Assembly (NCBI GenBank): GCA_945860865.1 | Contig: CAMARW010000003.1 | Location: forward strand, 1 to 59,176 | DNA length: 59,176 nucleotides | Reading direction: 5' to 3' | DNA from: Chitinophaga pinensis | Lineage (GTDB): Bacteria; Bacteroidota; Bacteroidia; UKL13-3 | Shown here: one piece after another, positions 1-59,176 of the stretch | Position numbering within the stretch: position 1 is the first letter of the stretch | Layout: every line of letters starts with the position of its first letter | Program-made: the position numbers and the translations under genes | Notes under the pieces: model-generated | Database searches by the model: none | What the model saw: only the letters and a program-made list of their open reading frames with translations | Told to the model about the DNA's origin: nothing

Positions 1-88
1 GGCGTGTGATCTCTTCTACTGTTTTGCCATTTTCAAATTCTTTGAGAATATTGGCAATTTGGGTTGGACTGAATTTGCTCTTTTTCAT
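1..88 (-). CDS. IS3-family transposase OrfA, N-terminal fragment cut by the window edge
   Basis: Reading the minus strand from an ATG at 88 gives 29 codons that run off the left edge. They begin MKKSKFSPTQIANILKEFEN and continue GKTVEEITR. This is the classic opening of OrfA proteins of IS3-family elements, the helix-turn-helix subunit that binds the terminal repeats and is joined to OrfB by programmed frameshifting. Only the start of the first helix region is present, so subgroup and intactness cannot be judged. A plausible IS terminus lies 61 bp upstream, at 149. The family call rests on the N-terminal pattern alone but fits both the position and the terminal repeat. Confidence 0.8.
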   Translation of the reverse strand, partial: MKKSKFSPTQIANILKEFENGKTVEEITR

Positions 89-111
89 TTGTATACAATT
101 TTAAAGTTTTT

Positions 112-149
112 TCTACTTTCAAATTGTACTAATTTCGGGGGGCCTTACA
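112..149 (-). mobile_element. Putative terminal inverted repeat (left end) of the IS3-family element
   Basis: On the minus strand the sequence starting at 149 begins TGTAAGGCCCCCCGAAATTA and leads into the OrfA start at 88. IS3-family ends usually begin TG and carry a C-run followed by an A-run, as here. The element therefore extends leftward out of the window. The other end and the target duplication cannot be seen. Confidence 0.6.
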
Positions 150-247
150 ACACCTATGCTTAATGCAGTTGGGGATTTTGGGAAACTAAATTGTCAACCA
201 ACACTAATTTACAATAGAAGTACAAACTTCCAATTAACCACGTTAGC
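150..247 (-). repeat. attC-like site A (degenerate), downstream of the toxin-antitoxin genes
   Basis: On the minus strand, GCTAAC (242-247) follows the end of the antitoxin gene by about 60 bp, in the same position as the simple sites at 1150-1155 and 5143-5148 downstream of the next genes. GCTAAC fits the RYYAAC form of an attC outer core site. The rest of the palindrome is poor, and the IS end at 149 may have removed its far arm. This 220-bp stretch (89-308) otherwise holds no convincing gene. Confidence 0.3.
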
Positions 248-308
248 CCCCATTGGCCAAACGCGTATTACGGACTGCAATTCTCTTTGTCGACTATTCT
301 ATTGTCTG

Positions 309-611
309 TTAAGCAAGCTCAACATTGAAATTGACTTTTGCACCTAAAGCGTCAAACACTTTTAAGATTGTTTCAAAGCGTGCGTTTTTTATGCTGTTTT
401 CTATTTTGGAGATTTGTGCTTTCTGAACGCCAACAAGTTCTCCTAATTGCTCTTGAGTCAGATGGCGTTCCTGTCTTGCCTGTTTAATGGCTTGTCCTAA
501 CAAGTCAATTCGCAACTCATTTTCGAAAGCGTCACGTTTTTTAGTTCCACGTTTGCCAACGTGCTTGTCAATCATTGTGTCAAGTGAAACTGTTTTGAAT
601 TTATCTATCAT
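309..611 (-). CDS. XRE-family antitoxin (HigA-like)
   Basis: A 100-residue helix-turn-helix protein. The Cro/C1-type domain occupies roughly residues 38-95, with the typical LTQEQLGELVGVQKAQISKI recognition helices near 52-71. It starts 2 bp after the stop of the RelE/HigB-like toxin gene, so toxin precedes antitoxin as in higBA rather than relBE. Known HigA proteins neutralise the mRNA interferase and repress the shared promoter; I infer the same here. The leading 37 residues are basic and lie outside the HTH. It is probably co-transcribed from the promoter at 976-1006. An isolated XRE regulator is possible but less likely given the spacing. Confidence 0.85.
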   Translation of the reverse strand: MIDKFKTVSLDTMIDKHVGKRGTKKRDAFENELRIDLLGQAIKQARQERHLTQEQLGELVGVQKAQISKIENSIKNARFETILKVFDALGAKVNFNVELA

Positions 612-613
612 AA

Positions 614-961
614 TTATTTCTTTTTATTCTTATTTTCTAAATACTGCCTTCTAATATCTTCAGCCTTTTTGATTTCCTTCGGAGGTGTCTTTTGAGTTTT
701 TTTCAATATTCCATGAGTCGCAACAACCAAAGTGTTTTTGCCGTCAACTTTGTCCCAAAAGGCGAAAAGTCTGTAGGCTCTACTATTATATAGCGTTCTA
801 AATTCCCAAATAGAGTCAGTGAGTTTTTTGAATAGTTCGTTGTCGCTAACGAACTGCGATTTTTTCAAATTGTAGTATATCTTTTCTCTTACTTTTGAGT
901 CAAGGTTCTCTAAAAACTCGATGGCTTCGGAAAGTAATTCAATCTCAAAGGTTGGCTTCAT
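614..961 (-). CDS. RelE/HigB-superfamily toxin (Gp49-like)
   Basis: A 115-residue protein with the fold pattern of phage-derived Gp49/HigB toxins: an N-terminal helical segment, then IWEFRTLYNSRAYRLFAFWD (about 51-70), a strand with VVATHGILKKTQKTP (about 79-93), and a basic C-terminal tail. Family members are ribosome-dependent or free mRNA endonucleases. The conserved arginines in the EFR and YR positions and the H/K-rich strand are in place, so the toxin is probably intact. It is the first gene of a two-gene unit with the HTH antitoxin and has its own promoter just upstream. Confidence 0.85.
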   Translation of the reverse strand: MKPTFEIELLSEAIEFLENLDSKVREKIYYNLKKSQFVSDNELFKKLTDSIWEFRTLYNSRAYRLFAFWDKVDGKNTLVVATHGILKKTQKTPPKEIKKAEDIRRQYLENKNKKK

Positions 962-975
962 TCACAAAAATTTAT

Positions 976-1006
976 CAAATGTAAATATTTCCCAATTAGG
1001 AAACAA
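976..1006 (-). promoter_or_regulatory. Bacteroidota-type promoter of the toxin-antitoxin operon
   Basis: On the minus strand TTG (1006-1004) is followed after 20 bp by TACATTTG (983-976), an exact TAnnTTTG -7 box. The toxin ATG lies 15 bp downstream, giving a leader of only a few bases. Confidence 0.55.
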
Positions 1007-1062
1007 GTGATATTAATATTCAAGATCTAATTGCCGACTTTTTATCTGTCGTTAAGATTGTC

Positions 1063-1155
1063 GGTAAAGGTTTCGGGCTTACTGAAGTTGGCGATTTTCA
1101 CCACAAATTTTGATGTGGAGAACGGAACCGCCAATTTTGCAAAACCCGTGTTAAC
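1063..1155 (-). repeat. attC-like site B, imperfect palindrome downstream of the helicase gene
   Basis: Read on the minus strand this begins with GTTAAC (1155-1150) and ends near TTTACC (1068-1063). The arms pair: CGGGTTTT with AAGCCCG (1074-1080), CGCCAA (1129-1134) with TTGGCG (1088-1093), and an inner CCACA (1101-1105) with TGTGG (1114-1118). The size, nested imperfect arms and simple outer cores resemble an integron attC site. It lies between the helicase stop and the toxin promoter, exactly at a gene-unit boundary. Confidence 0.4.
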
Positions 1156-1174
1156 AACTGGAATTATTTTTGTC

Positions 1175-4100
1175 TTATTTTAAAATTCTAATAAATTCAC
1201 CCACAACCCTCATACCTGCTGAATTTTCTTCTGTGATTGAAATGTTTTGATATGAACTGTCATATGAATTTGGTCTTAAGACAATAGAAGTATGCGCCCA
1301 AGTATCTTCTGAAAAAGACTTTTCACTCGAATAGGTTTTAATAGTAAATGCTGAGTTAAAATCCGGATCTTGTATGTTTCTATTTTCCACCAATACAATC
1401 TTCCCATTCCTACTTCCTCCTGTATATATTTTAAATAAGCAAATAGACCCATTAGGTATTACCCTATTCATAGATTCTCCAATAATTTTGCACGCAAAGT
1501 ACTCTTTTCCAGAACTGTTTTCGGGTCCTTCTATCAATTTGAAGTCCTTTTCTGACTGCATTTCGCTGAACGAACCTGCGGCGGCATAGAATTCATAAAA
1601 TGGAATCGGGTTTCTTAACTCTTCTTGAAAATCTGAGGATTCCTGAATTGGAATGATTTGGCCTGTCTTTTTTAGTTTTTCATCCCCATGCATTACTTTT
1701 TCATTTAGATAGTCGTACATAGTTTGTGTAACAGGATCAGCTAAATTGAATCTGAATTTAACAACAGGAAGTAGCTTTCCACTATCGTTTGGCATAGTGG
1801 TTTGCTCTATTTGATTTAAATTAGGGCTTAATTCACCCATGTAATAAAATTCAAGTCCCTCGTCATTGTTTTTCTTTATAAACAATGGAAGTCTAATCGA
1901 TCCGTTGTTGCCTAAAATGGATTGAACATCATTACTTTTCAGAGTTCGATTGGACTTTGACATCCAATCAAATTCTTTGTTGTTCACAAACTCGTCCTCG
2001 TACTTAGTTGACTCTGAAATATGTTCTTCTTTATGATAATTCACAAAAATGGGACAATGTTCGTTGTCTGGACTTACTAAATATCCGCCCACGTTTTGGG
2101 CAACTGGATTTTCAGAAACATTCAATATTCGAAATACATCTTTTCTAGAATATTTCCTGTAAAGCACAAATCCATTCCGCCATTTGTCTGTATCGAATTG
2201 TTTATCGAATTCGTAAATTGAATAATCCACTGAATCCAGAAGGAAACGTTTAAATTCAATTTGTTTCAAGTGCTGTTCGAAAACATTTGAAAAAACAAAT
2301 TCCCTATTCACCATACTTAAAACATCAATATCATAAATACTTTTAATCGAAAGCATTTTACCATCTTTCTTTTCGCGCACAAACTCAAAATTTAAATTCG
2401 CAACACAAGACTTAATTGTCTTTTCAGAGATTGAATATTGATATTTATTATAAACCACTTCTTTCAATTTACTAACTGAAAGCTGTCCTTCTTGAATGAG
2501 TAATTTAAGAATCAAGCTTTCTTCCAATCTTTTAGAGTTATTGATTTCCTTAGAAAAAAATTCCAGAAGTTTTTCCTGATGTCCTGATAATTCAGCGGCT
2601 TCCAATTTTTCAACTTTCACTACAAAATTGTAATAAGAATTCGCATAATCTACGAAAATGAAGGGATCGCGAGAACCATGGTCTATAAAATCCATCATCA
2701 TTGGAATTCGACCAAGCCTAAATTTTAATAGGCTGTAATCTTTTTTCAAATCAGAGAATAGCTGCATATTGGCAGAATCAATAGATTTAAAGATTCTCTC
2801 TTTGGATATTTCATCAAAATTAATGGTAGAAGCTCCAGGAAGCATCCTACTACCCTCGGTTATCAATTTTCTTAATGAATCTTTGTTGTATGAAGTATCA
2901 CCGTATAAAGCGATTGGTATGATGTAGTTGTTTTCATAGTTGCCGATAAAATCAATCACTGTTAAATAACCTTTTCCTTCAATCTTTCTTAATCCTCTTC
3001 CTAATTGTTGAACGAAAATAATCGCAGAATTTGTTGGACGAAGCATTATAATCTGATTGATTTTTGGAATATCAATTCCTTCGTTAAAAATATCTACAGT
3101 GAAAATATAATCAAGTTTTTCACTTAGATTATCGGTCTCTAACTTTTCAATCGAACTCACTCTTTCTTCTTCACTACTATCACCATTTAATGCAACCGTT
3201 TTGAATCCTTTTGAATTAAATAACTCAGATAATTCAAGTGCTTCGTTATTTCTGGAACAGAATATTAAACCTCTCGTTATTCCATTATCACTGCCATAAA
3301 ATTTTGTCTTCTCAATAATACGTTCAACTCGCTCATTTGAAACTAAATATCTGAAATCCGATTTATTATCAATTTCTTTATTATCGATAGATAAATCGGC
3401 AACACCAAAGTAATGAAATGAGCTAAGCATTTTCTCTTCCATTGCTCTGCTTAATCTAATTTCATAGGCAATGTTGTGATCAAAGAGTTGAAATATATCA
3501 ATTCCATCTGTACGCTCAGGGGTAGCAGTCATCCCTAGAAGAAATTTTGGTTCAAAGTGATCTAATAAACGTAAATAAGAATCTGCACCCGATCTATGTG
3601 TTTCATCAATTATTATATAATCAAAATGATCTTTCGGGAAGTTACCAAGATGGTTTATTCGCGAAATAGTTTGAATAGTGGAAAAAATAAAATCAGCATC
3701 TAATTCTCTCTGATTTCCAGAATACAATCCCATGGTTCTATCTTTTCCAAAAACACTTTGAAACGTCTTTAAAGATTCTTTAGCAATAGTTAATCTATGA
3801 ACAACGAAAAGTAGTCTTTTTGGATTAAAAGCTTTTGCATCAAATGCTGATAAGTATGTTTTTCCCGTACCAGTTGCCGAAATTATTAGCGCTTTGTTTT
3901 TTTTCTCAAACCTTAATTTATTCAATTTTTCCAAAGCTTCTATTTGCATTGAATTTGGAGTAGTAATCTCTTTATATTTAGCGATAAATTCAATTTTGCT
4001 TTTTTGATTTAGGATTAATTGACTCTGATAGATTTCTTCATATAATGCAATATACTCTGTCGTTACTGGTGTTCCATTTTCAAAATCAGAGTAAAACTCT

Positions 4101-4612
4101 CGAAGGACTTTGTCAACAATGCCGCTTTCGCCTAGTGCAGAAACTTTAATATTCCACTCCTTGTTAGTGGATAATGCTTGTGCCGTTAGATTACTGCTGC
4201 CAACAATCAGATTGTAATACTCTTTGCTCTTAAAGATGTATCCTTTCGTGTGCGCGTTTCCTGTCGTTGCAATTCTTAAATCAATATTTTTAAATTGCAA
4301 TAACCTTTTTAATGCTTCGGGCTGCGTAAAATTTAAATACTGTGACACCAATATTTTTCCTTGAATTTCTCGGTCTTCTAATTCTTTCAGTTTATTGATA
4401 ATTGCAGCAACTCCACTTGTCGTAACAAAAGCTACTGAAATAAAAAATTGACTGCAATTTTCAAATTCATGAAGTATAGTTGAAAGCACCTTTTTGGGCG
4501 GCCTCTTTTGATTTACGAGTAACTCTGGCTGATAATCTTGATTAGATAAAATGGATTTATCAATATAGCCTGTCAGTAAACTTTTTGTGAAATTATTTAA
4601 TAGATCATCCAT
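1175..4612 (-). CDS. PLD-like nuclease / SF2 helicase / DUF3427 / S24 peptidase-like fusion
   Basis: A 1,145-residue multidomain protein. Residues about 40-180 form a phospholipase-D-like domain with one HxK motif (H121, K123) and GSSNLT about 15 residues on. An SF2 helicase core follows: Walker A SATGTGKT (245-252), DETH box (336-339), TATPERTD (362-369), and motif VI QQLGRGLR (535-542). The next ~400 residues match the place of DUF3427. The last ~130 resemble a LexA/S24 fold, with GESM carrying Ser1047 and a candidate lysine at 1092. I chose the ATG at 4612, not the upstream TTG, because it overlaps the NUDIX gene by 8 bp, as in coupled operons. Such helicases are suspected in DNA repair or phage defence; the S24 tail suggests damage-linked self-cleavage. 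Function is inferred, not shown. Confidence 0.85.
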   Translation of the reverse strand: MDDLLNNFTKSLLTGYIDKSILSNQDYQPELLVNQKRPPKKVLSTILHEFENCSQFFISVAFVTTSGVAAIINKLKELEDREIQGKILVSQYLNFTQPEALKRLLQFKNIDLRIATTGNAHTKGYIFKSKEYYNLIVGSSNLTAQALSTNKEWNIKVSALGESGIVDKVLREFYSDFENGTPVTTEYIALYEEIYQSQLILNQKSKIEFIAKYKEITTPNSMQIEALEKLNKLRFEKKNKALIISATGTGKTYLSAFDAKAFNPKRLLFVVHRLTIAKESLKTFQSVFGKDRTMGLYSGNQRELDADFIFSTIQTISRINHLGNFPKDHFDYIIIDETHRSGADSYLRLLDHFEPKFLLGMTATPERTDGIDIFQLFDHNIAYEIRLSRAMEEKMLSSFHYFGVADLSIDNKEIDNKSDFRYLVSNERVERIIEKTKFYGSDNGITRGLIFCSRNNEALELSELFNSKGFKTVALNGDSSEEERVSSIEKLETDNLSEKLDYIFTVDIFNEGIDIPKINQIIMLRPTNSAIIFVQQLGRGLRKIEGKGYLTVIDFIGNYENNYIIPIALYGDTSYNKDSLRKLITEGSRMLPGASTINFDEISKERIFKSIDSANMQLFSDLKKDYSLLKFRLGRIPMMMDFIDHGSRDPFIFVDYANSYYNFVVKVEKLEAAELSGHQEKLLEFFSKEINNSKRLEESLILKLLIQEGQLSVSKLKEVVYNKYQYSISEKTIKSCVANLNFEFVREKKDGKMLSIKSIYDIDVLSMVNREFVFSNVFEQHLKQIEFKRFLLDSVDYSIYEFDKQFDTDKWRNGFVLYRKYSRKDVFRILNVSENPVAQNVGGYLVSPDNEHCPIFVNYHKEEHISESTKYEDEFVNNKEFDWMSKSNRTLKSNDVQSILGNNGSIRLPLFIKKNNDEGLEFYYMGELSPNLNQIEQTTMPNDSGKLLPVVKFRFNLADPVTQTMYDYLNEKVMHGDEKLKKTGQIIPIQESSDFQEELRNPIPFYEFYAAAGSFSEMQSEKDFKLIEGPENSSGKEYFACKIIGESMNRVIPNGSICLFKIYTGGSRNGKIVLVENRNIQDPDFNSAFTIKTYSSEKSFSEDTWAHTSIVLRPNSYDSSYQNISITEENSAGMRVVGEFIRILK

Positions 4613-5000
4613 TGGCAACCAGTTTTTTTACAATTGGAATATCAGCCCCTGCCCAATCAAGCTGATTGAGCTCATTAACTTTTAACCATTTTTTATCTAT
4701 ATGCTCATTAAGAGTAAGGTCTTTGGAGTCAACTTCACAAATATAACTATGCATTGTTAATTCAAAATCTGGGTATAAATGCACAACGGTGATAAGGAAG
4801 GATTTGATTTTAATTGAAAGATTCAATTCCTCTAATAATTCTCTATTCAATGCTTCTTCCCTGGTTTCGCCTTCTTCAATTTTCCCACCAGGAAATTCAA
4901 ATTTCTCTGATATATAATGGAGCTTATTTTTGGGTCTTTGAACACAAAGAATATCATCTTTCCAAAATATTACACCAGCAACAACTTCAATTTTTTTCAT
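4605..5000 (-). CDS. NUDIX (deoxy)nucleoside triphosphate pyrophosphohydrolase, MutT-like
   Basis: A 131-residue NUDIX protein. The box GX5EX7REUXEEXGU is present at residues 39-60 with G39, E45, R53, E54, E57 and E58; only the late Gly is replaced by Asn60. MutT-type family members hydrolyse damaged or modified (d)NTPs to monophosphates. It is the first gene of a two-gene unit and overlaps the helicase-S24 gene by 8 bp, so the two proteins are probably made in fixed proportion. This pairing suggests it cleans or modifies nucleotides in the same repair or defence process. Substrate cannot be read from the sequence. The ATG at 5000 is the only sensible start. Confidence 0.88.
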   Translation of the reverse strand: MKKIEVVAGVIFWKDDILCVQRPKNKLHYISEKFEFPGGKIEEGETREEALNRELLEELNLSIKIKSFLITVVHLYPDFELTMHSYICEVDSKDLTLNEHIDKKWLKVNELNQLDWAGADIPIVKKLVANG

Positions 5001-5035
5001 AATTAACCTATTCTTTTTTTCTATTTATACTTGTT

Positions 5036-5148
5036 GGTAACAGTTTTGGCGCTTGGCGAAGAAGCGGATTTCGGAGCACAGAACTTGATACGATGCACAA
5101 AGCTTCAATTAATTACTGTACCCGCTTTTTTGCCAAAAGCTTGTTAGC
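5036..5148 (-). repeat. attC-like site C, imperfect palindrome between the NUDIX unit and the next gene
   Basis: Read on the minus strand the element opens with GCTAAC (5148-5143) and closes with GTTACC (5041-5036). Inside, GCCAAAA (5132-5138) pairs with TTTTGGC (5044-5050) and CCGCTT (5122-5127) with AAGCGG (5062-5067), leaving an unpaired centre of about 50 bases. This arrangement of outer cores and two offset arms is that of an attC site. It lies just downstream of the secreted-protein gene and just upstream of the NUDIX gene. Confidence 0.42.
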
Positions 5149-5175
5149 GGTTCGGCATTTTTCATTCGTCATATT

Positions 5176-5763
5176 TTACAAATCGTCTTTTGCTTTGGCG
5201 TTAATAATGGCACTATTTATTTTGTCAAAATACATTATCTTAACAAAGCAAGATGCTACGCTACTATGGTCAATTGATATCTGAATTTCACCTTTGCCTG
5301 TTTGCCAAATAGCGTAATATTTGCAATTGTCCATTACAACTTCATGCATTTTGCTATTGTCATCAAGAGGTAATTGGAATGATTTAACATCAAACTTTTC
5401 AACTTCCTCAAAAGGTTTTCCATATTTCTCGGTAAGCATTTGTTTTAAATCAAAATAGTTTGCAGAAAGTCTTGACCATGTGTCTTGTTTTGGGAAAAGC
5501 ACGCCTATTTTATAAACCAGATCCTTTTGTTTTAATGTTGAAACGCCCACGTGGCAATCTTTGAATCCTGCGAAATCACCATTTAGTATTGCTATGCCGT
5601 CTTCTGTTCCTAAATGCGTAAAACCGCCTTGTTTCATTTTAGAGACATATTCGTTAAGTGTTCCGTCAATTGGGACGCCTTTGAATAATAAATGCTCTGA
5701 TGTCTGAGCAATTGTTAACGTTATAGTTAATGCACCGATGAGTGTTAAAAATATTGTTCTCAT
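5176..5763 (-). CDS. Small secreted protein of unknown function
   Basis: A protein of 195 residues from the ATG at 5763; another ATG four codons upstream is less likely because the hydrophobic signal peptide begins directly at MRTIFLTLIGALTITLTIAQ. The mature part has no motif I recognise. It has a GTEDGIAILNGDFAGFKDC segment near residues 53-71 and two further cysteines, so a disulfide in the periplasm is possible. It stands alone between attC-like site C and a gene-poor stretch, which fits a single-gene cassette. I do not recognise the family and assign no function. Confidence 0.7.
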   Translation of the reverse strand: MRTIFLTLIGALTITLTIAQTSEHLLFKGVPIDGTLNEYVSKMKQGGFTHLGTEDGIAILNGDFAGFKDCHVGVSTLKQKDLVYKIGVLFPKQDTWSRLSANYFDLKQMLTEKYGKPFEEVEKFDVKSFQLPLDDNSKMHEVVMDNCKYYAIWQTGKGEIQISIDHSSVASCFVKIMYFDKINSAIINAKAKDDL

Positions 5764-5775
5764 AATAGTTGTCAT

Positions 5776-6196
5776 TTGTAATTAATCTAGTTTTTGGTTG
5801 TCCTAATGCTGACCGCCAACTTAAATATATTTCTAACAAAACTACCTAAAACCACCAAATTTGTGTTGACTTTATTTAGCTAATATCACATTTATCTTTA
5901 CGAATATAATTTATTACACGATTGTTAGATAAAAATTTAAGAGTAGGAAGCAATACCTCGCTTTATAAATTTTGTGGCAAAGTAAGGATGAACCATAATA
6001 GATATTAACAGCGTAAAAAGTTAAAATGAACTTGCAGCAATTTGGAATACAGCCATTTTTTATAAAACAGAAAAATTGGCTGTATTTAGTTTTCATATGT
6101 ATGCTAATACCAACTTTACACCCGCCAGGAATAATTCAGGTAATGGATGATAGCACTAAGAGTAGCTTAAGTTTCAATCATAAATTCAGCATGGCA
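5776..6196. other. 421-bp gene-poor intergenic region
   Basis: No convincing gene; the short frames here have no homology I recognise and no promoter-start arrangement. The left part (about 5800-5815) contains a CCGCCAAC segment that recalls an arm of the attC-like sites and may be the outer edge of the cassette region. A strong hairpin lies at 6046-6086. Confidence 0.6.
6046..6086. repeat. Perfect 10-bp inverted repeat (hairpin)
   Basis: AATACAGCCA (6046-6055) pairs with TGGCTGTATT (6077-6086), extended by a T-run facing an A-run inside the loop. It is not followed by a clean T-tract after the right arm on either strand, so terminator function is uncertain. It could be a relic of a mobile element end. 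Confidence 0.5.
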
Positions 6197-6853
6197 TTAA
6201 AATTCTTTTTCTGAGAGTTCTTTAATTAAATTTCCGTTTACATCAAACAAACAGTTTTGAGTAAACCGTCCTTTCTGATTTTCGGAATCTATGCCTGTGA
6301 TTTCAATTTGAACCCCGGCTGCAGTTACTTTTTGTAACCAACCTGCTTTAAAGAAAACCAATTGGCGTGTGTTTAAATTGTAGTAGTGAATTGCCGGACA
6401 AGTAGCCCAACCTGCTGTTTGAAAGTATAATCTTTCTCCATCTTTAGATAGCATGGGAGATTCTATGCCGCACAAATTGTTGTTTGGGTAAATTTTTGAA
6501 TTAGCATAACTCGGTTGTGTGCCCCCAATGCCATCTAAACAAGTTGTAAAAAGTACGGTGTCTTTATTTGTTTTTAGGTTAAACAGGCGAATAGATAATT
6601 GGTCGTAAGATTCTTGTCCTTCTTCCTCCTTGGTTTTCGATTTTCTTTCGATTCTTTGATAGACCACAAAATTTTTAACTTTTGAGAATGCAATCTCAGT
6701 GTTGTATCCAGTAGAAACAATCTCCTTGGATTTGCCATTGTTATATTTAACAAATATTTTTCCTTCTTTGGCAAATACATTTATTATAGTTTGTGCCTTA
6801 GCTAAATTTATAAATAGCAGGGCAAGCACAAGGCTTAAGATTACTTTTTTCAT
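6197..6853 (-). CDS. Secreted protein with TolB/beta-propeller-like repeats, unknown function
   Basis: A protein of 218 residues with a clear signal peptide (MKKVILSLVLALLFINLAKA, cut before Q21). The mature part is strand-rich. It contains SPMLSKDGERLYFQTAGW (about 133-150), the pattern seen in WD40/TolB-like blades (S-P-x-S-x-D-G-x-x-L-x-F). Only two or three such blades fit in this length, so it is not a full propeller. Expected location is periplasm or surface. The gene is monocistronic, with over 100 bp on each side. Function unknown. Confidence 0.75.
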   Translation of the reverse strand: MKKVILSLVLALLFINLAKAQTIINVFAKEGKIFVKYNNGKSKEIVSTGYNTEIAFSKVKNFVVYQRIERKSKTKEEEGQESYDQLSIRLFNLKTNKDTVLFTTCLDGIGGTQPSYANSKIYPNNNLCGIESPMLSKDGERLYFQTAGWATCPAIHYYNLNTRQLVFFKAGWLQKVTAAGVQIEITGIDSENQKGRFTQNCLFDVNGNLIKELSEKEF

Positions 6854-6967
6854 GTTTTTTTGTTTTTATTTAAAGTATAGAAGTAGCTTATAAATGTACT
6901 TAAATTTTAACATATTATCTTTTATTTCCCCCTAATTTTCATTGGATGTGAAGAGAAGTAATTGGTT

Positions 6968-8695
6968 TTATTCATAGCTATCACCAATGAAGCCGCAATC
7001 TAAACAAGTAAGTTTGCCTTTTTGAAATTGATAAAACATGCCATCTGCTTCTGCTAAGAAATCCTCATTTAAGATTTCTTTTACAGGTGTGCTAAAAGCA
7101 ATAACTTTATTTTGCGGAACCCATATGGTTACCTCTACTTCTTGCCACCTAAATTTTTGGTCTTTGGCTAAGCTAAAATAAGAAGGAATTAAAATACTGT
7201 TTCCATTAATGGCTGTATAAAATTCAATCATAGCCATATTGTTGCGCGCATCTTCTTTGTTATAGCCATTGGCACGTTTTACAATTTTTACCGCAACGCT
7301 ATCCGATTTGCTTTGTTTAATATTGATATGGTCTACCTCAAGAAAAAAGGAATCTTTACCCATTAAAATTCCTTTATCTCTAAAGGCAATTTCTCCCGCA
7401 TCTTCTGTATAATATTCATCTAGGGTAGGCATTTCTAGTCCTTCTAAATACAGGGTATCTGCCACAATGGTGTGTTGTATGCTTGCACTAGACTCGGTAT
7501 GTTTTATTTTGTTGGCAAAGCTTCCACCTGCTATGGCTAGGCTAAGTGCTCCCAAAACAAAAATGGCAGCCAATGCAAGTAGCCATGTTTTATTAATTAA
7601 GGGCAAGTTAAAAAGCGCCCTAACAATAACCAACAACAATCCTAAAATAGGCGTAACTAAAATCAACAAAATGCCAATTTTTGCTGCCCAAATAGTTTCA
7701 GGTTGATGTATGGTAAAAGCAATTAAATCGTTCAGAAAATGGGTTTGGTTCAGGTTTAAGAAAACGGCAACCATGGCAATAGAAATGCCCATAACGGCGG
7801 CAAAAAGAACCAATGCCACAAAGCCTGCAATTAATTTAAAGAATCCACTTATCAACCTTCCCATAAGCGTGCTGCCATGTTGCGCTATGCTGTTCATTTT
7901 GTTGCCAACATTGCCTTGCAACATTTCCTTTTGGAGACTTTGGATATCAATGTTTTGGCCACGCATTAATAATTTTTCGGAGCTAGTTATGGCCTTTGGC
8001 ACAATAACCCACAAAACTATATATACCCAAAAACCTGTTCCAAATAAAAATACAGCTACTACAAATCCTAATCTTATCCAAGCCCTGTCTAAGCCAAAAT
8101 ACGCGGCCAAGCCAGCAGATACCCCACCAATAACGCGGTTATCAGAATCGCGGAAAAGCTTTTTAAGTTTGTTTACTTTTTGTTCGCGCATGTAGGTTAA
8201 TTCATTTCCTTTAGCTGCGGGTAGCGCAATCCAAAGAATTAAATAAAATAAAATGCCTGAACCATATGCTACGAGTAACAAAACAAATAATACCCTAATT
8301 AAAACGGGGTCTACATCAAAAAAGGAAGCAACTCCAGAACAAACTCCACCTAAGTTTTGGTCGTCGGGATTTCTGCGTAATTTATGGTGTATTGGTTTAT
8401 CAGGAGACGGCTTAGGTTCGGCCTTAGTAGTTGTTTCATCTTGCCAATCCATTTCGTTAACATTACCCAATATGGCAATCACTTCGTGCACCTCATTTTT
8501 AACTAAAGTAATTTTTTTCGACCCCATTTTTCGCTGAAATAGTTCAGCCATGCGGGCTTCAATATCGTGCACAATTTCTGCATTGCTTGCAAAATGCAAA
8601 TGCAATTTATCAAGATAAGATTTGAGTATTAAATAAGCTTCTTCTTCTATGGTAAATAGCATGCCTGCCAATTGGATTTGAAATACTTTTTCCAT
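6968..8695 (-). CDS. Double-PspC-domain membrane protein
   Basis: A 575-residue protein from the ATG at 8695, MEKVFQIQLAGMLFTIEEEA. The longer reading would overlap the regulator gene and adds a nonconserved leader. Two PspC domains occur at about 106-161 and 179-234, each with the RNPDDQNLGGVCSGVASFF or DSDNRVIGGVSAGLAAYF opening and a transmembrane helix ending in LW-I-P. Further helices follow near 305-410, then a soluble C-terminal domain of adhesin-like strands. PspC proteins sense envelope stress in proteobacteria; in Bacteroidota the PadR-PspC pair is common but its role is poorly known. It lies 11 bp after the PadR gene and is surely co-transcribed with it. Confidence 0.85.
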   Translation of the reverse strand: MEKVFQIQLAGMLFTIEEEAYLILKSYLDKLHLHFASNAEIVHDIEARMAELFQRKMGSKKITLVKNEVHEVIAILGNVNEMDWQDETTTKAEPKPSPDKPIHHKLRRNPDDQNLGGVCSGVASFFDVDPVLIRVLFVLLLVAYGSGILFYLILWIALPAAKGNELTYMREQKVNKLKKLFRDSDNRVIGGVSAGLAAYFGLDRAWIRLGFVVAVFLFGTGFWVYIVLWVIVPKAITSSEKLLMRGQNIDIQSLQKEMLQGNVGNKMNSIAQHGSTLMGRLISGFFKLIAGFVALVLFAAVMGISIAMVAVFLNLNQTHFLNDLIAFTIHQPETIWAAKIGILLILVTPILGLLLVIVRALFNLPLINKTWLLALAAIFVLGALSLAIAGGSFANKIKHTESSASIQHTIVADTLYLEGLEMPTLDEYYTEDAGEIAFRDKGILMGKDSFFLEVDHINIKQSKSDSVAVKIVKRANGYNKEDARNNMAMIEFYTAINGNSILIPSYFSLAKDQKFRWQEVEVTIWVPQNKVIAFSTPVKEILNEDFLAEADGMFYQFQKGKLTCLDCGFIGDSYE

Positions 8696-8706
8696 TTTAT
8701 AGGGTA

Positions 8707-9039
8707 TTATTTTTTTGAGTTGGTTATTAAATTTACTGCCGATGCTAATTCTTGCCAAGTATGGGCAAGCTCTTTTAAAAATTTAGCCCCTTCTTCGCTA
8801 AGTTGGTAATATTTTCTGGGTGGTCCACTTTTACTTTCTACCCAGTTGTAATTAAGTAGTCCATCATTTTTTAAACGATTAAGCAGGGGATATAAGGTGC
8901 CTTCAACCACCAATAATTTAGCCGATTTCATTTCTTCAATTATATCGCTGGCGTAAACCTCTCCACGACTAATAATAGCGAGTGTGCAATATTCGAGGAT
9001 GCCTTTTTTTATCTGTGCTTTGCTATTTTCAATATCCAT
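8707..9039 (-). CDS. PadR-family transcriptional regulator
   Basis: A 110-residue winged-helix protein. The PadR core spans about residues 12-85, with EYCTLAIISRGEVYASDIIE, VVEGTLYPLLNRL and the wing SGPPRKYYQLSEEG, then a short C-terminal helix for dimerisation. It heads a two-gene operon with the PspC protein. PadR regulators usually repress an adjacent membrane or transport gene and are released by a ligand or membrane signal, so autorepression of this operon is the natural inference. Its AT-rich upstream region (9040-9193) is shared with the divergent monooxygenase-like gene. Confidence 0.9.
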   Translation of the reverse strand: MDIENSKAQIKKGILEYCTLAIISRGEVYASDIIEEMKSAKLLVVEGTLYPLLNRLKNDGLLNYNWVESKSGPPRKYYQLSEEGAKFLKELAHTWQELASAVNLITNSKK

Positions 9040-9193
9040 TTTCTGTTATAACAAGGTTCAAAGTATAACACGAAACTATAATTTTATTAGTACTATGCAA
9101 TACATAATACTTATTAAATTATTAAATGACTAATTGTGAGTTGTCTTTATAATTTTTTATGAAAAATAAAATCTAAATTTAGTTACTTGCAGC

Positions 9194-9490
9194 ATGATAA
9201 ACAGGATAGTTAGGATGAGTTTTGACCCTAGTAAAACGCAAGAGTTTGTGGCTTTATTTGATTCAGTTAAAGATAAAATTGCGAGTTTTGAGGGTTGTGA
9301 AGGGTTAATTTTATTACGAGATGCCGAGCATGAAAATGTTTATTTAACCTATAGTTATTGGCAAAGTGAGGCGCATTTAAATAAGTATAGATTTTCTTTA
9401 CTTTTTAAAGAAACGTGGCAAGGAACCAAAATTTTGTTTAATGATAAGCCTGTGGCTTGGAGTTGCTTGGTTGAGCAAAAAGTAAAATAA
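9194..9490 (+). CDS. ABM-superfamily (antibiotic biosynthesis monooxygenase-like) protein
   Basis: A 98-residue dimeric ferredoxin-like protein. It opens INRIVRMSFDP, has a GCEGLILLRDAEHEN strand pair (about 36-50) and the YSYWQSEAHLNKYRFSLLF helix (about 53-71), which is the ABM-domain pattern. Family members include quinol monooxygenases and heme-degrading enzymes, but many small ones are untested. No ligand residues beyond the common W/H pair can be assigned. It is divergent from padR and is followed by a LysM gene after 99 bp, so it is probably monocistronic. No further function is claimed. Confidence 0.8.
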   Translation: MINRIVRMSFDPSKTQEFVALFDSVKDKIASFEGCEGLILLRDAEHENVYLTYSYWQSEAHLNKYRFSLLFKETWQGTKILFNDKPVAWSCLVEQKVK

Positions 9491-9560
9491 GTGTATACAA
9501 AAAAGGTTTTCGCACAGATGTGTAATTGAAACAAGTTTTAACAAGCACCTTGTAATTACC

Positions 9561-9568
9561 TATTTTTG
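9561..9568 (+). promoter_or_regulatory. -7 promoter box upstream of the LysM gene, deciding its start
   Basis: TATTTTTG matches TAnnTTTG exactly, with a TTTT tract (9536-9539) 21 bp upstream as a weak -33 element. Transcription should begin near 9574. The TTG at 9566 would then lie inside the promoter, which favours the in-frame GTG at 9590 as the translation start. Confidence 0.4.
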
Positions 9569-9589
9569 AATTTTAAATTCAACTCAAAA

Positions 9590-11176
9590 GTGCTTAGAAA
9601 GTTAGCTATATCAATAGTTTTTTATGTGTTTGCATGCTATACTTCAGCTTTTGCAGATCCCTTAGATTCTTTGCGTTTAGAGCTTAGGGGCGATAAAAAA
9701 TTTATTGTTCACAGGGTTTTAAATGGTGATGTGATTGCAACAATTGCCGAGAAATATGCTGTTTCTGAATCAGATATTTTAGTTAATAATCCGAGTGCAA
9801 GAGAAAATATTTTTGAAGGGCAAATTTTAAAGGTTCCCGTTAATGAGTCTAAATACGACATTGTAAAGGTTACGCCGGTTCGGTCGTTGGTTTCTTCTAT
9901 TTTGCCTCAGTCTGCCACTTTTATGGCAATAGAAAAAGCTAAACCTGAAACGGTTGGTGAAAGCATTGATTTGTCAGAATTACCTGATAAGGAAGATTTA
10001 AATGCAACTGAATATAAAATTTATGTGGTGGCTAGTCCGCAAACAGTAAAACAACTGGCGGAGGTTTTTGCCATTGAGCCCGCATCAATTATTGAGCTAA
10101 ACGGCCTTAAAAGCAATAACCTAAAAGAGGGCCAAAGGGTTAAAATACCCAATGCACAAACAGTGGCAATGGTTGAGGAAGAGCCTAAGGATTTATTGGT
10201 AAAAACAGAAGTGCCTAAAGCAGTTGAAAAAGTTGAACCACAGCCGCAACTGGCACAAAGAGTGGAAATAGATAGGGTAGAAGAACCAAAGATTGTACAG
10301 ATAAACCCAGTGGTGAAGCCATTCAAAGTTGAGAATTTTGATTCTTTAAAAGCTACTAGTTTACCAAAAAAGATTGCTTCTCCAGCAGTAGTTAGTTTGT
10401 TGCCTAGGAAAGTAGAAGAAAATAAAACAACGATTCCTTTAAACCGCGATTCTTTGTTTTTGTCTGAATTGAAAAGGAAAAGAGATATAGAGCAATTTTT
10501 GAAGATGGATAGTGCATACATTCATCCTGATGGCGTTGCATATAAACCATTTGATTATAAGAATGACAATTATAATTTTGATATATTTTCTACCTTGATG
10601 GCAGAAAAAAATGCAATAGTTGTTCCAAATACCAACCAAACGGCTGGTTCTGGAGATGCAAAGAAAACACACGTAGTTAAAAGAGATGAAACAATACAAG
10701 CTGTTGCAAAAAAATACAGTGTTTCGGTAACTGATTTAATTAATTGGAATGGATTATTAAACTATCGCATTAGGGTAGGACAAGAACTTACCATTAATGC
10801 TAGTAGGGCAGATATTTCTCCTTATGTGCGTACATTACCTAACCAAAATTTAGCGCAACAAGCAAAGCTTAATGAGGTTGTTTTGGGTTATGTAAAAATG
10901 GCTGGATTGGCTCAATACAATGAGAAGTTATCTTTTGAGCCAGGTATTTATACTAATGCTGCCGAGAAAGGGAAATTTGTATATTTGGTAAATAGAGATA
11001 ATTTTAAAGAACATTTTGCCCGCGTAATTGGTCCACTTCCGCCAGATGCGCCTAAAGATGTGGTGGCTATTTTGGATTCAGAATCAGCCTCAAAATTAGC
11101 AATCTCAAAATCTATGATGCGCATATTTATTTATTTTGTAGTAATAAATTCGGCTACTGAAGCCAAGAATGATTAA
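9590..11176 (+). CDS. Secreted LysM-repeat protein with a C-terminal RlpA-like region
   Basis: A protein of 528 residues from the GTG at 9590. After a signal peptide ending TSAFA it has three LysM units, at about 35-85, 140-190 and 365-410, each of the form VxRxDTIxxIAxKYxVSxxDLxxxN...GQxLxIP. A long proline- and charge-rich linker separates the second and third. The last ~90 residues contain VYLVNRDNFKEHFARVIG and SESASKLAISKSM, recalling a degenerate RlpA/double-psi barrel, so peptidoglycan binding in the periplasm is likely. The stop overlaps the start of the glycosyltransferase gene (TAATG), indicating coupled translation. No catalytic residues are evident. Confidence 0.85.
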   Translation: MLRKLAISIVFYVFACYTSAFADPLDSLRLELRGDKKFIVHRVLNGDVIATIAEKYAVSESDILVNNPSARENIFEGQILKVPVNESKYDIVKVTPVRSLVSSILPQSATFMAIEKAKPETVGESIDLSELPDKEDLNATEYKIYVVASPQTVKQLAEVFAIEPASIIELNGLKSNNLKEGQRVKIPNAQTVAMVEEEPKDLLVKTEVPKAVEKVEPQPQLAQRVEIDRVEEPKIVQINPVVKPFKVENFDSLKATSLPKKIASPAVVSLLPRKVEENKTTIPLNRDSLFLSELKRKRDIEQFLKMDSAYIHPDGVAYKPFDYKNDNYNFDIFSTLMAEKNAIVVPNTNQTAGSGDAKKTHVVKRDETIQAVAKKYSVSVTDLINWNGLLNYRIRVGQELTINASRADISPYVRTLPNQNLAQQAKLNEVVLGYVKMAGLAQYNEKLSFEPGIYTNAAEKGKFVYLVNRDNFKEHFARVIGPLPPDAPKDVVAILDSESASKLAISKSMMRIFIYFVVINSATEAKND

Positions 11177-12072
11177 TGATGTTGGCTGTTCCTGAAATTA
11201 ATTCTTTTTCAACTATTGGTAATTCTGACGCTATTTTTAGCATTCTTATTCCGAGTTGGAATAACTTACCCTATCTAAAATTGTGTGTGGCTAGCATAGA
11301 AAAAAATAGCTCATTCAAGCATCAAATTATAATTCATGTTAACGAGGGTTTGGATAGCACCTTAGCTTGGGTGCAAGAAAAAGGGTTTGCCTATACCTAT
11401 TCTAAAGAAAATGTTGGGGTATGTTACGCGCTTAATGCCATGGCTAAATTGGTTCAAACCGATTATATTTTATATGTAAACGACGATATGTATTTGGCTA
11501 AAAAGTGGGATTGGTATTTGTATGAGGAAGTAAAGCAAAGAACCAACAATTTGTTCTACTTTTCTGCCACAATGGTAGAGTTTGAGGGTGGATTAAACAA
11601 GGCCATATTAGCTCCTTACGATTTTGGCCGAACCTATGATACTTTTCAAGAGGAAGAATTTTTGAAATTTGCTGAAATTCCCCGAAAACCCAATTGGTTT
11701 GGCTCATGTTGGCCACCCAGCTTGGTTCACAAAGAGTTGTGGGAAAAAGTTGATGGCTATGATGTGGCCTATACACCAGGATTTTATTCAGATCCAGATT
11801 TTGCTATGAAATTATGGGTTATTGGGGTAAGAGATTTTATGGGTATAGGGAACAGTTTGGTTTATCATTTTAAATGCAAGTCTACCGGCAGGGTTACGCG
11901 CAATAATGGTAGAAAAACATTTGCCCAAAAGTGGGGTATACCCTCTTCGGTTTTATTTAAAGAGGTATTAAGAATGGGCGAAAATTACGACAGTAAAATT
12001 GCGCTTAAAATGCCAACAGGGATAAAACTATTTATGGCCAGGTGTAAAGCATTTTATATTGCCTTAACTTAG
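11176..12072 (+). CDS. Family 2 glycosyltransferase
   Basis: A 298-residue GT-A glycosyltransferase. The nucleotide-binding half opens with FSILIPSWNNLPYLKLCVAS (about 21-40) and carries the metal-binding NDD (102-104) as a DxD equivalent. An acceptor-side stretch holds GFYSDPDFAMKLW (about 198-210). No transmembrane helix is evident, so it probably acts at the inner face of the cytoplasmic membrane. It overlaps the LysM gene by one base, and its stop overlaps the bshB1 stop by 4 bp (convergent). Sugar and acceptor are unknown. Two consecutive ATG codons make the exact start uncertain by one residue. Confidence 0.85.
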   Translation: MMLAVPEINSFSTIGNSDAIFSILIPSWNNLPYLKLCVASIEKNSSFKHQIIIHVNEGLDSTLAWVQEKGFAYTYSKENVGVCYALNAMAKLVQTDYILYVNDDMYLAKKWDWYLYEEVKQRTNNLFYFSATMVEFEGGLNKAILAPYDFGRTYDTFQEEEFLKFAEIPRKPNWFGSCWPPSLVHKELWEKVDGYDVAYTPGFYSDPDFAMKLWVIGVRDFMGIGNSLVYHFKCKSTGRVTRNNGRKTFAQKWGIPSSVLFKEVLRMGENYDSKIALKMPTGIKLFMARCKAFYIALT

Positions 12073-12788
12073 CGTAATGCTAATAAATTATTGCTACCAA
12101 CAACTCCGTTTTTAATTTGGAAACCCTCTCCATATTTCACTCCAATGCGCCTGCCAAATTCTACCGCTCTACCTTTTACAAAATCAATAAATTCTGGCGT
12201 AGCAATAGGCGTAAGTGGTTCAATTGAGTCTGGATTGTAAAACTGGGATTTAAAGGCCAGAATGCTTTCCATTTTTTGGTTAAAATGCGCACTAATATCA
12301 AATACTAAATCGGGAATTTGCAATTGGTCTTGAATGTAATGGTAAACTTTTTGGGGGCGCCAGGCTTGCTGGGTAACGCCGGCATAACTAGTATTTATTT
12401 TATTTAATCCAGATAAAAAGCAAGCTTCATGAACCAAATCACCTGCTTTTCCATGGTCTATATGCCTATCAAATAAGGCGTTTGCAAGCACGATAGTTGG
12501 TTGATACTTTCTTATCATTTCAATTACTTTAAGCAGATGGGCTTCATCTTTAACAAAAAAACCATCTCTAAAGCCTAAATTTTCTCTGTAATCTATACCC
12601 AAAATTTTACTCGCCAATTGCGTTTCTTGTTGGCGCAATTGAACGGTTCCTCTGGTACTTAATTCACCTTCTGTTAAATCTATTAAGGCAACAGAATAAC
12701 CCATGGCTTTATGCGCTAGTATTGTGCCGCTGCAAGATAATTCTGCATCATCTGGGTGCGCTGCAAAAACGAGTATGTCAACTTTCAT
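12069..12788 (-). CDS. bshB1: Bacillithiol biosynthesis deacetylase BshB1
   Basis: A 239-residue PIG-L/LmbE-family zinc deacetylase. The AHPDDAE motif is at residues 10-16, and DRHIDHGKAGDLVHEACFLS near 107-127 supplies the other zinc ligand. BshB1 removes the acetyl group from GlcNAc-malate to give GlcN-malate, the second step of bacillithiol synthesis in the cytoplasm. The overall length and internal sequence fit the BshB1 subgroup found in Bacillota and Bacteroidota rather than MshB or LpxC. bshA and bshC are not in the window. Its 3' end overlaps the glycosyltransferase by 4 bp and its 5' end lies 6 bp from the TlpA-like gene, so those two are probably co-transcribed. Confidence 0.92.
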   Translation of the reverse strand: MKVDILVFAAHPDDAELSCSGTILAHKAMGYSVALIDLTEGELSTRGTVQLRQQETQLASKILGIDYRENLGFRDGFFVKDEAHLLKVIEMIRKYQPTIVLANALFDRHIDHGKAGDLVHEACFLSGLNKINTSYAGVTQQAWRPQKVYHYIQDQLQIPDLVFDISAHFNQKMESILAFKSQFYNPDSIEPLTPIATPEFIDFVKGRAVEFGRRIGVKYGEGFQIKNGVVGSNNLLALR

Positions 12789-12794
12789 TTGGCT

Positions 12795-14225
12795 TTACTT
12801 TCTTTTACTTTCTTGCTCTTGTATAAACTCTTTAACTTGGTCTACATTGAGTCTTTTGGCGATAATTCTTTTGTTTTCATCTAATAAATACAGAACAGGT
12901 GTGCTGTAAATATCGTATAGTTTACGGAAGTTAGTTTCGTTGTTTGGATCGTAAATATTAAGCCATTTAAAATTTTGTTCTCTCAAGTATTTCTGCCATT
13001 CTTTTGCATCTGGAGTTAAGCTTACCGCAAATACATCAAAGAATTTTGAGCCATTTGGTGAGGCTTTAGGGTTTAATTCCTCATATAATTTTTTTAATTT
13101 AGGCATTTCTTCTTTGCACTTACCGCAATTGGCATCCCAAAATATGAGAAGAGAGTATTTGGCTTTTACATTATATAAACTTTGATATACATGGCTGGTA
13201 TCTAACATGGTAAGATTTTGTCCGCGTAAGCCAATTAAATTATTGCGCAACTGGTCGGCTCTATCTTTCATTTTAAAGAGCAATGTTTCATCCACCCAAA
13301 AGGCTTTTCCAGTTGCGTAATACTTATCTACCATGTGCACAAATACTTTATCCATTCCCATGTAGGTAGAGGTTTCGTAATGGTTGGTAATCCAAAACAA
13401 CATGTATTTAAAATTTTCTTTGCCAGTTGCTTTGCTTAGCACAATATCTGCAGATTTAATAATGCTGTCTGGAATTTGCGGCGTAAGTTTAATAATGAAA
13501 CTCTCAAACTTATTGTGAAATACAGGCGTTCTTACAATTCTGTCATCGGCTAAATCTATGTTATCAAAATAATGTTGGTAGTAATAATTATATTGAAAAT
13601 TGCTGTCAATGATTTCACCTTTAGCATTTCTAGGCGCGTCTGGAACTTGAATTTCGGTCATCATTTTAAAGATTTTAGCCAGTAATGATTGCGGATGTTT
13701 CTCTAAAACGCCTTTTCTGTAATCTTGTAAGTCGATAGAAATTTTGCGGTACCTTTCGGTAAGTATTCTTGTTTGGGCCGTATCGTTAGCTTCCCTTGCT
13801 TTCTTTAGGTTTTCTTCTATGCCACCTGCTTCTTTTCCTATCACATTAGTAAATTTAGTGTAATCAAAAAAGACGTCATTTTCAAACGAGTTTTTTACTT
13901 TCATTAAACCAATTAAATCATTCAAATCAGTTTCTAGGCTAAAAAACATTTCGCTTACAATGAAATCGAACATCAATGCTTTTTCAGATGAAGCAATGAG
14001 GTAAACTCCACCTTCTAAGGCTTTATCACCTTTAAATGTCATTTTACCAGATTTATCTGTAACAGCGCTGTCTCTTAGGTATTGTTTGTCGCCAAAATAA
14101 TAACCAAGAAAAAACTTAGTTTCTGGCGCACCTTTAATTGTGATGTTAAAATTATAGCCATCCTTAGCAAAGGAATTTAAAGAAAACAATAAAATAAATA
14201 GAAGTAGTAAGTGCTGCTTTTTCAT
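12795..14225 (-). CDS. TlpA-like thioredoxin-domain protein, exported
   Basis: A 476-residue protein with a signal peptide (MKKQHLLLLFILLFSLNSFA). Residues about 25-110 match the DUF4369-like strand domain, and a helical middle domain (about 120-330) follows. The C-terminal thioredoxin fold (about 340-470) has the active site NCGKC in FWDANCGKCKEEMPKL, and a cis-proline in YSTPVLYLLD. Such proteins act in the periplasm as reductases for cytochrome assembly or disulfide repair, and are widespread in Bacteroidota. The CGKC motif differs from the usual CGPC, which normally tunes redox potential. It precedes bshB1 by 6 bp, a suggestive link between thiol metabolism genes. Confidence 0.88.
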   Translation of the reverse strand: MKKQHLLLLFILLFSLNSFAKDGYNFNITIKGAPETKFFLGYYFGDKQYLRDSAVTDKSGKMTFKGDKALEGGVYLIASSEKALMFDFIVSEMFFSLETDLNDLIGLMKVKNSFENDVFFDYTKFTNVIGKEAGGIEENLKKAREANDTAQTRILTERYRKISIDLQDYRKGVLEKHPQSLLAKIFKMMTEIQVPDAPRNAKGEIIDSNFQYNYYYQHYFDNIDLADDRIVRTPVFHNKFESFIIKLTPQIPDSIIKSADIVLSKATGKENFKYMLFWITNHYETSTYMGMDKVFVHMVDKYYATGKAFWVDETLLFKMKDRADQLRNNLIGLRGQNLTMLDTSHVYQSLYNVKAKYSLLIFWDANCGKCKEEMPKLKKLYEELNPKASPNGSKFFDVFAVSLTPDAKEWQKYLREQNFKWLNIYDPNNETNFRKLYDIYSTPVLYLLDENKRIIAKRLNVDQVKEFIQEQESKRK

Positions 14226-14418
14226 AATTTTTATAAATATTTTACGGTGTGAAATTAACTAAAATCATGCCATACCAAAAAGTAATTGGTAGAATTAACA
14301 TTTTTTTAAGTGTTATGGTTTTTACCCACTAATAAATTTATGACATTCATCATTTTTTATGCATAACCGTGCGCTTAGATTTGGTTGAGATATTACTAAC
14401 AACTAAATAAACATAGAT

Positions 14419-14802
14419 ATGGAAAACAAAGCACATTTAACAGAGGCGCATGCCAAGATGATAAACTGGGTTAAAGAACTTGCCTTTTACAAAGACGAGT
14501 TGAAAACTTTTCAAACAAGGTTAGAAGAAGTAGTTACTAGAAACAATAAGCAAGAAATTTTGGCTCAAGCAGAGCATTTTCAAAATCAATTTATAACGCA
14601 AAATGAGGTTATAGACGAGTTAAACCATGATTTTAAACAATTTGACAATACTATTGCGGCCAATGTATTGGGTAATCCAATTGCCAGCGACCATAGAAGC
14701 ATTGTAATTCCTGCCAATTTGATAGACCAACATATTATGTTTTTGCAGATTTATAAAGAATTAAAAACAGATTTCGAAAAATTTCTAGTCAAGACCTTCT
14801 AA
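14419..14802 (+). CDS. Conserved-looking helical protein of unknown function
   Basis: A 127-residue cytoplasmic protein, almost wholly helical. Heptad-like hydrophobics run from about 10-70 (KELAFYKDELKTFQTRLEEV), then a break with NPIASDHRSIVIPANLID and a final helix. No signal peptide, membrane segment or catalytic motif is visible. It ends 11 bp before the RsmF-like methyltransferase start, so the two are probably one operon. A coiled-coil dimer is a reasonable expectation. I do not recognise the family. Confidence 0.75.
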   Translation: MENKAHLTEAHAKMINWVKELAFYKDELKTFQTRLEEVVTRNNKQEILAQAEHFQNQFITQNEVIDELNHDFKQFDNTIAANVLGNPIASDHRSIVIPANLIDQHIMFLQIYKELKTDFEKFLVKTF

Positions 14803-14813
14803 ATTTGACGGCA

Positions 14814-16166
14814 ATGAATAAGTTGCCTGATGCATTTGTAGATAATATCTTGTTTCTTTACCCAAAAGAGGCAGATTATTTTTTTGAGGCTTTACAGCAT
14901 GCCCCTCAAACTTCTATTAGGTTAAATAAATCTAAGAAAGTTGCTGTATTTAAAGATGCTAAATCGGTGCCTTGGTGTGCTTTGGGCGGCACGTTGGCTG
15001 ATAGGCCGGCATTTACCGAAGACCCTTTGTGGCATGCGGGTGCTTATTATGTGCAAGAGAGTTCTAGTATGTTCCTAAACGCCTTGGTTCAGGCCATAGT
15101 TAAAGATATGCCTGAACCAATAGTGCTTGATTTATGCGCTGCCCCCGGAGGAAAAACCACCACATTATTAGATGCTTTGCCAGATTCTGCCTTGGTTGTG
15201 GCCAATGAAATTATTAAATCTAGGGTGAATGTGTTGCAAGAAAATTTAATTAAGTGGGGCAAGCCCAATGTGGTAATTGCCATTAACGACCCCAAGCATT
15301 TTCAGAAATTACCTGCCTTTTTTGATATAATATTAGTTGATGCCCCCTGCAGCGGTGAGGGACTTTGGCGCAGAGATGAGAAGGCCATGGAGGAGTGGAG
15401 CATGGAGCATGTACAATTATGCCAAACCCGCCAAACCCGTATTAACCATGATATCATAGCTAGTTTAAAACCGGGTGGGGTATTTATCTATTCAACCTGC
15501 ACGTTTAATCAGTTTGAAAATGAAAATCAGGTTGTACTTTTATGCCAAACTTATGGGTTAATTCCCAAGAAAATTAAATTTCCTGCAGATTGGCCGCTTA
15601 CCACCACAGATGATTATCAGTTTAAGTTTTTACCGCACAAAGTGCCGGGTGAAGGATTATTTGTGGCCGTTTTAACATTGCCTGAGTCTAATGACCATAG
15701 CAATAAAAACACTAAGCACGCTAAGTTAAATTTTTTGTCTAAGAAAATGTTGCCTAGCGTGCATGCGTTTTTGGATCAGCCCTTGTTATTTGATTATTTT
15801 GTTGAAAATGATTTTGTATTTGCTTTTCCAAAGGATAAAATGCCTATTTATGAGCAACTGCGAGAGGCTTTATATATTAAGTATGCTGGTGTTTGTATGG
15901 GTAAATTAGATAAAAACGGAAACTTAATTCCAGAGCATGCATTGGCTTTATCTGTGCATATCCATTCGTCCATTCCGCGTGTGGATTTGCAGTTAAATGA
16001 AGCGCTTGTGTATTTAAAAAAAGGAAGCTTAACGCCGGCAAACAATTGGCCAATAGGATGGTGTTTGGCCTGCTACCAGCAACAACCTTTGGGCTGGATG
16101 AAAGTATTGCCTAACAGGGTTAATAATTACTTTCCGGCTGAATATAGAATTTTGAAGGACCTTTAA
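14814..16166 (+). CDS. RsmF-like 16S rRNA (cytosine-C5) methyltransferase
   Basis: A protein of 450 residues from the ATG at 14814 (an in-frame TTG three codons earlier is less likely). The SAM motif LDLCAAPGGKTTTLLDALPD lies near 104-123, motif IV DAPCSGEGLWRRDEKA near 175-190, and motif VI YSTCTFNQFENENQV near 225-239. The PC and TC cysteines are the catalytic pair of m5C RNA methyltransferases. The extra C-terminal domain of ~150 residues, with LPHKVPGEGLFVAVL at its start, matches the RsmF C-terminal PUA-like part. RsmF modifies 16S rRNA. A second m5C methyltransferase follows 61 bp later. It contains an inverted pair of the window's 11-bp iterated motif. Confidence 0.88.
   Translation: MNKLPDAFVDNILFLYPKEADYFFEALQHAPQTSIRLNKSKKVAVFKDAKSVPWCALGGTLADRPAFTEDPLWHAGAYYVQESSSMFLNALVQAIVKDMPEPIVLDLCAAPGGKTTTLLDALPDSALVVANEIIKSRVNVLQENLIKWGKPNVVIAINDPKHFQKLPAFFDIILVDAPCSGEGLWRRDEKAMEEWSMEHVQLCQTRQTRINHDIIASLKPGGVFIYSTCTFNQFENENQVVLLCQTYGLIPKKIKFPADWPLTTTDDYQFKFLPHKVPGEGLFVAVLTLPESNDHSNKNTKHAKLNFLSKKMLPSVHAFLDQPLLFDYFVENDFVFAFPKDKMPIYEQLREALYIKYAGVCMGKLDKNGNLIPEHALALSVHIHSSIPRVDLQLNEALVYLKKGSLTPANNWPIGWCLACYQQQPLGWMKVLPNRVNNYFPAEYRILKDL
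15084..15120. repeat. Inverted pair of the 11-bp iterated motif inside the RsmF-like gene
   Basis: TTGGTTCAGGC (15084-15094) and its exact reverse complement (15110-15120) are separated by 15 bp. They encode unrelated residues (LVQA and MPEP), so the symmetry is not a protein repeat. See the finding on the iterated motif. Confidence 0.85.
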
Positions 16167-16227
16167 TAGGTTTAAAGCGCCACAAATAAACTACATTTGC
16201 AGTTCAAAAAACGTGTTTTAGAATTTT

Positions 16228-17436
16228 ATGAAGTTTCACTTAAATCTGTTAAGAGCTGTAAATAGAGCCATTTTTCAAATATTTGAAGAAGGCAGGTATG
16301 CCGATAAAGCCTTAGAAAAAATCCTTCGTTCCAATAATCTTTGGGGTGCCAGAGACCGCGCTTTTATTGCAGAAAATACTTATGATATGGTGCGCTATTG
16401 GCGCTTAATTAGAACAGTTGCTGAGTTAGAAACACATGAATTAAATGAAACAAATTTATTTACATTATTTGGTACCTGGCAAGTTTTAAAAGGCGTGGCA
16501 TTGCCTAAATGGGAAGAGTTTAAGAATGTAGATGAGAAAAAAGTTCACCACAATTACAAACAGCTTAAAACGCAACGCAAACTGGTTCATTCTTTACCAG
16601 ATTGGCTAGATGATTTGGGCTGGGCAGAATTGGGGAAACAATGGAATAAAGAGGTTGAAGCACTCAACGAAGCTGCACCAGTAGTTTTGCGTGTAAATAC
16701 CCTTAAAGTTGCAAAGGCCGATTTAGTAAAAAGCTTAGCAGAGAAAAACATTAGTACGCAGCCGGTGCAAGGTTGTAAAGACGCGCTAATTTTAAAGCAG
16801 CGCCAAAATTTATTTATCACTCCCGAGTTTAAGGCAGGGCATTTTGAGGTGCAGGATGCCTCTTCGCAATTGGTTGCAGAATTTTTGCAAATAGAACCGG
16901 GCATGCGCATTATTGATGCTTGTGCGGGTGCCGGCGGAAAATCATTACACATGGCTGCAATTAGTCAGAACAAAGGCAGAATTCTTAGTTTAGATACCGA
17001 ACAATGGAAGCTAGATGAAGCCAAAAAAAGAGCCAGAAGGGCAGGAGTAAGCAATTTGGATACGCGCCTCATTGAAGGAGCAAAAACCATCAAAAAATTA
17101 TATGATACTGCAGATAGACTTTTGCTAGATGTACCTTGTAGTGGTTTGGGTGTTATTAAAAGAAATCCAGATGCCAAATGGAAACTTAGCTTAGATTTTA
17201 TTAATAAGGTAAAAGCAGAACAAGCTGCCATTTTGGAAGAATATGCTAAAATATTGAAAGTGGGTGGTAAATTGGTTTATGCTACTTGTAGTATTTTACC
17301 TTCCGAAAATCAATTTCAGGTAGATAAATTTTTGGCCAACCATAGCAATTATTCTTTAGAAGAAGCGCGTGTGGTGCTGCCAAGCGAATCAGGATTCGAT
17401 GGCTTTTTTATGGCCAGAATTATTAGAAACGCTTAA
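16228..17436 (+). CDS. RsmB/NOP2-family RNA (cytosine-C5) methyltransferase
   Basis: A 402-residue protein. The N-terminal helical region (about 1-140) resembles the NusB-like part of RsmB. The Rossmann methyltransferase follows with IDACAGAGGKSLHMAA (about 230-245), LLDVPCSGLGVIKRNPDAKW (about 299-318) and VYATCSILPSENQFQ (about 350-364). The catalytic cysteines of the PCSG and TCS motifs are both present. RsmB makes m5C967 in E. coli 16S rRNA; the target here may differ. It ends 1 bp before the convergent GH20 gene. The two adjacent m5C enzymes share only the catalytic fold and are not a recent tandem copy. Confidence 0.88.
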   Translation: MKFHLNLLRAVNRAIFQIFEEGRYADKALEKILRSNNLWGARDRAFIAENTYDMVRYWRLIRTVAELETHELNETNLFTLFGTWQVLKGVALPKWEEFKNVDEKKVHHNYKQLKTQRKLVHSLPDWLDDLGWAELGKQWNKEVEALNEAAPVVLRVNTLKVAKADLVKSLAEKNISTQPVQGCKDALILKQRQNLFITPEFKAGHFEVQDASSQLVAEFLQIEPGMRIIDACAGAGGKSLHMAAISQNKGRILSLDTEQWKLDEAKKRARRAGVSNLDTRLIEGAKTIKKLYDTADRLLLDVPCSGLGVIKRNPDAKWKLSLDFINKVKAEQAAILEEYAKILKVGGKLVYATCSILPSENQFQVDKFLANHSNYSLEEARVVLPSESGFDGFFMARIIRNA

Positions 17437-17437
17437 T

Positions 17438-20032
17438 CTATTTTAGTATAATTTCGTCGGCAAATAGCATAGAAGGCAGGCCTTCTCCTGGATGCTTGGG
17501 AGGCAAATTTCCCGCATACTTTGCCACAATGCGCATGTGTTTTATCTTTCTTTTTGCAAAGTTGGTTTTAAATTCAAATTTTAGTGCCTCATCTTTATTG
17601 ATGGGCACTAAGTGCGATAGGGTTTGAAACAAAACATAATCTTTGCCATTCTCTGATAGGTAAATCTCTAATTGCTTGGGTAAAATAACCCAAGAAGGTG
17701 TATTTTGATAAAACCCCATAGCAAAGCTTTGCGCTTTTACGGGTTTTTGCCAGAATAATTCTATTTGCAGATCGCCCCCGCTATAACCTTGCCATAAGCC
17801 GCTTTTCAGGTTGTTTACATCGCCTATTTTGCCATCTACTAGCGCCATTTTCCCGCTGGCCACATAACTAGGATGGTATTTGCTTGGCTGTAAATTAATA
17901 TGTTGAATGCTGCCAATAGCTTGGTGGTAAACAAACGAATCTTTGCGTGTAAATTGAATTTTTCCTTGCGCATAAATGCCTGCATTTAAATGCAAATCTT
18001 GTTTGCTATAAATGGGTTTGGTATAGCGAACAGAACCTAAGTGTAATTGATTATTTCCAAAGGCATAAAGCAATTTTGCTTCAGGAGTTTGTCCTACATA
18101 ACTGTATTTTCTTCCCTTGCTGCTAAGTTGTTCATCGGCAACTATTTCAAAATAATAAGGGAGCTGATTTATTTGCTCTGCCAAATAATCTAATTTCTGA
18201 ATGTTTTCTAGCAGCCAATGGGTTTTGTTTTCTTGCAGGTATAGGGTGCTAAAAGTGGCCTTAATGGATAGCAATTGCTGCTGTAAATGTGCTATGATTT
18301 CTGAAATGGCAGCTGCATTTTTTTCTCTTGAAACCCTACTTGAAAACAGTATTCTCAGTCTGTTTTTATCGTTACTAAACTGAGCAAGTTGTAGGCTAAA
18401 TTGAAGGTAGTTGAGGCTTTCTTTACCCAAGTAAGAGTTAGCGCCTTCACTTTGAATACCGGCTGCCAATTGGGTTAAAAGTTCATTTATTTCTGTAAAT
18501 TCTTTTTCTTTTTCCTTACTCAGGTATTCTGGGTAAAGGGGTAAAATGGGTTCAAAGAATGTTTCGTTTTTTAGAGGGTTTAACACTTTAATTTGATGTA
18601 ATTGATAAAATTGTTTCACCCATTTTTGCATGTTACTTTGCCAAAACTGAACATCTAAATTCTTTTCAAATTGTTCCCACCTTGGTTCACTTTTGCTGTC
18701 TAAATCTGGCGCGTTCCAACTTATATCTGCACCCCAAATAAAGCCTTGCCAATTATTGCCAAATAAGGCAAACCCATCATCGTCCCAACTGGTATTTAAT
18801 ACGCCTTTTGCCCCCGCGGCATAGCCATCTCTCACTAAGTTATATATATTATCTTTTGTGGCTAGTTGGTTGGGGTATACATTGAGCCAATTATTTATGC
18901 CGGGTGCAACCCAAAAAGACAAGCCAGATTGGGCAATGGGTTGCAACATTTTTTTAAAGCTTGGCGCTGCATCATAGGCCCAAGGAATAAGCACAATATC
19001 TTTGGGTAATTGCGGAATTATTTCTGGATAAACCGTAACAATATCACTCCACATAATTAGGGTGTTTCCTTGGGTTTGCAGCAGTTTGTGTAAATTTTTA
19101 ATGTGGAAAGCATACATATCGCTTGAGCTTAACCCAAATGTTTCGTCTGCATTTATATGAAAAAAGGTGCTTTTGTAAGCTTTGTTTTGTTCTTCATATA
19201 AGTTTTTAAACATGGGGTAGGTTCGTGGGTTTGTAGGCGAAATTATATGTTTATTTATGGCTAAATCTTCGTATCCGGGTGTTTTTAATAACTTTTCTAA
19301 ATGTCCGAAACTTTGCTGATTAGCAATTAATGTTACATAATGTTGCTTGGCGTAAGTACTAAGTTCTTCAATATCTGCTGCGCTTATTCCCTCTTTGGGC
19401 GCAATACCAGGGTATTTTATATATTTAAAAACATGTTCGGTGTAAAGGGTAAAATAATTAAGTTTATAATGTGAAAGCACTTTTATTTCTTTCTTTAATT
19501 GCGCTAGGGTAGGAATGGGCCCTCTGCTAATGTCATCTTGCCAAGCTCTTATGGCAAAGCTGGGTTTGTCATAAATTTGCCCGCAAAAAATACTGTCCTG
19601 ATTAAACAATTGTTGCAGTGTTTGAAAGCCATAAAAGAGGCCTTTATCACTCTGTGCCAAAACCAGAATACTATTTTTTTCTATACTCACAACATAGCCT
19701 TCTTCTCCAGGATTAAAACTGCTTTTTAATCCAAGTTTGCGTAAAAAAGAATTCCATTTTTTTGGTCCAACCCAAAGTAAACTTAACTTGGTTTGAACCA
19801 TTTTATTGGCTTTAGCCTTTTTTATGGCCGCTGTGCTAACCCAATTTTGGAAGCTATTTTGCAAATGTTTATCTGTACTGTTACAATCAGTATAAAAATT
19901 ATTAGAAAATATAAATTGGTCTGAACCAATCACTGTTTCTAAAGGTTTGGGAATAATTGCATAAGAATTTGCCCTTGTTATTGCAGGGTTAAAAGCAAGA
20001 ATGAAGAAGATTGTAAATAGCTTTATCTTCAT
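17438..20032 (-). CDS. Divergent GH20-type glycosidase with discoidin-like C-terminus
   Basis: An 864-residue exported protein. After the signal peptide comes an IPKP-starting GH20b-like domain (about 25-150) and a TIM barrel. The acid/base pair is in HINADETFGL (D296, E297), in place of the usual HIGGDE. A late WDDDGFALFGNNWQGFIWG segment lines the barrel. The last ~130 residues (VDGKIGD...YLSENGKDY) look like a discoidin/F5-8C carbohydrate-binding module. Family members release terminal GlcNAc, GalNAc or related sugars. It is the last gene of the glycan operon and overlaps the GH2 gene by 4 bp. Substrate is uncertain because the active-site loop is unusual. Confidence 0.8.
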   Translation of the reverse strand: MKIKLFTIFFILAFNPAITRANSYAIIPKPLETVIGSDQFIFSNNFYTDCNSTDKHLQNSFQNWVSTAAIKKAKANKMVQTKLSLLWVGPKKWNSFLRKLGLKSSFNPGEEGYVVSIEKNSILVLAQSDKGLFYGFQTLQQLFNQDSIFCGQIYDKPSFAIRAWQDDISRGPIPTLAQLKKEIKVLSHYKLNYFTLYTEHVFKYIKYPGIAPKEGISAADIEELSTYAKQHYVTLIANQQSFGHLEKLLKTPGYEDLAINKHIISPTNPRTYPMFKNLYEEQNKAYKSTFFHINADETFGLSSSDMYAFHIKNLHKLLQTQGNTLIMWSDIVTVYPEIIPQLPKDIVLIPWAYDAAPSFKKMLQPIAQSGLSFWVAPGINNWLNVYPNQLATKDNIYNLVRDGYAAGAKGVLNTSWDDDGFALFGNNWQGFIWGADISWNAPDLDSKSEPRWEQFEKNLDVQFWQSNMQKWVKQFYQLHQIKVLNPLKNETFFEPILPLYPEYLSKEKEKEFTEINELLTQLAAGIQSEGANSYLGKESLNYLQFSLQLAQFSNDKNRLRILFSSRVSREKNAAAISEIIAHLQQQLLSIKATFSTLYLQENKTHWLLENIQKLDYLAEQINQLPYYFEIVADEQLSSKGRKYSYVGQTPEAKLLYAFGNNQLHLGSVRYTKPIYSKQDLHLNAGIYAQGKIQFTRKDSFVYHQAIGSIQHINLQPSKYHPSYVASGKMALVDGKIGDVNNLKSGLWQGYSGGDLQIELFWQKPVKAQSFAMGFYQNTPSWVILPKQLEIYLSENGKDYVLFQTLSHLVPINKDEALKFEFKTNFAKRKIKHMRIVAKYAGNLPPKHPGEGLPSMLFADEIILK

Positions 20033-22545
20033 TTTTTTAGTGAATTTAGAGATTGAATTTTAATATCTAATTCTTTAATTATATCAGATATATTCTCTTT
20101 GTTTTTAGCTTGAAAAAACACTTTTTGATAAGGCAATAAATCAAAATAGTTCTGACTCACTTCAATGGCTGGATTGTTAAAATGGATGTATACATCTTTT
20201 ACCAAATGCCTACTTAATAGGCTAATTTGATTATTAGGAAGTATTTCAATTTCTATTTTTGGTTCAGGCAATTGGAGGTCTTTGGGCGATACAAAATAGA
20301 AGGCTTGCGTGGCTATAATATCATATTGTTCTAGCAAATTGGCTTGCAATACCCATTGGTTTTTTTCTTTCCAATTTAAGTTTGGGTTCAAGGCAAAACG
20401 GTATTTTACATTGCTGTTTGCTGGTATGCTTACGCCTAATATGTGTTGGTCTAAAATTTGGCCATTGGTGCTCCAAAGCATCAATTGTAATGTGCCCGAA
20501 CGTGCATTTAACGCATCAGAAATTAATTGTACTTCGAAAGAATCGTTTACAAAATTTACAACCAATAGTTGCGGGGCATAGCTGCTTTTAAGTTGATAAT
20601 GTAATGCTTTTTTTCTTTGGTAAAAATCTATGCTACTCCATGATATGCTTGGCCAACAATCGTTTAATTGCCAATATAAACTGCCCATGCAATAGGGTTT
20701 GGCCGCCCGGTAACTTTCTACTGCCATTTTTATTCCTTTGGCCTGAACCAATTGCGATAAGTAAATATACTCTTCTGGATTTTTGGCTAGCGGATAATCT
20801 CTTTGCATGTAGCTTGTTATTGTTTCAAATCCGGTAGGGTGCTTTTGGTGTGCGCGCAGCATTGTAGAATCTATATTGCCTTCTTTTAAAACTTGCATGG
20901 CTCCTAAGCTGTGTTTGTTGGGCAGCGCCTGAAACCCAAATTCGCTCACAAACCGGCCTACTTTTTTGGCATAATTTTCAAAAGGTTCTAGTCCCCACCA
21001 AACGCCCCAATAATGCAAATCGCCTTGCGTTAAACTTTGCACTTTTCCCCAGCCAAAAGAAGGGGAGCTTGGCCAATAAAAGCTATTTGGATGGTAGGTT
21101 TTAAGGGTTTGGGGAATAAGCGAATCAAAGAGCATAAAATAAGAGCGTGCAATGTTTGCAGAATCTGATACACTATAAGCATATTGTTTTTGCCAGCCCC
21201 AATTGTGCCAGCCTTCGGCATTTTCATTGTTGCCGCACCAAATTGCCAGTGAGGCATGGTTTTGTAAACGTTTAACTTGTGCAATAATTTCTTGCGAAAC
21301 ATTGTTTAAAAAACCGCTATCAGATGGGTACATGGCGCAAGCAAACATAAAGTCTTGCCAAACTAAAATGCCCAAAGAATCGCAGGTTTCGTAAAAGGTA
21401 TTTGGAGCATAAACGCCACCTCCCCAAACCCTCAACATATTCATATTTGCTTCTGCTGCGCTCGCAATTAAATCTGTATAAACTTGCGGGTTTAAATCGT
21501 TCAAAAAATGGTGTGGCGGAATATAATTAGCCCCTTTTAAAAATATTGGTTTGCCATTTAATTTCATGTAAAAGCTTTGTCCAATGCTGTCTTTTTCTTG
21601 CACCCATTCTATAGTTCTAATGCCAATTTTTTGCTGGTATTGGTTTATGGTTTCTTTTTGCTGAACCAACTCAAACAGAAAAGTATATAAATGTGCTTTG
21701 CCAAGACCATTGCTCCACCACCAAATGGGGTTCTTAATTGTATAAACCTGCTGAATGGTATTGATTCCTTTTTTTAATTTTATATTCTTCTTGGTAACCT
21801 TACTTTCTAAATCGTTTAAAGACGTTTTTAAAGTTATTTTTTGTTCTATATCGGAGGCTATTTTAAGGGTAAAAGTAAGGTCTATTGAGCTGTCTTTGTT
21901 TAATTTTTGCTGGTAAGTACTATGCAATATTTCCGAATTTTTCCAAGTGTTAAGGCTAATTTTCCCAATGCCATAGCTTACCATTTTCGGACTCCAATCC
22001 CAACCAAATTGGTATTGGGCTTTTCTTACAAAAACGCGGTCTTCTCCGGGTAAAACATAGGGTAAACTGCGGGCTCCTAGCTGGGCTATTTTTGTGCTAG
22101 ATTCAAATTCAATGCGAAGTTCGTTTATGCCAACTTTTAAAAAAGATTTTACTTCTAAATTGATAGGAACAAATTGGTTTTGGCTCGAACCAATGAGTTG
22201 ATTATTGATAAATAATTTAGCGTGAGTATCGATCGATTCTATGGCAAGTTTAAAGTTGTTTTCAGCTAATTGTTTGTCGTTAATTTCAAATGTAGTTTGG
22301 TAAGTCCAATCTTCCTCAGCTATCCATTGAAGGGCTTTTTCGTTTGTGCCTGTATGTGGATTTGGGATTTTATTTAAACGAAATAAATCTGTATGTACAT
22401 TTCCCGGAACTTTGGCTTCTAAAAAAGTTGGTATACTTTTATTGCTTTTAAACACCCATTTAGAATTTGCTAAAATAGATGTGTTGCTTTGGGCAAAAAG
22501 GCTTTCTATGCAGAGAGATAATAGTATAAATAATTTTACTTTCAT
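20029..22545 (-). CDS. GH2 beta-mannosidase, exported
   Basis: An 838-residue protein with signal peptide. The N-terminal sugar-binding domain has VPGNVHTDLFRLNKIPNP (about 46-63), a hallmark of beta-mannosidases. The central immunoglobulin-like domain and TIM barrel follow. The acid/base is E441 in WCGNNENAEGW and the nucleophile E535 in FVSEFGFQALP. It hydrolyses terminal beta-1,4-linked mannose, as in the Man-beta-1,4-GlcNAc core of N-glycans. It overlaps CutC upstream and the second GH20 downstream by 4 bp each (ATGA type), so translation is coupled. Expected location is periplasm. Confidence 0.9.
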   Translation of the reverse strand: MKVKLFILLSLCIESLFAQSNTSILANSKWVFKSNKSIPTFLEAKVPGNVHTDLFRLNKIPNPHTGTNEKALQWIAEEDWTYQTTFEINDKQLAENNFKLAIESIDTHAKLFINNQLIGSSQNQFVPINLEVKSFLKVGINELRIEFESSTKIAQLGARSLPYVLPGEDRVFVRKAQYQFGWDWSPKMVSYGIGKISLNTWKNSEILHSTYQQKLNKDSSIDLTFTLKIASDIEQKITLKTSLNDLESKVTKKNIKLKKGINTIQQVYTIKNPIWWWSNGLGKAHLYTFLFELVQQKETINQYQQKIGIRTIEWVQEKDSIGQSFYMKLNGKPIFLKGANYIPPHHFLNDLNPQVYTDLIASAAEANMNMLRVWGGGVYAPNTFYETCDSLGILVWQDFMFACAMYPSDSGFLNNVSQEIIAQVKRLQNHASLAIWCGNNENAEGWHNWGWQKQYAYSVSDSANIARSYFMLFDSLIPQTLKTYHPNSFYWPSSPSFGWGKVQSLTQGDLHYWGVWWGLEPFENYAKKVGRFVSEFGFQALPNKHSLGAMQVLKEGNIDSTMLRAHQKHPTGFETITSYMQRDYPLAKNPEEYIYLSQLVQAKGIKMAVESYRAAKPYCMGSLYWQLNDCWPSISWSSIDFYQRKKALHYQLKSSYAPQLLVVNFVNDSFEVQLISDALNARSGTLQLMLWSTNGQILDQHILGVSIPANSNVKYRFALNPNLNWKEKNQWVLQANLLEQYDIIATQAFYFVSPKDLQLPEPKIEIEILPNNQISLLSRHLVKDVYIHFNNPAIEVSQNYFDLLPYQKVFFQAKNKENISDIIKELDIKIQSLNSLKK

Positions 22546-23204
22546 GTGTTCAGCAGTGCTTTAATTTCTGTTTCATCTGGCATGGTTTCATTTCCTAATA
22601 GGGCAGCAGAGTGAAACCATGTTGCGCCACAATTTTTTTTAATGAGGGCTAAATTACTACTTCTAATGTTTCCGCCGGGCATAATCTCAATTCTTCCCTC
22701 AGCTTTAACAATTAATTTAGAAATTAAAGGTAAACCTGCCAAGGCATTTAACTCTTTTCCAGAGCTTAAAATAGCCGAAAATCCAAGCGCTATAGCTTCT
22801 TCCAGCGCTTTAAAGGGATCAATTACTTCATCAAAGGCTTTGTGCAGGGTGCAAGGCTTGCCTGCTGCTAAATTAATAAGGGTTTTATTTTGTTTTTGGT
22901 TCAGGCTAAGGGAGGTATTTAAGCAACCAAAAACAAATCCGTCTATGGGTAATTTGTTTGCTTCTTTGAGGTAAACAGCCATCAATTGAAGTTCTTCCTC
23001 TGTATAAATAAAGTTGCCTCCTCTGGGTCTAATCATTAGGTAAACAGGAATGTTTACAGTTTCTTTAACTTCTTTTACCCATGTTAAATCTGGACTAACT
23101 CCGCCAAGTTCTTTGTGGCTACATAGCTCTAAACGATGAGCACCTGCAGCGGCAGCAGCTAAGGCAGCTTCTTTGTTAAAGCAAGCAATTTCTAAAAAAT
23201 GCAT
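22542..23204 (-). CDS. cutC: CutC-family TIM-barrel protein
   Basis: A 220-residue cytoplasmic TIM-barrel protein of the CutC family. The N-terminus LEIACFNKEAALAAAAAGAH (4-23), RLELCSHKELGGVSPDL (24-40) and MIRPRGGNFIYTEEEL (57-72) are the conserved CutC signatures. The name comes from a proposed role in copper tolerance in E. coli that has been disputed. Here no copper gene is nearby: it lies 7 bp after the glycosylasparaginase gene and overlaps the beta-mannosidase gene by 4 bp. A role connected with the sugars released by this operon is a fair inference, but unproven. It is the only member of the set without an export signal, apart from fabD. Confidence 0.9.
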   Translation of the reverse strand: MHFLEIACFNKEAALAAAAAGAHRLELCSHKELGGVSPDLTWVKEVKETVNIPVYLMIRPRGGNFIYTEEELQLMAVYLKEANKLPIDGFVFGCLNTSLSLNQKQNKTLINLAAGKPCTLHKAFDEVIDPFKALEEAIALGFSAILSSGKELNALAGLPLISKLIVKAEGRIEIMPGGNIRSSNLALIKKNCGATWFHSAALLGNETMPDETEIKALLNT

Positions 23205-23211
23205 TTGGCTT

Positions 23212-24210
23212 TTAAACTTTTAAATAATAGGGTGCATCAAAAAGCGCATCGGTTGTTTTCGTTTTTAGCGCATAGTTAAAGCCGCTCTGAACACAAAAAG
23301 AACCATGCTCTCCATCTTTGTTAAGAGCTATAAAACCTACTTGTATATCCTTTAAGTTTTTCTTTCTGCGTTCCATTAATTTTACCACCCGCAATACAGC
23401 TTCTTTGCAAGCTTCTTCAGGTTTTCTACCCTGGCGCATTAATTCTACAACCAGTGAGCTACCGGCAATTCTAATTACCTCTTCTCCATGTCCGGTTGCC
23501 GTGGCGGCACCAATTTCATTGTCTACGTATAAACCAGCACCAATAATGGGCGAATCGCCCACTCTGCCATGCATTTTAAAAGCCATACCACTGGTGGTGC
23601 AAGCACCAGATAAATTGCCAGCCTCGTCTAAGGCTAACATTCCAATGGTATCATGATTTTCGATATTTGCAATGGGTTTGTACTCGCTTTTTTTAAGCCA
23701 TTCTTCCCATTCTCTTTTAGAATCTGCTACTAGTAGATTTTCTTTTTTAAAACCTTGCGTAAGGGCAAATTGGTAGGCGCCTTCACCGGCAAGCATAACG
23801 TGGGGTGTTTTTTCCATAACGGCTCTGGCAACAGAAATGGCATGTTTTATATTTTCTAAACAAACAACAGAACCAATGTTTCCCATGTCATCCATAATAC
23901 AAGCATCGAGGGTAACAATACCATCTCTATCTGGCCTGCCGCCAAATCCTACGCTTCTCTCATTGGCATCTGCCTCAGGAACTTTAACGCCTGCCTCAAC
24001 GGCGTCTAATGCACGGCCATTTTTTTGCAGAATTTCCCATGCAGCGTTATTCGCTTTTAGGCCAAACTTCCATGTAGAGATTACAATGGGTTTAATAGTA
24101 GTTTGCCTGTTGGTTTTGGAAGGTATGCCAATTCCTTCGCAGGCACCCAAGCCAATCATCGTTCCTGCTAACAGACTTGTTTTGATGAAATCTTTCCTAT
24201 TTGTTTTCAT
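23212..24210 (-). CDS. Glycosylasparaginase (N4-(beta-N-acetylglucosaminyl)-L-asparaginase)
   Basis: A 332-residue Ntn-hydrolase precursor. The self-cleavage site is HDTIGMLALD, with T188 becoming the N-terminal nucleophile of the beta chain; GACTTSGMAFKMHGRVGDSP holds the substrate-binding Arg and Asp. A leader with NRKDFIK and a lipobox-like LGAC (C24) suggests export, possibly as a lipoprotein. The enzyme releases asparagine and GlcNAc from GlcNAc-Asn, the last step of N-glycoprotein breakdown. It overlaps the hexosaminidase gene by 4 bp and precedes cutC by 7 bp. Length and motifs fit the bacterial glycosylasparaginase rather than plant-type asparaginase. Confidence 0.9.
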   Translation of the reverse strand: MKTNRKDFIKTSLLAGTMIGLGACEGIGIPSKTNRQTTIKPIVISTWKFGLKANNAAWEILQKNGRALDAVEAGVKVPEADANERSVGFGGRPDRDGIVTLDACIMDDMGNIGSVVCLENIKHAISVARAVMEKTPHVMLAGEGAYQFALTQGFKKENLLVADSKREWEEWLKKSEYKPIANIENHDTIGMLALDEAGNLSGACTTSGMAFKMHGRVGDSPIIGAGLYVDNEIGAATATGHGEEVIRIAGSSLVVELMRQGRKPEEACKEAVLRVVKLMERRKKNLKDIQVGFIALNKDGEHGSFCVQSGFNYALKTKTTDALFDAPYYLKV

Positions 24211-25805
24211 TTACTTTGAAGTGATGTTTTAGAAAAGTTTATTTTCTTAAATTCTAAATAGGGGATTTGCAATTGCCACCTCATAAAAAAATCTGGATAA
24301 TCTTTCAAGTTTTCGGGTGTCCAAACTGTTTCCGCTAAAGCCGCCATGCGCGGCATCATCATATATTCAACTTGCTCAGGTGTTGCTATGTATTCTGTCC
24401 ATACATTTCCTTGAGCGCCCAAAATATGTTTGGCTTCTTGTTGGCTTAAGCTTGCTGGAGTTGGGTTGTAGCTATACACTTTTTCTAATGTTGTTAGTCC
24501 CCCAATGGCTAATGGCTCATTGGCAGGGGTGCCTTGGTAATGATCAAAATAACAATGCGAGCCAGGCGTCATCACTACATCGTGACCCATTTTAGCAGCG
24601 GCAATGCCGCCTTCTGTTCCTCGCCAACTCATTACCAATGCGTTGGGTGCTAATCCGCCCTCCAATATTTCATCCCATCCAATTATTATTTTACCTTTTT
24701 GATTCACCATTTTTTCAATTCTGCGAATAAAATAAGATTGCAATTCATGGGCGTCTTTAAGCTTATTATCCGCCATTAACTTTTGGCAAAAGGCAGATTT
24801 TTCCCATTCTTCTTTGGGCACTTCATCGCCTCCAATATGAACATATTTGCTGGGGAATATTTCCATTACCTCGTTTAAAACATGGTTTAAGAAGGTAAAT
24901 GTTTCTTCGGTTGGACAAAATACATTCGTTTCTACACCCCAGCGCATACCTACTTGTGTGGCTTGTTTACTGCAAGAAAATTCAGGATATGCCGCCAAAG
25001 CTGCTAGGGCATGTCCGGGCATTTCTATTTCTGGAACCACATCAATATGCAGTTTTTGGGCATAAGCTACAATTTCTTTGGCCTCATCTTGTGTATAAAA
25101 CCCTCCATACTTTATACTGTCAAATTTTTGGTCGCGGTAGTGGCCAATCATACTTCCGTTTCTCCATGCGCCAACCTCGGTAAGTTTTGGGTATTTTTTT
25201 ATTTCAATACGCCAGCCTTGGTCGTCTGTTAAATGCCAATGAAAAGTATTCATTTTGTAATATGCCATCATATCCAAATATTTCTTAATGAAGGCTGTAG
25301 TAAAAAAATGTCTGCTGCAATCTAAATGCATTCCGCGCCAAGTATAATTTGGCTTATCAGCAATTTGAACCAAAGGTATTGTGATTGCTGATGCCTTATT
25401 TTTTGGGTCAGGGAATAACTGTATTAAAGTTTGAATGCCATAAAATATACCGTTTGGCTCACTTGCCTCAATAATAATTTGTTTAGCACTGCTACTTATG
25501 CGATAGCTTTCCTTGTTTTTATCCAAAGACTTGTTAATCCTCAGCACAATTAGATTGCTTGCTTTGGTTAAATTTAAAAGGGGTATTTGGTGGTTTGCAA
25601 GGATGAAGTTCCTTAAATATTTCGACTCATTTAATAGCTTAGGATCAGCCAAAATATGCGTATTTAAGCCAATTTTAAAGCTGCCAGCAGATACATTTAT
25701 CTCTGCTGGCCTGGGTATTAAGGGCAGTTTTAAAGTATCTGTTTGAGCCCAAACTTGAAGAGATAAAAGCAGGGTACAGTATAAAAATAGGGATTTTCTA
25801 TTCAT
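24207..25805 (-). CDS. GH20 beta-N-acetylhexosaminidase, exported
   Basis: A 532-residue exported enzyme with the complete GH20 pattern. After the signal peptide (cut near A20) come the GH20b domain starting IPRPAEINV, the barrel with WHLTDDQGWRIEIKKYP (about 190-206), and the catalytic pair D327-E328 in HIGGDEVPKEEW. WTEYIATPEQVEYMMMPRMA near the end is also standard. It removes terminal beta-GlcNAc or GalNAc by substrate-assisted catalysis. It is second in the operon, 10 bp after fabD, and is coupled by a 4-bp overlap to glycosylasparaginase. The canonical active site contrasts with the divergent GH20 at the operon's end. Confidence 0.93.
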   Translation of the reverse strand: MNRKSLFLYCTLLLSLQVWAQTDTLKLPLIPRPAEINVSAGSFKIGLNTHILADPKLLNESKYLRNFILANHQIPLLNLTKASNLIVLRINKSLDKNKESYRISSSAKQIIIEASEPNGIFYGIQTLIQLFPDPKNKASAITIPLVQIADKPNYTWRGMHLDCSRHFFTTAFIKKYLDMMAYYKMNTFHWHLTDDQGWRIEIKKYPKLTEVGAWRNGSMIGHYRDQKFDSIKYGGFYTQDEAKEIVAYAQKLHIDVVPEIEMPGHALAALAAYPEFSCSKQATQVGMRWGVETNVFCPTEETFTFLNHVLNEVMEIFPSKYVHIGGDEVPKEEWEKSAFCQKLMADNKLKDAHELQSYFIRRIEKMVNQKGKIIIGWDEILEGGLAPNALVMSWRGTEGGIAAAKMGHDVVMTPGSHCYFDHYQGTPANEPLAIGGLTTLEKVYSYNPTPASLSQQEAKHILGAQGNVWTEYIATPEQVEYMMMPRMAALAETVWTPENLKDYPDFFMRWQLQIPYLEFKKINFSKTSLQSK

Positions 25806-25815
25806 TAAAATTAGT

Positions 25816-26697
25816 TTATTCTGCAGATTTTGTAATGGCTTCTTTGTGTATTTTCTTAACTAATCCTTGCAATACATTGCCCGGTCCGCATTCTACAAAA
25901 TCAGTAGCACCATCTGCAACCATGGCCTGAACCGATTGCGTCCAACGAACAGGTGCTGTTAATTGCGCTACCAAATTTTCTTTTATTGCTTCAATATCTA
26001 TTACCGCTTGAGCGTTTACATTTTGGTAAATGGGGCAAATAGGTTCATTAAATACCGTATTTTTTATGGCTGAGGCCAATTCTATTCTAGCTGGTTCCAT
26101 AAGAGGCGAGTGGAATGCACCGCCTACTTGCAGAACTAAAGCGCGCTTGGCACCGGCTGCTTTTAATAATTCGCAAGCAGTTTGAATGCCCTCCATACTG
26201 CCAGAAATTACTAATTGTCCCGGACAGTTATAATTAGCTGGAACTACAATTCCTGTGCTTACCGTGGCGCAAATTTCTGCTACCTTTTCATCCTCTAAGC
26301 CCAAAACAGCGGCCATGGTTGATGGTTCCATTTCGCAAGCTTTCTGCATAGCCATGGCTCGAGCATAAACCAACTTTAATCCGTCTTCAAATGAAATTGC
26401 TTTAGCCGCAACCAAAGCAGAAAATTCACCTAAACTGTGCCCAGCAACCATATCTGGCATAAAGCTAGAAAGCGTAAGCGCTTTTATAACAGAATGTAAA
26501 AAAATGGCAGGTTGGGTAACCCTTGTTTGTTTTAAATCTTCATCTGTGCCGCTAAACATTAAATCTGTAATGCGAAATCCCAATATTTCATTGGCACGCT
26601 CAAAGAGTTCTTTGGCCTGTTCATTGTTACCGTATAAATCCTTGCCCATGCCTACAAACTGGGCGCCCTGACCCGGGAAAATATATGCTGTTTTCAT
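25816..26697 (-). CDS. fabD: Malonyl-CoA:ACP transacylase FabD
   Basis: A protein of 293 residues from the ATG at 26697, opening MKTAYIFPGQGAQFVGMGKD. The catalytic serine is S88 in AGHSLGEFSALV, and a GGAFHSPLM motif near residue 200 provides the histidine. It loads malonate onto acyl carrier protein for fatty acid synthesis in the cytoplasm. I rejected an upstream in-frame ATG (26718) because the conserved N-terminus begins at the chosen start. The gene heads the run leading into the glycan-degradation genes (10-bp gap), so they may share a promoter near 26720-26740. The combination of a housekeeping gene with catabolic genes is unusual. Confidence 0.93.
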   Translation of the reverse strand: MKTAYIFPGQGAQFVGMGKDLYGNNEQAKELFERANEILGFRITDLMFSGTDEDLKQTRVTQPAIFLHSVIKALTLSSFMPDMVAGHSLGEFSALVAAKAISFEDGLKLVYARAMAMQKACEMEPSTMAAVLGLEDEKVAEICATVSTGIVVPANYNCPGQLVISGSMEGIQTACELLKAAGAKRALVLQVGGAFHSPLMEPARIELASAIKNTVFNEPICPIYQNVNAQAVIDIEAIKENLVAQLTAPVRWTQSVQAMVADGATDFVECGPGNVLQGLVKKIHKEAITKSAE

Positions 26698-26814
26698 CGT
26701 TTTATAAGTTTGGTTCAAGTATACTAATAATTTTTTTGTTTGATAGCGTTTTAGCCATTACCACTTCAATTTAATCTAAAAGTAAAGGGTGCATTCGTTT
26801 TATAAAATTAAAAA

Positions 26815-26869
26815 GTTTTTATATTTAAATATTTTTATATTTTTGTATTGTAAATAAATATTTAAATAT
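26815..26869 (+). promoter_or_regulatory. Promoter and twin palindromic operator of the mazEF-like operon
   Basis: The 12-bp palindrome ATATTTAAATAT occurs exactly twice, at 26821-26832 and 26858-26869, 37 bp apart. Between them is TATTTTTG (26838-26845), an exact TAnnTTTG -7 box, with a T-run near 26816-26820 as a possible -33. Palindromes bracketing the -7 box, 11 bp before the antitoxin ATG, suit autorepression by a ribbon-helix-helix antitoxin. Confidence 0.6.
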
Positions 26870-26880
26870 AATTTTAAAAT

Positions 26881-27123
26881 ATGAGCACTTTTACAAGCAC
26901 ATTGCCCGATGATCTTCTTTATGCTTTAGCAGAAAAAGCGAAGAGTTTAAAAATGCCTAAAAACAAGCTTATAGAGCAGGCTCTTCGTTTGTATCTAGAT
27001 CAACTTAATAAAGCAGAGTATATAAAATCTTACAAGGCTATGTCGCAAGATACCGATGTAATGGTGCTTGCTGAAGAAGGCATGGATTATTACTGTAGAG
27101 AGCTAGAAGAAGGTAAAGTATAG
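26881..27123 (+). CDS. Ribbon-helix-helix antitoxin (MazE/CopG-like)
   Basis: An 80-residue protein with an N-terminal ribbon-helix-helix DNA-binding domain: STFTSTLPDDLLYALAEKAK, then LKMPKNKLIEQALRLYLDQL (about 23-42). The acidic C-terminal tail (MVLAEEGMDYYCRELEEGKV) is the likely toxin-binding part. It is directly upstream of a PemK/MazF-like toxin (5-bp gap) and follows an operator-like palindrome pair. The antitoxin-first order, small size and acidic tail fit a type II module in which the antitoxin represses its own promoter. The RHH domain replaces the AbrB-type domain of classic MazE. Confidence 0.88.
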   Translation: MSTFTSTLPDDLLYALAEKAKSLKMPKNKLIEQALRLYLDQLNKAEYIKSYKAMSQDTDVMVLAEEGMDYYCRELEEGKV

Positions 27124-27128
27124 AAACT

Positions 27129-27476
27129 ATGCCAGAAACTACATATAAACAGGGCGAAATTTGGATGGTAAATTTAAATCCAATTAGGGGAAGCGAGCAA
27201 GCAGGATATAGGCCTGTGCTTATCTTAAGTGGTAATTTAGCCAACGATTTTGCACCTGTTCTTGTTTGTTGTCTGCTTACAACAAAACTAAAACATTATA
27301 AAGGGAATCTTATTTTAAATCCAGATGCAAATAACGGGTTAAAAGAGCCATCAGAGGTTATGGCCATTCATATCCGCAGTATTTCAAAAGAGAGATTCAT
27401 AGAAAAAATGGGATTTATACCTAAAATTCAGGTAAATTATATGAAGCAAACCCTTCAAGATTTGCTTAGCTATTGA
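27129..27476 (+). CDS. MazF/PemK-family mRNA interferase toxin
   Basis: A 115-residue toxin with the conserved opening KQGEIWMVNLNPIRGSEQAG (7-26) and YRPVLILS (27-34). The GSE-x-x-GYRPV pattern supplies the catalytic Arg, and LVCCLLTTKLKH supplies the Ser/Thr position of the family. EVMAIHIRSISKERF is the typical second half. MazF enzymes cut single-stranded RNA at short motifs. It is co-transcribed with the antitoxin and ends 7 bp inside the convergent membrane glycosyltransferase gene's 3' end. The toxin looks intact. Confidence 0.9.
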   Translation: MPETTYKQGEIWMVNLNPIRGSEQAGYRPVLILSGNLANDFAPVLVCCLLTTKLKHYKGNLILNPDANNGLKEPSEVMAIHIRSISKERFIEKMGFIPKIQVNYMKQTLQDLLSY

Positions 27477-28891
27477 GTAGGCTTTTTATATAATTCTACC
27501 CACGCTTGTTTACAACTTGTTCTATGTTCTAATTGCAAATTTAAGGCTATTTGCAAGGAGTCAAAAACAGGGTCTGGTTCATTCGGAACTTTTATAAAAT
27601 AGGTATTGGTTTCACTCAGTATATCACCAGATATGTTGGTAAATCCTTGTTTAACAAATCCAGAGTGGTGGTTAGTTAAATTTACTAGCATTAAAAAAGG
27701 TGCATGTATTTTTTCAGGGTATTTCTTTTCTTCTAAATACCGCACCATATCTAACTCGGCCTGAACCAAATATTCGAAACTTAAATCTACGTCGCTAAAA
27801 TTATTGAGCTTACGACTATTATCTATGTTGTTTAAGCCAAAAACGGGTAAAACAAACAGTAAAGTTATTTGGTATATTTTGTTTGGAATGCTAAATAATA
27901 CAAGTGCCACGCTGCTCAATAAAAGGGTATGTGCTCCTAATAAATAACGGGAAGAGAAAAAGTTGATGGAGGCAAAAACCATAAATCCGAAGGCAAATAT
28001 AAAGCTGCCAGCTACTATTAATCGTTGCTGCATATTTAGGCGAAGGCCCATAAAATAAGCAACCACTATACTCAAAATAAATGCTGCATAAATGAATGAG
28101 CGTGCATCCGAAACAAAATAGGAAGTAAAAGCAACCTCCATTTTCCATTTAAAATCGGCTAGGGTAATCCAGTTGGCATGACGAGGAAAAAAGTACCATC
28201 CTAACTTTGATTTTTGGATCAGGAAGAAGCTAAAGCCAATTAGAAATAATGTGAATATGCCAGCAATTCTTGCCCACATTTCTTTGCTTGTGGTATTGTT
28301 TATCCAGCGTTCAATTAGGGCAATTAAGCCAAATGCTGGGAGCAGGCAAAAAGCACTTTCCTTACTCCAAAGGGCTAATGTTATGCTAATACCAAAACCA
28401 ATCCAATTTTTATTAAAGTAAAAATAAAAACTCCATAAAAATAGCAAGCCCAACCAAACTTCAATGAGTAGAAAACTACTTTGTGTTAAAAAATTAGGTT
28501 GTATAGCCAATAGCATACTAGCTAAAAGTGCCTGGTTGGCAGATTTACTCCATTGTAAGTTTATAAAATACATACTTATAAGGAGCGTAATAGAAATAAG
28601 TACCGGTAAGCTATGGGCCACAAAATTGCTATAACCCCATAATTTTATCCATGAACTAGCCATGAAATAAAATAATAGGGGGTGACCTGTATATAAATCT
28701 GCATCAATGCTACCGGGCATTATACTTGGGCCTTGTTCTGCCATGGTTCGTATGGCAGGCATATAAACCCATGCTTCATCCCAAAAGTAAGGTAGGTGCA
28801 TGGAATTCCACTTTAGGCCAATAAATGCAAGTATCATGGCCATTAATACCCAAAATTGTGTTCTGTTAAGCTCTGCTTTAAAATGTGTCAT
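27470..28891 (-). CDS. GT39/ArnT-like membrane glycosyltransferase
   Basis: A protein of 473 residues from the ATG at 28891 (MTHFKAELNR); the longer frame would run into the upstream gene. About ten transmembrane helices are visible. The first external loop holds YFWDEAWVYMPAIR with D38-E39, the catalytic acid pair of GT-C enzymes such as PMT and ArnT, and TGHPLLFYFMASSW follows. Such enzymes transfer sugars from polyprenyl phosphate to lipid or protein acceptors at the periplasmic face. It overlaps the end of the toxin gene by 7 bp (convergent). Donor and acceptor cannot be told. Confidence 0.82.
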   Translation of the reverse strand: MTHFKAELNRTQFWVLMAMILAFIGLKWNSMHLPYFWDEAWVYMPAIRTMAEQGPSIMPGSIDADLYTGHPLLFYFMASSWIKLWGYSNFVAHSLPVLISITLLISMYFINLQWSKSANQALLASMLLAIQPNFLTQSSFLLIEVWLGLLFLWSFYFYFNKNWIGFGISITLALWSKESAFCLLPAFGLIALIERWINNTTSKEMWARIAGIFTLFLIGFSFFLIQKSKLGWYFFPRHANWITLADFKWKMEVAFTSYFVSDARSFIYAAFILSIVVAYFMGLRLNMQQRLIVAGSFIFAFGFMVFASINFFSSRYLLGAHTLLLSSVALVLFSIPNKIYQITLLFVLPVFGLNNIDNSRKLNNFSDVDLSFEYLVQAELDMVRYLEEKKYPEKIHAPFLMLVNLTNHHSGFVKQGFTNISGDILSETNTYFIKVPNEPDPVFDSLQIALNLQLEHRTSCKQAWVELYKKPTQ

Positions 28892-28914
28892 ATAAAGGAA
28901 GGGAAAATAACTAA

Positions 28915-29367
28915 TTAACTGGTATGGTCTGATACAATGAACCAATTACCATTTATTTTTTTAAACCAAAGGGTGAAAAATCCCTGGTGTATGCCACTTT
29001 TATTTTCAACTTTCCAGCTACCCGTTACCATGGCATTTTTACCATTAATTTGCTCAATGTTAAGCACATTAAATTGTAGCTTTCCCATTTCATTTTTGGC
29101 TGCGTAGTTTTTTTGATAAGAATCATACACAGTTTGCCAGCCTTTCTTTACACCCGATTTGGAAACAAATTGCAAATTTTCACTTTTCCAATAGTGTGCC
29201 ATAAACCCGTCTAAATCTCCTTTGTTCCAGGCATTTTCTTGGTTTGTTAAAACCTTCATAATGGGGTTGTTTCCATCTATTGCTATTAACTTATTCAAGG
29301 CATTTGCCTTACCAGTGCTTAGCGAGAAAAATAGACAAAGTAGCAATAAATATGGCTTAATTTTCAT
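28915..29367 (-). CDS. Exported SnoaL/DUF4440-like (NTF2-fold) protein
   Basis: A 150-residue protein with a signal peptide ending near KANA (residue 23). The rest has the NTF2-like pattern: helix VLTNQENAWNKGDLDGFMAHYW (about 39-60), KKGWQTVYDSYQKNY (about 74-88), and C-terminal strands MVTGSWKVENKSG and GFFTLWFKKINGNWFIVSDH. This fits a cone-shaped binding pocket; no catalytic residues can be assigned. It lies 28 bp after the uvrA 3' end and 23 bp before the GT39-like gene, so a loose operon is possible. Function unknown. Confidence 0.8.
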   Translation of the reverse strand: MKIKPYLLLLCLFFSLSTGKANALNKLIAIDGNNPIMKVLTNQENAWNKGDLDGFMAHYWKSENLQFVSKSGVKKGWQTVYDSYQKNYAAKNEMGKLQFNVLNIEQINGKNAMVTGSWKVENKSGIHQGFFTLWFKKINGNWFIVSDHTS

Positions 29368-29395
29368 GTGTATTTTATTGATTAATGAATGAATA

Positions 29396-32254
29396 TTAAT
29401 TGGGTTTAAACTTATCTTTTAAATACGATTGGGTGTAACCCTTATTTGTGAGAATCATCTCTTCTGGGGTTCCAGTAAAAACAATATGTCCGCCAGTTTC
29501 TCCCGCTTCCGGACCTAAATCAATAATCCAATCAGCGCATTTAATAACATCCATATTATGCTCAATAACAATTATGCTGTGTCCTTGATCTAAAAGTGCG
29601 TAAAAAGATTTGAGGAGTTTGTTTATATCGTGAAAGTGCAAACCGGTTGTGGGTTCGTCAAAAATAAATAACACTGGGTCGCTGTTTTTACCTTTGCCTA
29701 AAAAGGATGCCAGTTTTACACGCTGTGCTTCGCCGCCGCTTAGGGTATTAGAACTTTGCCCAAGTTTAATATAGCCCAAACCAACATCCTGCAGTGGCTT
29801 AAGTTTAGCGGCTAAATTTTTCTCCTCTTCAAAGAAGTTAATGGCTTCGTCTATGCTCAAACTAAGAATATCACTAATACTTTTATTTTTGTATTGAACA
29901 TCTCTAACCTCTTCTTTAAATCTGCTTCCCCCACAATCCTCGCAAGGCAAATGAACATCGGCCATAAATTGCATTTCTATGGTAATTTCTCCCTCACCTT
30001 GGCAAGCTTCGCATCTTCCTCCATCCACATTAAAGCTAAAATGTTGTGGTTTGTAACCTTTTTGTTTGGCCAGCGGTAAATTAGCGTATAATTCTCTGAT
30101 AACGTCGTAGGCTTTAATGTAGGTTACAGGGTTAGAGCGGGAAGATTTACCGATTGGGTTTTGATCTACAAATTCTATATTTTTAATGCTTTTAAAATCG
30201 CCATCAATTTTGTCAAAACTTCCTGTTTTTTCGCCATTGTAACTACCAAGCACTTTTTGTAAAGAAGGGTACAGAATACTTTTAATAAGCGTAGTTTTTC
30301 CACTTCCACTTACACCTGTAATAACGGTAAAAACATGCAGAGGGAAACTAACATCAAATCCTTTTAAATTATTTTGCCTTGCACCTTTAATGTTAATAGA
30401 TTGCGTCCATTTTCTGCGTCGTTCAGGTATTTTTATCTCTTCAATACCAGTTAAATATTTACCAGTTAAACTTTGTTTGTTGGCTCTTATTTCATTTAAA
30501 TTTCCAATAGCAACAATTTCACCGCCATGAACACCAGCAAGTGGGCCAATATCAATAATTTGATCTGCTTGCTCCATAATATCTTGATCGTGCTCTACCA
30601 CTACAACGGTATTACCAATATCTCTGAGAGATTTTAAAACCTCAATTAGTTTTTCGGTATCTCTGCTATGCAATCCAATACTTGGTTCATCTAAAATATA
30701 CAAAGAACCAACAAGGCTTGATCCAAGCGAGGTTGCCAAGTTTATGCGCTGACTTTCGCCTCCGCTTAGCGAATTGGATAGGCGGTTAAGAGATAAATAC
30801 CCAAGGCCCACATTTTTTAGGAATCGAAGGCGGTTAGTAATTTCAATCAACATGCGCTTGGCAATGTCGAAATCATTGTCTGTTAATTGCAAATTTTCAA
30901 AATAAGTATAACAATCTTGAATGCTTAACAGCAGCAATTCAGACAATGTAATTCTTGTGTCTTTGGACGTATTGGCTATATCTGGCGCGTAATTTTTTGG
31001 AGTAAGTTTTACATAATTACTATCAGGCCTAAGCCTAGTGCCATTGCAATCTAAACAACTTGTTTTGCCTCTATACCTAGCCAACATAACCCTATATTGA
31101 ATTTTATAGGTTTGCTTTTCAAGTTCTTTAAAAAAGCCATTTAAACCTTCCCAATCTTTACCACCTTGCCACAAGTATTTTTTCTGGGTTTGGTTTAATT
31201 CAAAGTAGGGCTTATGAATTGGAAAGTCGTTTTTTCTCGAAAGCGAAACAAATTGCACTTTCCAATCTTGCATTTTCTCACCTTTCCAAGGCACAATGGC
31301 GTCTTCATAAACAGATAAACCTTTGTCTGGCACTACCAAATCTTCATCTATACCAATCACACTTCCAAAACCTTCGCAAGTTTTACAAGCGCCATATGGG
31401 TTGTTAAAACTAAAGAAATTTACATTGGGTTCTTCAAAACTCATCCCATCTTGCTCAAATCTGTTATTAAACGGCAAGAAAACTTTTTGGTTACCATCTA
31501 ATAATAGAATTAACTCCCCAAGGCCTTCCGCAAAGGCTGTTTGAACCGAATCACTTATCCTGTTATTAAAATCCTCGTCAAAATGGGTTACTGCAAATCG
31601 ATCAATCATCAGGTAAACCTGCGAAACAACCTCATCCTTTTTTTTAGATTTTGCATCAGTTTTTTCACCAATTATCTGTTCTAAATAGTTTTCAATATCT
31701 ATAATTTCATCGCCTACATACACTCTGTTAAATCCATTTTTTAAATGTAATTCAAGTTCTTTAGAGAGGTTTTCAATTTTAGAATGGATAGCGGTAAGGA
31801 GGTAAATTTTTGTTTTTTCTGGGTATGATAATATTGCATCACAAACGTTTTCAACCGTGTGCCTAACCACACGATTGCCCGAAATAGGGGAGTAGGTAAC
31901 ACCTATGCGTGCAAATAACAATTTAAGGTAATCATAAATTTCTGTACTAGTAGCAACTGTACTTCTGGGATTTTTGGTGTTTACTTTTTGTTCAATGGCA
32001 ATAGCTGGAGAAATACCTTGAATGGTATCAACATCTGGTTTTGTCATTTTACCTAAAAACTGGCGGGCGTAGGCCGATAAACTCTCTACATATCTTCTCT
32101 GGCCCTCGGCATACAAGGTATCAAAAACCAAACTGCTTTTGCCCGAACCCGATACGCCTGTTACTACTGTTAATTTATTGCGTTCAATACATAATGAAAC
32201 ATTTTTCAAATTATGCATTCTAGCGCCTTTTATAAGAATATTTTTATCTTGCAT
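29396..32254 (-). CDS. uvrA: Excinuclease ABC subunit A
   Basis: A 952-residue UvrA. The first ATPase site begins GVSGSGKSSLVFDTLYAEGQ (34-53), followed by RRYVESLSAYARQFLG. A second P-loop GVSGSGKTTLIKS lies near 640. Two ABC signatures LSGGE (near 485 and 822) and zinc-binding CxxC pairs (CKTCEGFG, CEACQGEGEI and CEDCGGSRF) are present. UvrA dimers scan DNA for bulky lesions and load UvrB. Length is usual for Bacteroidota. The gene has its own upstream region of about 330 bp shared with the sigma-factor gene. Confidence 0.96.
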   Translation of the reverse strand: MQDKNILIKGARMHNLKNVSLCIERNKLTVVTGVSGSGKSSLVFDTLYAEGQRRYVESLSAYARQFLGKMTKPDVDTIQGISPAIAIEQKVNTKNPRSTVATSTEIYDYLKLLFARIGVTYSPISGNRVVRHTVENVCDAILSYPEKTKIYLLTAIHSKIENLSKELELHLKNGFNRVYVGDEIIDIENYLEQIIGEKTDAKSKKKDEVVSQVYLMIDRFAVTHFDEDFNNRISDSVQTAFAEGLGELILLLDGNQKVFLPFNNRFEQDGMSFEEPNVNFFSFNNPYGACKTCEGFGSVIGIDEDLVVPDKGLSVYEDAIVPWKGEKMQDWKVQFVSLSRKNDFPIHKPYFELNQTQKKYLWQGGKDWEGLNGFFKELEKQTYKIQYRVMLARYRGKTSCLDCNGTRLRPDSNYVKLTPKNYAPDIANTSKDTRITLSELLLLSIQDCYTYFENLQLTDNDFDIAKRMLIEITNRLRFLKNVGLGYLSLNRLSNSLSGGESQRINLATSLGSSLVGSLYILDEPSIGLHSRDTEKLIEVLKSLRDIGNTVVVVEHDQDIMEQADQIIDIGPLAGVHGGEIVAIGNLNEIRANKQSLTGKYLTGIEEIKIPERRRKWTQSINIKGARQNNLKGFDVSFPLHVFTVITGVSGSGKTTLIKSILYPSLQKVLGSYNGEKTGSFDKIDGDFKSIKNIEFVDQNPIGKSSRSNPVTYIKAYDVIRELYANLPLAKQKGYKPQHFSFNVDGGRCEACQGEGEITIEMQFMADVHLPCEDCGGSRFKEEVRDVQYKNKSISDILSLSIDEAINFFEEEKNLAAKLKPLQDVGLGYIKLGQSSNTLSGGEAQRVKLASFLGKGKNSDPVLFIFDEPTTGLHFHDINKLLKSFYALLDQGHSIIVIEHNMDVIKCADWIIDLGPEAGETGGHIVFTGTPEEMILTNKGYTQSYLKDKFKPN

Positions 32255-32585
32255 GTTAATAACTACAGATTAATACAAATATTAATTGCGTTGCAAGATT
32301 AAAAAAATCCATGGCTTCTTTGGGTTTTATTTTCATCATTTTATCTACCATATTTGAGCTAATTGGCTTAAATATTTATTCAATCAACTGCCCGTTAACA
32401 AAGTGCTTGCAAAAATGTAGTCTTTAAAAGTAAAAAATAAATTTTCACTAACACTTGTTTTTTTCAATTAAACTGTTAAATTCGTTTTCAGATAACAATT
32501 AAACAACTAATAAAACACATAGCTTATAGGTAACAAAATCTACACTAATTATTCTCTTTGGTTTCACCTTTTAATTTAAACAACC
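32255..32585. promoter_or_regulatory. 331-bp divergent region between uvrA and the ECF sigma gene
   Basis: AT-rich and without a convincing gene. It must hold promoters for both directions. I found no exact TAnnTTTG box at a good distance for either gene and no SOS-type palindrome, so regulation cannot be read from it. Confidence 0.5.
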
Positions 32586-33164
32586 ATGAACATGCAGAAA
32601 ATTAGTGACCACGATTTGGTTAAGCTATACCAATCAGGCACTCAAGCAGCTCTCGAAGAACTAATCAAACGCCACAAGCGTAGTATTTTTTCTGCCATTT
32701 ATCTATTAGTTAGAGATCGTCCTCTGGCAGAAGATATTTTTCAAGAAACCTTCATCAAAATTATTAATACTTTGCGATTTGGTAATTACAATGAAGAAGG
32801 GAAATTTGCTGGCTGGGCAGTGCGCGTTGGCAGAAATCTAACCATTGATTACCTCCGAAAAATTAAGAGAGATGTTACCATCACCGATAGCGAAGGAAAC
32901 GGTATTTTTGATTACCTCGTTTTTGCTGAAGAAAGCAAAGAAGAAAAAATAATGAAAATGCAATCGGAGTCGGAAATAAAAAACCTTATTAAAAGGCTTC
33001 CTGAAGAACAACGCGAAGTGCTTATCATGAGACACTGGGGTGATATGAGCTTCAAGGAAATTGCAGATAAAACCGGTGTGAGTATCAATACTGCTTTAGG
33101 CAGAATGCGATATGCCTTAAATAATCTACGCAAATTGATGGTTGCAAAAGGAATGCAGGTTTAA
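32586..33164 (+). CDS. ECF-type RNA polymerase sigma factor
   Basis: A 192-residue sigma-70 family factor of group 4. Region 2 (about 20-90) includes RHKRSIFSAIYLLVRDRPLA and DIFQETFIKIINTL; region 4 (about 130-185) includes LPEEQREVLIMRHWGDMSFK and EIADKTGVSINTALGRMRYA. A short acidic linker separates them. ECF factors redirect polymerase to envelope-stress or nutrient genes. No anti-sigma factor with a membrane helix lies next to it. Downstream are a secreted beta-sandwich protein and a small protein that may be a soluble partner. A second methionine two codons later is an alternative start. Confidence 0.92.
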   Translation: MNMQKISDHDLVKLYQSGTQAALEELIKRHKRSIFSAIYLLVRDRPLAEDIFQETFIKIINTLRFGNYNEEGKFAGWAVRVGRNLTIDYLRKIKRDVTITDSEGNGIFDYLVFAEESKEEKIMKMQSESEIKNLIKRLPEEQREVLIMRHWGDMSFKEIADKTGVSINTALGRMRYALNNLRKLMVAKGMQV

Positions 33165-33216
33165 ACCTAGCCTTTCTTTTCAACTCCTATTTATAAATCC
33201 TTTAATTATCAATGTT

Positions 33217-33795
33217 ATGAATGCAAAAGCAAAAATGGCATTGCTATTGGTAGTTCTGGTAGCAATGTTCTCTTTCGAAGTTCCAAAAGGCTGGTACAAA
33301 GCTGGCAATAGTCCAGATCAATACGAAATTGGTATGGATGTTGGGTCTGGTATAGAAGGAACAAACTCAGCAACAATTCGTTCTGCAAGCACTCGGGTTA
33401 GGGGTTTTGGTACTTTGGTTCAAAACTTAAAACCAGGTAATTTTGCAGGTAAACGAATTCGCTTTTCTGGATTTATCAAAACCGCCAATGTAAATGGATG
33501 GGCTGGTTTTTGGTTAAGAATTGATGGCAATAAACCTTCTGATCCTTGTGTTTTTGATAATATGTCGAACCGAAAAATTAAAGGTACCAACGATTTTCAA
33601 CGTTATGAAATAATTGTAGATGTGCCTAAAAAAGCTACCAATATTGCTTATGGCGCGCTTTTAAGTGGGGGAGGACAGTTATGGTTTGATGATATTTCAT
33701 TTGAAATTGTAGACGAGTCTGTTAAGCCAACCATACCTTATGCTAAAGAAAAAGACCCTCATAACCAGCCAACTAATCTTGGTTTTGAGGAGTAA
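33217..33795 (+). CDS. Exported beta-sandwich (CBM-like) protein
   Basis: A protein of 192 residues from the ATG at 33217 (MNAKAKMALLLVVLVAMFSF); longer readings overlap the sigma gene and lack a signal peptide. The mature part is a galactose-binding-like jelly roll. It includes IRSASTRVRGFGTLVQNLKP, GKRIRFSGFIKTANVNGWAG and FWLRIDG, then LLSGGGQLWFDDISFEIVDE. These are the strands of CBM4/9-type modules often found in front of Bacteroidota S41 proteases. It follows the sigma gene by 52 bp and could be a target or partner. No catalytic domain is attached. Function is not known. Confidence 0.75.
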   Translation: MNAKAKMALLLVVLVAMFSFEVPKGWYKAGNSPDQYEIGMDVGSGIEGTNSATIRSASTRVRGFGTLVQNLKPGNFAGKRIRFSGFIKTANVNGWAGFWLRIDGNKPSDPCVFDNMSNRKIKGTNDFQRYEIIVDVPKKATNIAYGALLSGGGQLWFDDISFEIVDESVKPTIPYAKEKDPHNQPTNLGFEE

Positions 33796-33860
33796 ATTCG
33801 ATTCTTCTAAAATAAAATAGCCTTTGCAGGCGTTTTCTAATCAAAATGAAAATCCTGCTT

Positions 33861-34103
33861 ATGGCAAAAAATTACACAGAGAACGATTTAGTAAGGTATC
33901 TTTACCAGGATGTATCCGAAAAAGAAAAACACGAAATAGCCGCGCAATTGCTTATCAATCCAAGGTTAAACAAGTGTTACCTTCAATTAAAAAATGGTAT
34001 GGCTAATATAGAAAGCCTTGCCTTAGAACCCGCTCAAACTAGCATAGATATTATTCTTGCCTATTCGCAAGAAACGTCTAGCAAAAATTTAGAAGTTGTT
34101 TAA
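33861..34103 (+). CDS. Small conserved cytoplasmic protein, possible sigma partner
   Basis: A protein of 80 residues from the ATG at 33861 (another ATG five codons earlier is possible). It opens MAKNYTENDLVRYLYQDVSE and continues KEKHEIAAQLLINPRLNK, a pattern I associate with small Bacteroidota proteins that resemble the cytoplasmic N-terminus of anti-sigma factors (helical, with ENDLVRYLY). It has no membrane helix and only one cysteine, so it is not a zinc-binding ZAS domain. Its position in the sigma-factor cluster supports a regulatory role, but this is inference. A strong terminator follows. Confidence 0.7.
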   Translation: MAKNYTENDLVRYLYQDVSEKEKHEIAAQLLINPRLNKCYLQLKNGMANIESLALEPAQTSIDIILAYSQETSSKNLEVV

Positions 34104-34108
34104 ATAAA

Positions 34109-34145
34109 AAGCCCTTGGTTCAAAACGAAACCAAGGGCTTTTTTA
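34109..34145. terminator. Bidirectional terminator
   Basis: AAGCCCTTGGTT (34109-34120) pairs with AACCAAGGGCTT (34129-34140), with an 8-base loop and a T-run after the right arm (34139-34145). It is preceded by an A-run, so it can serve both the small sigma-cluster gene and the convergent PiT gene. The stem contains the TTGGTTCA core motif (34115-34122). Confidence 0.88.
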
Positions 34146-34163
34146 TGTATCAGTTTTTTTGGT

Positions 34164-35558
34164 TTAAACAAAAATACGCACAATATAGTAAGTTAATCCT
34201 GCTAAAACTGCGCTTACTGGTATTGTTAATATCCATGCCCAAAGTAAGTTTACGGTAACTCCCCAACGTACAGCAGATAATCGTTTGGTAGCACCTACTC
34301 CAATAATAGAACCTGTAATGGTATGTGTAGTACTCACTGGAATACCCATTTGCTCTGTCATAAACAAGGTTAGGGCTCCGGCAGATTCTGCAGTAACACC
34401 TTCTAGTGGTGTAACTTTGGTGATCTTTGAACCCATGGTTTTAACAATTTTCCAGCCACCACTCAATGTGCCTAAACCAATAGCGGCGTAACAAGCCAAT
34501 GGCACCCAATCTGGCATTTGTTTAAAATCTGTGATGTTTCCATTGGCCAACATGGCAGCAGAAATGATACCCATTACTTTTTGCGCATCGTTTCCTCCAT
34601 GTCCAATACTAAACGCAGCAGATGATAGTAGTTGCAACTTTTTAAACATGTTTGAGATTCTAAAGGCGGTAGGTGTTTTTACCTTTTCAACATAAATATA
34701 TGTCAAAATAAACAGGCCAATTAAAAACATAATACCCCAAACAATGCTCGAATTGTCGGCTTTTGACAAATCCTTGCTTAGCTTTTTTGTGTCTATGCTT
34801 TGGTCTATTTTAGCCATTTCTGAGGCAACATTTTCAGCACCCAAACTATTATACTGCTTTATAATGGGTTTGGTTAGTTCAAAGTTGGATAACGCCAAAT
34901 CTAATTTAGATTGAACCAAAGGATCTGTTTCAAGTGCTTTTTGATATTTATCTATTTGATAATATTTAGCTAGGTTGGTTTCTAGTTTATTTTGTTCCAG
35001 TTGGTCAAATAAAAAGAATGTTCCAATAGCAACAAGTATAATTATTCCTATTCTGTACCATACGTTTCGCATTATAGTTACTAAAGTAATAAACATAGAA
35101 ATAGCCATACCCATTATAGGAGCAATAAAAATAAATAAAACCGTTTTGGTAATTTTATCCATCTCCACAATTTTGGGTAATGTAACCCCATTGGTGGTTA
35201 AAAAAGCATGTGCAATGGCCGCCCCGGCAAATCCTCCAATGAGCGTGTGTGATGAACTAGAAGGAATGCCATACCACCAGGTAAATAAATTCCAAATAAT
35301 GGCGGCAATTAATCCGGCAAAAATTACTTCTAGGGTTATAAATTCTTTGTGAACAGTTTTTCCAATGGTATTTGCTACGGCGTGGTCTTTGAAAATAAAG
35401 AAGGCAACAAAATTGAAAAAGGCAGCCCAAATTACAGCCTGAACAGGCGTTAATACTTTGGTAGAAACAATGGTAGCTATTGAATTGGCTGCGTCGTGAA
35501 AGCCATTGATATAATCAAATACCAAAGCTAAAATGATGATAATTACTAAAAATGTCAT
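34164..35558 (-). CDS. PiT-family inorganic phosphate transporter
   Basis: A 464-residue membrane protein of the PHO4/PiT family. The duplicated signatures are DYINGFHDAANSIATIV (about 15-31) and FSIGHGGNDAQKVMGII (about 317-333), each holding the GFHDxxN or GxNDxQK motif for phosphate and cation binding. STTHTITGSIIGVG near the end is the second family repeat. It imports phosphate with H+ or Na+. A ~90-residue soluble insert near the middle is common in Bacteroidota. The gene follows the DUF47 gene by 14 bp. A second PiT paralogue lies at 40001-41404. Confidence 0.92.
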   Translation of the reverse strand: MTFLVIIIILALVFDYINGFHDAANSIATIVSTKVLTPVQAVIWAAFFNFVAFFIFKDHAVANTIGKTVHKEFITLEVIFAGLIAAIIWNLFTWWYGIPSSSSHTLIGGFAGAAIAHAFLTTNGVTLPKIVEMDKITKTVLFIFIAPIMGMAISMFITLVTIMRNVWYRIGIIILVAIGTFFLFDQLEQNKLETNLAKYYQIDKYQKALETDPLVQSKLDLALSNFELTKPIIKQYNSLGAENVASEMAKIDQSIDTKKLSKDLSKADNSSIVWGIMFLIGLFILTYIYVEKVKTPTAFRISNMFKKLQLLSSAAFSIGHGGNDAQKVMGIISAAMLANGNITDFKQMPDWVPLACYAAIGLGTLSGGWKIVKTMGSKITKVTPLEGVTAESAGALTLFMTEQMGIPVSTTHTITGSIIGVGATKRLSAVRWGVTVNLLWAWILTIPVSAVLAGLTYYIVRIFV

Positions 35559-35572
35559 GCTAAACGCCTTAA

Positions 35573-36220
35573 TTATGCGTACTTAACTACTATTGATTCC
35601 ATCACATTGGCGGCATCTTCAAATTTATCTGTGGCAATTTCCATTACCTGGTAAATTTCCCTTTTCTTGATGAGCATTTTTACATCGTTTTCTGTTTCAA
35701 ATAAGCGTTCTATGCACATATCAAATAAATCATCTGCTTGGTTCTCGTATGTATTTACTTTGGCAATAGCATCTGTGATGTTGCGCATGTTTTTCATATT
35801 GCGCAATTCTAAAACAGCTATTTTAATAGATTCTGCTCCCAATGCAATGATATCTGCCATTTTCTGAATACCGCTATCACTTGGGTCAACTTTATAAAAA
35901 TTGATTTTTTTAGCTGATGCATAAATATAATCGCATATATCATCTAATGCATTTGCCAAATGATGTATGTCTTCTCTATCGAATGGAGTAATAAAGTTTC
36001 TACCAAGTTCATTAAAAATCTGATGTGTTAGATTATCGTTGTTGTGCTCTAAATCCTCTAACTTTTTTATTACAACTCCACGTCTACTAAAATCAGGTTC
36101 AGCTACTACATCTTTCATTAGTCGGCCCATTTCTGCCACATTTAGGGCTACTTGTTCAAATAATGAGTAAAACACCTTGTCTTTAGGTGTAAATAATTGA
36201 ATAATCGCGTTAAAATTCAT
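35573..36220 (-). CDS. DUF47 (PhoU-like) PiT accessory protein
   Basis: A 215-residue all-helical protein of the DUF47/PhoU-like family. It contains LFEQVALNVAEMGRLMKDVV (about 20-39), KLEDLEHNNDNLTHQIFNEL, and IDREDIHHLANALDDICDYI with the D-I-x-x-L-x-x-x-L-D-D metal-binding pattern. These proteins regulate PiT transporters from the cytoplasm. It is first in the operon with PiT and is divergent from the phosphate porin, with the phased TTAACA array between them. Its orientation and pairing make it one of the clearest functional units in the window. Confidence 0.9.
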   Translation of the reverse strand: MNFNAIIQLFTPKDKVFYSLFEQVALNVAEMGRLMKDVVAEPDFSRRGVVIKKLEDLEHNNDNLTHQIFNELGRNFITPFDREDIHHLANALDDICDYIYASAKKINFYKVDPSDSGIQKMADIIALGAESIKIAVLELRNMKNMRNITDAIAKVNTYENQADDLFDMCIERLFETENDVKMLIKKREIYQVMEIATDKFEDAANVMESIVVKYA

Positions 36221-36263
36221 TTGTTTTAATTTTCTGGAACAAACTTAAAATAATTGTACCGAC

Positions 36264-36335
36264 TTAACATTATGTTAACAATAACTTAATATTCTTGCGG
36301 CCAGTTCTTAACAATTTATTATTAATTATTTAACA
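36264..36335. promoter_or_regulatory. Putative Pho box: TTAACA repeats in 11-bp register
   Basis: TTAACA occurs at 36264, 36275, 36308 and 36330, with TTAATA at 36286 and TTATTA at 36319. All starts are multiples of 11 bp apart (11, 11, 22, 11, 11). PhoP/PhoB-class response regulators bind 11-bp-spaced direct repeats, and TTAACA is the form known from Bacillus. The array lies between two divergent phosphate-uptake operons. Confidence 0.55.
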
Positions 36336-36418
36336 TTGGCTCATTGCTTTTAATGTTATGTAGTTGAATGCTAAATGTTTGTAATTTTAAAGAAAAAAAC
36401 CAATGTTAATTTATTTGT

Positions 36419-37639
36419 ATGTATCAAATTAAAAAAAAATCTCAATTAATCGTAGTTTTAACTTTATTTATGCTCTCTAATGCATTTGGGCAGGATAAAG
36501 TTGAGTCTAGTTCAAACTTAATCTCCAAAAAATGGTATGAGTCTTTTTCAATTAGGGGTTATCAGCAAGTTAGGTATAATCGTTTATTTGAAACTAATGA
36601 CAAATTAAAATGCGAGCAATGCGATCGTTCATGGGGGGAGAATGGCGGTTTTTTTATTAGACGAATGCGCATAATTTTTTCTGGTCAAATTAATAAAAGG
36701 GTTTATTTCTATGTGCAGCCTGATTTTGCAAGCTCTGCAAGTGCTACAAGTTTGCATTTTGGGCAATTGCGCGATGCTTATCTAGATTTAGGATTGGATG
36801 ATGATAATGAATTTAGGTTCAGAATTGGCCAAAGTAAAATTGCCTATGGTTTCGAAAATATGCAATCGAGTCAGAATCGTTTAGCATTGGATAGAAACGA
36901 CGCTTTAAATAGTGCTGTGGCTAATGAACGAGATTTGGGTGTGTTTTTTTATTATGCACCTAAAAACATAAGAAAATTGTTTAGTGAACTGATTAGTTCT
37001 GGCTTAAAAGGCAGTGGTGATTATGGCGTTTTTGGGTTGGGGGCTTATAATGGCCAAACAGCTAATAAACCAGAATTAAATAATGAACCTCATGTTTTTA
37101 CTAGACTGGCTTATCCTTTCAAAATAGGTAATCAAATTATTGAGCCTGCTTTGCAGGGCTATTCGGGGAAATTTGTTATTGCTAAAGATCAGTTAAGTAC
37201 AGGTGTAAAAACTAATGCAGATCAAAACTATTTGGATCAACGCGCGGCAGCTTCATTAATCTTGTATCCAAAACCTTTTGGTATTATGGCCGAATATAAT
37301 GTGGGAAGAGGTCCAGAATTTAACAAAGAAACAGACTCTATAGAAGTGCGTGATTTGCATGGTGGGTATATTACTTTAAGTTATTATCAAAGAATTGGAA
37401 AGCAACTTATCATCCCTTTTACTAGGGTACAATACTACCAAGGAGGAAAAAAGCATGAGAGAGATGCAAGAAGCTACGATGTGAAAGAACTTGAAATTGG
37501 AACAGAATGGCAGCCCAATAAGAACTTTGAATTAGTGGTTATGTATACTTTTTCCAATCGTAGATTCGAAGATTTTGCACTTCAGAACAATCGCCAAATT
37601 GGTCAATTAATGCGTGTTCAAGCACAATTTAATTTTTAA
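36419..37639 (+). CDS. Phosphate-selective porin (OprO/OprP family)
   Basis: A 406-residue outer membrane beta-barrel with signal peptide (cut after NAFG). The family pattern GGFFIRRMRIIFSGQINKRV (about 80-99) and FRFRIGQSKIAYGFENMQSS (about 139-158) is followed by alternating strands, and it ends in Phe (RVQAQFNF) as BAM substrates do. Relatives form anion channels induced by low phosphate. It is divergent from DUF47-PiT across the Pho-box-like array, which supports phosphate as its substrate. A strong hairpin terminator follows. Other Bacteroidota members of this porin family are only annotated by similarity. Confidence 0.85.
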   Translation: MYQIKKKSQLIVVLTLFMLSNAFGQDKVESSSNLISKKWYESFSIRGYQQVRYNRLFETNDKLKCEQCDRSWGENGGFFIRRMRIIFSGQINKRVYFYVQPDFASSASATSLHFGQLRDAYLDLGLDDDNEFRFRIGQSKIAYGFENMQSSQNRLALDRNDALNSAVANERDLGVFFYYAPKNIRKLFSELISSGLKGSGDYGVFGLGAYNGQTANKPELNNEPHVFTRLAYPFKIGNQIIEPALQGYSGKFVIAKDQLSTGVKTNADQNYLDQRAAASLILYPKPFGIMAEYNVGRGPEFNKETDSIEVRDLHGGYITLSYYQRIGKQLIIPFTRVQYYQGGKKHERDARSYDVKELEIGTEWQPNKNFELVVMYTFSNRRFEDFALQNNRQIGQLMRVQAQFNF

Positions 37640-37641
37640 AA

Positions 37642-37700
37642 AATTAGTCAAAAAAAAACGCCCTAGTCCATTCGGAATAGGGCGTTTTTTTTGACTAATT
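37642..37700. terminator. Bidirectional terminator with extended stem
   Basis: CGCCCTA (37659-37665) pairs with TAGGGCG (37678-37684). The stem continues through an A-run facing a T-run and an outer AATTAGTCA / TGACTAATT, giving more than 20 paired bases with one bulge. It sits between the convergent porin and S46 peptidase genes. Confidence 0.9.
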
Positions 37701-37709
37701 AGAAATGAA

Positions 37710-39851
37710 TTACTTAATCAAATTCATTTCAGCAACAATGTGCGGTGCATCTCCTAATTTGTCTATTAAGAATAAAACATAGCGGATGTCTACATTAATG
37801 GTGCGCTTATATTTAGCATCAAAAACGATATCTCCACTCATGGCTTCCCAATTGCCATCAAATGCTAAACCAATAAGGTAGCCGTTGCCATCAATTACCG
37901 GACTACCAGAGTTTCCTCCCGTGATATCGTTATTGGTTATAAAGGCTACAGGCATTTTGCCATCGGCATTTTTATACATTCCAAAATCTTTGGCATTGTA
38001 TAAATCGATAAGCTTTTGTGGGGCATTGAATTCAAAATCGGCTGGATTGTATTTCTCCATGATACCATCCATAGTTGTAACATAATCAAATTTTACAGCA
38101 TCTTTAGGTTCATATGATTGAACTGAACCATACGTTAAACGCAAAGATGAGTTGGCATCTGGATAAAACGTTTTATTTGGGTTCATTTCCATTAAACCTT
38201 TTATGTAATTTCTTCCCTCAGGACCCATAGCCTCATTAAACATATCTACTTTTGCTTTGTAATTATCCATGTAGTGGTTGTAAAAGGCATAAACCATCGC
38301 AAAACAAGGGTCGGCCATAAGTTTCTTATAGCTTGGGGCATTAGCAAAAGCATTTAATTTAGCTTCATTGGCAAACATGCTTTTGGCATATACCATTTTG
38401 GCATAGTTTCTAAATTTTTCGCTGGTATTAGCTCCTTTGGTTTTTAAAATAACAGCCATGTAAGCAGGGTGTTGATCTTTAGAAATGTTGTTAAAATACA
38501 TTTCTAAGATTTGTGCCATTATTTTTTCGTCGGCACTTGGGAAAAAGGCTTCATAAAAATCTTTGTTGCCGCCCATAGCTCCCTTTAATGCCTTATTAGC
38601 CGTGGCAGTATCCTTCAATACATTGCTAGCATAACCAATTAATGAACTGGCTTTGGCATTCATAGAAACACCTAAAATTCCTTCTGTTAAATAAGTTCTT
38701 TGTAAGGCTATAGGTCTGTAGGCTACGTATGCTTTCTCAACATTGGCCATTACGTTTTGGTAATCAGCTTTTCCTTGAGCAAAAGCATTAAAACGGGCTT
38801 CATTTTCTTTTTTAAAGTCGTATACTTTTAAACGTTTTAATTGCTCGGTTTGACCAATAAAATACTTCCAGTAATTTGCAATTTGCGCGTAGTTAGCAGA
38901 AAGTTTCAAACGGTCGCCTTCGTTTTTATCCATCACTTCTTTCCAAGCTTTAAGTCTAATGTCTCTTAAGGCTACAATGGTTGGGTTTGTTTTTTCTACG
39001 GCTAACTCAATGCCTTGCGAGAATTCATAGCGGTTGGTTCGGCCCGGAAAACCGTATACCATAGCAAAATCACCTTCTTTAATCCCTTTGGTATTTACCG
39101 GAAGAGAATGCTTTGGGGTGTAAGGAACATTATCTGGAGCGTAGCCTGCAGCCTCATTATCTTTGTTGGCATAAATACGAAACATGCTAAAGTCTCCGGT
39201 GTGGCGAGGCCACATCCAATTGTCTGCATCGCCACCAAACTTACCTACAGATTGCGGCGGTGTGCCAACTAATCTGATATCAGTAAAACGTTGAAAGGTA
39301 AAAAGGTAATAAGCATTTCCTTTAAACATTTCTCTAATTTGAACCTCAAACTTGTTCCCTTTTTTAGCCTCTTCAATTAATTGTTTGGTAATGGCTTGTA
39401 ATTTGGTTGCCCTTTCTTTTTCGTTTAAGCCTTTTAACTCTGACAAAACTTTATCACTTACGTCTTCAATTTTTTGAACAATGGAAACCCACATGCCTTG
39501 AACAGGTTTTTCTTCCCCGTTGTTTTTAGCCCAAAAGCCATTATCGAGGATATTATCTTGCGGGGTTGATTTATCTGCAATAGCGCCATATCCACAATGG
39601 TGGTTCGTTAAAACCAATCCTTTACTCGAGATGATCTCACCCGTACAGCCACCATTAAACCAAACAATGGCGTCTTTCATAGAGTTGTTATTCACATCGT
39701 ACAACTGTTCTGCCGTAAGTTTTAAGCCTTTGGCTTTCATTTCTTCGTAGTTGTACTTTTTAAGTAATAGAGGAATCCACATTCCCTCATCGGCTTTCAA
39801 TCCTGCGCTAAATAGCAAGAAGGCCGTCATGGTGTAAAGCAGTTTTTTCAT
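37710..39851 (-). CDS. S46-family dipeptidyl peptidase (DPP7-type)
   Basis: A 713-residue secreted serine peptidase. After the signal peptide the catalytic histidine lies in LTNHHCGYG (H85), an Asp is near the FGGDADNWMWPRHTGDF segment, and the nucleophile is S648 in ITGGNSGSPV. The helical cap domain occupies about 280-560. S46 enzymes cut dipeptides from peptide N-termini in the periplasm of Bacteroidota. The residue 18 positions after the nucleophile is Gly (FDGNWEAMSGD), the position where the Asp/Glu-specific DPP11 has Arg. This favours DPP7, which prefers hydrophobic P1 residues. It is transcribed alone. Confidence 0.9.
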   Translation of the reverse strand: MKKLLYTMTAFLLFSAGLKADEGMWIPLLLKKYNYEEMKAKGLKLTAEQLYDVNNNSMKDAIVWFNGGCTGEIISSKGLVLTNHHCGYGAIADKSTPQDNILDNGFWAKNNGEEKPVQGMWVSIVQKIEDVSDKVLSELKGLNEKERATKLQAITKQLIEEAKKGNKFEVQIREMFKGNAYYLFTFQRFTDIRLVGTPPQSVGKFGGDADNWMWPRHTGDFSMFRIYANKDNEAAGYAPDNVPYTPKHSLPVNTKGIKEGDFAMVYGFPGRTNRYEFSQGIELAVEKTNPTIVALRDIRLKAWKEVMDKNEGDRLKLSANYAQIANYWKYFIGQTEQLKRLKVYDFKKENEARFNAFAQGKADYQNVMANVEKAYVAYRPIALQRTYLTEGILGVSMNAKASSLIGYASNVLKDTATANKALKGAMGGNKDFYEAFFPSADEKIMAQILEMYFNNISKDQHPAYMAVILKTKGANTSEKFRNYAKMVYAKSMFANEAKLNAFANAPSYKKLMADPCFAMVYAFYNHYMDNYKAKVDMFNEAMGPEGRNYIKGLMEMNPNKTFYPDANSSLRLTYGSVQSYEPKDAVKFDYVTTMDGIMEKYNPADFEFNAPQKLIDLYNAKDFGMYKNADGKMPVAFITNNDITGGNSGSPVIDGNGYLIGLAFDGNWEAMSGDIVFDAKYKRTINVDIRYVLFLIDKLGDAPHIVAEMNLIK

Positions 39852-39934
39852 TATTAATTTATTTTAATGCGGCGAAAGTAAATACATTAGGTGAGAGAAC
39901 CTGATTTTTTTTTTGATAAATGATAAAATGGGTG

Positions 39935-39951
39935 CTAACAATTAATTCACA
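39935..39951 (+). promoter_or_regulatory. Weak Pho-box-like pair upstream of the second PiT gene
   Basis: CTAACA (39935-39940) and TTCACA (39946-39951) are spaced exactly 11 bp. Both are single variants of TTAACA. There is no third repeat in register, so this is weak support only. Confidence 0.2.
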
Positions 39952-40000
39952 ATTCCATAATATTGAACATCGAACAGACTACCTAATATTGCAAAATAAT

Positions 40001-41404
40001 ATGTTTGGATTAGACACATCACTCACTGTACTATTATTAGTTTGCTTGTTGGCTGCGGCCGCTTTTGAATTTATTAATGGTTTTCACGACACGGCAAATG
40101 CGGTAGCAACCGTAATTTATACTAACTCCCTCAAGCCTTGGGCCGCGGTAATTTGGAGTGGAATTTGGAATGCCATAGGTGTTTTTGCTGGCGGTATTGC
40201 AGTAGCTATGGGTATTACAACTTTATTGCCTACAGAACTACTTCTCGATACAAATATCTATCACAATATTGCTCTAATTTTATCCCTACTAATTACAGCC
40301 ATTGCCTGGAATTTAGGTACCTGGTATCTCGGAATTCCTTGTTCAAGTTCTCATACGCTCATAGGTTCTATCATTGGCGTTGGATTAGGTTTCGCTTTTA
40401 TAGCACCAGAAAATGGTTTTAGTTTCGTAAATTGGAGCAAAGCTGGTGATATCGGCTTATCATTAGTGTTATCACCTTTGTTAGGCTTTAGTTTGGCCAT
40501 TTTACTTATGTACATCCTTCGTCAAGTGGTTAGAAGCAAACAAATTTTTAAAGAACCTGCCACTAATGCGCCGCCTCCATTTTGGATTCGTTTAGTTCTT
40601 CTATTAACCTGCACAGGTGTTAGTTTTTCTCATGGTTCTAATGACGGTCAAAAAGGAGTAGGATTAGTAATGCTTATTTTAATTGCTATTGTACCTGGTT
40701 ACTTTACCCTAAATCTAGAAAAAAATACCGCCGATGTGAGAGATCAAGTTACTGAGGTTAAAAACATCATGGCTAAAATTAATCCATCAGAGTTTAATTT
40801 GGATGAGAAACTTAACTACGACAAAGCTAATACATATATACTGCATTTTGATTCTGTATTAAACACTGGAACCGCTATCGCTGATTTGTCAAATCAGCAA
40901 AAAGCTGGCTTAAGAAAAGACATGATTTTAATGGGTAAAGAGGTTAAAAAATTAATGTCGAGTAGCAATCTAAACCTAAGTTTAACCAACAAAAAACAAC
41001 TCAAAAAATCAGTAGACGATTTAAAAGGTATTACAGAATACGCACCTTTCTGGGTAATTATAATGATTTCTTTGAGCTTAGGATTAGGAACTATGATAGG
41101 TTGGAAGAAAATTGTAGTCACAATAGGCGAGAAAATTGGTAAACAACACTTAACCTATGCCCAAGGCGCTAGCGCAGAATTAGTAGCTGCCTCTACCATA
41201 GGTTTTTCAACTTGGTTAGGTTTGCCGGTATCTACCACTCATGTATTATCTTCTGGTATTGCGGGATCCATGGTGGCTAGCAAGGGCATTAAAAATCTTC
41301 AAGCAAAAACAATTAAGAGCATAGCCATTGCTTGGATTCTTACTTTACCCGTTTCAATTATTTTATCTGGGTCTCTTTTCTTACTTTTTAGGTGGATTCT
41401 TTAA
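40001..41404 (+). CDS. Second PiT-family phosphate transporter
   Basis: A protein of 467 residues from the ATG at 40001 (MFGLDTSLTVLLLVCLLAAA), which starts in the first membrane helix; the upstream extension is not helix-like. Family repeats are FEFINGFHDTANAVATVIY (about 22-40) and FSHGSNDGQKGVGLVML. A hydrophilic insert of ~110 residues lies in the middle and GLPVSTTHVLSSGIAGSM near the end. It differs clearly from the first PiT, in particular FSHGSNDGQK instead of IGHGGNDAQK, and has no DUF47 gene next to it. It may have another affinity or cation. Its 3' end overlaps the next gene by 4 bp (convergent). Confidence 0.9.
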   Translation: MFGLDTSLTVLLLVCLLAAAAFEFINGFHDTANAVATVIYTNSLKPWAAVIWSGIWNAIGVFAGGIAVAMGITTLLPTELLLDTNIYHNIALILSLLITAIAWNLGTWYLGIPCSSSHTLIGSIIGVGLGFAFIAPENGFSFVNWSKAGDIGLSLVLSPLLGFSLAILLMYILRQVVRSKQIFKEPATNAPPPFWIRLVLLLTCTGVSFSHGSNDGQKGVGLVMLILIAIVPGYFTLNLEKNTADVRDQVTEVKNIMAKINPSEFNLDEKLNYDKANTYILHFDSVLNTGTAIADLSNQQKAGLRKDMILMGKEVKKLMSSSNLNLSLTNKKQLKKSVDDLKGITEYAPFWVIIMISLSLGLGTMIGWKKIVVTIGEKIGKQHLTYAQGASAELVAASTIGFSTWLGLPVSTTHVLSSGIAGSMVASKGIKNLQAKTIKSIAIAWILTLPVSIILSGSLFLLFRWIL

Positions 41405-42561
41405 TCCTTCCTTTTCAATCTTCCTTCTTCAAAAAATAAAACATTTAAAGCTGCATTTTGAAGGCTTTTAGACCCTTCTTTCTGTCGAATTAAATATTTA
41501 TTACTCAAAGGTTGCAACTTGTCTAATTTGGTTATTTCTTTCATGTTGCCTTTTACTTGAACCATCGTTTGTAAGAAAAACAAACCTTGCTCAAAGCCCG
41601 CAATGGCATATTCTTCTGGGTCTGTATGAAATCTTTCGCGGTAGGCACCTATAAATGATTTATTAGACGCTGCGTAGTAGTCGAAAAAATGTGGACTAAT
41701 AATTTTAACATTTAATTTTTCTAACAGGGTAATATTGGGAGCTTTAAACTCTAACCATTTTCTAAAGCCATAAACTTGTACATTAGTAAAACGTGTGGTA
41801 TCACTCAAATTTTTAAGGGCTGAACCCACCGCGAATTCATTTTCACTGGCAAGAATGAAAAAATTTGTTTTTAACGAGTTGTAGTTTTTGCTAAATTCAC
41901 TAATTTTACTAATCTCTATTTGTTTGAATACAAATTGCGGATATTTGGTTTTAAGTGCAGAAATTCTTGAGGAAATGATTTTATCATTAGATTCTTTCCC
42001 AAAGGCCACAAATATATTGACAGATTCTTTTTTACTTTTCTCGATATCCTCCAAAATAAAATCGGCATAGTAATTTAAATCGGGGTATACAGAAATTAAA
42101 TATGGATTATTAATGGTGCTTTTGGTAAGTGTTAAAAAGGGCGAAACATGGTATCTCTTATTTTTTTTGCAATAATCTACCATTAATTCATTGCCTTCTT
42201 TTAGCACCGGACCAATTATTAAATCTGCGTTTAATACTTCCTTTTTATTAATAATTTTAGCAAAGCTTAGGCTGTCCCGCTTGGTGTCGTATACCTTTAT
42301 AAAAATGGGTTTTTCATTGGTTTTAAAAGAATCTAGTGCCAATAAAAAACCTTCATAATAATTTCTGCAAGCGTTACCAATAGCCGCATTTTTATGTTTA
42401 GGGTCTTCTATTAAATTAGCACTGCAAAATGGCATTACAAGCGCCACTTGAAACTTTTCTACAGTGCTATCTATTTCATTTTTTTGGCTGTCGGTTTGAC
42501 CCAAAGCCAACGAAATACTATAAAAAAATACTAAACAAAAAACTAAGCTCTTTGTATACAT
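41401..42561 (-). CDS. Exported periplasmic-binding-protein-like (PBP1 fold) protein
   Basis: A protein of 386 residues from the ATG at 42561, with a signal peptide (cut near ALGQ). The body has the type 1 periplasmic binding fold: FQVALVMPFCSANL (about 37-50), then ADLIIGPVLKEGNELMVDYC, and VNIFVAFGKESNDKIISSRI, as in branched-chain amino acid receptors. YRERFHTDPEEYAIAGFEQG is the typical final lobe motif. It lies 2 bp after guaA and is co-transcribed. Related Bacteroidota proteins often carry LysM repeats in front of this fold; none is present here. No ABC transporter is adjacent, so a ligand is not suggested. Confidence 0.78.
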   Translation of the reverse strand: MYTKSLVFCLVFFYSISLALGQTDSQKNEIDSTVEKFQVALVMPFCSANLIEDPKHKNAAIGNACRNYYEGFLLALDSFKTNEKPIFIKVYDTKRDSLSFAKIINKKEVLNADLIIGPVLKEGNELMVDYCKKNKRYHVSPFLTLTKSTINNPYLISVYPDLNYYADFILEDIEKSKKESVNIFVAFGKESNDKIISSRISALKTKYPQFVFKQIEISKISEFSKNYNSLKTNFFILASENEFAVGSALKNLSDTTRFTNVQVYGFRKWLEFKAPNITLLEKLNVKIISPHFFDYYAASNKSFIGAYRERFHTDPEEYAIAGFEQGLFFLQTMVQVKGNMKEITKLDKLQPLSNKYLIRQKEGSKSLQNAALNVLFFEEGRLKRKD

Positions 42562-42563
42562 AA

Positions 42564-44090
42564 TTATTCCCATTCTATGGTTGCAGGAGGCTTAGAGCTT
42601 ATATCATAAACTACTCTATTAATGCCCTTTACTTCATTGATAATTCTATTGGCCACCATGCCTAAAAAATCGTGCGGTAAATGGCAAAAATCTGCTGTCA
42701 TGCCATCTACGGATGTTACAGCGCGCAGGCAAATTACATTTTCATAAGTGCGCTCATCGCCCATTACACCCACAGATTGAATTGGTAAGAAAATGGCTCC
42801 TGCTTGCCATACATTTTGGTATTGACCTTTATCTTTCAATTCAGAAATAAAAATATGATCTGCTTCTTGCAGTATTCTAATTTTTTCTTCTGTTATTTCT
42901 CCTAAAATTCTAATAGCTAGGCCTGGTCCGGGGAAAGGATGTCTATCTAATATAATACGCTCCATGCCCAAAGCTGTACCCACATTTCTTACTTCATCTT
43001 TAAAAAGCATTCTTAAAGGCTCAACAATCTTAAGCTTCATGGTTTCTGGCAAACCCCCAACATTGTGGTGCGATTTAATTGTAGCTGATGGGCCTTTTAC
43101 GCTTACACTTTCTATCACATCTGGGTAAATAGTTCCTTGCGCCAACCATTTAGTATTTTCAATTTTGTTTGCTTCTTCATCAAACACTTCAATAAATACC
43201 CTACCAATGGTTTTGCGTTTTTGCTCAGGGTCGCTAATACCTGTTAAAGCATCTATAAACTTTTTGCGGGCATCTACACCAATTACATGAATTCCCATGT
43301 TCTTGTATGCATGCAAAACCTGCGCAAATTCGTCTTTTCTTAACAATCCATTATCTATAAAAATACCTGTTAGGTTTGATCCAATGGCTTCTTTTAACAA
43401 CATAGCCGCAACAGATGAATCAACACCACCCGAAAGGCCTAAGATTACTTTATCTGAACCTAATTTTTGTTTAAGGTCTGCAGTAGTATTTTCTATAAAA
43501 TGGGTGGGTGTCCAGTTTTGGTTCAGGCCGGCTATTTTTGCAATAAAGTTGTGCAATAATGTTTTGCCGTCTGTGCTATGTGTTACCTCTGGGTGAAATT
43601 GGATGGCATAAGTGTCTTCACCTTTTATTTTAAAGGCAGCTACTTTTACACTTTCTGTGCTGGCAATTATTTCAAAATTTTCTGGCACGTCTTGAATGGT
43701 ATCGCCGTGGCTCATCCAAACTTGACTATCCAAAGGGATTTCTGCTAGTAAAGGAGAATTGTGTACCGCCTTTAAGTTGGCCCTTCCATATTCTCTTATT
43801 TTACTTGGAACTACGTATCCACCATTTTGTTTGGCTAATAATTGTGCTCCATAGCAAACGCCCAAAAGGGGCAATTTGCCGCGGTATAAACTTAAATCTA
43901 CGTCTGGTAAAATACCGTCGTTAACCGAGTAAGGACTGCCACTTAGAATCACCGCTTTGGTGTGTTCATCCAACGTTGGAATATGCGTGCAAGGGTGAAT
44001 TTCTGAATAAACATTTAATTCGCGCAATCTGCGGGCAATTAATTGGGTATATTGCGACCCAAAATCAATAATGAGGACTTTTTCTTCCAT
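42564..44090 (-). CDS. guaA: GMP synthase (glutamine-hydrolysing)
   Basis: A protein of 508 residues from the ATG at 44090 ([20 protein letters not shown]). The class I amidotransferase has C79 in [11 protein letters not shown] and FHPEVTHS. The ATP pyrophosphatase has the P-loop [17 protein letters not shown], and a C-terminal dimerisation domain ends in [11 protein letters not shown]. It converts XMP to GMP using glutamine. Length and all active-site residues are normal. It is the first gene of a two-gene operon with the PBP-like protein and is divergent from mnmH across only 54 bp, so promoters overlap. Confidence 0.96.
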
Positions 44091-44144
44091 ATACGTTGGC
44101 AAATTTCACGTATTTTTAGGAGAAATTTAGTTTAAAGAAAAATT

Positions 44145-45161
44145 ATGTTTAAAATTATTCCAATTCAAAGCTTATTGAACTTGCCAGAAACTCCATTTTT
44201 GTTGGATGTTAGGAGTGAGGGAGAATTTGAACAAGGGCATATTCCGGGCGCTATTTCTTTCCCAATTCTAAATAATGAGGAGCGCAAATTGGTAGGAACT
44301 TGTTATAAACAGAAGGGGCATAATGCGGCCGTTTTATTAGGTTATGAGTTGGTTGGACCAAAATTTACATCCTATTTAAAGCATGCCTATAAACATTTTG
44401 TAGGGAAAGAAATATATATGCATTGCTGGCGCGGCGGCTTACGAAGTAGAATTATGGCAAACCTGCTTAGTTCTGCCGGTTTTGAAGTAAATTTAATTCA
44501 AGGTGGCTATAAAAGCTATCGCCACGAAGCGCTTGCTTATTTAAATACGACTTTAGATTTACAAGTTTTGGGCGGCTTAACCGGGAGTGGCAAAACCGAA
44601 ATACTCGAATCATTGGCCCATACAGGCGCGCAGGTTCTCGACATTGAAAAATTGGCCAATCACAAAGGTTCTGCATTTGGTGCCATTGGATTGCCCGAGC
44701 AGCCTACCCAAGAACAATTTGAAAACAATATTTTTGCACATTGTTTCCATTTTAATTCCCAAGAACCCATCTGGGTAGAAGATGAAAGCCGCCTAATTGG
44801 TAGGTTGCAAGTACCAACTGGGGTTTATGCAGGTATTAGAGAGGGGTTTGTTCATTTTTTGGATTATTCTTTTGAAGAAAGATTAGCGCATATTATTGCT
44901 GAATACGGCGTATTTGAAAAGCAAATTTTAATAGCAACTACTGCTAAACTAAAAAAGCGTATGGGTGATTTAATCAATCGACAAGCCATTGATGCACTCG
45001 AAATTGGAGATGTTGCCACCTGGGCCGGATTGGTTTTAAGTCATTACGACAAACAATATTATTTTGGATTTAGCAAAAGAGACCCTTTGTTGAGTATAAA
45101 AATAAATCTTAAAGGCCCTGAACTAATTTCTTACCTGAAAGAATATGAAAAGAGTCAATAA
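44145..45161 (+). CDS. mnmH: tRNA 2-selenouridine synthase MnmH (SelU)
   Basis: A 338-residue fusion of rhodanese and P-loop domains. FLLDVRSEGEFEQGHIPGA (18-36) and the catalytic C94 in YMHCWRGGLRS are the rhodanese part. The Walker A is GGLTGSGKT (143-151). MnmH replaces sulfur with selenium at the wobble 2-thiouridine of some tRNAs through a geranylated intermediate. The selenophosphate source SelD is not in the window, so selenation cannot be confirmed. The gene is divergent from guaA and monocistronic. The diagnostic CWRGGLRS makes the family certain. Confidence 0.93.
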   Translation: MFKIIPIQSLLNLPETPFLLDVRSEGEFEQGHIPGAISFPILNNEERKLVGTCYKQKGHNAAVLLGYELVGPKFTSYLKHAYKHFVGKEIYMHCWRGGLRSRIMANLLSSAGFEVNLIQGGYKSYRHEALAYLNTTLDLQVLGGLTGSGKTEILESLAHTGAQVLDIEKLANHKGSAFGAIGLPEQPTQEQFENNIFAHCFHFNSQEPIWVEDESRLIGRLQVPTGVYAGIREGFVHFLDYSFEERLAHIIAEYGVFEKQILIATTAKLKKRMGDLINRQAIDALEIGDVATWAGLVLSHYDKQYYFGFSKRDPLLSIKINLKGPELISYLKEYEKSQ

Positions 45162-45351
45162 ATACTAATTAACCTCAATTAACTTAAGCCAAAGTATTCA
45201 TAAATAGGCTGCACAAAAAAAATTACGTATTGGTTTTAATTTAAACCAAATAAGTATTTGAGTAATTTAATTTAACTACAATCATTTTTAAACTGTGGAT
45301 TTCTTCTTTTTATAAGTGATTTTAGGCATCTAGAAATTAGAATTTAATTAA

Positions 45352-45359
45352 TACTTTTG
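45352..45359 (+). promoter_or_regulatory. -7 promoter box of the Kdo8N operon
   Basis: TACTTTTG matches TAnnTTTG, 20 bp before the kdnA ATG. The -33 region is weak. No binding-site repeats were seen in the 218-bp intergenic stretch (45162-45379), which otherwise holds no gene. Confidence 0.4.
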
Positions 45360-45379
45360 TAATTAATAAATAAGATATC

Positions 45380-46585
45380 ATGGCAGGAACAGAATTTTAT
45401 GGCGCCGAAGAGCGAAAAGAAATAAATGAAGTATTAGAAACAGGCATATTCTTTAGGTTTAATCACGATGCGCAGCGTAACGGAATTTGGAAAGCAAAAG
45501 AATTTGAAGCAGAAGTAGCCAAATTAGTTGGCGCTAAATACGCCCATGCTGTTTCTAGTGGCAGCACTGCTGTATCTTGTGCCTTAGCTGCTGCAGGTAT
45601 AGGCGCTGGAGATGAAGTTATTGTTCCACCTTTTACATATATAGCTAGCGTAGAAGCTGTAATATTTGCTGGTGCTTTGCCTGTGTTTGCCGAAGTAGAC
45701 GAAACCTTGTGTTTATCTGCTGAAGGCATTAAAAAGGCAATAACGCCTAAAACCAAAGCTGTATTATTAGTTCACATGTGCGGTCAAATGGCACAAATGG
45801 ACGAAATAATGGCTGTGGTAAAAGAACATAACTTGGTATTGGTTGAAGACGCTGGTCAGGCCATGGCTGCCAGTTACAAAGGAACTTCAACGGGCTTGTT
45901 TGGAGCCACAGGTTGTTATAGTTTCGATTTCTTTAAAATTGCCACTGCGGGTGAAGGTGGTGTATTTGTTACCAATAATGAAGAAGCCTACAAACTAGCA
46001 GATAATTATTCAGATCACGGACATAGTCATTTAGGTAATAACCGCGGTATGGAAACACATCCTGTGCTAGGTTTCAATTATAGAATTTCTGAGTTACATG
46101 CCGCTATAGGCTTGGTTCAGACCAGAAGAGTGCCAATGATTAGAGAAAATAACAACCGCATTAAAACCAAAATGATGCAAGAGTTGGGTAAAATCGCTGG
46201 AGTGTCTTTTGCCACAATTCCTGATCCAAATGGTGATTCGGCTACTTTCTTAAATTTAATGTTGCCAAATACCGAGTTAGCTCAGCAGGTTGTAGATACG
46301 TTTAATGCCAATGGGGTTTCTGGTTTTAATTATTGGTATACCAATATGTATCACTTTATAAATCAGTGGGATCACATTAAAGAAGGTAAAGTGGCTGCTA
46401 AAACTAATGTGCAACTATTAGGTGCGCCACAAGATTATATGAACCTTGATTTGCCAAAAACCCAAGAAACAATTGGTAGGTTAATATCTTTCGGAATAAA
46501 AGCCTCTTGGACAGATGACGAATTAGATGCATTGCTTCAAAAAATGAGTAATTCTATTCAGCAAGTTTTGGTTCAAACGGCTTAA
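45380..46585 (+). CDS. kdnA: 8-amino-3,8-dideoxy-manno-octulosonate transaminase KdnA
   Basis: A 401-residue DegT/DnrJ/EryC1-family aminotransferase. The PLP-binding lysine is K186 in YSFDFFKIATAGEGG; VEDAGQAM (about 155-162) provides the ring-stacking Asp and Gln. With the neighbouring alcohol dehydrogenase and KdsA, the best fit is KdnA, which aminates 8-oxo-Kdo with glutamate to give Kdo8N, as described in Shewanella. It is the first gene of a co-directional run and is followed after 5 bp by kdnB. Without that context only the DegT family would be safe, as many members act on other sugars. Confidence 0.85.
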   Translation: MAGTEFYGAEERKEINEVLETGIFFRFNHDAQRNGIWKAKEFEAEVAKLVGAKYAHAVSSGSTAVSCALAAAGIGAGDEVIVPPFTYIASVEAVIFAGALPVFAEVDETLCLSAEGIKKAITPKTKAVLLVHMCGQMAQMDEIMAVVKEHNLVLVEDAGQAMAASYKGTSTGLFGATGCYSFDFFKIATAGEGGVFVTNNEEAYKLADNYSDHGHSHLGNNRGMETHPVLGFNYRISELHAAIGLVQTRRVPMIRENNNRIKTKMMQELGKIAGVSFATIPDPNGDSATFLNLMLPNTELAQQVVDTFNANGVSGFNYWYTNMYHFINQWDHIKEGKVAAKTNVQLLGAPQDYMNLDLPKTQETIGRLISFGIKASWTDDELDALLQKMSNSIQQVLVQTA

Positions 46586-46590
46586 ATATA

Positions 46591-47673
46591 ATGACACATA
46601 AGAATTTTAAATCGATAGAAAAAACGGTTTTTGGTCGCGGTAGTTTTAACCAATTGGCAGAAATTATTGCCCCAAAACGTGGGCTGAACCAAAGCTATTT
46701 TGTGTATATTATTGATCAATATTTTAAAGGAAAAGACCTCGAAAATAGATTGCAACAACAAGCAGAAGACCTCATTTATTTTATAGATGTAGATCCTTAT
46801 GAACCAACCACCGAGCAAATAGATAATTTACGTGATGAGATTTTAGCAAGCAAAGGTTTGCCCTCTGGCGTTATTGGAATTGGTGGAGGAAGTATTATGG
46901 ATATTGCAAAAGCACTTTCTTTAATGCTTTGCAATGAAGGGAAATCGCAGCAATACCAGGGTTTAAATCTGATTAAAAAACCGGGTGTTTACCACGTGGG
47001 TGTGCCTACTATCTCGGGCACTGGAGCAGAGTGCAGCATGACAGCAGTTTTAACCGGACCTGAAAAAAAGTTGGGTTTAAAGTGCGAGTGGACCATCTTC
47101 GACCAAGTTATTTTAGACTCTGAATTAACAGCAAGTGTGCCGGTAGATAAATGGTTTTATACGGGTATGGATACTTATATTCATTGTATTGAAAGCAGAG
47201 ATGGCATGTTAAATAATGCCTACAGCATGGCTTATGGAGAGCAATCTTTAAAGCTTTGTAGAGATATTTATTTGAGCGAAAATGCAGGTCAGAATCCAGA
47301 AAATGACGATAAACTAATGGTAGCTTCTTTAATGGGCGGACTAAGTTTAACTTACTCAGAGGTTGGTGTTTGTCATGCTTTGAGTTATGGGTTAGGCAAA
47401 ATTTTGGGCGAAAAACATTGTTATGCCAACTGCCTGGCTTTTCAACACCTCGGCGATTTTTACCCAGAGGGTGTGGCAGAGTTTAAAACTATGTTAGTTA
47501 AACACGATATCGAATTGCCTCAAAATTTAAGTGCTAATTGGACAGATGAAACCATAACAGCAATGGCTCACGTAGCTTACAACTTGCCGCACATGTGGAA
47601 CCATGCATTGGGATTAGACTGGCAAGATAAAATGACGATTGAAAGAATTGAAGGATTGTTTAGGAGAATGTAA
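46591..47673 (+). CDS. kdnB: Kdo 8-oxidase KdnB (iron-type alcohol dehydrogenase family)
   Basis: A 360-residue metal-dependent dehydrogenase of the iron-containing ADH family. GVIGIGGGSIMDIAKALSLM (about 93-112) is the nucleotide-binding loop. The metal ligands sit in GMDTYIHCIESRDG and in SEVGVCHALSYGLG and MWNHALGLDW (His, Asp, His). KdnB oxidises the 8-hydroxyl of Kdo to the aldehyde that KdnA aminates. The partner gene lies 5 bp upstream and kdsA 11 bp downstream. The family alone covers many alcohol substrates, so the assignment depends on this neighbourhood. Confidence 0.83.
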   Translation: MTHKNFKSIEKTVFGRGSFNQLAEIIAPKRGLNQSYFVYIIDQYFKGKDLENRLQQQAEDLIYFIDVDPYEPTTEQIDNLRDEILASKGLPSGVIGIGGGSIMDIAKALSLMLCNEGKSQQYQGLNLIKKPGVYHVGVPTISGTGAECSMTAVLTGPEKKLGLKCEWTIFDQVILDSELTASVPVDKWFYTGMDTYIHCIESRDGMLNNAYSMAYGEQSLKLCRDIYLSENAGQNPENDDKLMVASLMGGLSLTYSEVGVCHALSYGLGKILGEKHCYANCLAFQHLGDFYPEGVAEFKTMLVKHDIELPQNLSANWTDETITAMAHVAYNLPHMWNHALGLDWQDKMTIERIEGLFRRM

Positions 47674-47684
47674 TAAGTAACAAA

Positions 47685-48518
47685 ATGACAAAAATTGTAA
47701 AAGTAGGTGATATTGAATGTGGTTCGGATGAGTTGTTTTTAATTAGCGGACCTTGTGTAATAGAAGACGAATTAATCATGCTTCAAACTGCTGAGAAATT
47801 GAAAGAAGTTTCTGAAAAGTTGAAAATTAAATTAATTTACAAATCATCCTTTCAAAAAGACAACCGCAGTTCTTTGAAATATTATGATGGTCCGGGTTTA
47901 GACAAAGGTTTGGCTATTTTAGCTAAAATTAGAGATCAGTTTGGATTTCCAATTGTTACCGATGTGCATTACCCAGAACAAGCAACAGCAGCGGGAGAAG
48001 TGGTGGATGTAATTCAAATTCCGGCCTACTTGTGCATGCAGAGCACATTATTGGTTGCAGCGGCTAAAACTGGAAAAGTGGTTAACATAAAGCATGGACA
48101 ATTTTTAGCGCCAGACAATATGAAACACCCGGCAGCAAAATGTGTGGAGAGTGGTAACGATCAAATCATATTAACAGAGCGCGGATATACTTTTGGATAC
48201 AATGATTTAATTGTTGACCCAAGAAGCTTTTACCATCTCAGAAACATTGGTTATCCCGTGGTATTTGATGTTACACATTGCGTGCGTAAATATGGTATTC
48301 CAAGTGCCGATCCAAACGGTGGCATGCGTGAGTTTTTGCCTGTATTAAGTAGGGCAGGAGTAGCAGCAGGTGTAGATGGTGTATTCATAGAAACCCATCC
48401 AGAACCAGCTAAAGCACTGTGCGATGCAGCTTCGCAGCTTTGTGTTTATGATTTGGAAGAATTCTTAAAACCCTTAATTGATATTCATAACCTAGAAGTT
48501 AGTTACCGTAATAAATAA
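47685..48518 (+). CDS. kdsA: 3-deoxy-8-phosphooctulonate synthase KdsA
   Basis: A 277-residue KdsA. LFLISGPCVIEDE (about 17-29), YKSSFQKDNRSSLKYYDGPG (about 51-70) and NIKHGQFLAPDNMKHPAAK (about 138-156) are canonical, with HPEPAKALCDAASQL near the end. It condenses arabinose 5-phosphate with phosphoenolpyruvate to Kdo-8-phosphate in the cytoplasm. Cys26 in GPCVIE suggests a metal-dependent type II enzyme. It is third in the run, and its substrate arabinose 5-phosphate would come from KdsD in other bacteria, which I do not see here. Confidence 0.95.
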   Translation: MTKIVKVGDIECGSDELFLISGPCVIEDELIMLQTAEKLKEVSEKLKIKLIYKSSFQKDNRSSLKYYDGPGLDKGLAILAKIRDQFGFPIVTDVHYPEQATAAGEVVDVIQIPAYLCMQSTLLVAAAKTGKVVNIKHGQFLAPDNMKHPAAKCVESGNDQIILTERGYTFGYNDLIVDPRSFYHLRNIGYPVVFDVTHCVRKYGIPSADPNGGMREFLPVLSRAGVAAGVDGVFIETHPEPAKALCDAASQLCVYDLEEFLKPLIDIHNLEVSYRNK

Positions 48519-48524
48519 TACAAC

Positions 48525-49187
48525 ATGAAACACCAAACTAAGTTTATTTTTATCATCAGCTTTCTGGCCATTTTTTTGGCTCGAACCGAATCCGTTTTTG
48601 CACAATATGAAAGACCAAGGTCTAATGATAATTCTGTTTTAAGCAAACGAAATGCATTTATCAGTGTGGGTTCGGGCATACATTATAAATACGGTTTATT
48701 GGGATTGGGATTTGGCATGATGTTGAATGAAAATGTATTGGGTGAGCTTAATGTAGGAATTGGTGGGTATGGCTATAAATCTGGATTTACAACAATATTT
48801 AATGCCGGTTCAAATAAAAAATGGCGCCCAACTTTAGGATTTAGTCGTGCATCTGGCTCTAATGTTACCCAGCTTGAAGTTGAAGTGGTGCATCAATTGT
48901 TAAATTATACAATAAATACTGAAGTTGATTTAGCTCCAGCTTACGTCTTAACACCCGGATTTCAGCGTGTTATTGTGTTTAGAAAAGGAAGTAATTTAGC
49001 TTTTGATTTTGGTTTAGCCATAGCACTTAATACGCCAAGTTATCAGTTATCGGAAGACTTTGTAACGATTGACGGAAAAATGGTTCCAACCAGTGAAGTG
49101 GAGTTTAGCGATGCTCAAAAACTTGCGTTCAACTTATTAAGGCCAAGTGGAATAAAAATAGGCATGAGTTATAACTTTGGTTTGTGA
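48525..49187 (+). CDS. Small outer-membrane beta-barrel protein
   Basis: A 220-residue exported protein with a long signal peptide ending ESVFAQ. Glycine- and aromatic-rich alternating segments (FISVGSGIHYKYGLLGLGFG; GELNVGIGGYGYKSGF) and the ending GIKIGMSYNFGL indicate an 8- to 10-stranded barrel with a near-terminal aromatic. It is between kdsA (6 bp) and a hairpin preceding the transaldolase-CBS gene, so it is within the locus. Whether it has a role in lipopolysaccharide handling or only shares the promoter is unknown. Confidence 0.75.
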   Translation: MKHQTKFIFIISFLAIFLARTESVFAQYERPRSNDNSVLSKRNAFISVGSGIHYKYGLLGLGFGMMLNENVLGELNVGIGGYGYKSGFTTIFNAGSNKKWRPTLGFSRASGSNVTQLEVEVVHQLLNYTINTEVDLAPAYVLTPGFQRVIVFRKGSNLAFDFGLAIALNTPSYQLSEDFVTIDGKMVPTSEVEFSDAQKLAFNLLRPSGIKIGMSYNFGL

Positions 49188-49189
49188 TA

Positions 49190-49231
49190 AAAATAAGCTT
49201 ATATTGAATATTTACCTTAAAAGCTTATTTT
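49190..49231 (+). terminator. Hairpin, possible partial terminator after the outer-membrane protein gene
   Basis: AAAATAAGCTT (49190-49200) pairs exactly with AAGCTTATTTT (49221-49231) around a 20-base loop. The T-tract is short (4) and is inside the stem, so it may attenuate rather than stop transcription. Confidence 0.45.
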
Positions 49232-49264
49232 CGCCGAGATTAGAAAATTTACAAATAGAAAAAA

Positions 49265-50275
49265 ATGGAATTATATTTAGATTCAGCAAACCTGAAAGAA
49301 ATTGAAGAAGGCTTTAAATTAGGCTTTCTTAATGGTTTAACAACCACACCAACCTTTATGCAGCGTGAAGGTATTACCGATATTGATGGTATGATTGTGA
49401 AGCTATCAAAAATGGTTCCTGTGCTACAAATTGAAGCTTTGGGTGATACAGCTGAAGACGTTTTAAAAGAAGCTCAAAGACAATTAGCTTTAGGTTTAGA
49501 CCCTACTAAAACAGTTTTTAAAATACCGGTGTCTTTAGAAGGCGTGCGTGCTTGTAAATTATTGCGCAACGAAGGTTTGCTCGTAAATGTACATTTAGTT
49601 TATACCTTACAACAAGCTTATATGGCTATGCAAGCAGGTGCTACTTATGTTTGTCCGTTGGTAGGTAGATTGCAAGATCAAGGTCATGATGCCCTTGATT
49701 TAGTTTCTCAAATAGTAGACGCTGTAGATCATTATGGATATGATACAAAGGTAATGTTCTCATCTGTAAGAACATTAGAGCATGTAAGAAATGCTTTAAA
49801 CCTTGGGGTGCATACCATTACTGTTCCGCTTAAAATAATGAAACAGTTAACAGAAAATCATTTTACTACAGTTGGAACAGACCAGTTTATTAGAGATACC
49901 CGTTTAATGACGGTAAAGGTGAAAGAGGCAATAAATGCTGTAAACCCAATAGTAAGCGCTGATACTAATTTAGCCGATGCGATTGTAAAAATGACTGAAT
50001 ATGGTTTTGGAGCCATTACCATTGTGCATGCTGATGGTAGCTTAAAAGGCGTATTTACTGATGGTGATTTGAGAAGAAAAATACAAACAGAAGGTAGAGA
50101 TGTTTTGAGTAAAAACATGGGTGATTTTACCTATAATACCGCTGTTTCAATAGATGGAAATGCATTGTTAAACGATGCGGCAACTATTTTTAAAGCAACT
50201 AAAGTAGATACCATTTTGGTAACAGAAAATGGTAAACCAATTGGAATGGTTGATATTCAAGATTTGGAACAATAA
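49265..50275 (+). CDS. Transaldolase/FSA-like domain fused to a CBS pair
   Basis: A 336-residue fusion. Residues 1-215 follow the small transaldolase/fructose-6-phosphate aldolase fold: MELYLDSANL with D6, the Schiff-base lysine K86 in VFKIPVS, and R135 in VGRLQDQG. Residues about 228-336 form two CBS motifs (FGAITIVHADGSLKGVFTDG and VDTILVTENGKPIGMVDIQD). CBS pairs usually occur with the SIS domain of KdsD. Compared with E. coli FsaA (from memory), N28 is Thr, Q59 is Glu, and Y131 is Leu. The Glu matches true transaldolases, but the other two changes are odd. It sits between kdsA and a KdsC-like gene, so a role in supplying or controlling arabinose 5-phosphate is tempting but unproven. Confidence 0.85.
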   Translation: MELYLDSANLKEIEEGFKLGFLNGLTTTPTFMQREGITDIDGMIVKLSKMVPVLQIEALGDTAEDVLKEAQRQLALGLDPTKTVFKIPVSLEGVRACKLLRNEGLLVNVHLVYTLQQAYMAMQAGATYVCPLVGRLQDQGHDALDLVSQIVDAVDHYGYDTKVMFSSVRTLEHVRNALNLGVHTITVPLKIMKQLTENHFTTVGTDQFIRDTRLMTVKVKEAINAVNPIVSADTNLADAIVKMTEYGFGAITIVHADGSLKGVFTDGDLRRKIQTEGRDVLSKNMGDFTYNTAVSIDGNALLNDAATIFKATKVDTILVTENGKPIGMVDIQDLEQ

Positions 50276-50299
50276 TTTGTTTCAATGAAAATTTTGAGG

Positions 50300-50334
50300 T
50301 AGGTCGTGCTAAATTTAGTACGACCTATTTTTTT
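50300..50334 (+). terminator. Terminator between the transaldolase-CBS and KdsC-like genes
   Basis: TAGGTCGT (from 50300) pairs with ACGACCTA (to 50327), continued by CTAAA/TTTAG, and is followed by seven T residues (50328-50334). The KdsC-like gene 24 bp later probably needs readthrough or its own promoter. Confidence 0.88.
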
Positions 50335-50357
50335 GGAAATTAATTTAACTTGCGCAC

Positions 50358-51071
50358 ATGCAACATAGTAAAGAACAAATTGAAACTATTTTTACCAAAT
50401 TGGGTGGACAGTTTATGTCATCCATGGAAGCATTAGAAATTAAGCTTGGTGGTATAAAGGCCTTTGTATTTGATTGGGATGGGGTTTTTAACAATGGCGT
50501 AAAAAACGAAAATAAGAGCAGTAATTTTAACGAAATAGATAGCATGGGAACTAATATGCTGCGATTTAGTTATTATTTACGTAATGGTAAATTGCCACAT
50601 ACCGCCATTATTTCGGGTGAAAAGAATGAAATGGCTTTTTACTTTTCGGAGCGCGAGCATTTTGATGCCTCTTATTATAAGGTTGCTGATAAGACTATAG
50701 CGCTAAACCATTTTTGTGAAGCTAATGGAATAAAAGCTTCGGAGGTTTGTTATATGTTTGATGATGTTTTAGATATTAGTTTAGCCGCAGTTTGTGGGTT
50801 TCGAATTTTGGTGGGTAGAAAGAGTAATCCGCTGTTTACTTCTTATTTGGTTCAGCATAACTATGTAGATTATATAACCAGTGAATCTAGTGGTGGATTT
50901 GCGGTAAGAGAAGCAAGCGAAGTACTAATGGGATTAAATGGAAATTTTAACCAATGTATAGACGAACGGAAGGAATTTTCTGCTATTTATAAAACCTATT
51001 TAGCACAAAGACAATCCAAGGAAGTATTAATTTTTTCAGGCATCGGAGGTTTAATTACAGCCGGGAAATAG
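50358..51071 (+). CDS. KdsC-like HAD phosphatase
   Basis: A 237-residue capless HAD-superfamily hydrolase. Motif I is FVFDWDGVFNNG (D39, D41), motif II TAIISGEKNE, motif III the lysine in YKVADKTIAL, and motif IV MFDDVLDISLA. This order matches KdsC, which removes the 8-phosphate of Kdo-8-P, although KdsC is usually ~170-190 residues with DVDGVLTDG. The extra N-terminal ~35 residues and C-terminal ~30 are unusual. The gene context (kdsA, kdnAB) supports KdsC function. A family relative such as a sialic acid 9-phosphatase is the alternative. Confidence 0.8.
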   Translation: MQHSKEQIETIFTKLGGQFMSSMEALEIKLGGIKAFVFDWDGVFNNGVKNENKSSNFNEIDSMGTNMLRFSYYLRNGKLPHTAIISGEKNEMAFYFSEREHFDASYYKVADKTIALNHFCEANGIKASEVCYMFDDVLDISLAAVCGFRILVGRKSNPLFTSYLVQHNYVDYITSESSGGFAVREASEVLMGLNGNFNQCIDERKEFSAIYKTYLAQRQSKEVLIFSGIGGLITAGK

Positions 51072-51076
51072 AGTGG

Positions 51077-53152
51077 TTACTTGTCTTTTATGTATTGATA
51101 AGTTTGCATTTGAGCACTAATTGAACTGTCACTAGGCGATAAGTTACAATAATTTAAATCACTCAATCCATCAATCTTACGGGCTTTTAATGGGTCGTTC
51201 CATTGTATATCGAATATATCTGAAATAAATTTTTGATTTTCTTTATCATAGATAGGGAAAGCGCATTCAATTCTATTTACCAGGTTTCTTGTCATCCAAT
51301 CTGCAGAGGATAAATAGGTTTTGGAATCCAATTGATTGCAAAATATAAATAGTCGGGCGTGTTCTAAAAACCTGTCTATAATGCTGCGCACTTCAATATT
51401 TTCGCTACTACCTGGTACATTAGGAACCAGGCAACATATTCCTCGCACAATTAGTTCAATTTTTACACCAGCATTGCTTGCATCGTACAGTTTTTGAATA
51501 ATTTCTGTATCTACTAATGAGTTCATTTTAGCTTTAATAAAAGCAGGTTTTCCCTCTTTTGCATTTTTAGCTTCTTGGTCTATAAGTTGTATTAATTGCC
51601 TCTTCATAAAATCTGGTGCAATTAATAGATGTTTGAACCCAGTTCTTTTGAGGTTAACAAAAAGCAGGTCTGATAAGGCATCCAGCTCCTCTGTAATTCT
51701 TTTATCTTTGGTAAATAAGCTAAAATCACTATAGAGTTTAGCTGTTTGTCCGTTATAATTACCAGTAGATAGATGGGCGTATTTTACTAGTTCTTTTTCT
51801 TCTTTTCTAAAAATTAAGCACATTTTAGCATGCACTTTTTGACCGGGTTTGCCGAAGTGAACTGAAGCACCAGCCTCTTGAAGTTGATTGGTCCAATAAA
51901 TATTAGATTCTTCATCAAATCTCGCTTGCAATTCCATTAATACCATCACTTTTTTGCCATTTTTCACAGCATTTATAAGTGCATTAACTACATTACTGTG
52001 TTTGGCAACACGGTATAAAGTTATCAGAATGGTTGTAACTTTTGGGTCAATTGCCGCTTCCCTTAGCAGTCTTATAAGGTAATCAAAACTTTGGTAAGGT
52101 TGGTGAATGAGCACATCTTTTTGAGCAATAGCCTCAAACATGGTTTTACTATTGTCAAAAACGGGAACAGGTATTTGGGAGAATGAGGAGAAATAATTTT
52201 CTGGTTTACCTACTTTCGGGAAATCCATAAAATCTTTGAAGTTATGATATCTTCCGCCTGGTATTAGGTTTACATTTTTAAGTTCTAGCTTTTGAATAAT
52301 GAAAGATAGCATATCTTTAGGCATGGTTTCATCATAAACGAAACGCGTTGGAATACCTTTAGATCTTTGTTTGAGACTTTTTTGAATTTTATCTAAAAAG
52401 TTTACTTGATAATCATTTTCGTCCTTAGATATTTGATATTCAGCATCTCGGGTGAGTTTAATGATATAAGATTCAAACTCTTGGTAATCAAAAATGGAAA
52501 AAATTCTTTTGAAGTTTAATCTAATGATATTTTCCAGTAGAATAATATGCTGACCTTCCTCGTTTTCGGGCAGCGTAAAAAAACGATTAATTATGCCCGT
52601 TGGAATTTCGATAATGGCATGTTTGGGTTCTTGGTTGGATGCGCTTTTTTTCATGCGAACCGCCAAGTAAATGCTTCTATCTCTGAGGTGTGGAATATGT
52701 TTTAAATTATCTAAAATAACTGGGAAAAGTTGGTTAATTACTTGTGATTTAAAGTATTGTTGAACCAATTCCGCCTCCTTTACACTAACTTGATTTTCTT
52801 CAACCAAGAATATTTTTTCTTTGTTTAGTTGCGGTAAAACTTTGTCTTCGTATATCTCGGTAAATTTATCTTGTAAAATTAAAACAGTTCGTTGTATTTC
52901 TGATAAAATCTCATCTGGTGAGGATTGAAATTCGGATATTGTTTTTTTATTGTTTATTTTCTGGAGCCTTCTAATTTGGGCCACTCTTACCCTAAAAAAC
53001 TCGTCGAGATTAGAGGAGAATATAGCTAAGAACTTAATGCGTTCCATCAAAGGATTTTTAGGATCCTCTGCCTCCTGGAGCACCCTACCGTTAAAATTTA
53101 ACCAACTTATTTCTCTGTCCTTAAATAAATGGCCTTTTCGTTCTTTAATCAT
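51077..53152 (-). CDS. ppk1: Polyphosphate kinase PPK1
   Basis: A protein of 691 residues from the ATG at 53152. The N-terminal domain opens with DREISWLNFNGRVLQEAEDP; the HxK site KVHAKMCLIFRKEEKE gives the phosphohistidine. YAHLSTGNYNGQTAKLYSDF and the C-terminal SADWMTRNLVNRIECAFPIY are family hallmarks. It makes polyphosphate from ATP. The upstream part of the open frame was rejected because the conserved N-terminus starts here and because this ATG lies 1 bp after the dioxygenase stop. It joins the phosphate theme of the window. Its 3' end faces the KdsC-like gene. Confidence 0.95.
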   Translation of the reverse strand: MIKERKGHLFKDREISWLNFNGRVLQEAEDPKNPLMERIKFLAIFSSNLDEFFRVRVAQIRRLQKINNKKTISEFQSSPDEILSEIQRTVLILQDKFTEIYEDKVLPQLNKEKIFLVEENQVSVKEAELVQQYFKSQVINQLFPVILDNLKHIPHLRDRSIYLAVRMKKSASNQEPKHAIIEIPTGIINRFFTLPENEEGQHIILLENIIRLNFKRIFSIFDYQEFESYIIKLTRDAEYQISKDENDYQVNFLDKIQKSLKQRSKGIPTRFVYDETMPKDMLSFIIQKLELKNVNLIPGGRYHNFKDFMDFPKVGKPENYFSSFSQIPVPVFDNSKTMFEAIAQKDVLIHQPYQSFDYLIRLLREAAIDPKVTTILITLYRVAKHSNVVNALINAVKNGKKVMVLMELQARFDEESNIYWTNQLQEAGASVHFGKPGQKVHAKMCLIFRKEEKELVKYAHLSTGNYNGQTAKLYSDFSLFTKDKRITEELDALSDLLFVNLKRTGFKHLLIAPDFMKRQLIQLIDQEAKNAKEGKPAFIKAKMNSLVDTEIIQKLYDASNAGVKIELIVRGICCLVPNVPGSSENIEVRSIIDRFLEHARLFIFCNQLDSKTYLSSADWMTRNLVNRIECAFPIYDKENQKFISDIFDIQWNDPLKARKIDGLSDLNYCNLSPSDSSISAQMQTYQYIKDK

Positions 53153-53153
53153 G

Positions 53154-53684
53154 CTACAAGAATTTTGGATCAGTTTCCATTGTGTATCCGCACTTTTTGC
53201 AAGTTCTGAGATCCTCAGAACCATAATATTCTTTGAATCTTGGTTGAAAATCTGTTTCTATATTATCCTGGGTGAAATAGGTTTCGTGTAGTTTGTTGTT
53301 ACATTTTTCGCAAAACCAAAGTAAACCATCTTTTAAATTGGAACCTTTTCTAACACGCTCTATAACCAAACCGATGGAATTAGCTGTTCTTCCTGGCGAA
53401 TGGGGTGTTTTTGGTGGACATAAAAACATATCGCCTGGGCCCAAATGAATAGGAACTGCTTCTCCATTTTCTTGAATATTAATGGTTATGTTTCCCTCAA
53501 GTTGAAAAAACAACTCTTCTGTTTCATTATAGTGATAGTCTTTTCTAGCATTGGGACCACCCACAATCATTACAATATAATCTGTACCTTCTGGATATAG
53601 ATTTTTATTGGCAACAGGAGGTTGTAAAAGATGACGATTTTCATCTATCCATTTTTGGAGGTTAAATGGTTTTCGGATGCTCAT
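53154..53684 (-). CDS. 3-hydroxyanthranilate 3,4-dioxygenase
   Basis: A 176-residue cupin. The iron ligands are H51, E57 and H95 (in DYHYNETEELFFQLEG and CPPKTPHSPGR), and the C-terminus has two CxxC pairs, C125/C128 and C162/C165, forming the rubredoxin-like second site of bacterial enzymes. It opens the ring of 3-hydroxyanthranilate, giving quinolinate for NAD de novo synthesis or tryptophan breakdown. Other kynurenine-pathway genes are not in the window. It is upstream of ppk1 by a single base, which suggests coupled translation although no metabolic link is obvious. Confidence 0.93.
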   Translation of the reverse strand: MSIRKPFNLQKWIDENRHLLQPPVANKNLYPEGTDYIVMIVGGPNARKDYHYNETEELFFQLEGNITINIQENGEAVPIHLGPGDMFLCPPKTPHSPGRTANSIGLVIERVRKGSNLKDGLLWFCEKCNNKLHETYFTQDNIETDFQPRFKEYYGSEDLRTCKKCGYTMETDPKFL

Positions 53685-53738
53685 GGTAGGTTGATTATAT
53701 TTTTACGCAACAAATATATTAAATGTTGGGTTCAATTT

Positions 53739-54278
53739 TTAATTTAGTGGTAGAACACGCGTAGCTTTGATAAAACGTTTTTTATAATAATCTGCCTCTA
53801 ATCTATCTATTTTAACGCCATGGCTTGTGCTAGAATGAATAAAAAGAACAGGTTGATTTTTTTCTGAAATAACAATTCCTACATGACCAATAGTGGGGCG
53901 TCTGCTGTTGCTACCTCTAAAAAAAACCAAATCGCCTTTTGCTATTTGTTTTCTTTTTACTTCAACTCCAATTTTGCTCTGTCCGGCAGAAGTATGCGGT
54001 AATTTAATATTAAAATTTTTGTAAACAGTCATGGTGTAACCACTGCAATCAAAACCCTTAGTGCTGGTTCCGCCTCTCCGATATTTATCTCCTATGAAGT
54101 GATAAGCATAAGAAATTACACTGTCGGGATGTATCCTTTTAATTACTTTAATCGTTACAGAATCAGTGCTTAATGGCACTGCTTGTAATTTATTAGCAGA
54201 ATCTGTTTGCGCATTTACCTTGTTAAAACAAAATAACAAACAGGTTACGAGGGTTATATGTATTTTTAATAGGTTCAA
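53739..54278 (-). CDS. NlpC/P60 cysteine peptidase, exported
   Basis: A protein of 179 residues from a TTG at 54278, giving NLLKIHITLVTCLLFCFNKVNA as signal peptide. The longer ATG-started reading would add ~40 residues and cross the divergent bamD promoter. The catalytic triad is in GFDCSGYTMT (Cys), RPTIGHVGIVIS (His) and FIHSSTSHG (His). NlpC/P60 enzymes cut peptide links in peptidoglycan, usually between D-Glu and diaminopimelate. It is divergent from bamD, and 62 bp separate the two starts. A TATTTTTA box (54293-54286) could be the -7. The start codon is the least certain part. Confidence 0.85.
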   Translation of the reverse strand: MNLLKIHITLVTCLLFCFNKVNAQTDSANKLQAVPLSTDSVTIKVIKRIHPDSVISYAYHFIGDKYRRGGTSTKGFDCSGYTMTVYKNFNIKLPHTSAGQSKIGVEVKRKQIAKGDLVFFRGSNSRRPTIGHVGIVISEKNQPVLFIHSSTSHGVKIDRLEADYYKKRFIKATRVLPLN

Positions 54279-54294
54279 ACAGTTGTAAAAATAA

Positions 54295-54326
54295 TTGAAA
54301 ATGAGAGAAAAAAAAGTGTATGTTTG
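54295..54326 (+). promoter_or_regulatory. Bacteroidota-type promoter of bamD
   Basis: TTG (54295-54297), 21 bp, then TATGTTTG (54319-54326), an exact TAnnTTTG -7 box. Transcription should start near 54333, which fixes the bamD start at the ATG at 54340, 14 bp after the box. Confidence 0.6.
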
Positions 54327-54339
54327 CAGTATCCTAGCA

Positions 54340-55149
54340 ATGAGGTATTTTGTTTTACATATCATATTAGTAACGCTAATCTTATCAGGTTGTTCCAATA
54401 AGTATCAAAAAGCGTTAAAAAATCCAGACAATAAAGTTAAATTGGAGATGGCGGATGCTTATTTTAAAAAGAAGGATTTCGTGCGAGCCATCAGTTTATA
54501 TGAGCAAATAGAAGAAGCATACAGCGCAACACCCTTTGCAGAGAAAATTTTATATAATAGTGCTCAATGCAATTTTGGGTTAAAAATGTATGCATTATCA
54601 GGTTTTCAGTTTAAAACCTATTTTGAAAATTTTCCTTCTGGTTCTAATGCAGAAGAAGCACTATATTTAAACGCTTATTGTGCTTATCTTGAGTCTTTTG
54701 ATGCAGAATTGGATCAAACAGATACTTATAAAGCGATAGAAACTTTCAGGATATTTATAAATGTTTATCCAGATAGTAAGTATATTAATGAGTGCAATAC
54801 CTACTTAGATGAGTTGAGGGCAAAGTTGAGTTTTAAAGCTTATCGTTCGGCCAAACTTTACTATAATATGGGCGAGTACAAAAGTGCTATAGTTTCTCTC
54901 AAAAATATTGCTAGGGATTACCCAGAAATGGCTCAAAAAGAAGAAGTAGACTTCTTAATTGTTAAGTCTAATTTTCTGCTTGCTCAAAATAGTATTTCAG
55001 AAAAACAAATAGAGCGTTTCAAAAACACGCTAATGGCTTGTGATGAATTAAGCGAGCAATATACAGAAGGAAGTAAATACATGAAAGAGGCCAAAGAGAT
55101 TGCTATTAAATCTCAATTGGCCATAAAAAAATTAGAAAATAAAAATTAA
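54340..55149 (+). CDS. bamD: Outer membrane assembly lipoprotein BamD
   Basis: A protein of 269 residues from the ATG at 54340, MRYFVLHIILVTLILSGC, with the lipobox LSGC. The rest is a run of TPR helices: LEMADAYFKKKDFVRAISLY, NAEEALYLNAYCAYLESFD and SAKLYYNMGEYKSAIVSLKN. BamD is an essential part of the complex that inserts beta-barrel proteins. An upstream in-frame ATG (54295) lies before the promoter box, so it was rejected. The order bamD-rpoZ-coaBC-porD is typical of Bacteroidota. A gap of ~120 bp separates it from rpoZ. Confidence 0.9.
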   Translation: MRYFVLHIILVTLILSGCSNKYQKALKNPDNKVKLEMADAYFKKKDFVRAISLYEQIEEAYSATPFAEKILYNSAQCNFGLKMYALSGFQFKTYFENFPSGSNAEEALYLNAYCAYLESFDAELDQTDTYKAIETFRIFINVYPDSKYINECNTYLDELRAKLSFKAYRSAKLYYNMGEYKSAIVSLKNIARDYPEMAQKEEVDFLIVKSNFLLAQNSISEKQIERFKNTLMACDELSEQYTEGSKYMKEAKEIAIKSQLAIKKLENKN

Positions 55150-55270
55150 TGAGCCAAAAAAAAACCTTACATGGATTTTGATTGGCCTTAAAATAAAATA
55201 TTAGATTTAAACGATGGGCACGATGGAAATTGTGCAGAAGACAAAATAATTAAAAAATAAATTTATAAAT

Positions 55271-55615
55271 ATGGCTAACAATAATTATCAAAATGTACCC
55301 TCAACCACGGTTGCTCGTGATTTAAGGAAGTTGGAAAAAGGCACAGACAATATCTATGAGTCTATTGCCATTATTTCTAAGCGCGCCAACCAGATTGGAG
55401 CGCAATTAAAAGAAGAATTACATGCAAAATTAGATGAGTTTAACAACGATAATGATACTTTGGAAGAGGTTTTTGAAAATCGTGAACAAATTGAAATTAG
55501 TATGCAATATGAGCGTTTGCCTAAGCCAAGTTTGATTGCGACAGAAGAATTTTTAGCGGAAAAAATTCATTTCCGTAACCCGGAAAAAGAAAAGCGTTTG
55601 GCAGAAGGAAACTAA
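55271..55615 (+). CDS. rpoZ: RNA polymerase omega subunit, Bacteroidota type
   Basis: A 114-residue protein. VARDLRKLEKGTDNIYESIA (14-33), IISKRANQIGAQLKEELHAK and a final RLPKPSLIATEEFLAEKIHF match the Rpb6/omega family of Bacteroidota. Omega stabilises the beta' subunit during assembly. The gene lies between bamD and coaBC, with 19 bp to the coaBC start, as in related genomes. It lacks the length of proteobacterial omega's C-terminal tail but has a ~45-residue extension that is specific to this phylum. Confidence 0.9.
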   Translation: MANNNYQNVPSTTVARDLRKLEKGTDNIYESIAIISKRANQIGAQLKEELHAKLDEFNNDNDTLEEVFENREQIEISMQYERLPKPSLIATEEFLAEKIHFRNPEKEKRLAEGN

Positions 55616-55634
55616 TTCCTTAATTTGCCTTTAA

Positions 55635-56837
55635 ATGCTGGAAGGAAAAAAAATATTACTTGGAATAAGCGGGAGCATTGCAGCGTATAAAATTGCTGCA
55701 CTGACCCGCTTATTTATTAAGGCGGGGGCCGAAGTTAAAGTTATTCTTACTGAATCGGCAAAAGCCTTTATCACTCCCTTAACGCTATCAACGCTCAGCA
55801 AAAATCCTGTTTATTCCTCTTTTACAAAAGGTGATGAGGGAGAGTGGGTTAACCATGTTGAATTAGGTATATGGGCTGATTTTTTTGTTATTGCCCCGCT
55901 TTCGGCTAGTACGCTCTCTAAAATGGCTCAAGGCAATAGTGATAATCTTTTATTAGCAACTTATTTATCTGCTAGGTGCCCGGTTATAGTGGCACCCGCA
56001 ATGGACTTAGATATGTTTGCCCATCCTGCTACACAAAAAAATTTAGATATTATTTCTGCCTATGGAAATAAAATTATTCCTCCCAATAATGGTGAACTTG
56101 CCAGTGGTTTAATAGGAGCGGGAAGAATGGCTGAACCAGAAGAAATTTTTGATTTTGTGCTTGCTCAAACTCAAATTAAACTTCCTTTGCAGGGTATAGA
56201 AGTGCTAATTACGGCTGGTCCAACTTATGAAGCCATAGACCCAGTTAGGTTTATTGGTAATCACAGTAGCGGAAAAATGGGTTTTGCCTTGGCAGAGGTT
56301 TTCTCCAATTTAGGAGCTAGGGTTACGCTAATTGCGGGTCCTTCTCATTTAAAATTGGCTAATAACTTGGTTCAAAGAATAAACGTTATTTCTGCCTCAG
56401 AAATGTTTAATGCAGTAATGCAACACCATTCTAAGGCTAAAATTCTAATTATGGCAGCCGCGGTTGCAGATTATACTCCGGCCTTGGTAAGCAGCCAAAA
56501 AATTAAAAAGAGCAGTGATGATATGAAAATAGATTTGGTTCAAACCAAAGATATTTTAAAAGAAATTGGAAAATTAAAATTACCTCATCAAATATTGGTT
56601 GGCTTTGCCCTAGAAACAGATAATGAGGAAGCCAATGCCCTTAAAAAACTGAAGGAAAAGAACTTAGATTTTATTGTTTTAAACTCGTTAAAAAATGAAA
56701 AAACTGGATTTGGATATGATACCAACCAAATTCAAATTTTGGAGAAAAATGGTGCAATTACTCATTTTGACTTAAAATTAAAACAACAAGTAGCCGTTGA
56801 TATAGCAGATAAAATAATAGAATTAATTAATGCGTAA
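55635..56837 (+). CDS. coaBC: Phosphopantothenoylcysteine decarboxylase / phosphopantothenate-cysteine ligase
   Basis: A 400-residue bifunctional enzyme of coenzyme A synthesis. CoaC, residues about 1-180, begins ILLGISGSIAAYKIAALTRL and contains the flavin-binding loop and APAMDLDMFAHPATQKN. CoaB follows with VLITAGPTYEAIDPVRFIGN and HSSGKMGFALAEV, and VGFALETDNEEANALKKL. It adds cysteine to phosphopantothenate and then decarboxylates the product. Length is standard. It overlaps the next gene by 8 bp. Confidence 0.95.
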   Translation: MLEGKKILLGISGSIAAYKIAALTRLFIKAGAEVKVILTESAKAFITPLTLSTLSKNPVYSSFTKGDEGEWVNHVELGIWADFFVIAPLSASTLSKMAQGNSDNLLLATYLSARCPVIVAPAMDLDMFAHPATQKNLDIISAYGNKIIPPNNGELASGLIGAGRMAEPEEIFDFVLAQTQIKLPLQGIEVLITAGPTYEAIDPVRFIGNHSSGKMGFALAEVFSNLGARVTLIAGPSHLKLANNLVQRINVISASEMFNAVMQHHSKAKILIMAAAVADYTPALVSSQKIKKSSDDMKIDLVQTKDILKEIGKLKLPHQILVGFALETDNEEANALKKLKEKNLDFIVLNSLKNEKTGFGYDTNQIQILEKNGAITHFDLKLKQQVAVDIADKIIELINA

Positions 56838-57735
56838 AATAATCTTTGTGCTTTCTGTCTTGCTGTTAAATGCTTATAACGTTTATTCCCAAGAGTTTAA
56901 TTGCAGGGTAAAGATAAACGATCAGCAGGTTCAAATTTCTGACAAATCTATTTTTAGAGGCCTAGAGCAGCGTTTGCAGGAATTTATAAATAATACGCGT
57001 TGGACCAACGAGCCTATTGCTACGCAGGAGCGAATTGATTTAAATATTGAGATAATTTTATCTGGCTACGACCAAAACTCTTATGAGTTTAGGGCTTCTG
57101 CTATTATTCAAAGTCGAAGGCCAGTTTTTGGGTCTAATTACAATACTACTTTATTGAGTTTTAATGATGAAAACTGGGATTTTAAATACCAAGAACAAGA
57201 TAGGTTAGAGTTTCAAGACGGTCAATTTTTGGGAGATTTATCTTCTTTGATGAGCTTTTATGCTTATTATGTAATTGGTTTAGATTTTGATAGTTTTTCA
57301 TTAGAAGGTGGTTCAGTATATTTTAATAAGGCCTTTCAAATTGCAAATTTGGCTCAACAAACCAGCGCAAGAGCAGGATGGAAGCCATTTGAAAGAACCG
57401 TTAGAACGCGTTATAATTTAATAGATAATATTTTAAATGAGCGATTTAGGCCATTAAGAAATGCTTATTATATTTATCACAGAAAAGCTTTGGATCAATT
57501 TGCCAAGGATCCATTTCAAGGAAGAAAGCAAATGATGCTAGCTTTAGATCAGGTAAAAAAAGTGTTTAAAATTTCTCCCAACACGGTAATGCTATTGGTT
57601 TTTTTTGATGCCAAAAGTGATGAATTAGTAAATGTTTTTAAAGGTGCTGAACCTATTGAAAAACCTAAAGTAATTGAACTCTTAAATGAAATAAATATAG
57701 CTAATATTAGTAAATACGAAAAAATAAAATCTTAA
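56830..57735 (+). CDS. DUF4835-family secreted protein (PorD-like)
   Basis: A 301-residue exported protein (signal peptide cut after NVYSQ). INDQQVQISDKSIFRGLEQR (about 29-48), FINNTRWTNEPIATQERIDL and a central SFYAYYVIGLDFDSFSLEGG are hallmarks of DUF4835, recently named PorD because a member is linked to type IX secretion in Porphyromonas. The function of PorD is not clear. It overlaps coaBC by 8 bp and precedes the VIT-like gene by 6 bp. A role in type IX secretion here is inferred from the name only; no other type IX gene is visible. Confidence 0.85.
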   Translation: MRKIIFVLSVLLLNAYNVYSQEFNCRVKINDQQVQISDKSIFRGLEQRLQEFINNTRWTNEPIATQERIDLNIEIILSGYDQNSYEFRASAIIQSRRPVFGSNYNTTLLSFNDENWDFKYQEQDRLEFQDGQFLGDLSSLMSFYAYYVIGLDFDSFSLEGGSVYFNKAFQIANLAQQTSARAGWKPFERTVRTRYNLIDNILNERFRPLRNAYYIYHRKALDQFAKDPFQGRKQMMLALDQVKKVFKISPNTVMLLVFFDAKSDELVNVFKGAEPIEKPKVIELLNEINIANISKYEKIKS

Positions 57736-57741
57736 ATAGTT

Positions 57742-58449
57742 ATGTCTAACTCACACAATCACGTTGAAGAACATTTTAGTGGCAGCGAAATGGTAAGAGA
57801 TGCCGTAATTGGCATGAGTGATGGACTTACAGTACCTTTTGCATTGGCCGCAGGATTAACTGGTGCTGCCCAAGGAAATGATATTATTATAACAGCTGGT
57901 TTAGCAGAAATAGTGGCAGGAAGTATTGCCATGGGATTAGGTGGTTATTTAGCTGGGAAGACAGAAATAGACCACTACGCTAGTGAGTTAAGGAGAGAAT
58001 ATTTAGAAGTTGAATTATATCCCGAAAAAGAAAAACAAGAAGTGCGTGAGGTGTTTGAAGAATACGGCCTAAGCAAAGCTTCTACCGATGCCATTGTAAA
58101 TGAGCTTTCTCAAAACAAGGATAAGTGGGTTCAATTTATGATGCGTTATGAATTAGGATTAGAAAAACCAGATGTAAATAGGGCACGCGAAAGCGCGCTA
58201 ACCATTGGTATTTCATATATTATTGGTGGTATTGTTCCCTTAAGTGCTTATTTCCCCATTTTTACCAAAAATGCGCAAGATGGTTTGTTTTACTCCTGCA
58301 TTATTACAGCTTTTTGCTTATTTGTTTTTGGTTATTTTAAAACCAAAATTATCGGTCAGCCGCCTTTTTTAGGTGCATTTAAAACTCTTTTTATTGGTGC
58401 CATTGCAGCAATGGCTGCTTATTTCATTGCTAGATTAATTGGCGGATAA
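57742..58449 (+). CDS. VIT1/CCC1-family divalent metal transporter
   Basis: A 235-residue membrane protein with five predicted helices. The conserved opening VRDAVIGMSDGLTVPFALAA (18-37), the AEIVAGSIAMGLGGYLAGKT repeat (54-73), and the glutamate-rich cytosolic segment (EYLEVELYPEKEKQEVREVF, about 86-105) fit the VIT1/CCC1 family. Relatives move Fe2+ or Mn2+ out of the cytoplasm. It is 6 bp after the PorD-like gene and 27 bp before a small secreted protein. The histidine-rich N-terminus (SHNHVEEH) may bind metal. Confidence 0.88.
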   Translation: MSNSHNHVEEHFSGSEMVRDAVIGMSDGLTVPFALAAGLTGAAQGNDIIITAGLAEIVAGSIAMGLGGYLAGKTEIDHYASELRREYLEVELYPEKEKQEVREVFEEYGLSKASTDAIVNELSQNKDKWVQFMMRYELGLEKPDVNRARESALTIGISYIIGGIVPLSAYFPIFTKNAQDGLFYSCIITAFCLFVFGYFKTKIIGQPPFLGAFKTLFIGAIAAMAAYFIARLIGG

Positions 58450-58476
58450 TTTTATATTTGTTGCAAACAAAATCGA

Positions 58477-58968
58477 ATGATTAAAAAGCTACTTTTTACT
58501 TTTATTTTATCTTTTACCTTTTTAATTGCCAGCAAAGCTCAAAATACTAACATAGTTATTGGGGAGCTAAACAATGGTGTATATGAATTAAATGAGCACC
58601 AATCTGCTTTGGTAAAAGCCTTTGAGTGGACCTTTAGGGATGGCACTAAAGTTACTGAATTGAAAATTGAATTATTAGGAAACAACTATTTTTTAGTTGC
58701 TAATTGTGCTTATCAAGGAAGAAAAAGAATAGCTGCTTTAGATTTAGACCAAGTTGGAATTACCTTTGTATTAAGTGAAGATGCCCAATATAAAATGTGT
58801 TCTGCTGTAGCTTGCGAAACGTGTAAGTTTTTTTTAGAGAATAGTAAAATAGTTGCCTGTAAATGTGAAGAAACCGGCTCCATTAGCAACCATTGTCATT
58901 ACAAATCATTACCTGGTTCTGGGTTCTATGCTAACTTATTGCGTGCCATTAAAATGAAGAAAGATTAA
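58477..58968 (+). CDS. Small exported cysteine-rich protein
   Basis: A 163-residue protein with signal peptide (cut after SKAQ). The second half holds MCSAVACETCKFF and VACKCEETGSISNHCHYKS, eight cysteines and two histidines in about 40 residues, suggesting a metal or disulfide-stabilised site, apart from which nothing is recognised. It follows the VIT-like gene by 27 bp and may be a related metal-binding periplasmic protein; that is inference. Its stop overlaps the convergent gene's stop by 4 bp. Confidence 0.75.
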   Translation: MIKKLLFTFILSFTFLIASKAQNTNIVIGELNNGVYELNEHQSALVKAFEWTFRDGTKVTELKIELLGNNYFLVANCAYQGRKRIAALDLDQVGITFVLSEDAQYKMCSAVACETCKFFLENSKIVACKCEETGSISNHCHYKSLPGSGFYANLLRAIKMKKD

Positions 58969-59176
58969 CCTTCGCCCAACAAAGTAGTTGGCTTAAACTT
59001 TTTACCCTGTTTGAGTTTAAACTTGTGGATGGCATGTTTTTTAAGGTGTTCCATAGCATCATCAATAGAATCTGTAATAAGCAAATATTCTTTAAGCTCG
59101 GTTTCTGATACCGTTTTGTGCGTAATCATATCTTGAATGAGCTCAATAAGTTTTTTCCAATAATTTTTACCAAATA
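58965..59176 (-). CDS. LOG-family (TIGR00730) Rossmann protein, C-terminal fragment cut by the window edge
   Basis: The minus strand from the edge to a TAA at 58965 encodes 70 codons beginning FGKNYWKKLIELIQDMITHK and ending KKFKPTTLLGEG. This matches the C-terminus of LOG-family proteins (YxxLxxxI after the VGKxYW motif), which cleave nucleoside monophosphates to free base and ribose phosphate. The PGGxGT active site lies beyond the edge. The family assignment rests on the end pattern and is probable. Confidence 0.7.
   Translation of the reverse strand, partial: FGKNYWKKLIELIQDMITHKTVSETELKEYLLITDSIDDAMEHLKKHAIHKFKLKQGKKFKPTTLLGEG

Follow-up and report, generated by a model that had tools for sequence, protein, structure and literature searches.

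A phased TTAACA array between DUF47-PiT and phosphate-porin genes is very probably a PHO box in a Bacteroidota genome

Introduction

In a stretch of 59,176 nucleotides of Chitinophaga pinensis DNA, referred to here as the window, a leftward DUF47-PiT gene pair and a rightward gene for a phosphate-selective porin are separated by a 198-bp intergenic region of 77% A+T in which TTAACA hexamers recur in phase. The locus raises the question of whether this array could serve as a PHO box, in which PhoB or PhoP binds head to tail to direct repeats of 11 nt (PMC4415409), and, if so, which protein would bind it. The array is very probably the site of a phosphate-starvation regulator, because the same pattern precedes both the gene of the regulator and the phosphate genes of relatives. 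More specifically, positions 36264-36335 are read as a PHO box to which the C8 response regulator would bind, with a probability of about 0.87. PHO boxes as a kind are already known; what seems new is the phased box itself, how widely it occurs, and its deployment at DUF47-PiT and porin genes in a genome with no found pstC.

The array and its flanking genes

The array consists of six units on the plus strand (36264..36335). Exact copies of TTAACA start at 36264, 36275, 36308, and 36330, near copies start at 36286 (TTAATA) and 36319 (TTATTA), and all six occupy a single 11-bp register counted from 36264, in which the slot at 36297 is empty. The sequence-only reading had described the same four exact and two near copies in one register, and direct rereading reproduced them. 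The first three units form a core box (36262..36297, plus strand), which genus conservation and a match to the profile R1 (36262-36294, 26.8 bits, E 1.1e-5) mark as the candidate main PhoB operator. A second, porin-proximal sub-array (36304..36339, plus strand) is more weakly conserved: it is partly kept in the genus alignment, and its profile match of 14.0 bits (E 0.14) falls below the best reversed-control match of 17.9 bits.

On the minus strand lie the genes for a DUF47/PhoU_div protein of 215 aa (35573..36220; PF01865, 66.8 bits) and a PiT-type phosphate transporter (PiT/PHO4) of 464 aa (34164..35558; PF01384, 319.2 bits), which are 14 bp apart and presumed to form one operon. The opposite flank encodes a phosphate-selective porin O/P family protein (Porin_O_P) of 406 aa on the plus strand (36419..37639; PF07396, 86.3 bits). 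These family matches bear out the identities that had been proposed for both flanks. A candidate -7 element for the DUF47-PiT promoter reads TAAGTTTG on the minus strand (36240..36247) and is part of CAAACTTAAAATA (36240-36252), a 13-bp block that is invariant across six genomes of the genus; it is of the TAnnTTTG type, the -7 consensus. The element is 16 bp from the array, which would thus overlie the -33 region of this promoter.

The window also contains a second, weaker box on the plus strand (39935..39962), composed of CTAACA at 39935, TTCACA at 39946, and ATAATA at 39957, upstream of a second PiT gene; R1 matches it at 39936-39966 with 19.8 bits (E 0.002). Its phased units are present also in L118, L121, and L138, all of which harbor 467-aa homologues of the second PiT. 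The latter (40001..41404, plus strand; PF01384, 293 bits) likewise has 467 aa from a revised start: translation probably begins at the ATG at 40001 instead of 39920, because the box falls between the two positions and the homologues begin there.

The candidate regulator

The genome encodes four Trans_reg_C regulators, and PhoB is the best NCBIfam family for C8 only. C8 (G000:C8) is an OmpR/PhoB-type response regulator of 225 aa, and its gene is followed by that of a histidine kinase. It scores below the curated PhoB equivalog cut-offs (TIGR02154, 228.9 of 296.2; NF053854, 213.8 of 270), and TIGR02154 is its best family and that of none of the other three. Compared with PDB entries, the whole protein is matched best by MtrA; for the DNA-binding domain, E. 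coli PhoB (3t72/1gxp) ranks sixth at ~1e-17, behind five other chains. The remaining regulators, whose best families are CopR-, RpaB-, and RprY-like, have no R1 match at E≤10 near their genes and were rejected as binders of the array. Near porins, five loci encode six regulators in total. The best match is C8 (57-59%) for the L130 and L158 proteins and one L197 protein, C1 (CopR-like) for the L131 and L157 proteins, and C2 for the other L197 protein.

Arrays at p≤0.05 occur in 27 of the best 30 phoB-like promoters returned, own included, the three that miss this level being those of L086, L088, and L089. In 28 of the 30, the start codon follows the beginning of the best array by 69-75 bp. Such arrays at phoB-like promoters indicate that C8 probably acts on its own gene, and we infer that it is the cognate regulator of the box.

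Profile matches in the genome and the class

Profile R1 was built from phoB-like and porin promoters of other genomes only and comprises 43 of 50 boxes, preselected at no fewer than 15 of 18 matches (7 were left out). Its training set includes no porin of the same genus. In a scan of the 2.59-Mb genome that scored 150 of 2128 first-look candidates (150 of 3229 for the reversed profile), R1 yields 35 matches at E≤10, and the top five sites exceed the best reversed-profile match of 17.9 bits. The strongest is at a TonB receptor gene (C10:23696, 28.7 bits). The porin/DUF47 array ranks second (26.8 bits) and the phoB-like promoter third (26.1 bits), the latter not being independent since phoB-like promoters of the same genus are among the training boxes. 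An operon of phosphoesterase and glycosyltransferase genes (C10:8187, 20.9 bits) and the second PiT of the window (C3:39936, 19.8 bits) follow. Three of these five sites thus belong to gene types absent from the training of R1, namely the TonB receptor, the phosphoesterase, and the second PiT. At 17.2 bits, below the reversed-control best, a match at C10:26787 lies just upstream of the gene for a secreted protein that follows the TonB receptor; a relative of this protein stands beside the porin in L055 (44% over 257 and 40% over 308 aligned positions). Matches at C1:647714 and C9:77342 (17-18 bits) have no evident phosphate link. Arrays between GGGP-synthase-like and ribonucleotide-reductase-like genes, as named from sequence without a family search, are seen in the own genome (L004, G000:C9:77345) and in one relative (L112, G030:C25:79331), and these genes are a possible further target of the regulator.

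Over 99 genomes of the class, searched with stricter filters, R1 has a match at E≤5e-4 in 23, own included; at this stringency, therefore, the box is not seen in most class genomes. The scan lists 28 sites, three of them own. Among the 25 others, 12 are linked to phoB-like, pstS, DUF47, Na/Pi, or Porin_O_P genes, as judged by neighbor reading with Pfam for part, and five of the 12 are boxes within the R1 training set. Single strong R1 sites mark DUF47 and Na/Pi genes outside this genome. Of the remaining sites, one was left unplaced and one has no neighboring gene; the others include sites at a TonB receptor, a histidine phosphatase, a PLD-like protein, porin-like genes that lack a Pfam match, and genes with no evident link.

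Pst and phosphoesterase loci

A search with the pstC model alone (TIGR02138) gives no match in the genome and matches in 89 of 197 class genomes. Thus, the high-affinity Pst transporter seems to be absent here. Within 49 intergenic pieces from the 30 pst loci returned, the 11-bp spacing occurs 10 times vs 0.3 in shuffled sequence.

The phosphoesterase operon couples a Metallophos_2 protein (PF12850), which LpxH models match too, below cut-off, to a glycosyltransferase (PF13528/PF04101), and it resembles lipid remodelling, possibly of the PlcP kind. Homologues of the phosphoesterase are found at E≤1e-60 in 40 of 60 genomes. Of 30 loci returned, 28 promoters were scored and 2 gave no motif; 11 of the 28 have an array on the plus strand at p≤0.02. 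Seven of the ten promoters with identities of at least 73% belong to these 11, and in five of them the array position is almost identical; the 18 more divergent promoters contribute the other four. Membership of this operon in the regulon is less certain than that of the other genes. In L140 (Cytophagaceae), glycosyltransferase-like and phosphoesterase-like genes, identified by sequence reading without a family search, stand beside the porin, as expected for one phosphate regulon.

The best-surviving alternative is that an OmpR-type regulator, possibly C8, binds the array mainly in response to another signal, such as redox or envelope state, and that phosphate genes are a minor part of its targets. 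The PhoP protein of Riemerella anatipestifer, whose published motif is TTTAACA, has been compared to ArcA, with a redox or envelope role proposed there (PMC9603813). The C8 kinase would fit such a scheme in that HisKA and HATPase_c are its only domains above Pfam cut-offs, as would the matches in other genomes at genes without an evident phosphate link. Against it, the genome's own top five sites include the array, the phoB-like gene, and the second PiT; elsewhere, the phased repeat recurs at pst loci, and strong sites precede DUF47, Na/Pi, and porin genes. A mainly non-phosphate signal is accordingly considered improbable, and control by phosphate is preferred.

Conservation at porin promoters

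Porin matches were obtained in 14 of 60 genomes searched (own included), and 12 of these sequences are real orthologues with 57-100% identity. The start codons of the 12 scored orthologues were partly set by hand, and three weak matches (L058-L060, 26-33% identity) were excluded from the set; one of the latter, that of G025, has an array. A three-unit array (at least 15 of 18 matches, shuffle p≤0.01) lies upstream of 11 of the 12 orthologues, own included, with L052 as the one that lacks it. The orthologue of L049 (G014:C69) has an in-frame TGA that splits it into two ORFs, by assembly error or decay. In the alignment of six genomes of the genus, 34 of 36 columns are invariant at 36262-36297 vs 41 of 162 across the remaining intergenic region.

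From GTDB genomes, 374 named porin loci were obtained, and the best 80 formed a broader sample. Their record titles include Chitinophagaceae, Pedobacter, Sediminibacterium, Flavobacterium, Saprospiraceae, Cytophagaceae, and others; those of L168 (Limnohabitans) and L178 (Phycisphaerales) name other phyla and perhaps belong to wrongly titled bins. Scores of at least 15 of 18 are reached by 26 of these best 80 loci; the remaining 54 score below 15. For comparison, 4 of 354 regions upstream of their other genes and 8 of 3200 shuffled sequences attain that score. Cultured environmental relatives with the porin box include Pedobacter cryophilus and Daejeonella oryzae (L125, L164). The sample and the orthologue set overlap in at least one case, as L133 has the same box as L053.

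With the loci nearest the genus (L118-L121) removed, the 76 remaining porin promoters contain 71 same-strand TAAYA pairs spaced by 11 bp, compared with 1.3 after shuffling. Pairs at 22 bp occur 27 times (1.6 shuffled) and pairs at 33 bp occur 21 times (1.5 shuffled), and spacings of 10 and 12 bp account for 1 and 2 pairs. The 354 control regions have some 11-bp excess too (30 pairs, not separated by gene type), and many of the neighboring genes they represent look like pst, DUF47, or PiT genes. The array is therefore conserved in related porin promoters, the comparison that had been proposed as a check.

These data bear on a second alternative, in which phased AT-rich repeats bend the DNA or act as an UP-like element with no specific regulator. 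The 77% A+T of the intergenic region and the helical phasing are what such an element would show. The spacing excess, however, is at 11 and not at 10 or 12 bp, and a reversed model of the same composition and phasing reaches 17.9 bits at best vs 28.7 bits for the true one. The site also holds a near-fixed position in phoB-like promoters. On these three counts plain AT-curvature was rejected, and a bend or UP-like role in general is highly improbable. The array is preferentially read as a regulator site, that is, a PHO box.

The array against chance

When the 198-bp intergenic region is shuffled 5000 times with dinucleotides preserved, no shuffle has four or more phased exact copies and a single one has three; 100 shuffles of the whole window likewise give none with four. 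At other periods (8-10 and 12-14), the real intergenic region has at most one phased copy. A chance cluster of a common AT-rich hexamer (in the window, TTAACA occurs 36 times on one strand and 43 times on the other) is already refuted by the 0/5000 shuffles together with the conservation at porin orthologues and within the genus.

The hexamer or short pairs of it carry little information. A loose two-unit pattern with up to two mismatches occurs 26 times in the window, no enrichment over the 22.9 expected, and the signal is accordingly attributed to the long phased array rather than the hexamer. In the whole genome, a three-unit pattern with up to three mismatches is not enriched either (19 vs 23 in the control). 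With up to two mismatches, six named genomes give 22 sites, left unclassified, vs 14 in the control, and with at most one mismatch, 60 genomes give 30 vs 4, overlapping registers being counted apart. This last search finds 25 non-own loci. Thirteen are near phosphate-linked genes, as assigned with Pfam for part: phoB-like genes, porins, the phosphoesterase/PhoU gap, or the vicinity of polyphosphate kinase. The other 12 have no evident phosphate link. In L093 (G042:C48), a small ORF separates the array from a divergent polyphosphate kinase gene ~360 bp away. A reversed hexamer was dropped as a per-promoter control; ACAATT falls inside real arrays.

The enrichment at other phosphate genes that was proposed as a check is borne out at phoB-like and pst genes. 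Genome-wide at up to three mismatches there is none, and strong sites alone stand out. Together with the conservation at porin promoters, the enrichment at phoB-like and pst genes supports the original proposal of a PhoB/PhoP-type box, as far as sequence comparison can.

Relation to known Pho systems

The PhoP box of Bacillus subtilis is made of TT(A/T/C)ACA repeats. The array shares with it a near-identical hexamer, a pitch of ~11 bp, and the use of several repeats, and differs in that it occurs in another phylum with a Bacteroidota PhoB-type regulator; no common origin of the two boxes is claimed. In E. coli, the PHO box is found also at the regulator's own gene. The box of E. coli PhoB resembles the one described here in having 11-nt head-to-tail repeats upstream of phosphate genes (PMC4415409). 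In the present genome, at least two 11-nt head-to-tail direct repeats likewise lie upstream of phosphate-acquisition genes and at the promoter of the presumed cognate regulator. The E. coli-type core CTGTCAT, in contrast, is absent and replaced by TTAACA, the repeats number up to six, DUF47-PiT is a target, and no pstC was found. As the core varies between species (PMC4415409), a TTAACA core does not exclude a PHO box.

Pho regulation had been thought to be little described in this phylum, and the literature is sparse for the box itself but not blank. No definition of a Bacteroidota PHO box was found, within a partial coverage of subscription journals. R. anatipestifer PhoP shares the phylum and the core, binds upstream of its own phoPR, and has a TonB-receptor target and an outer-membrane target; it differs in being tied to virulence and redox, and the accessible text describes neither an 11-bp array nor a phosphate regulon, the term 'pst' being absent from the main text (PMC9603813). 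In Bacteroides fragilis, PhoB (BF1576) binds the pstC promoter and is required for pstC expression; it is alike as a Bacteroidota PhoB and differs in its target, since no pstC was found here, and the accessible text gives no box sequence (PMC3547664). Predicted Pho boxes have been used for plcP clusters (PMC4796936).

Flavobacterium johnsoniae has a Pi-starvation response, or Pho regulon, and its phoBR cluster includes a porin, a TonB receptor, the lipoprotein FII, and a glycosyltransferase, alongside PlcP; few strains of the genus (26 of 102) have pstS (PMC8115612). Pi depletion induces the TonB receptor and FII lipoprotein, PlcP (pf12850), and the glycosyltransferase (pf04101) (PMC8115612), which may be counterparts of the genes found here. 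F. johnsoniae differs in that the phoBR-linked porin OprP is not Pi-induced (-1.3, p 0.25), and the terms 'pho box', 'motif', and 'promoter' are absent from the main text of that study (PMC8115612). The lack of Pi induction of OprP counts against the PHO-box reading, as do the comparison of the Riemerella protein to ArcA, the scores of C8 below the PhoB cut-offs, the similar numbers of weak matches and control matches, the missing array in L052, and the 54 low-scoring porin loci.

Proposed circuit and implications

In the proposed circuit, low phosphate would lead to phosphorylation of C8, and the phosphorylated regulator would bind the TTAACA-N5 11-bp repeats head to tail. Bound C8 would activate, rather than repress, DUF47-PiT to the left, probably by substituting for a -33 element beside the conserved -7 element, and, to the right, the gene of the phosphate porin. 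It may also act on its own promoter, the second PiT, the TonB-receptor cluster, and the phosphoesterase-glycosyltransferase operon. A more far-reaching version, a Pst-less Pho circuit in which DUF47-PiT under a PHO box replaces PstSCAB-PhoU both for induced uptake and for conveying the phosphate signal to the short kinase, with no PAS domain found in the latter, is tentative and on balance unlikely. If it were true, DUF47 would be the missing link from transport to PhoR.

With the array, phosphate control in many members of the Bacteroidota, a major phylum of soil, water, and gut, would gain an operator that can be read from sequence, and R1 would make phosphate regulons predictable in uncultured members. 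With such a box on DUF47-PiT and porin genes in a genome without a found pstC, how scarce phosphate is sensed and taken up becomes a testable question.
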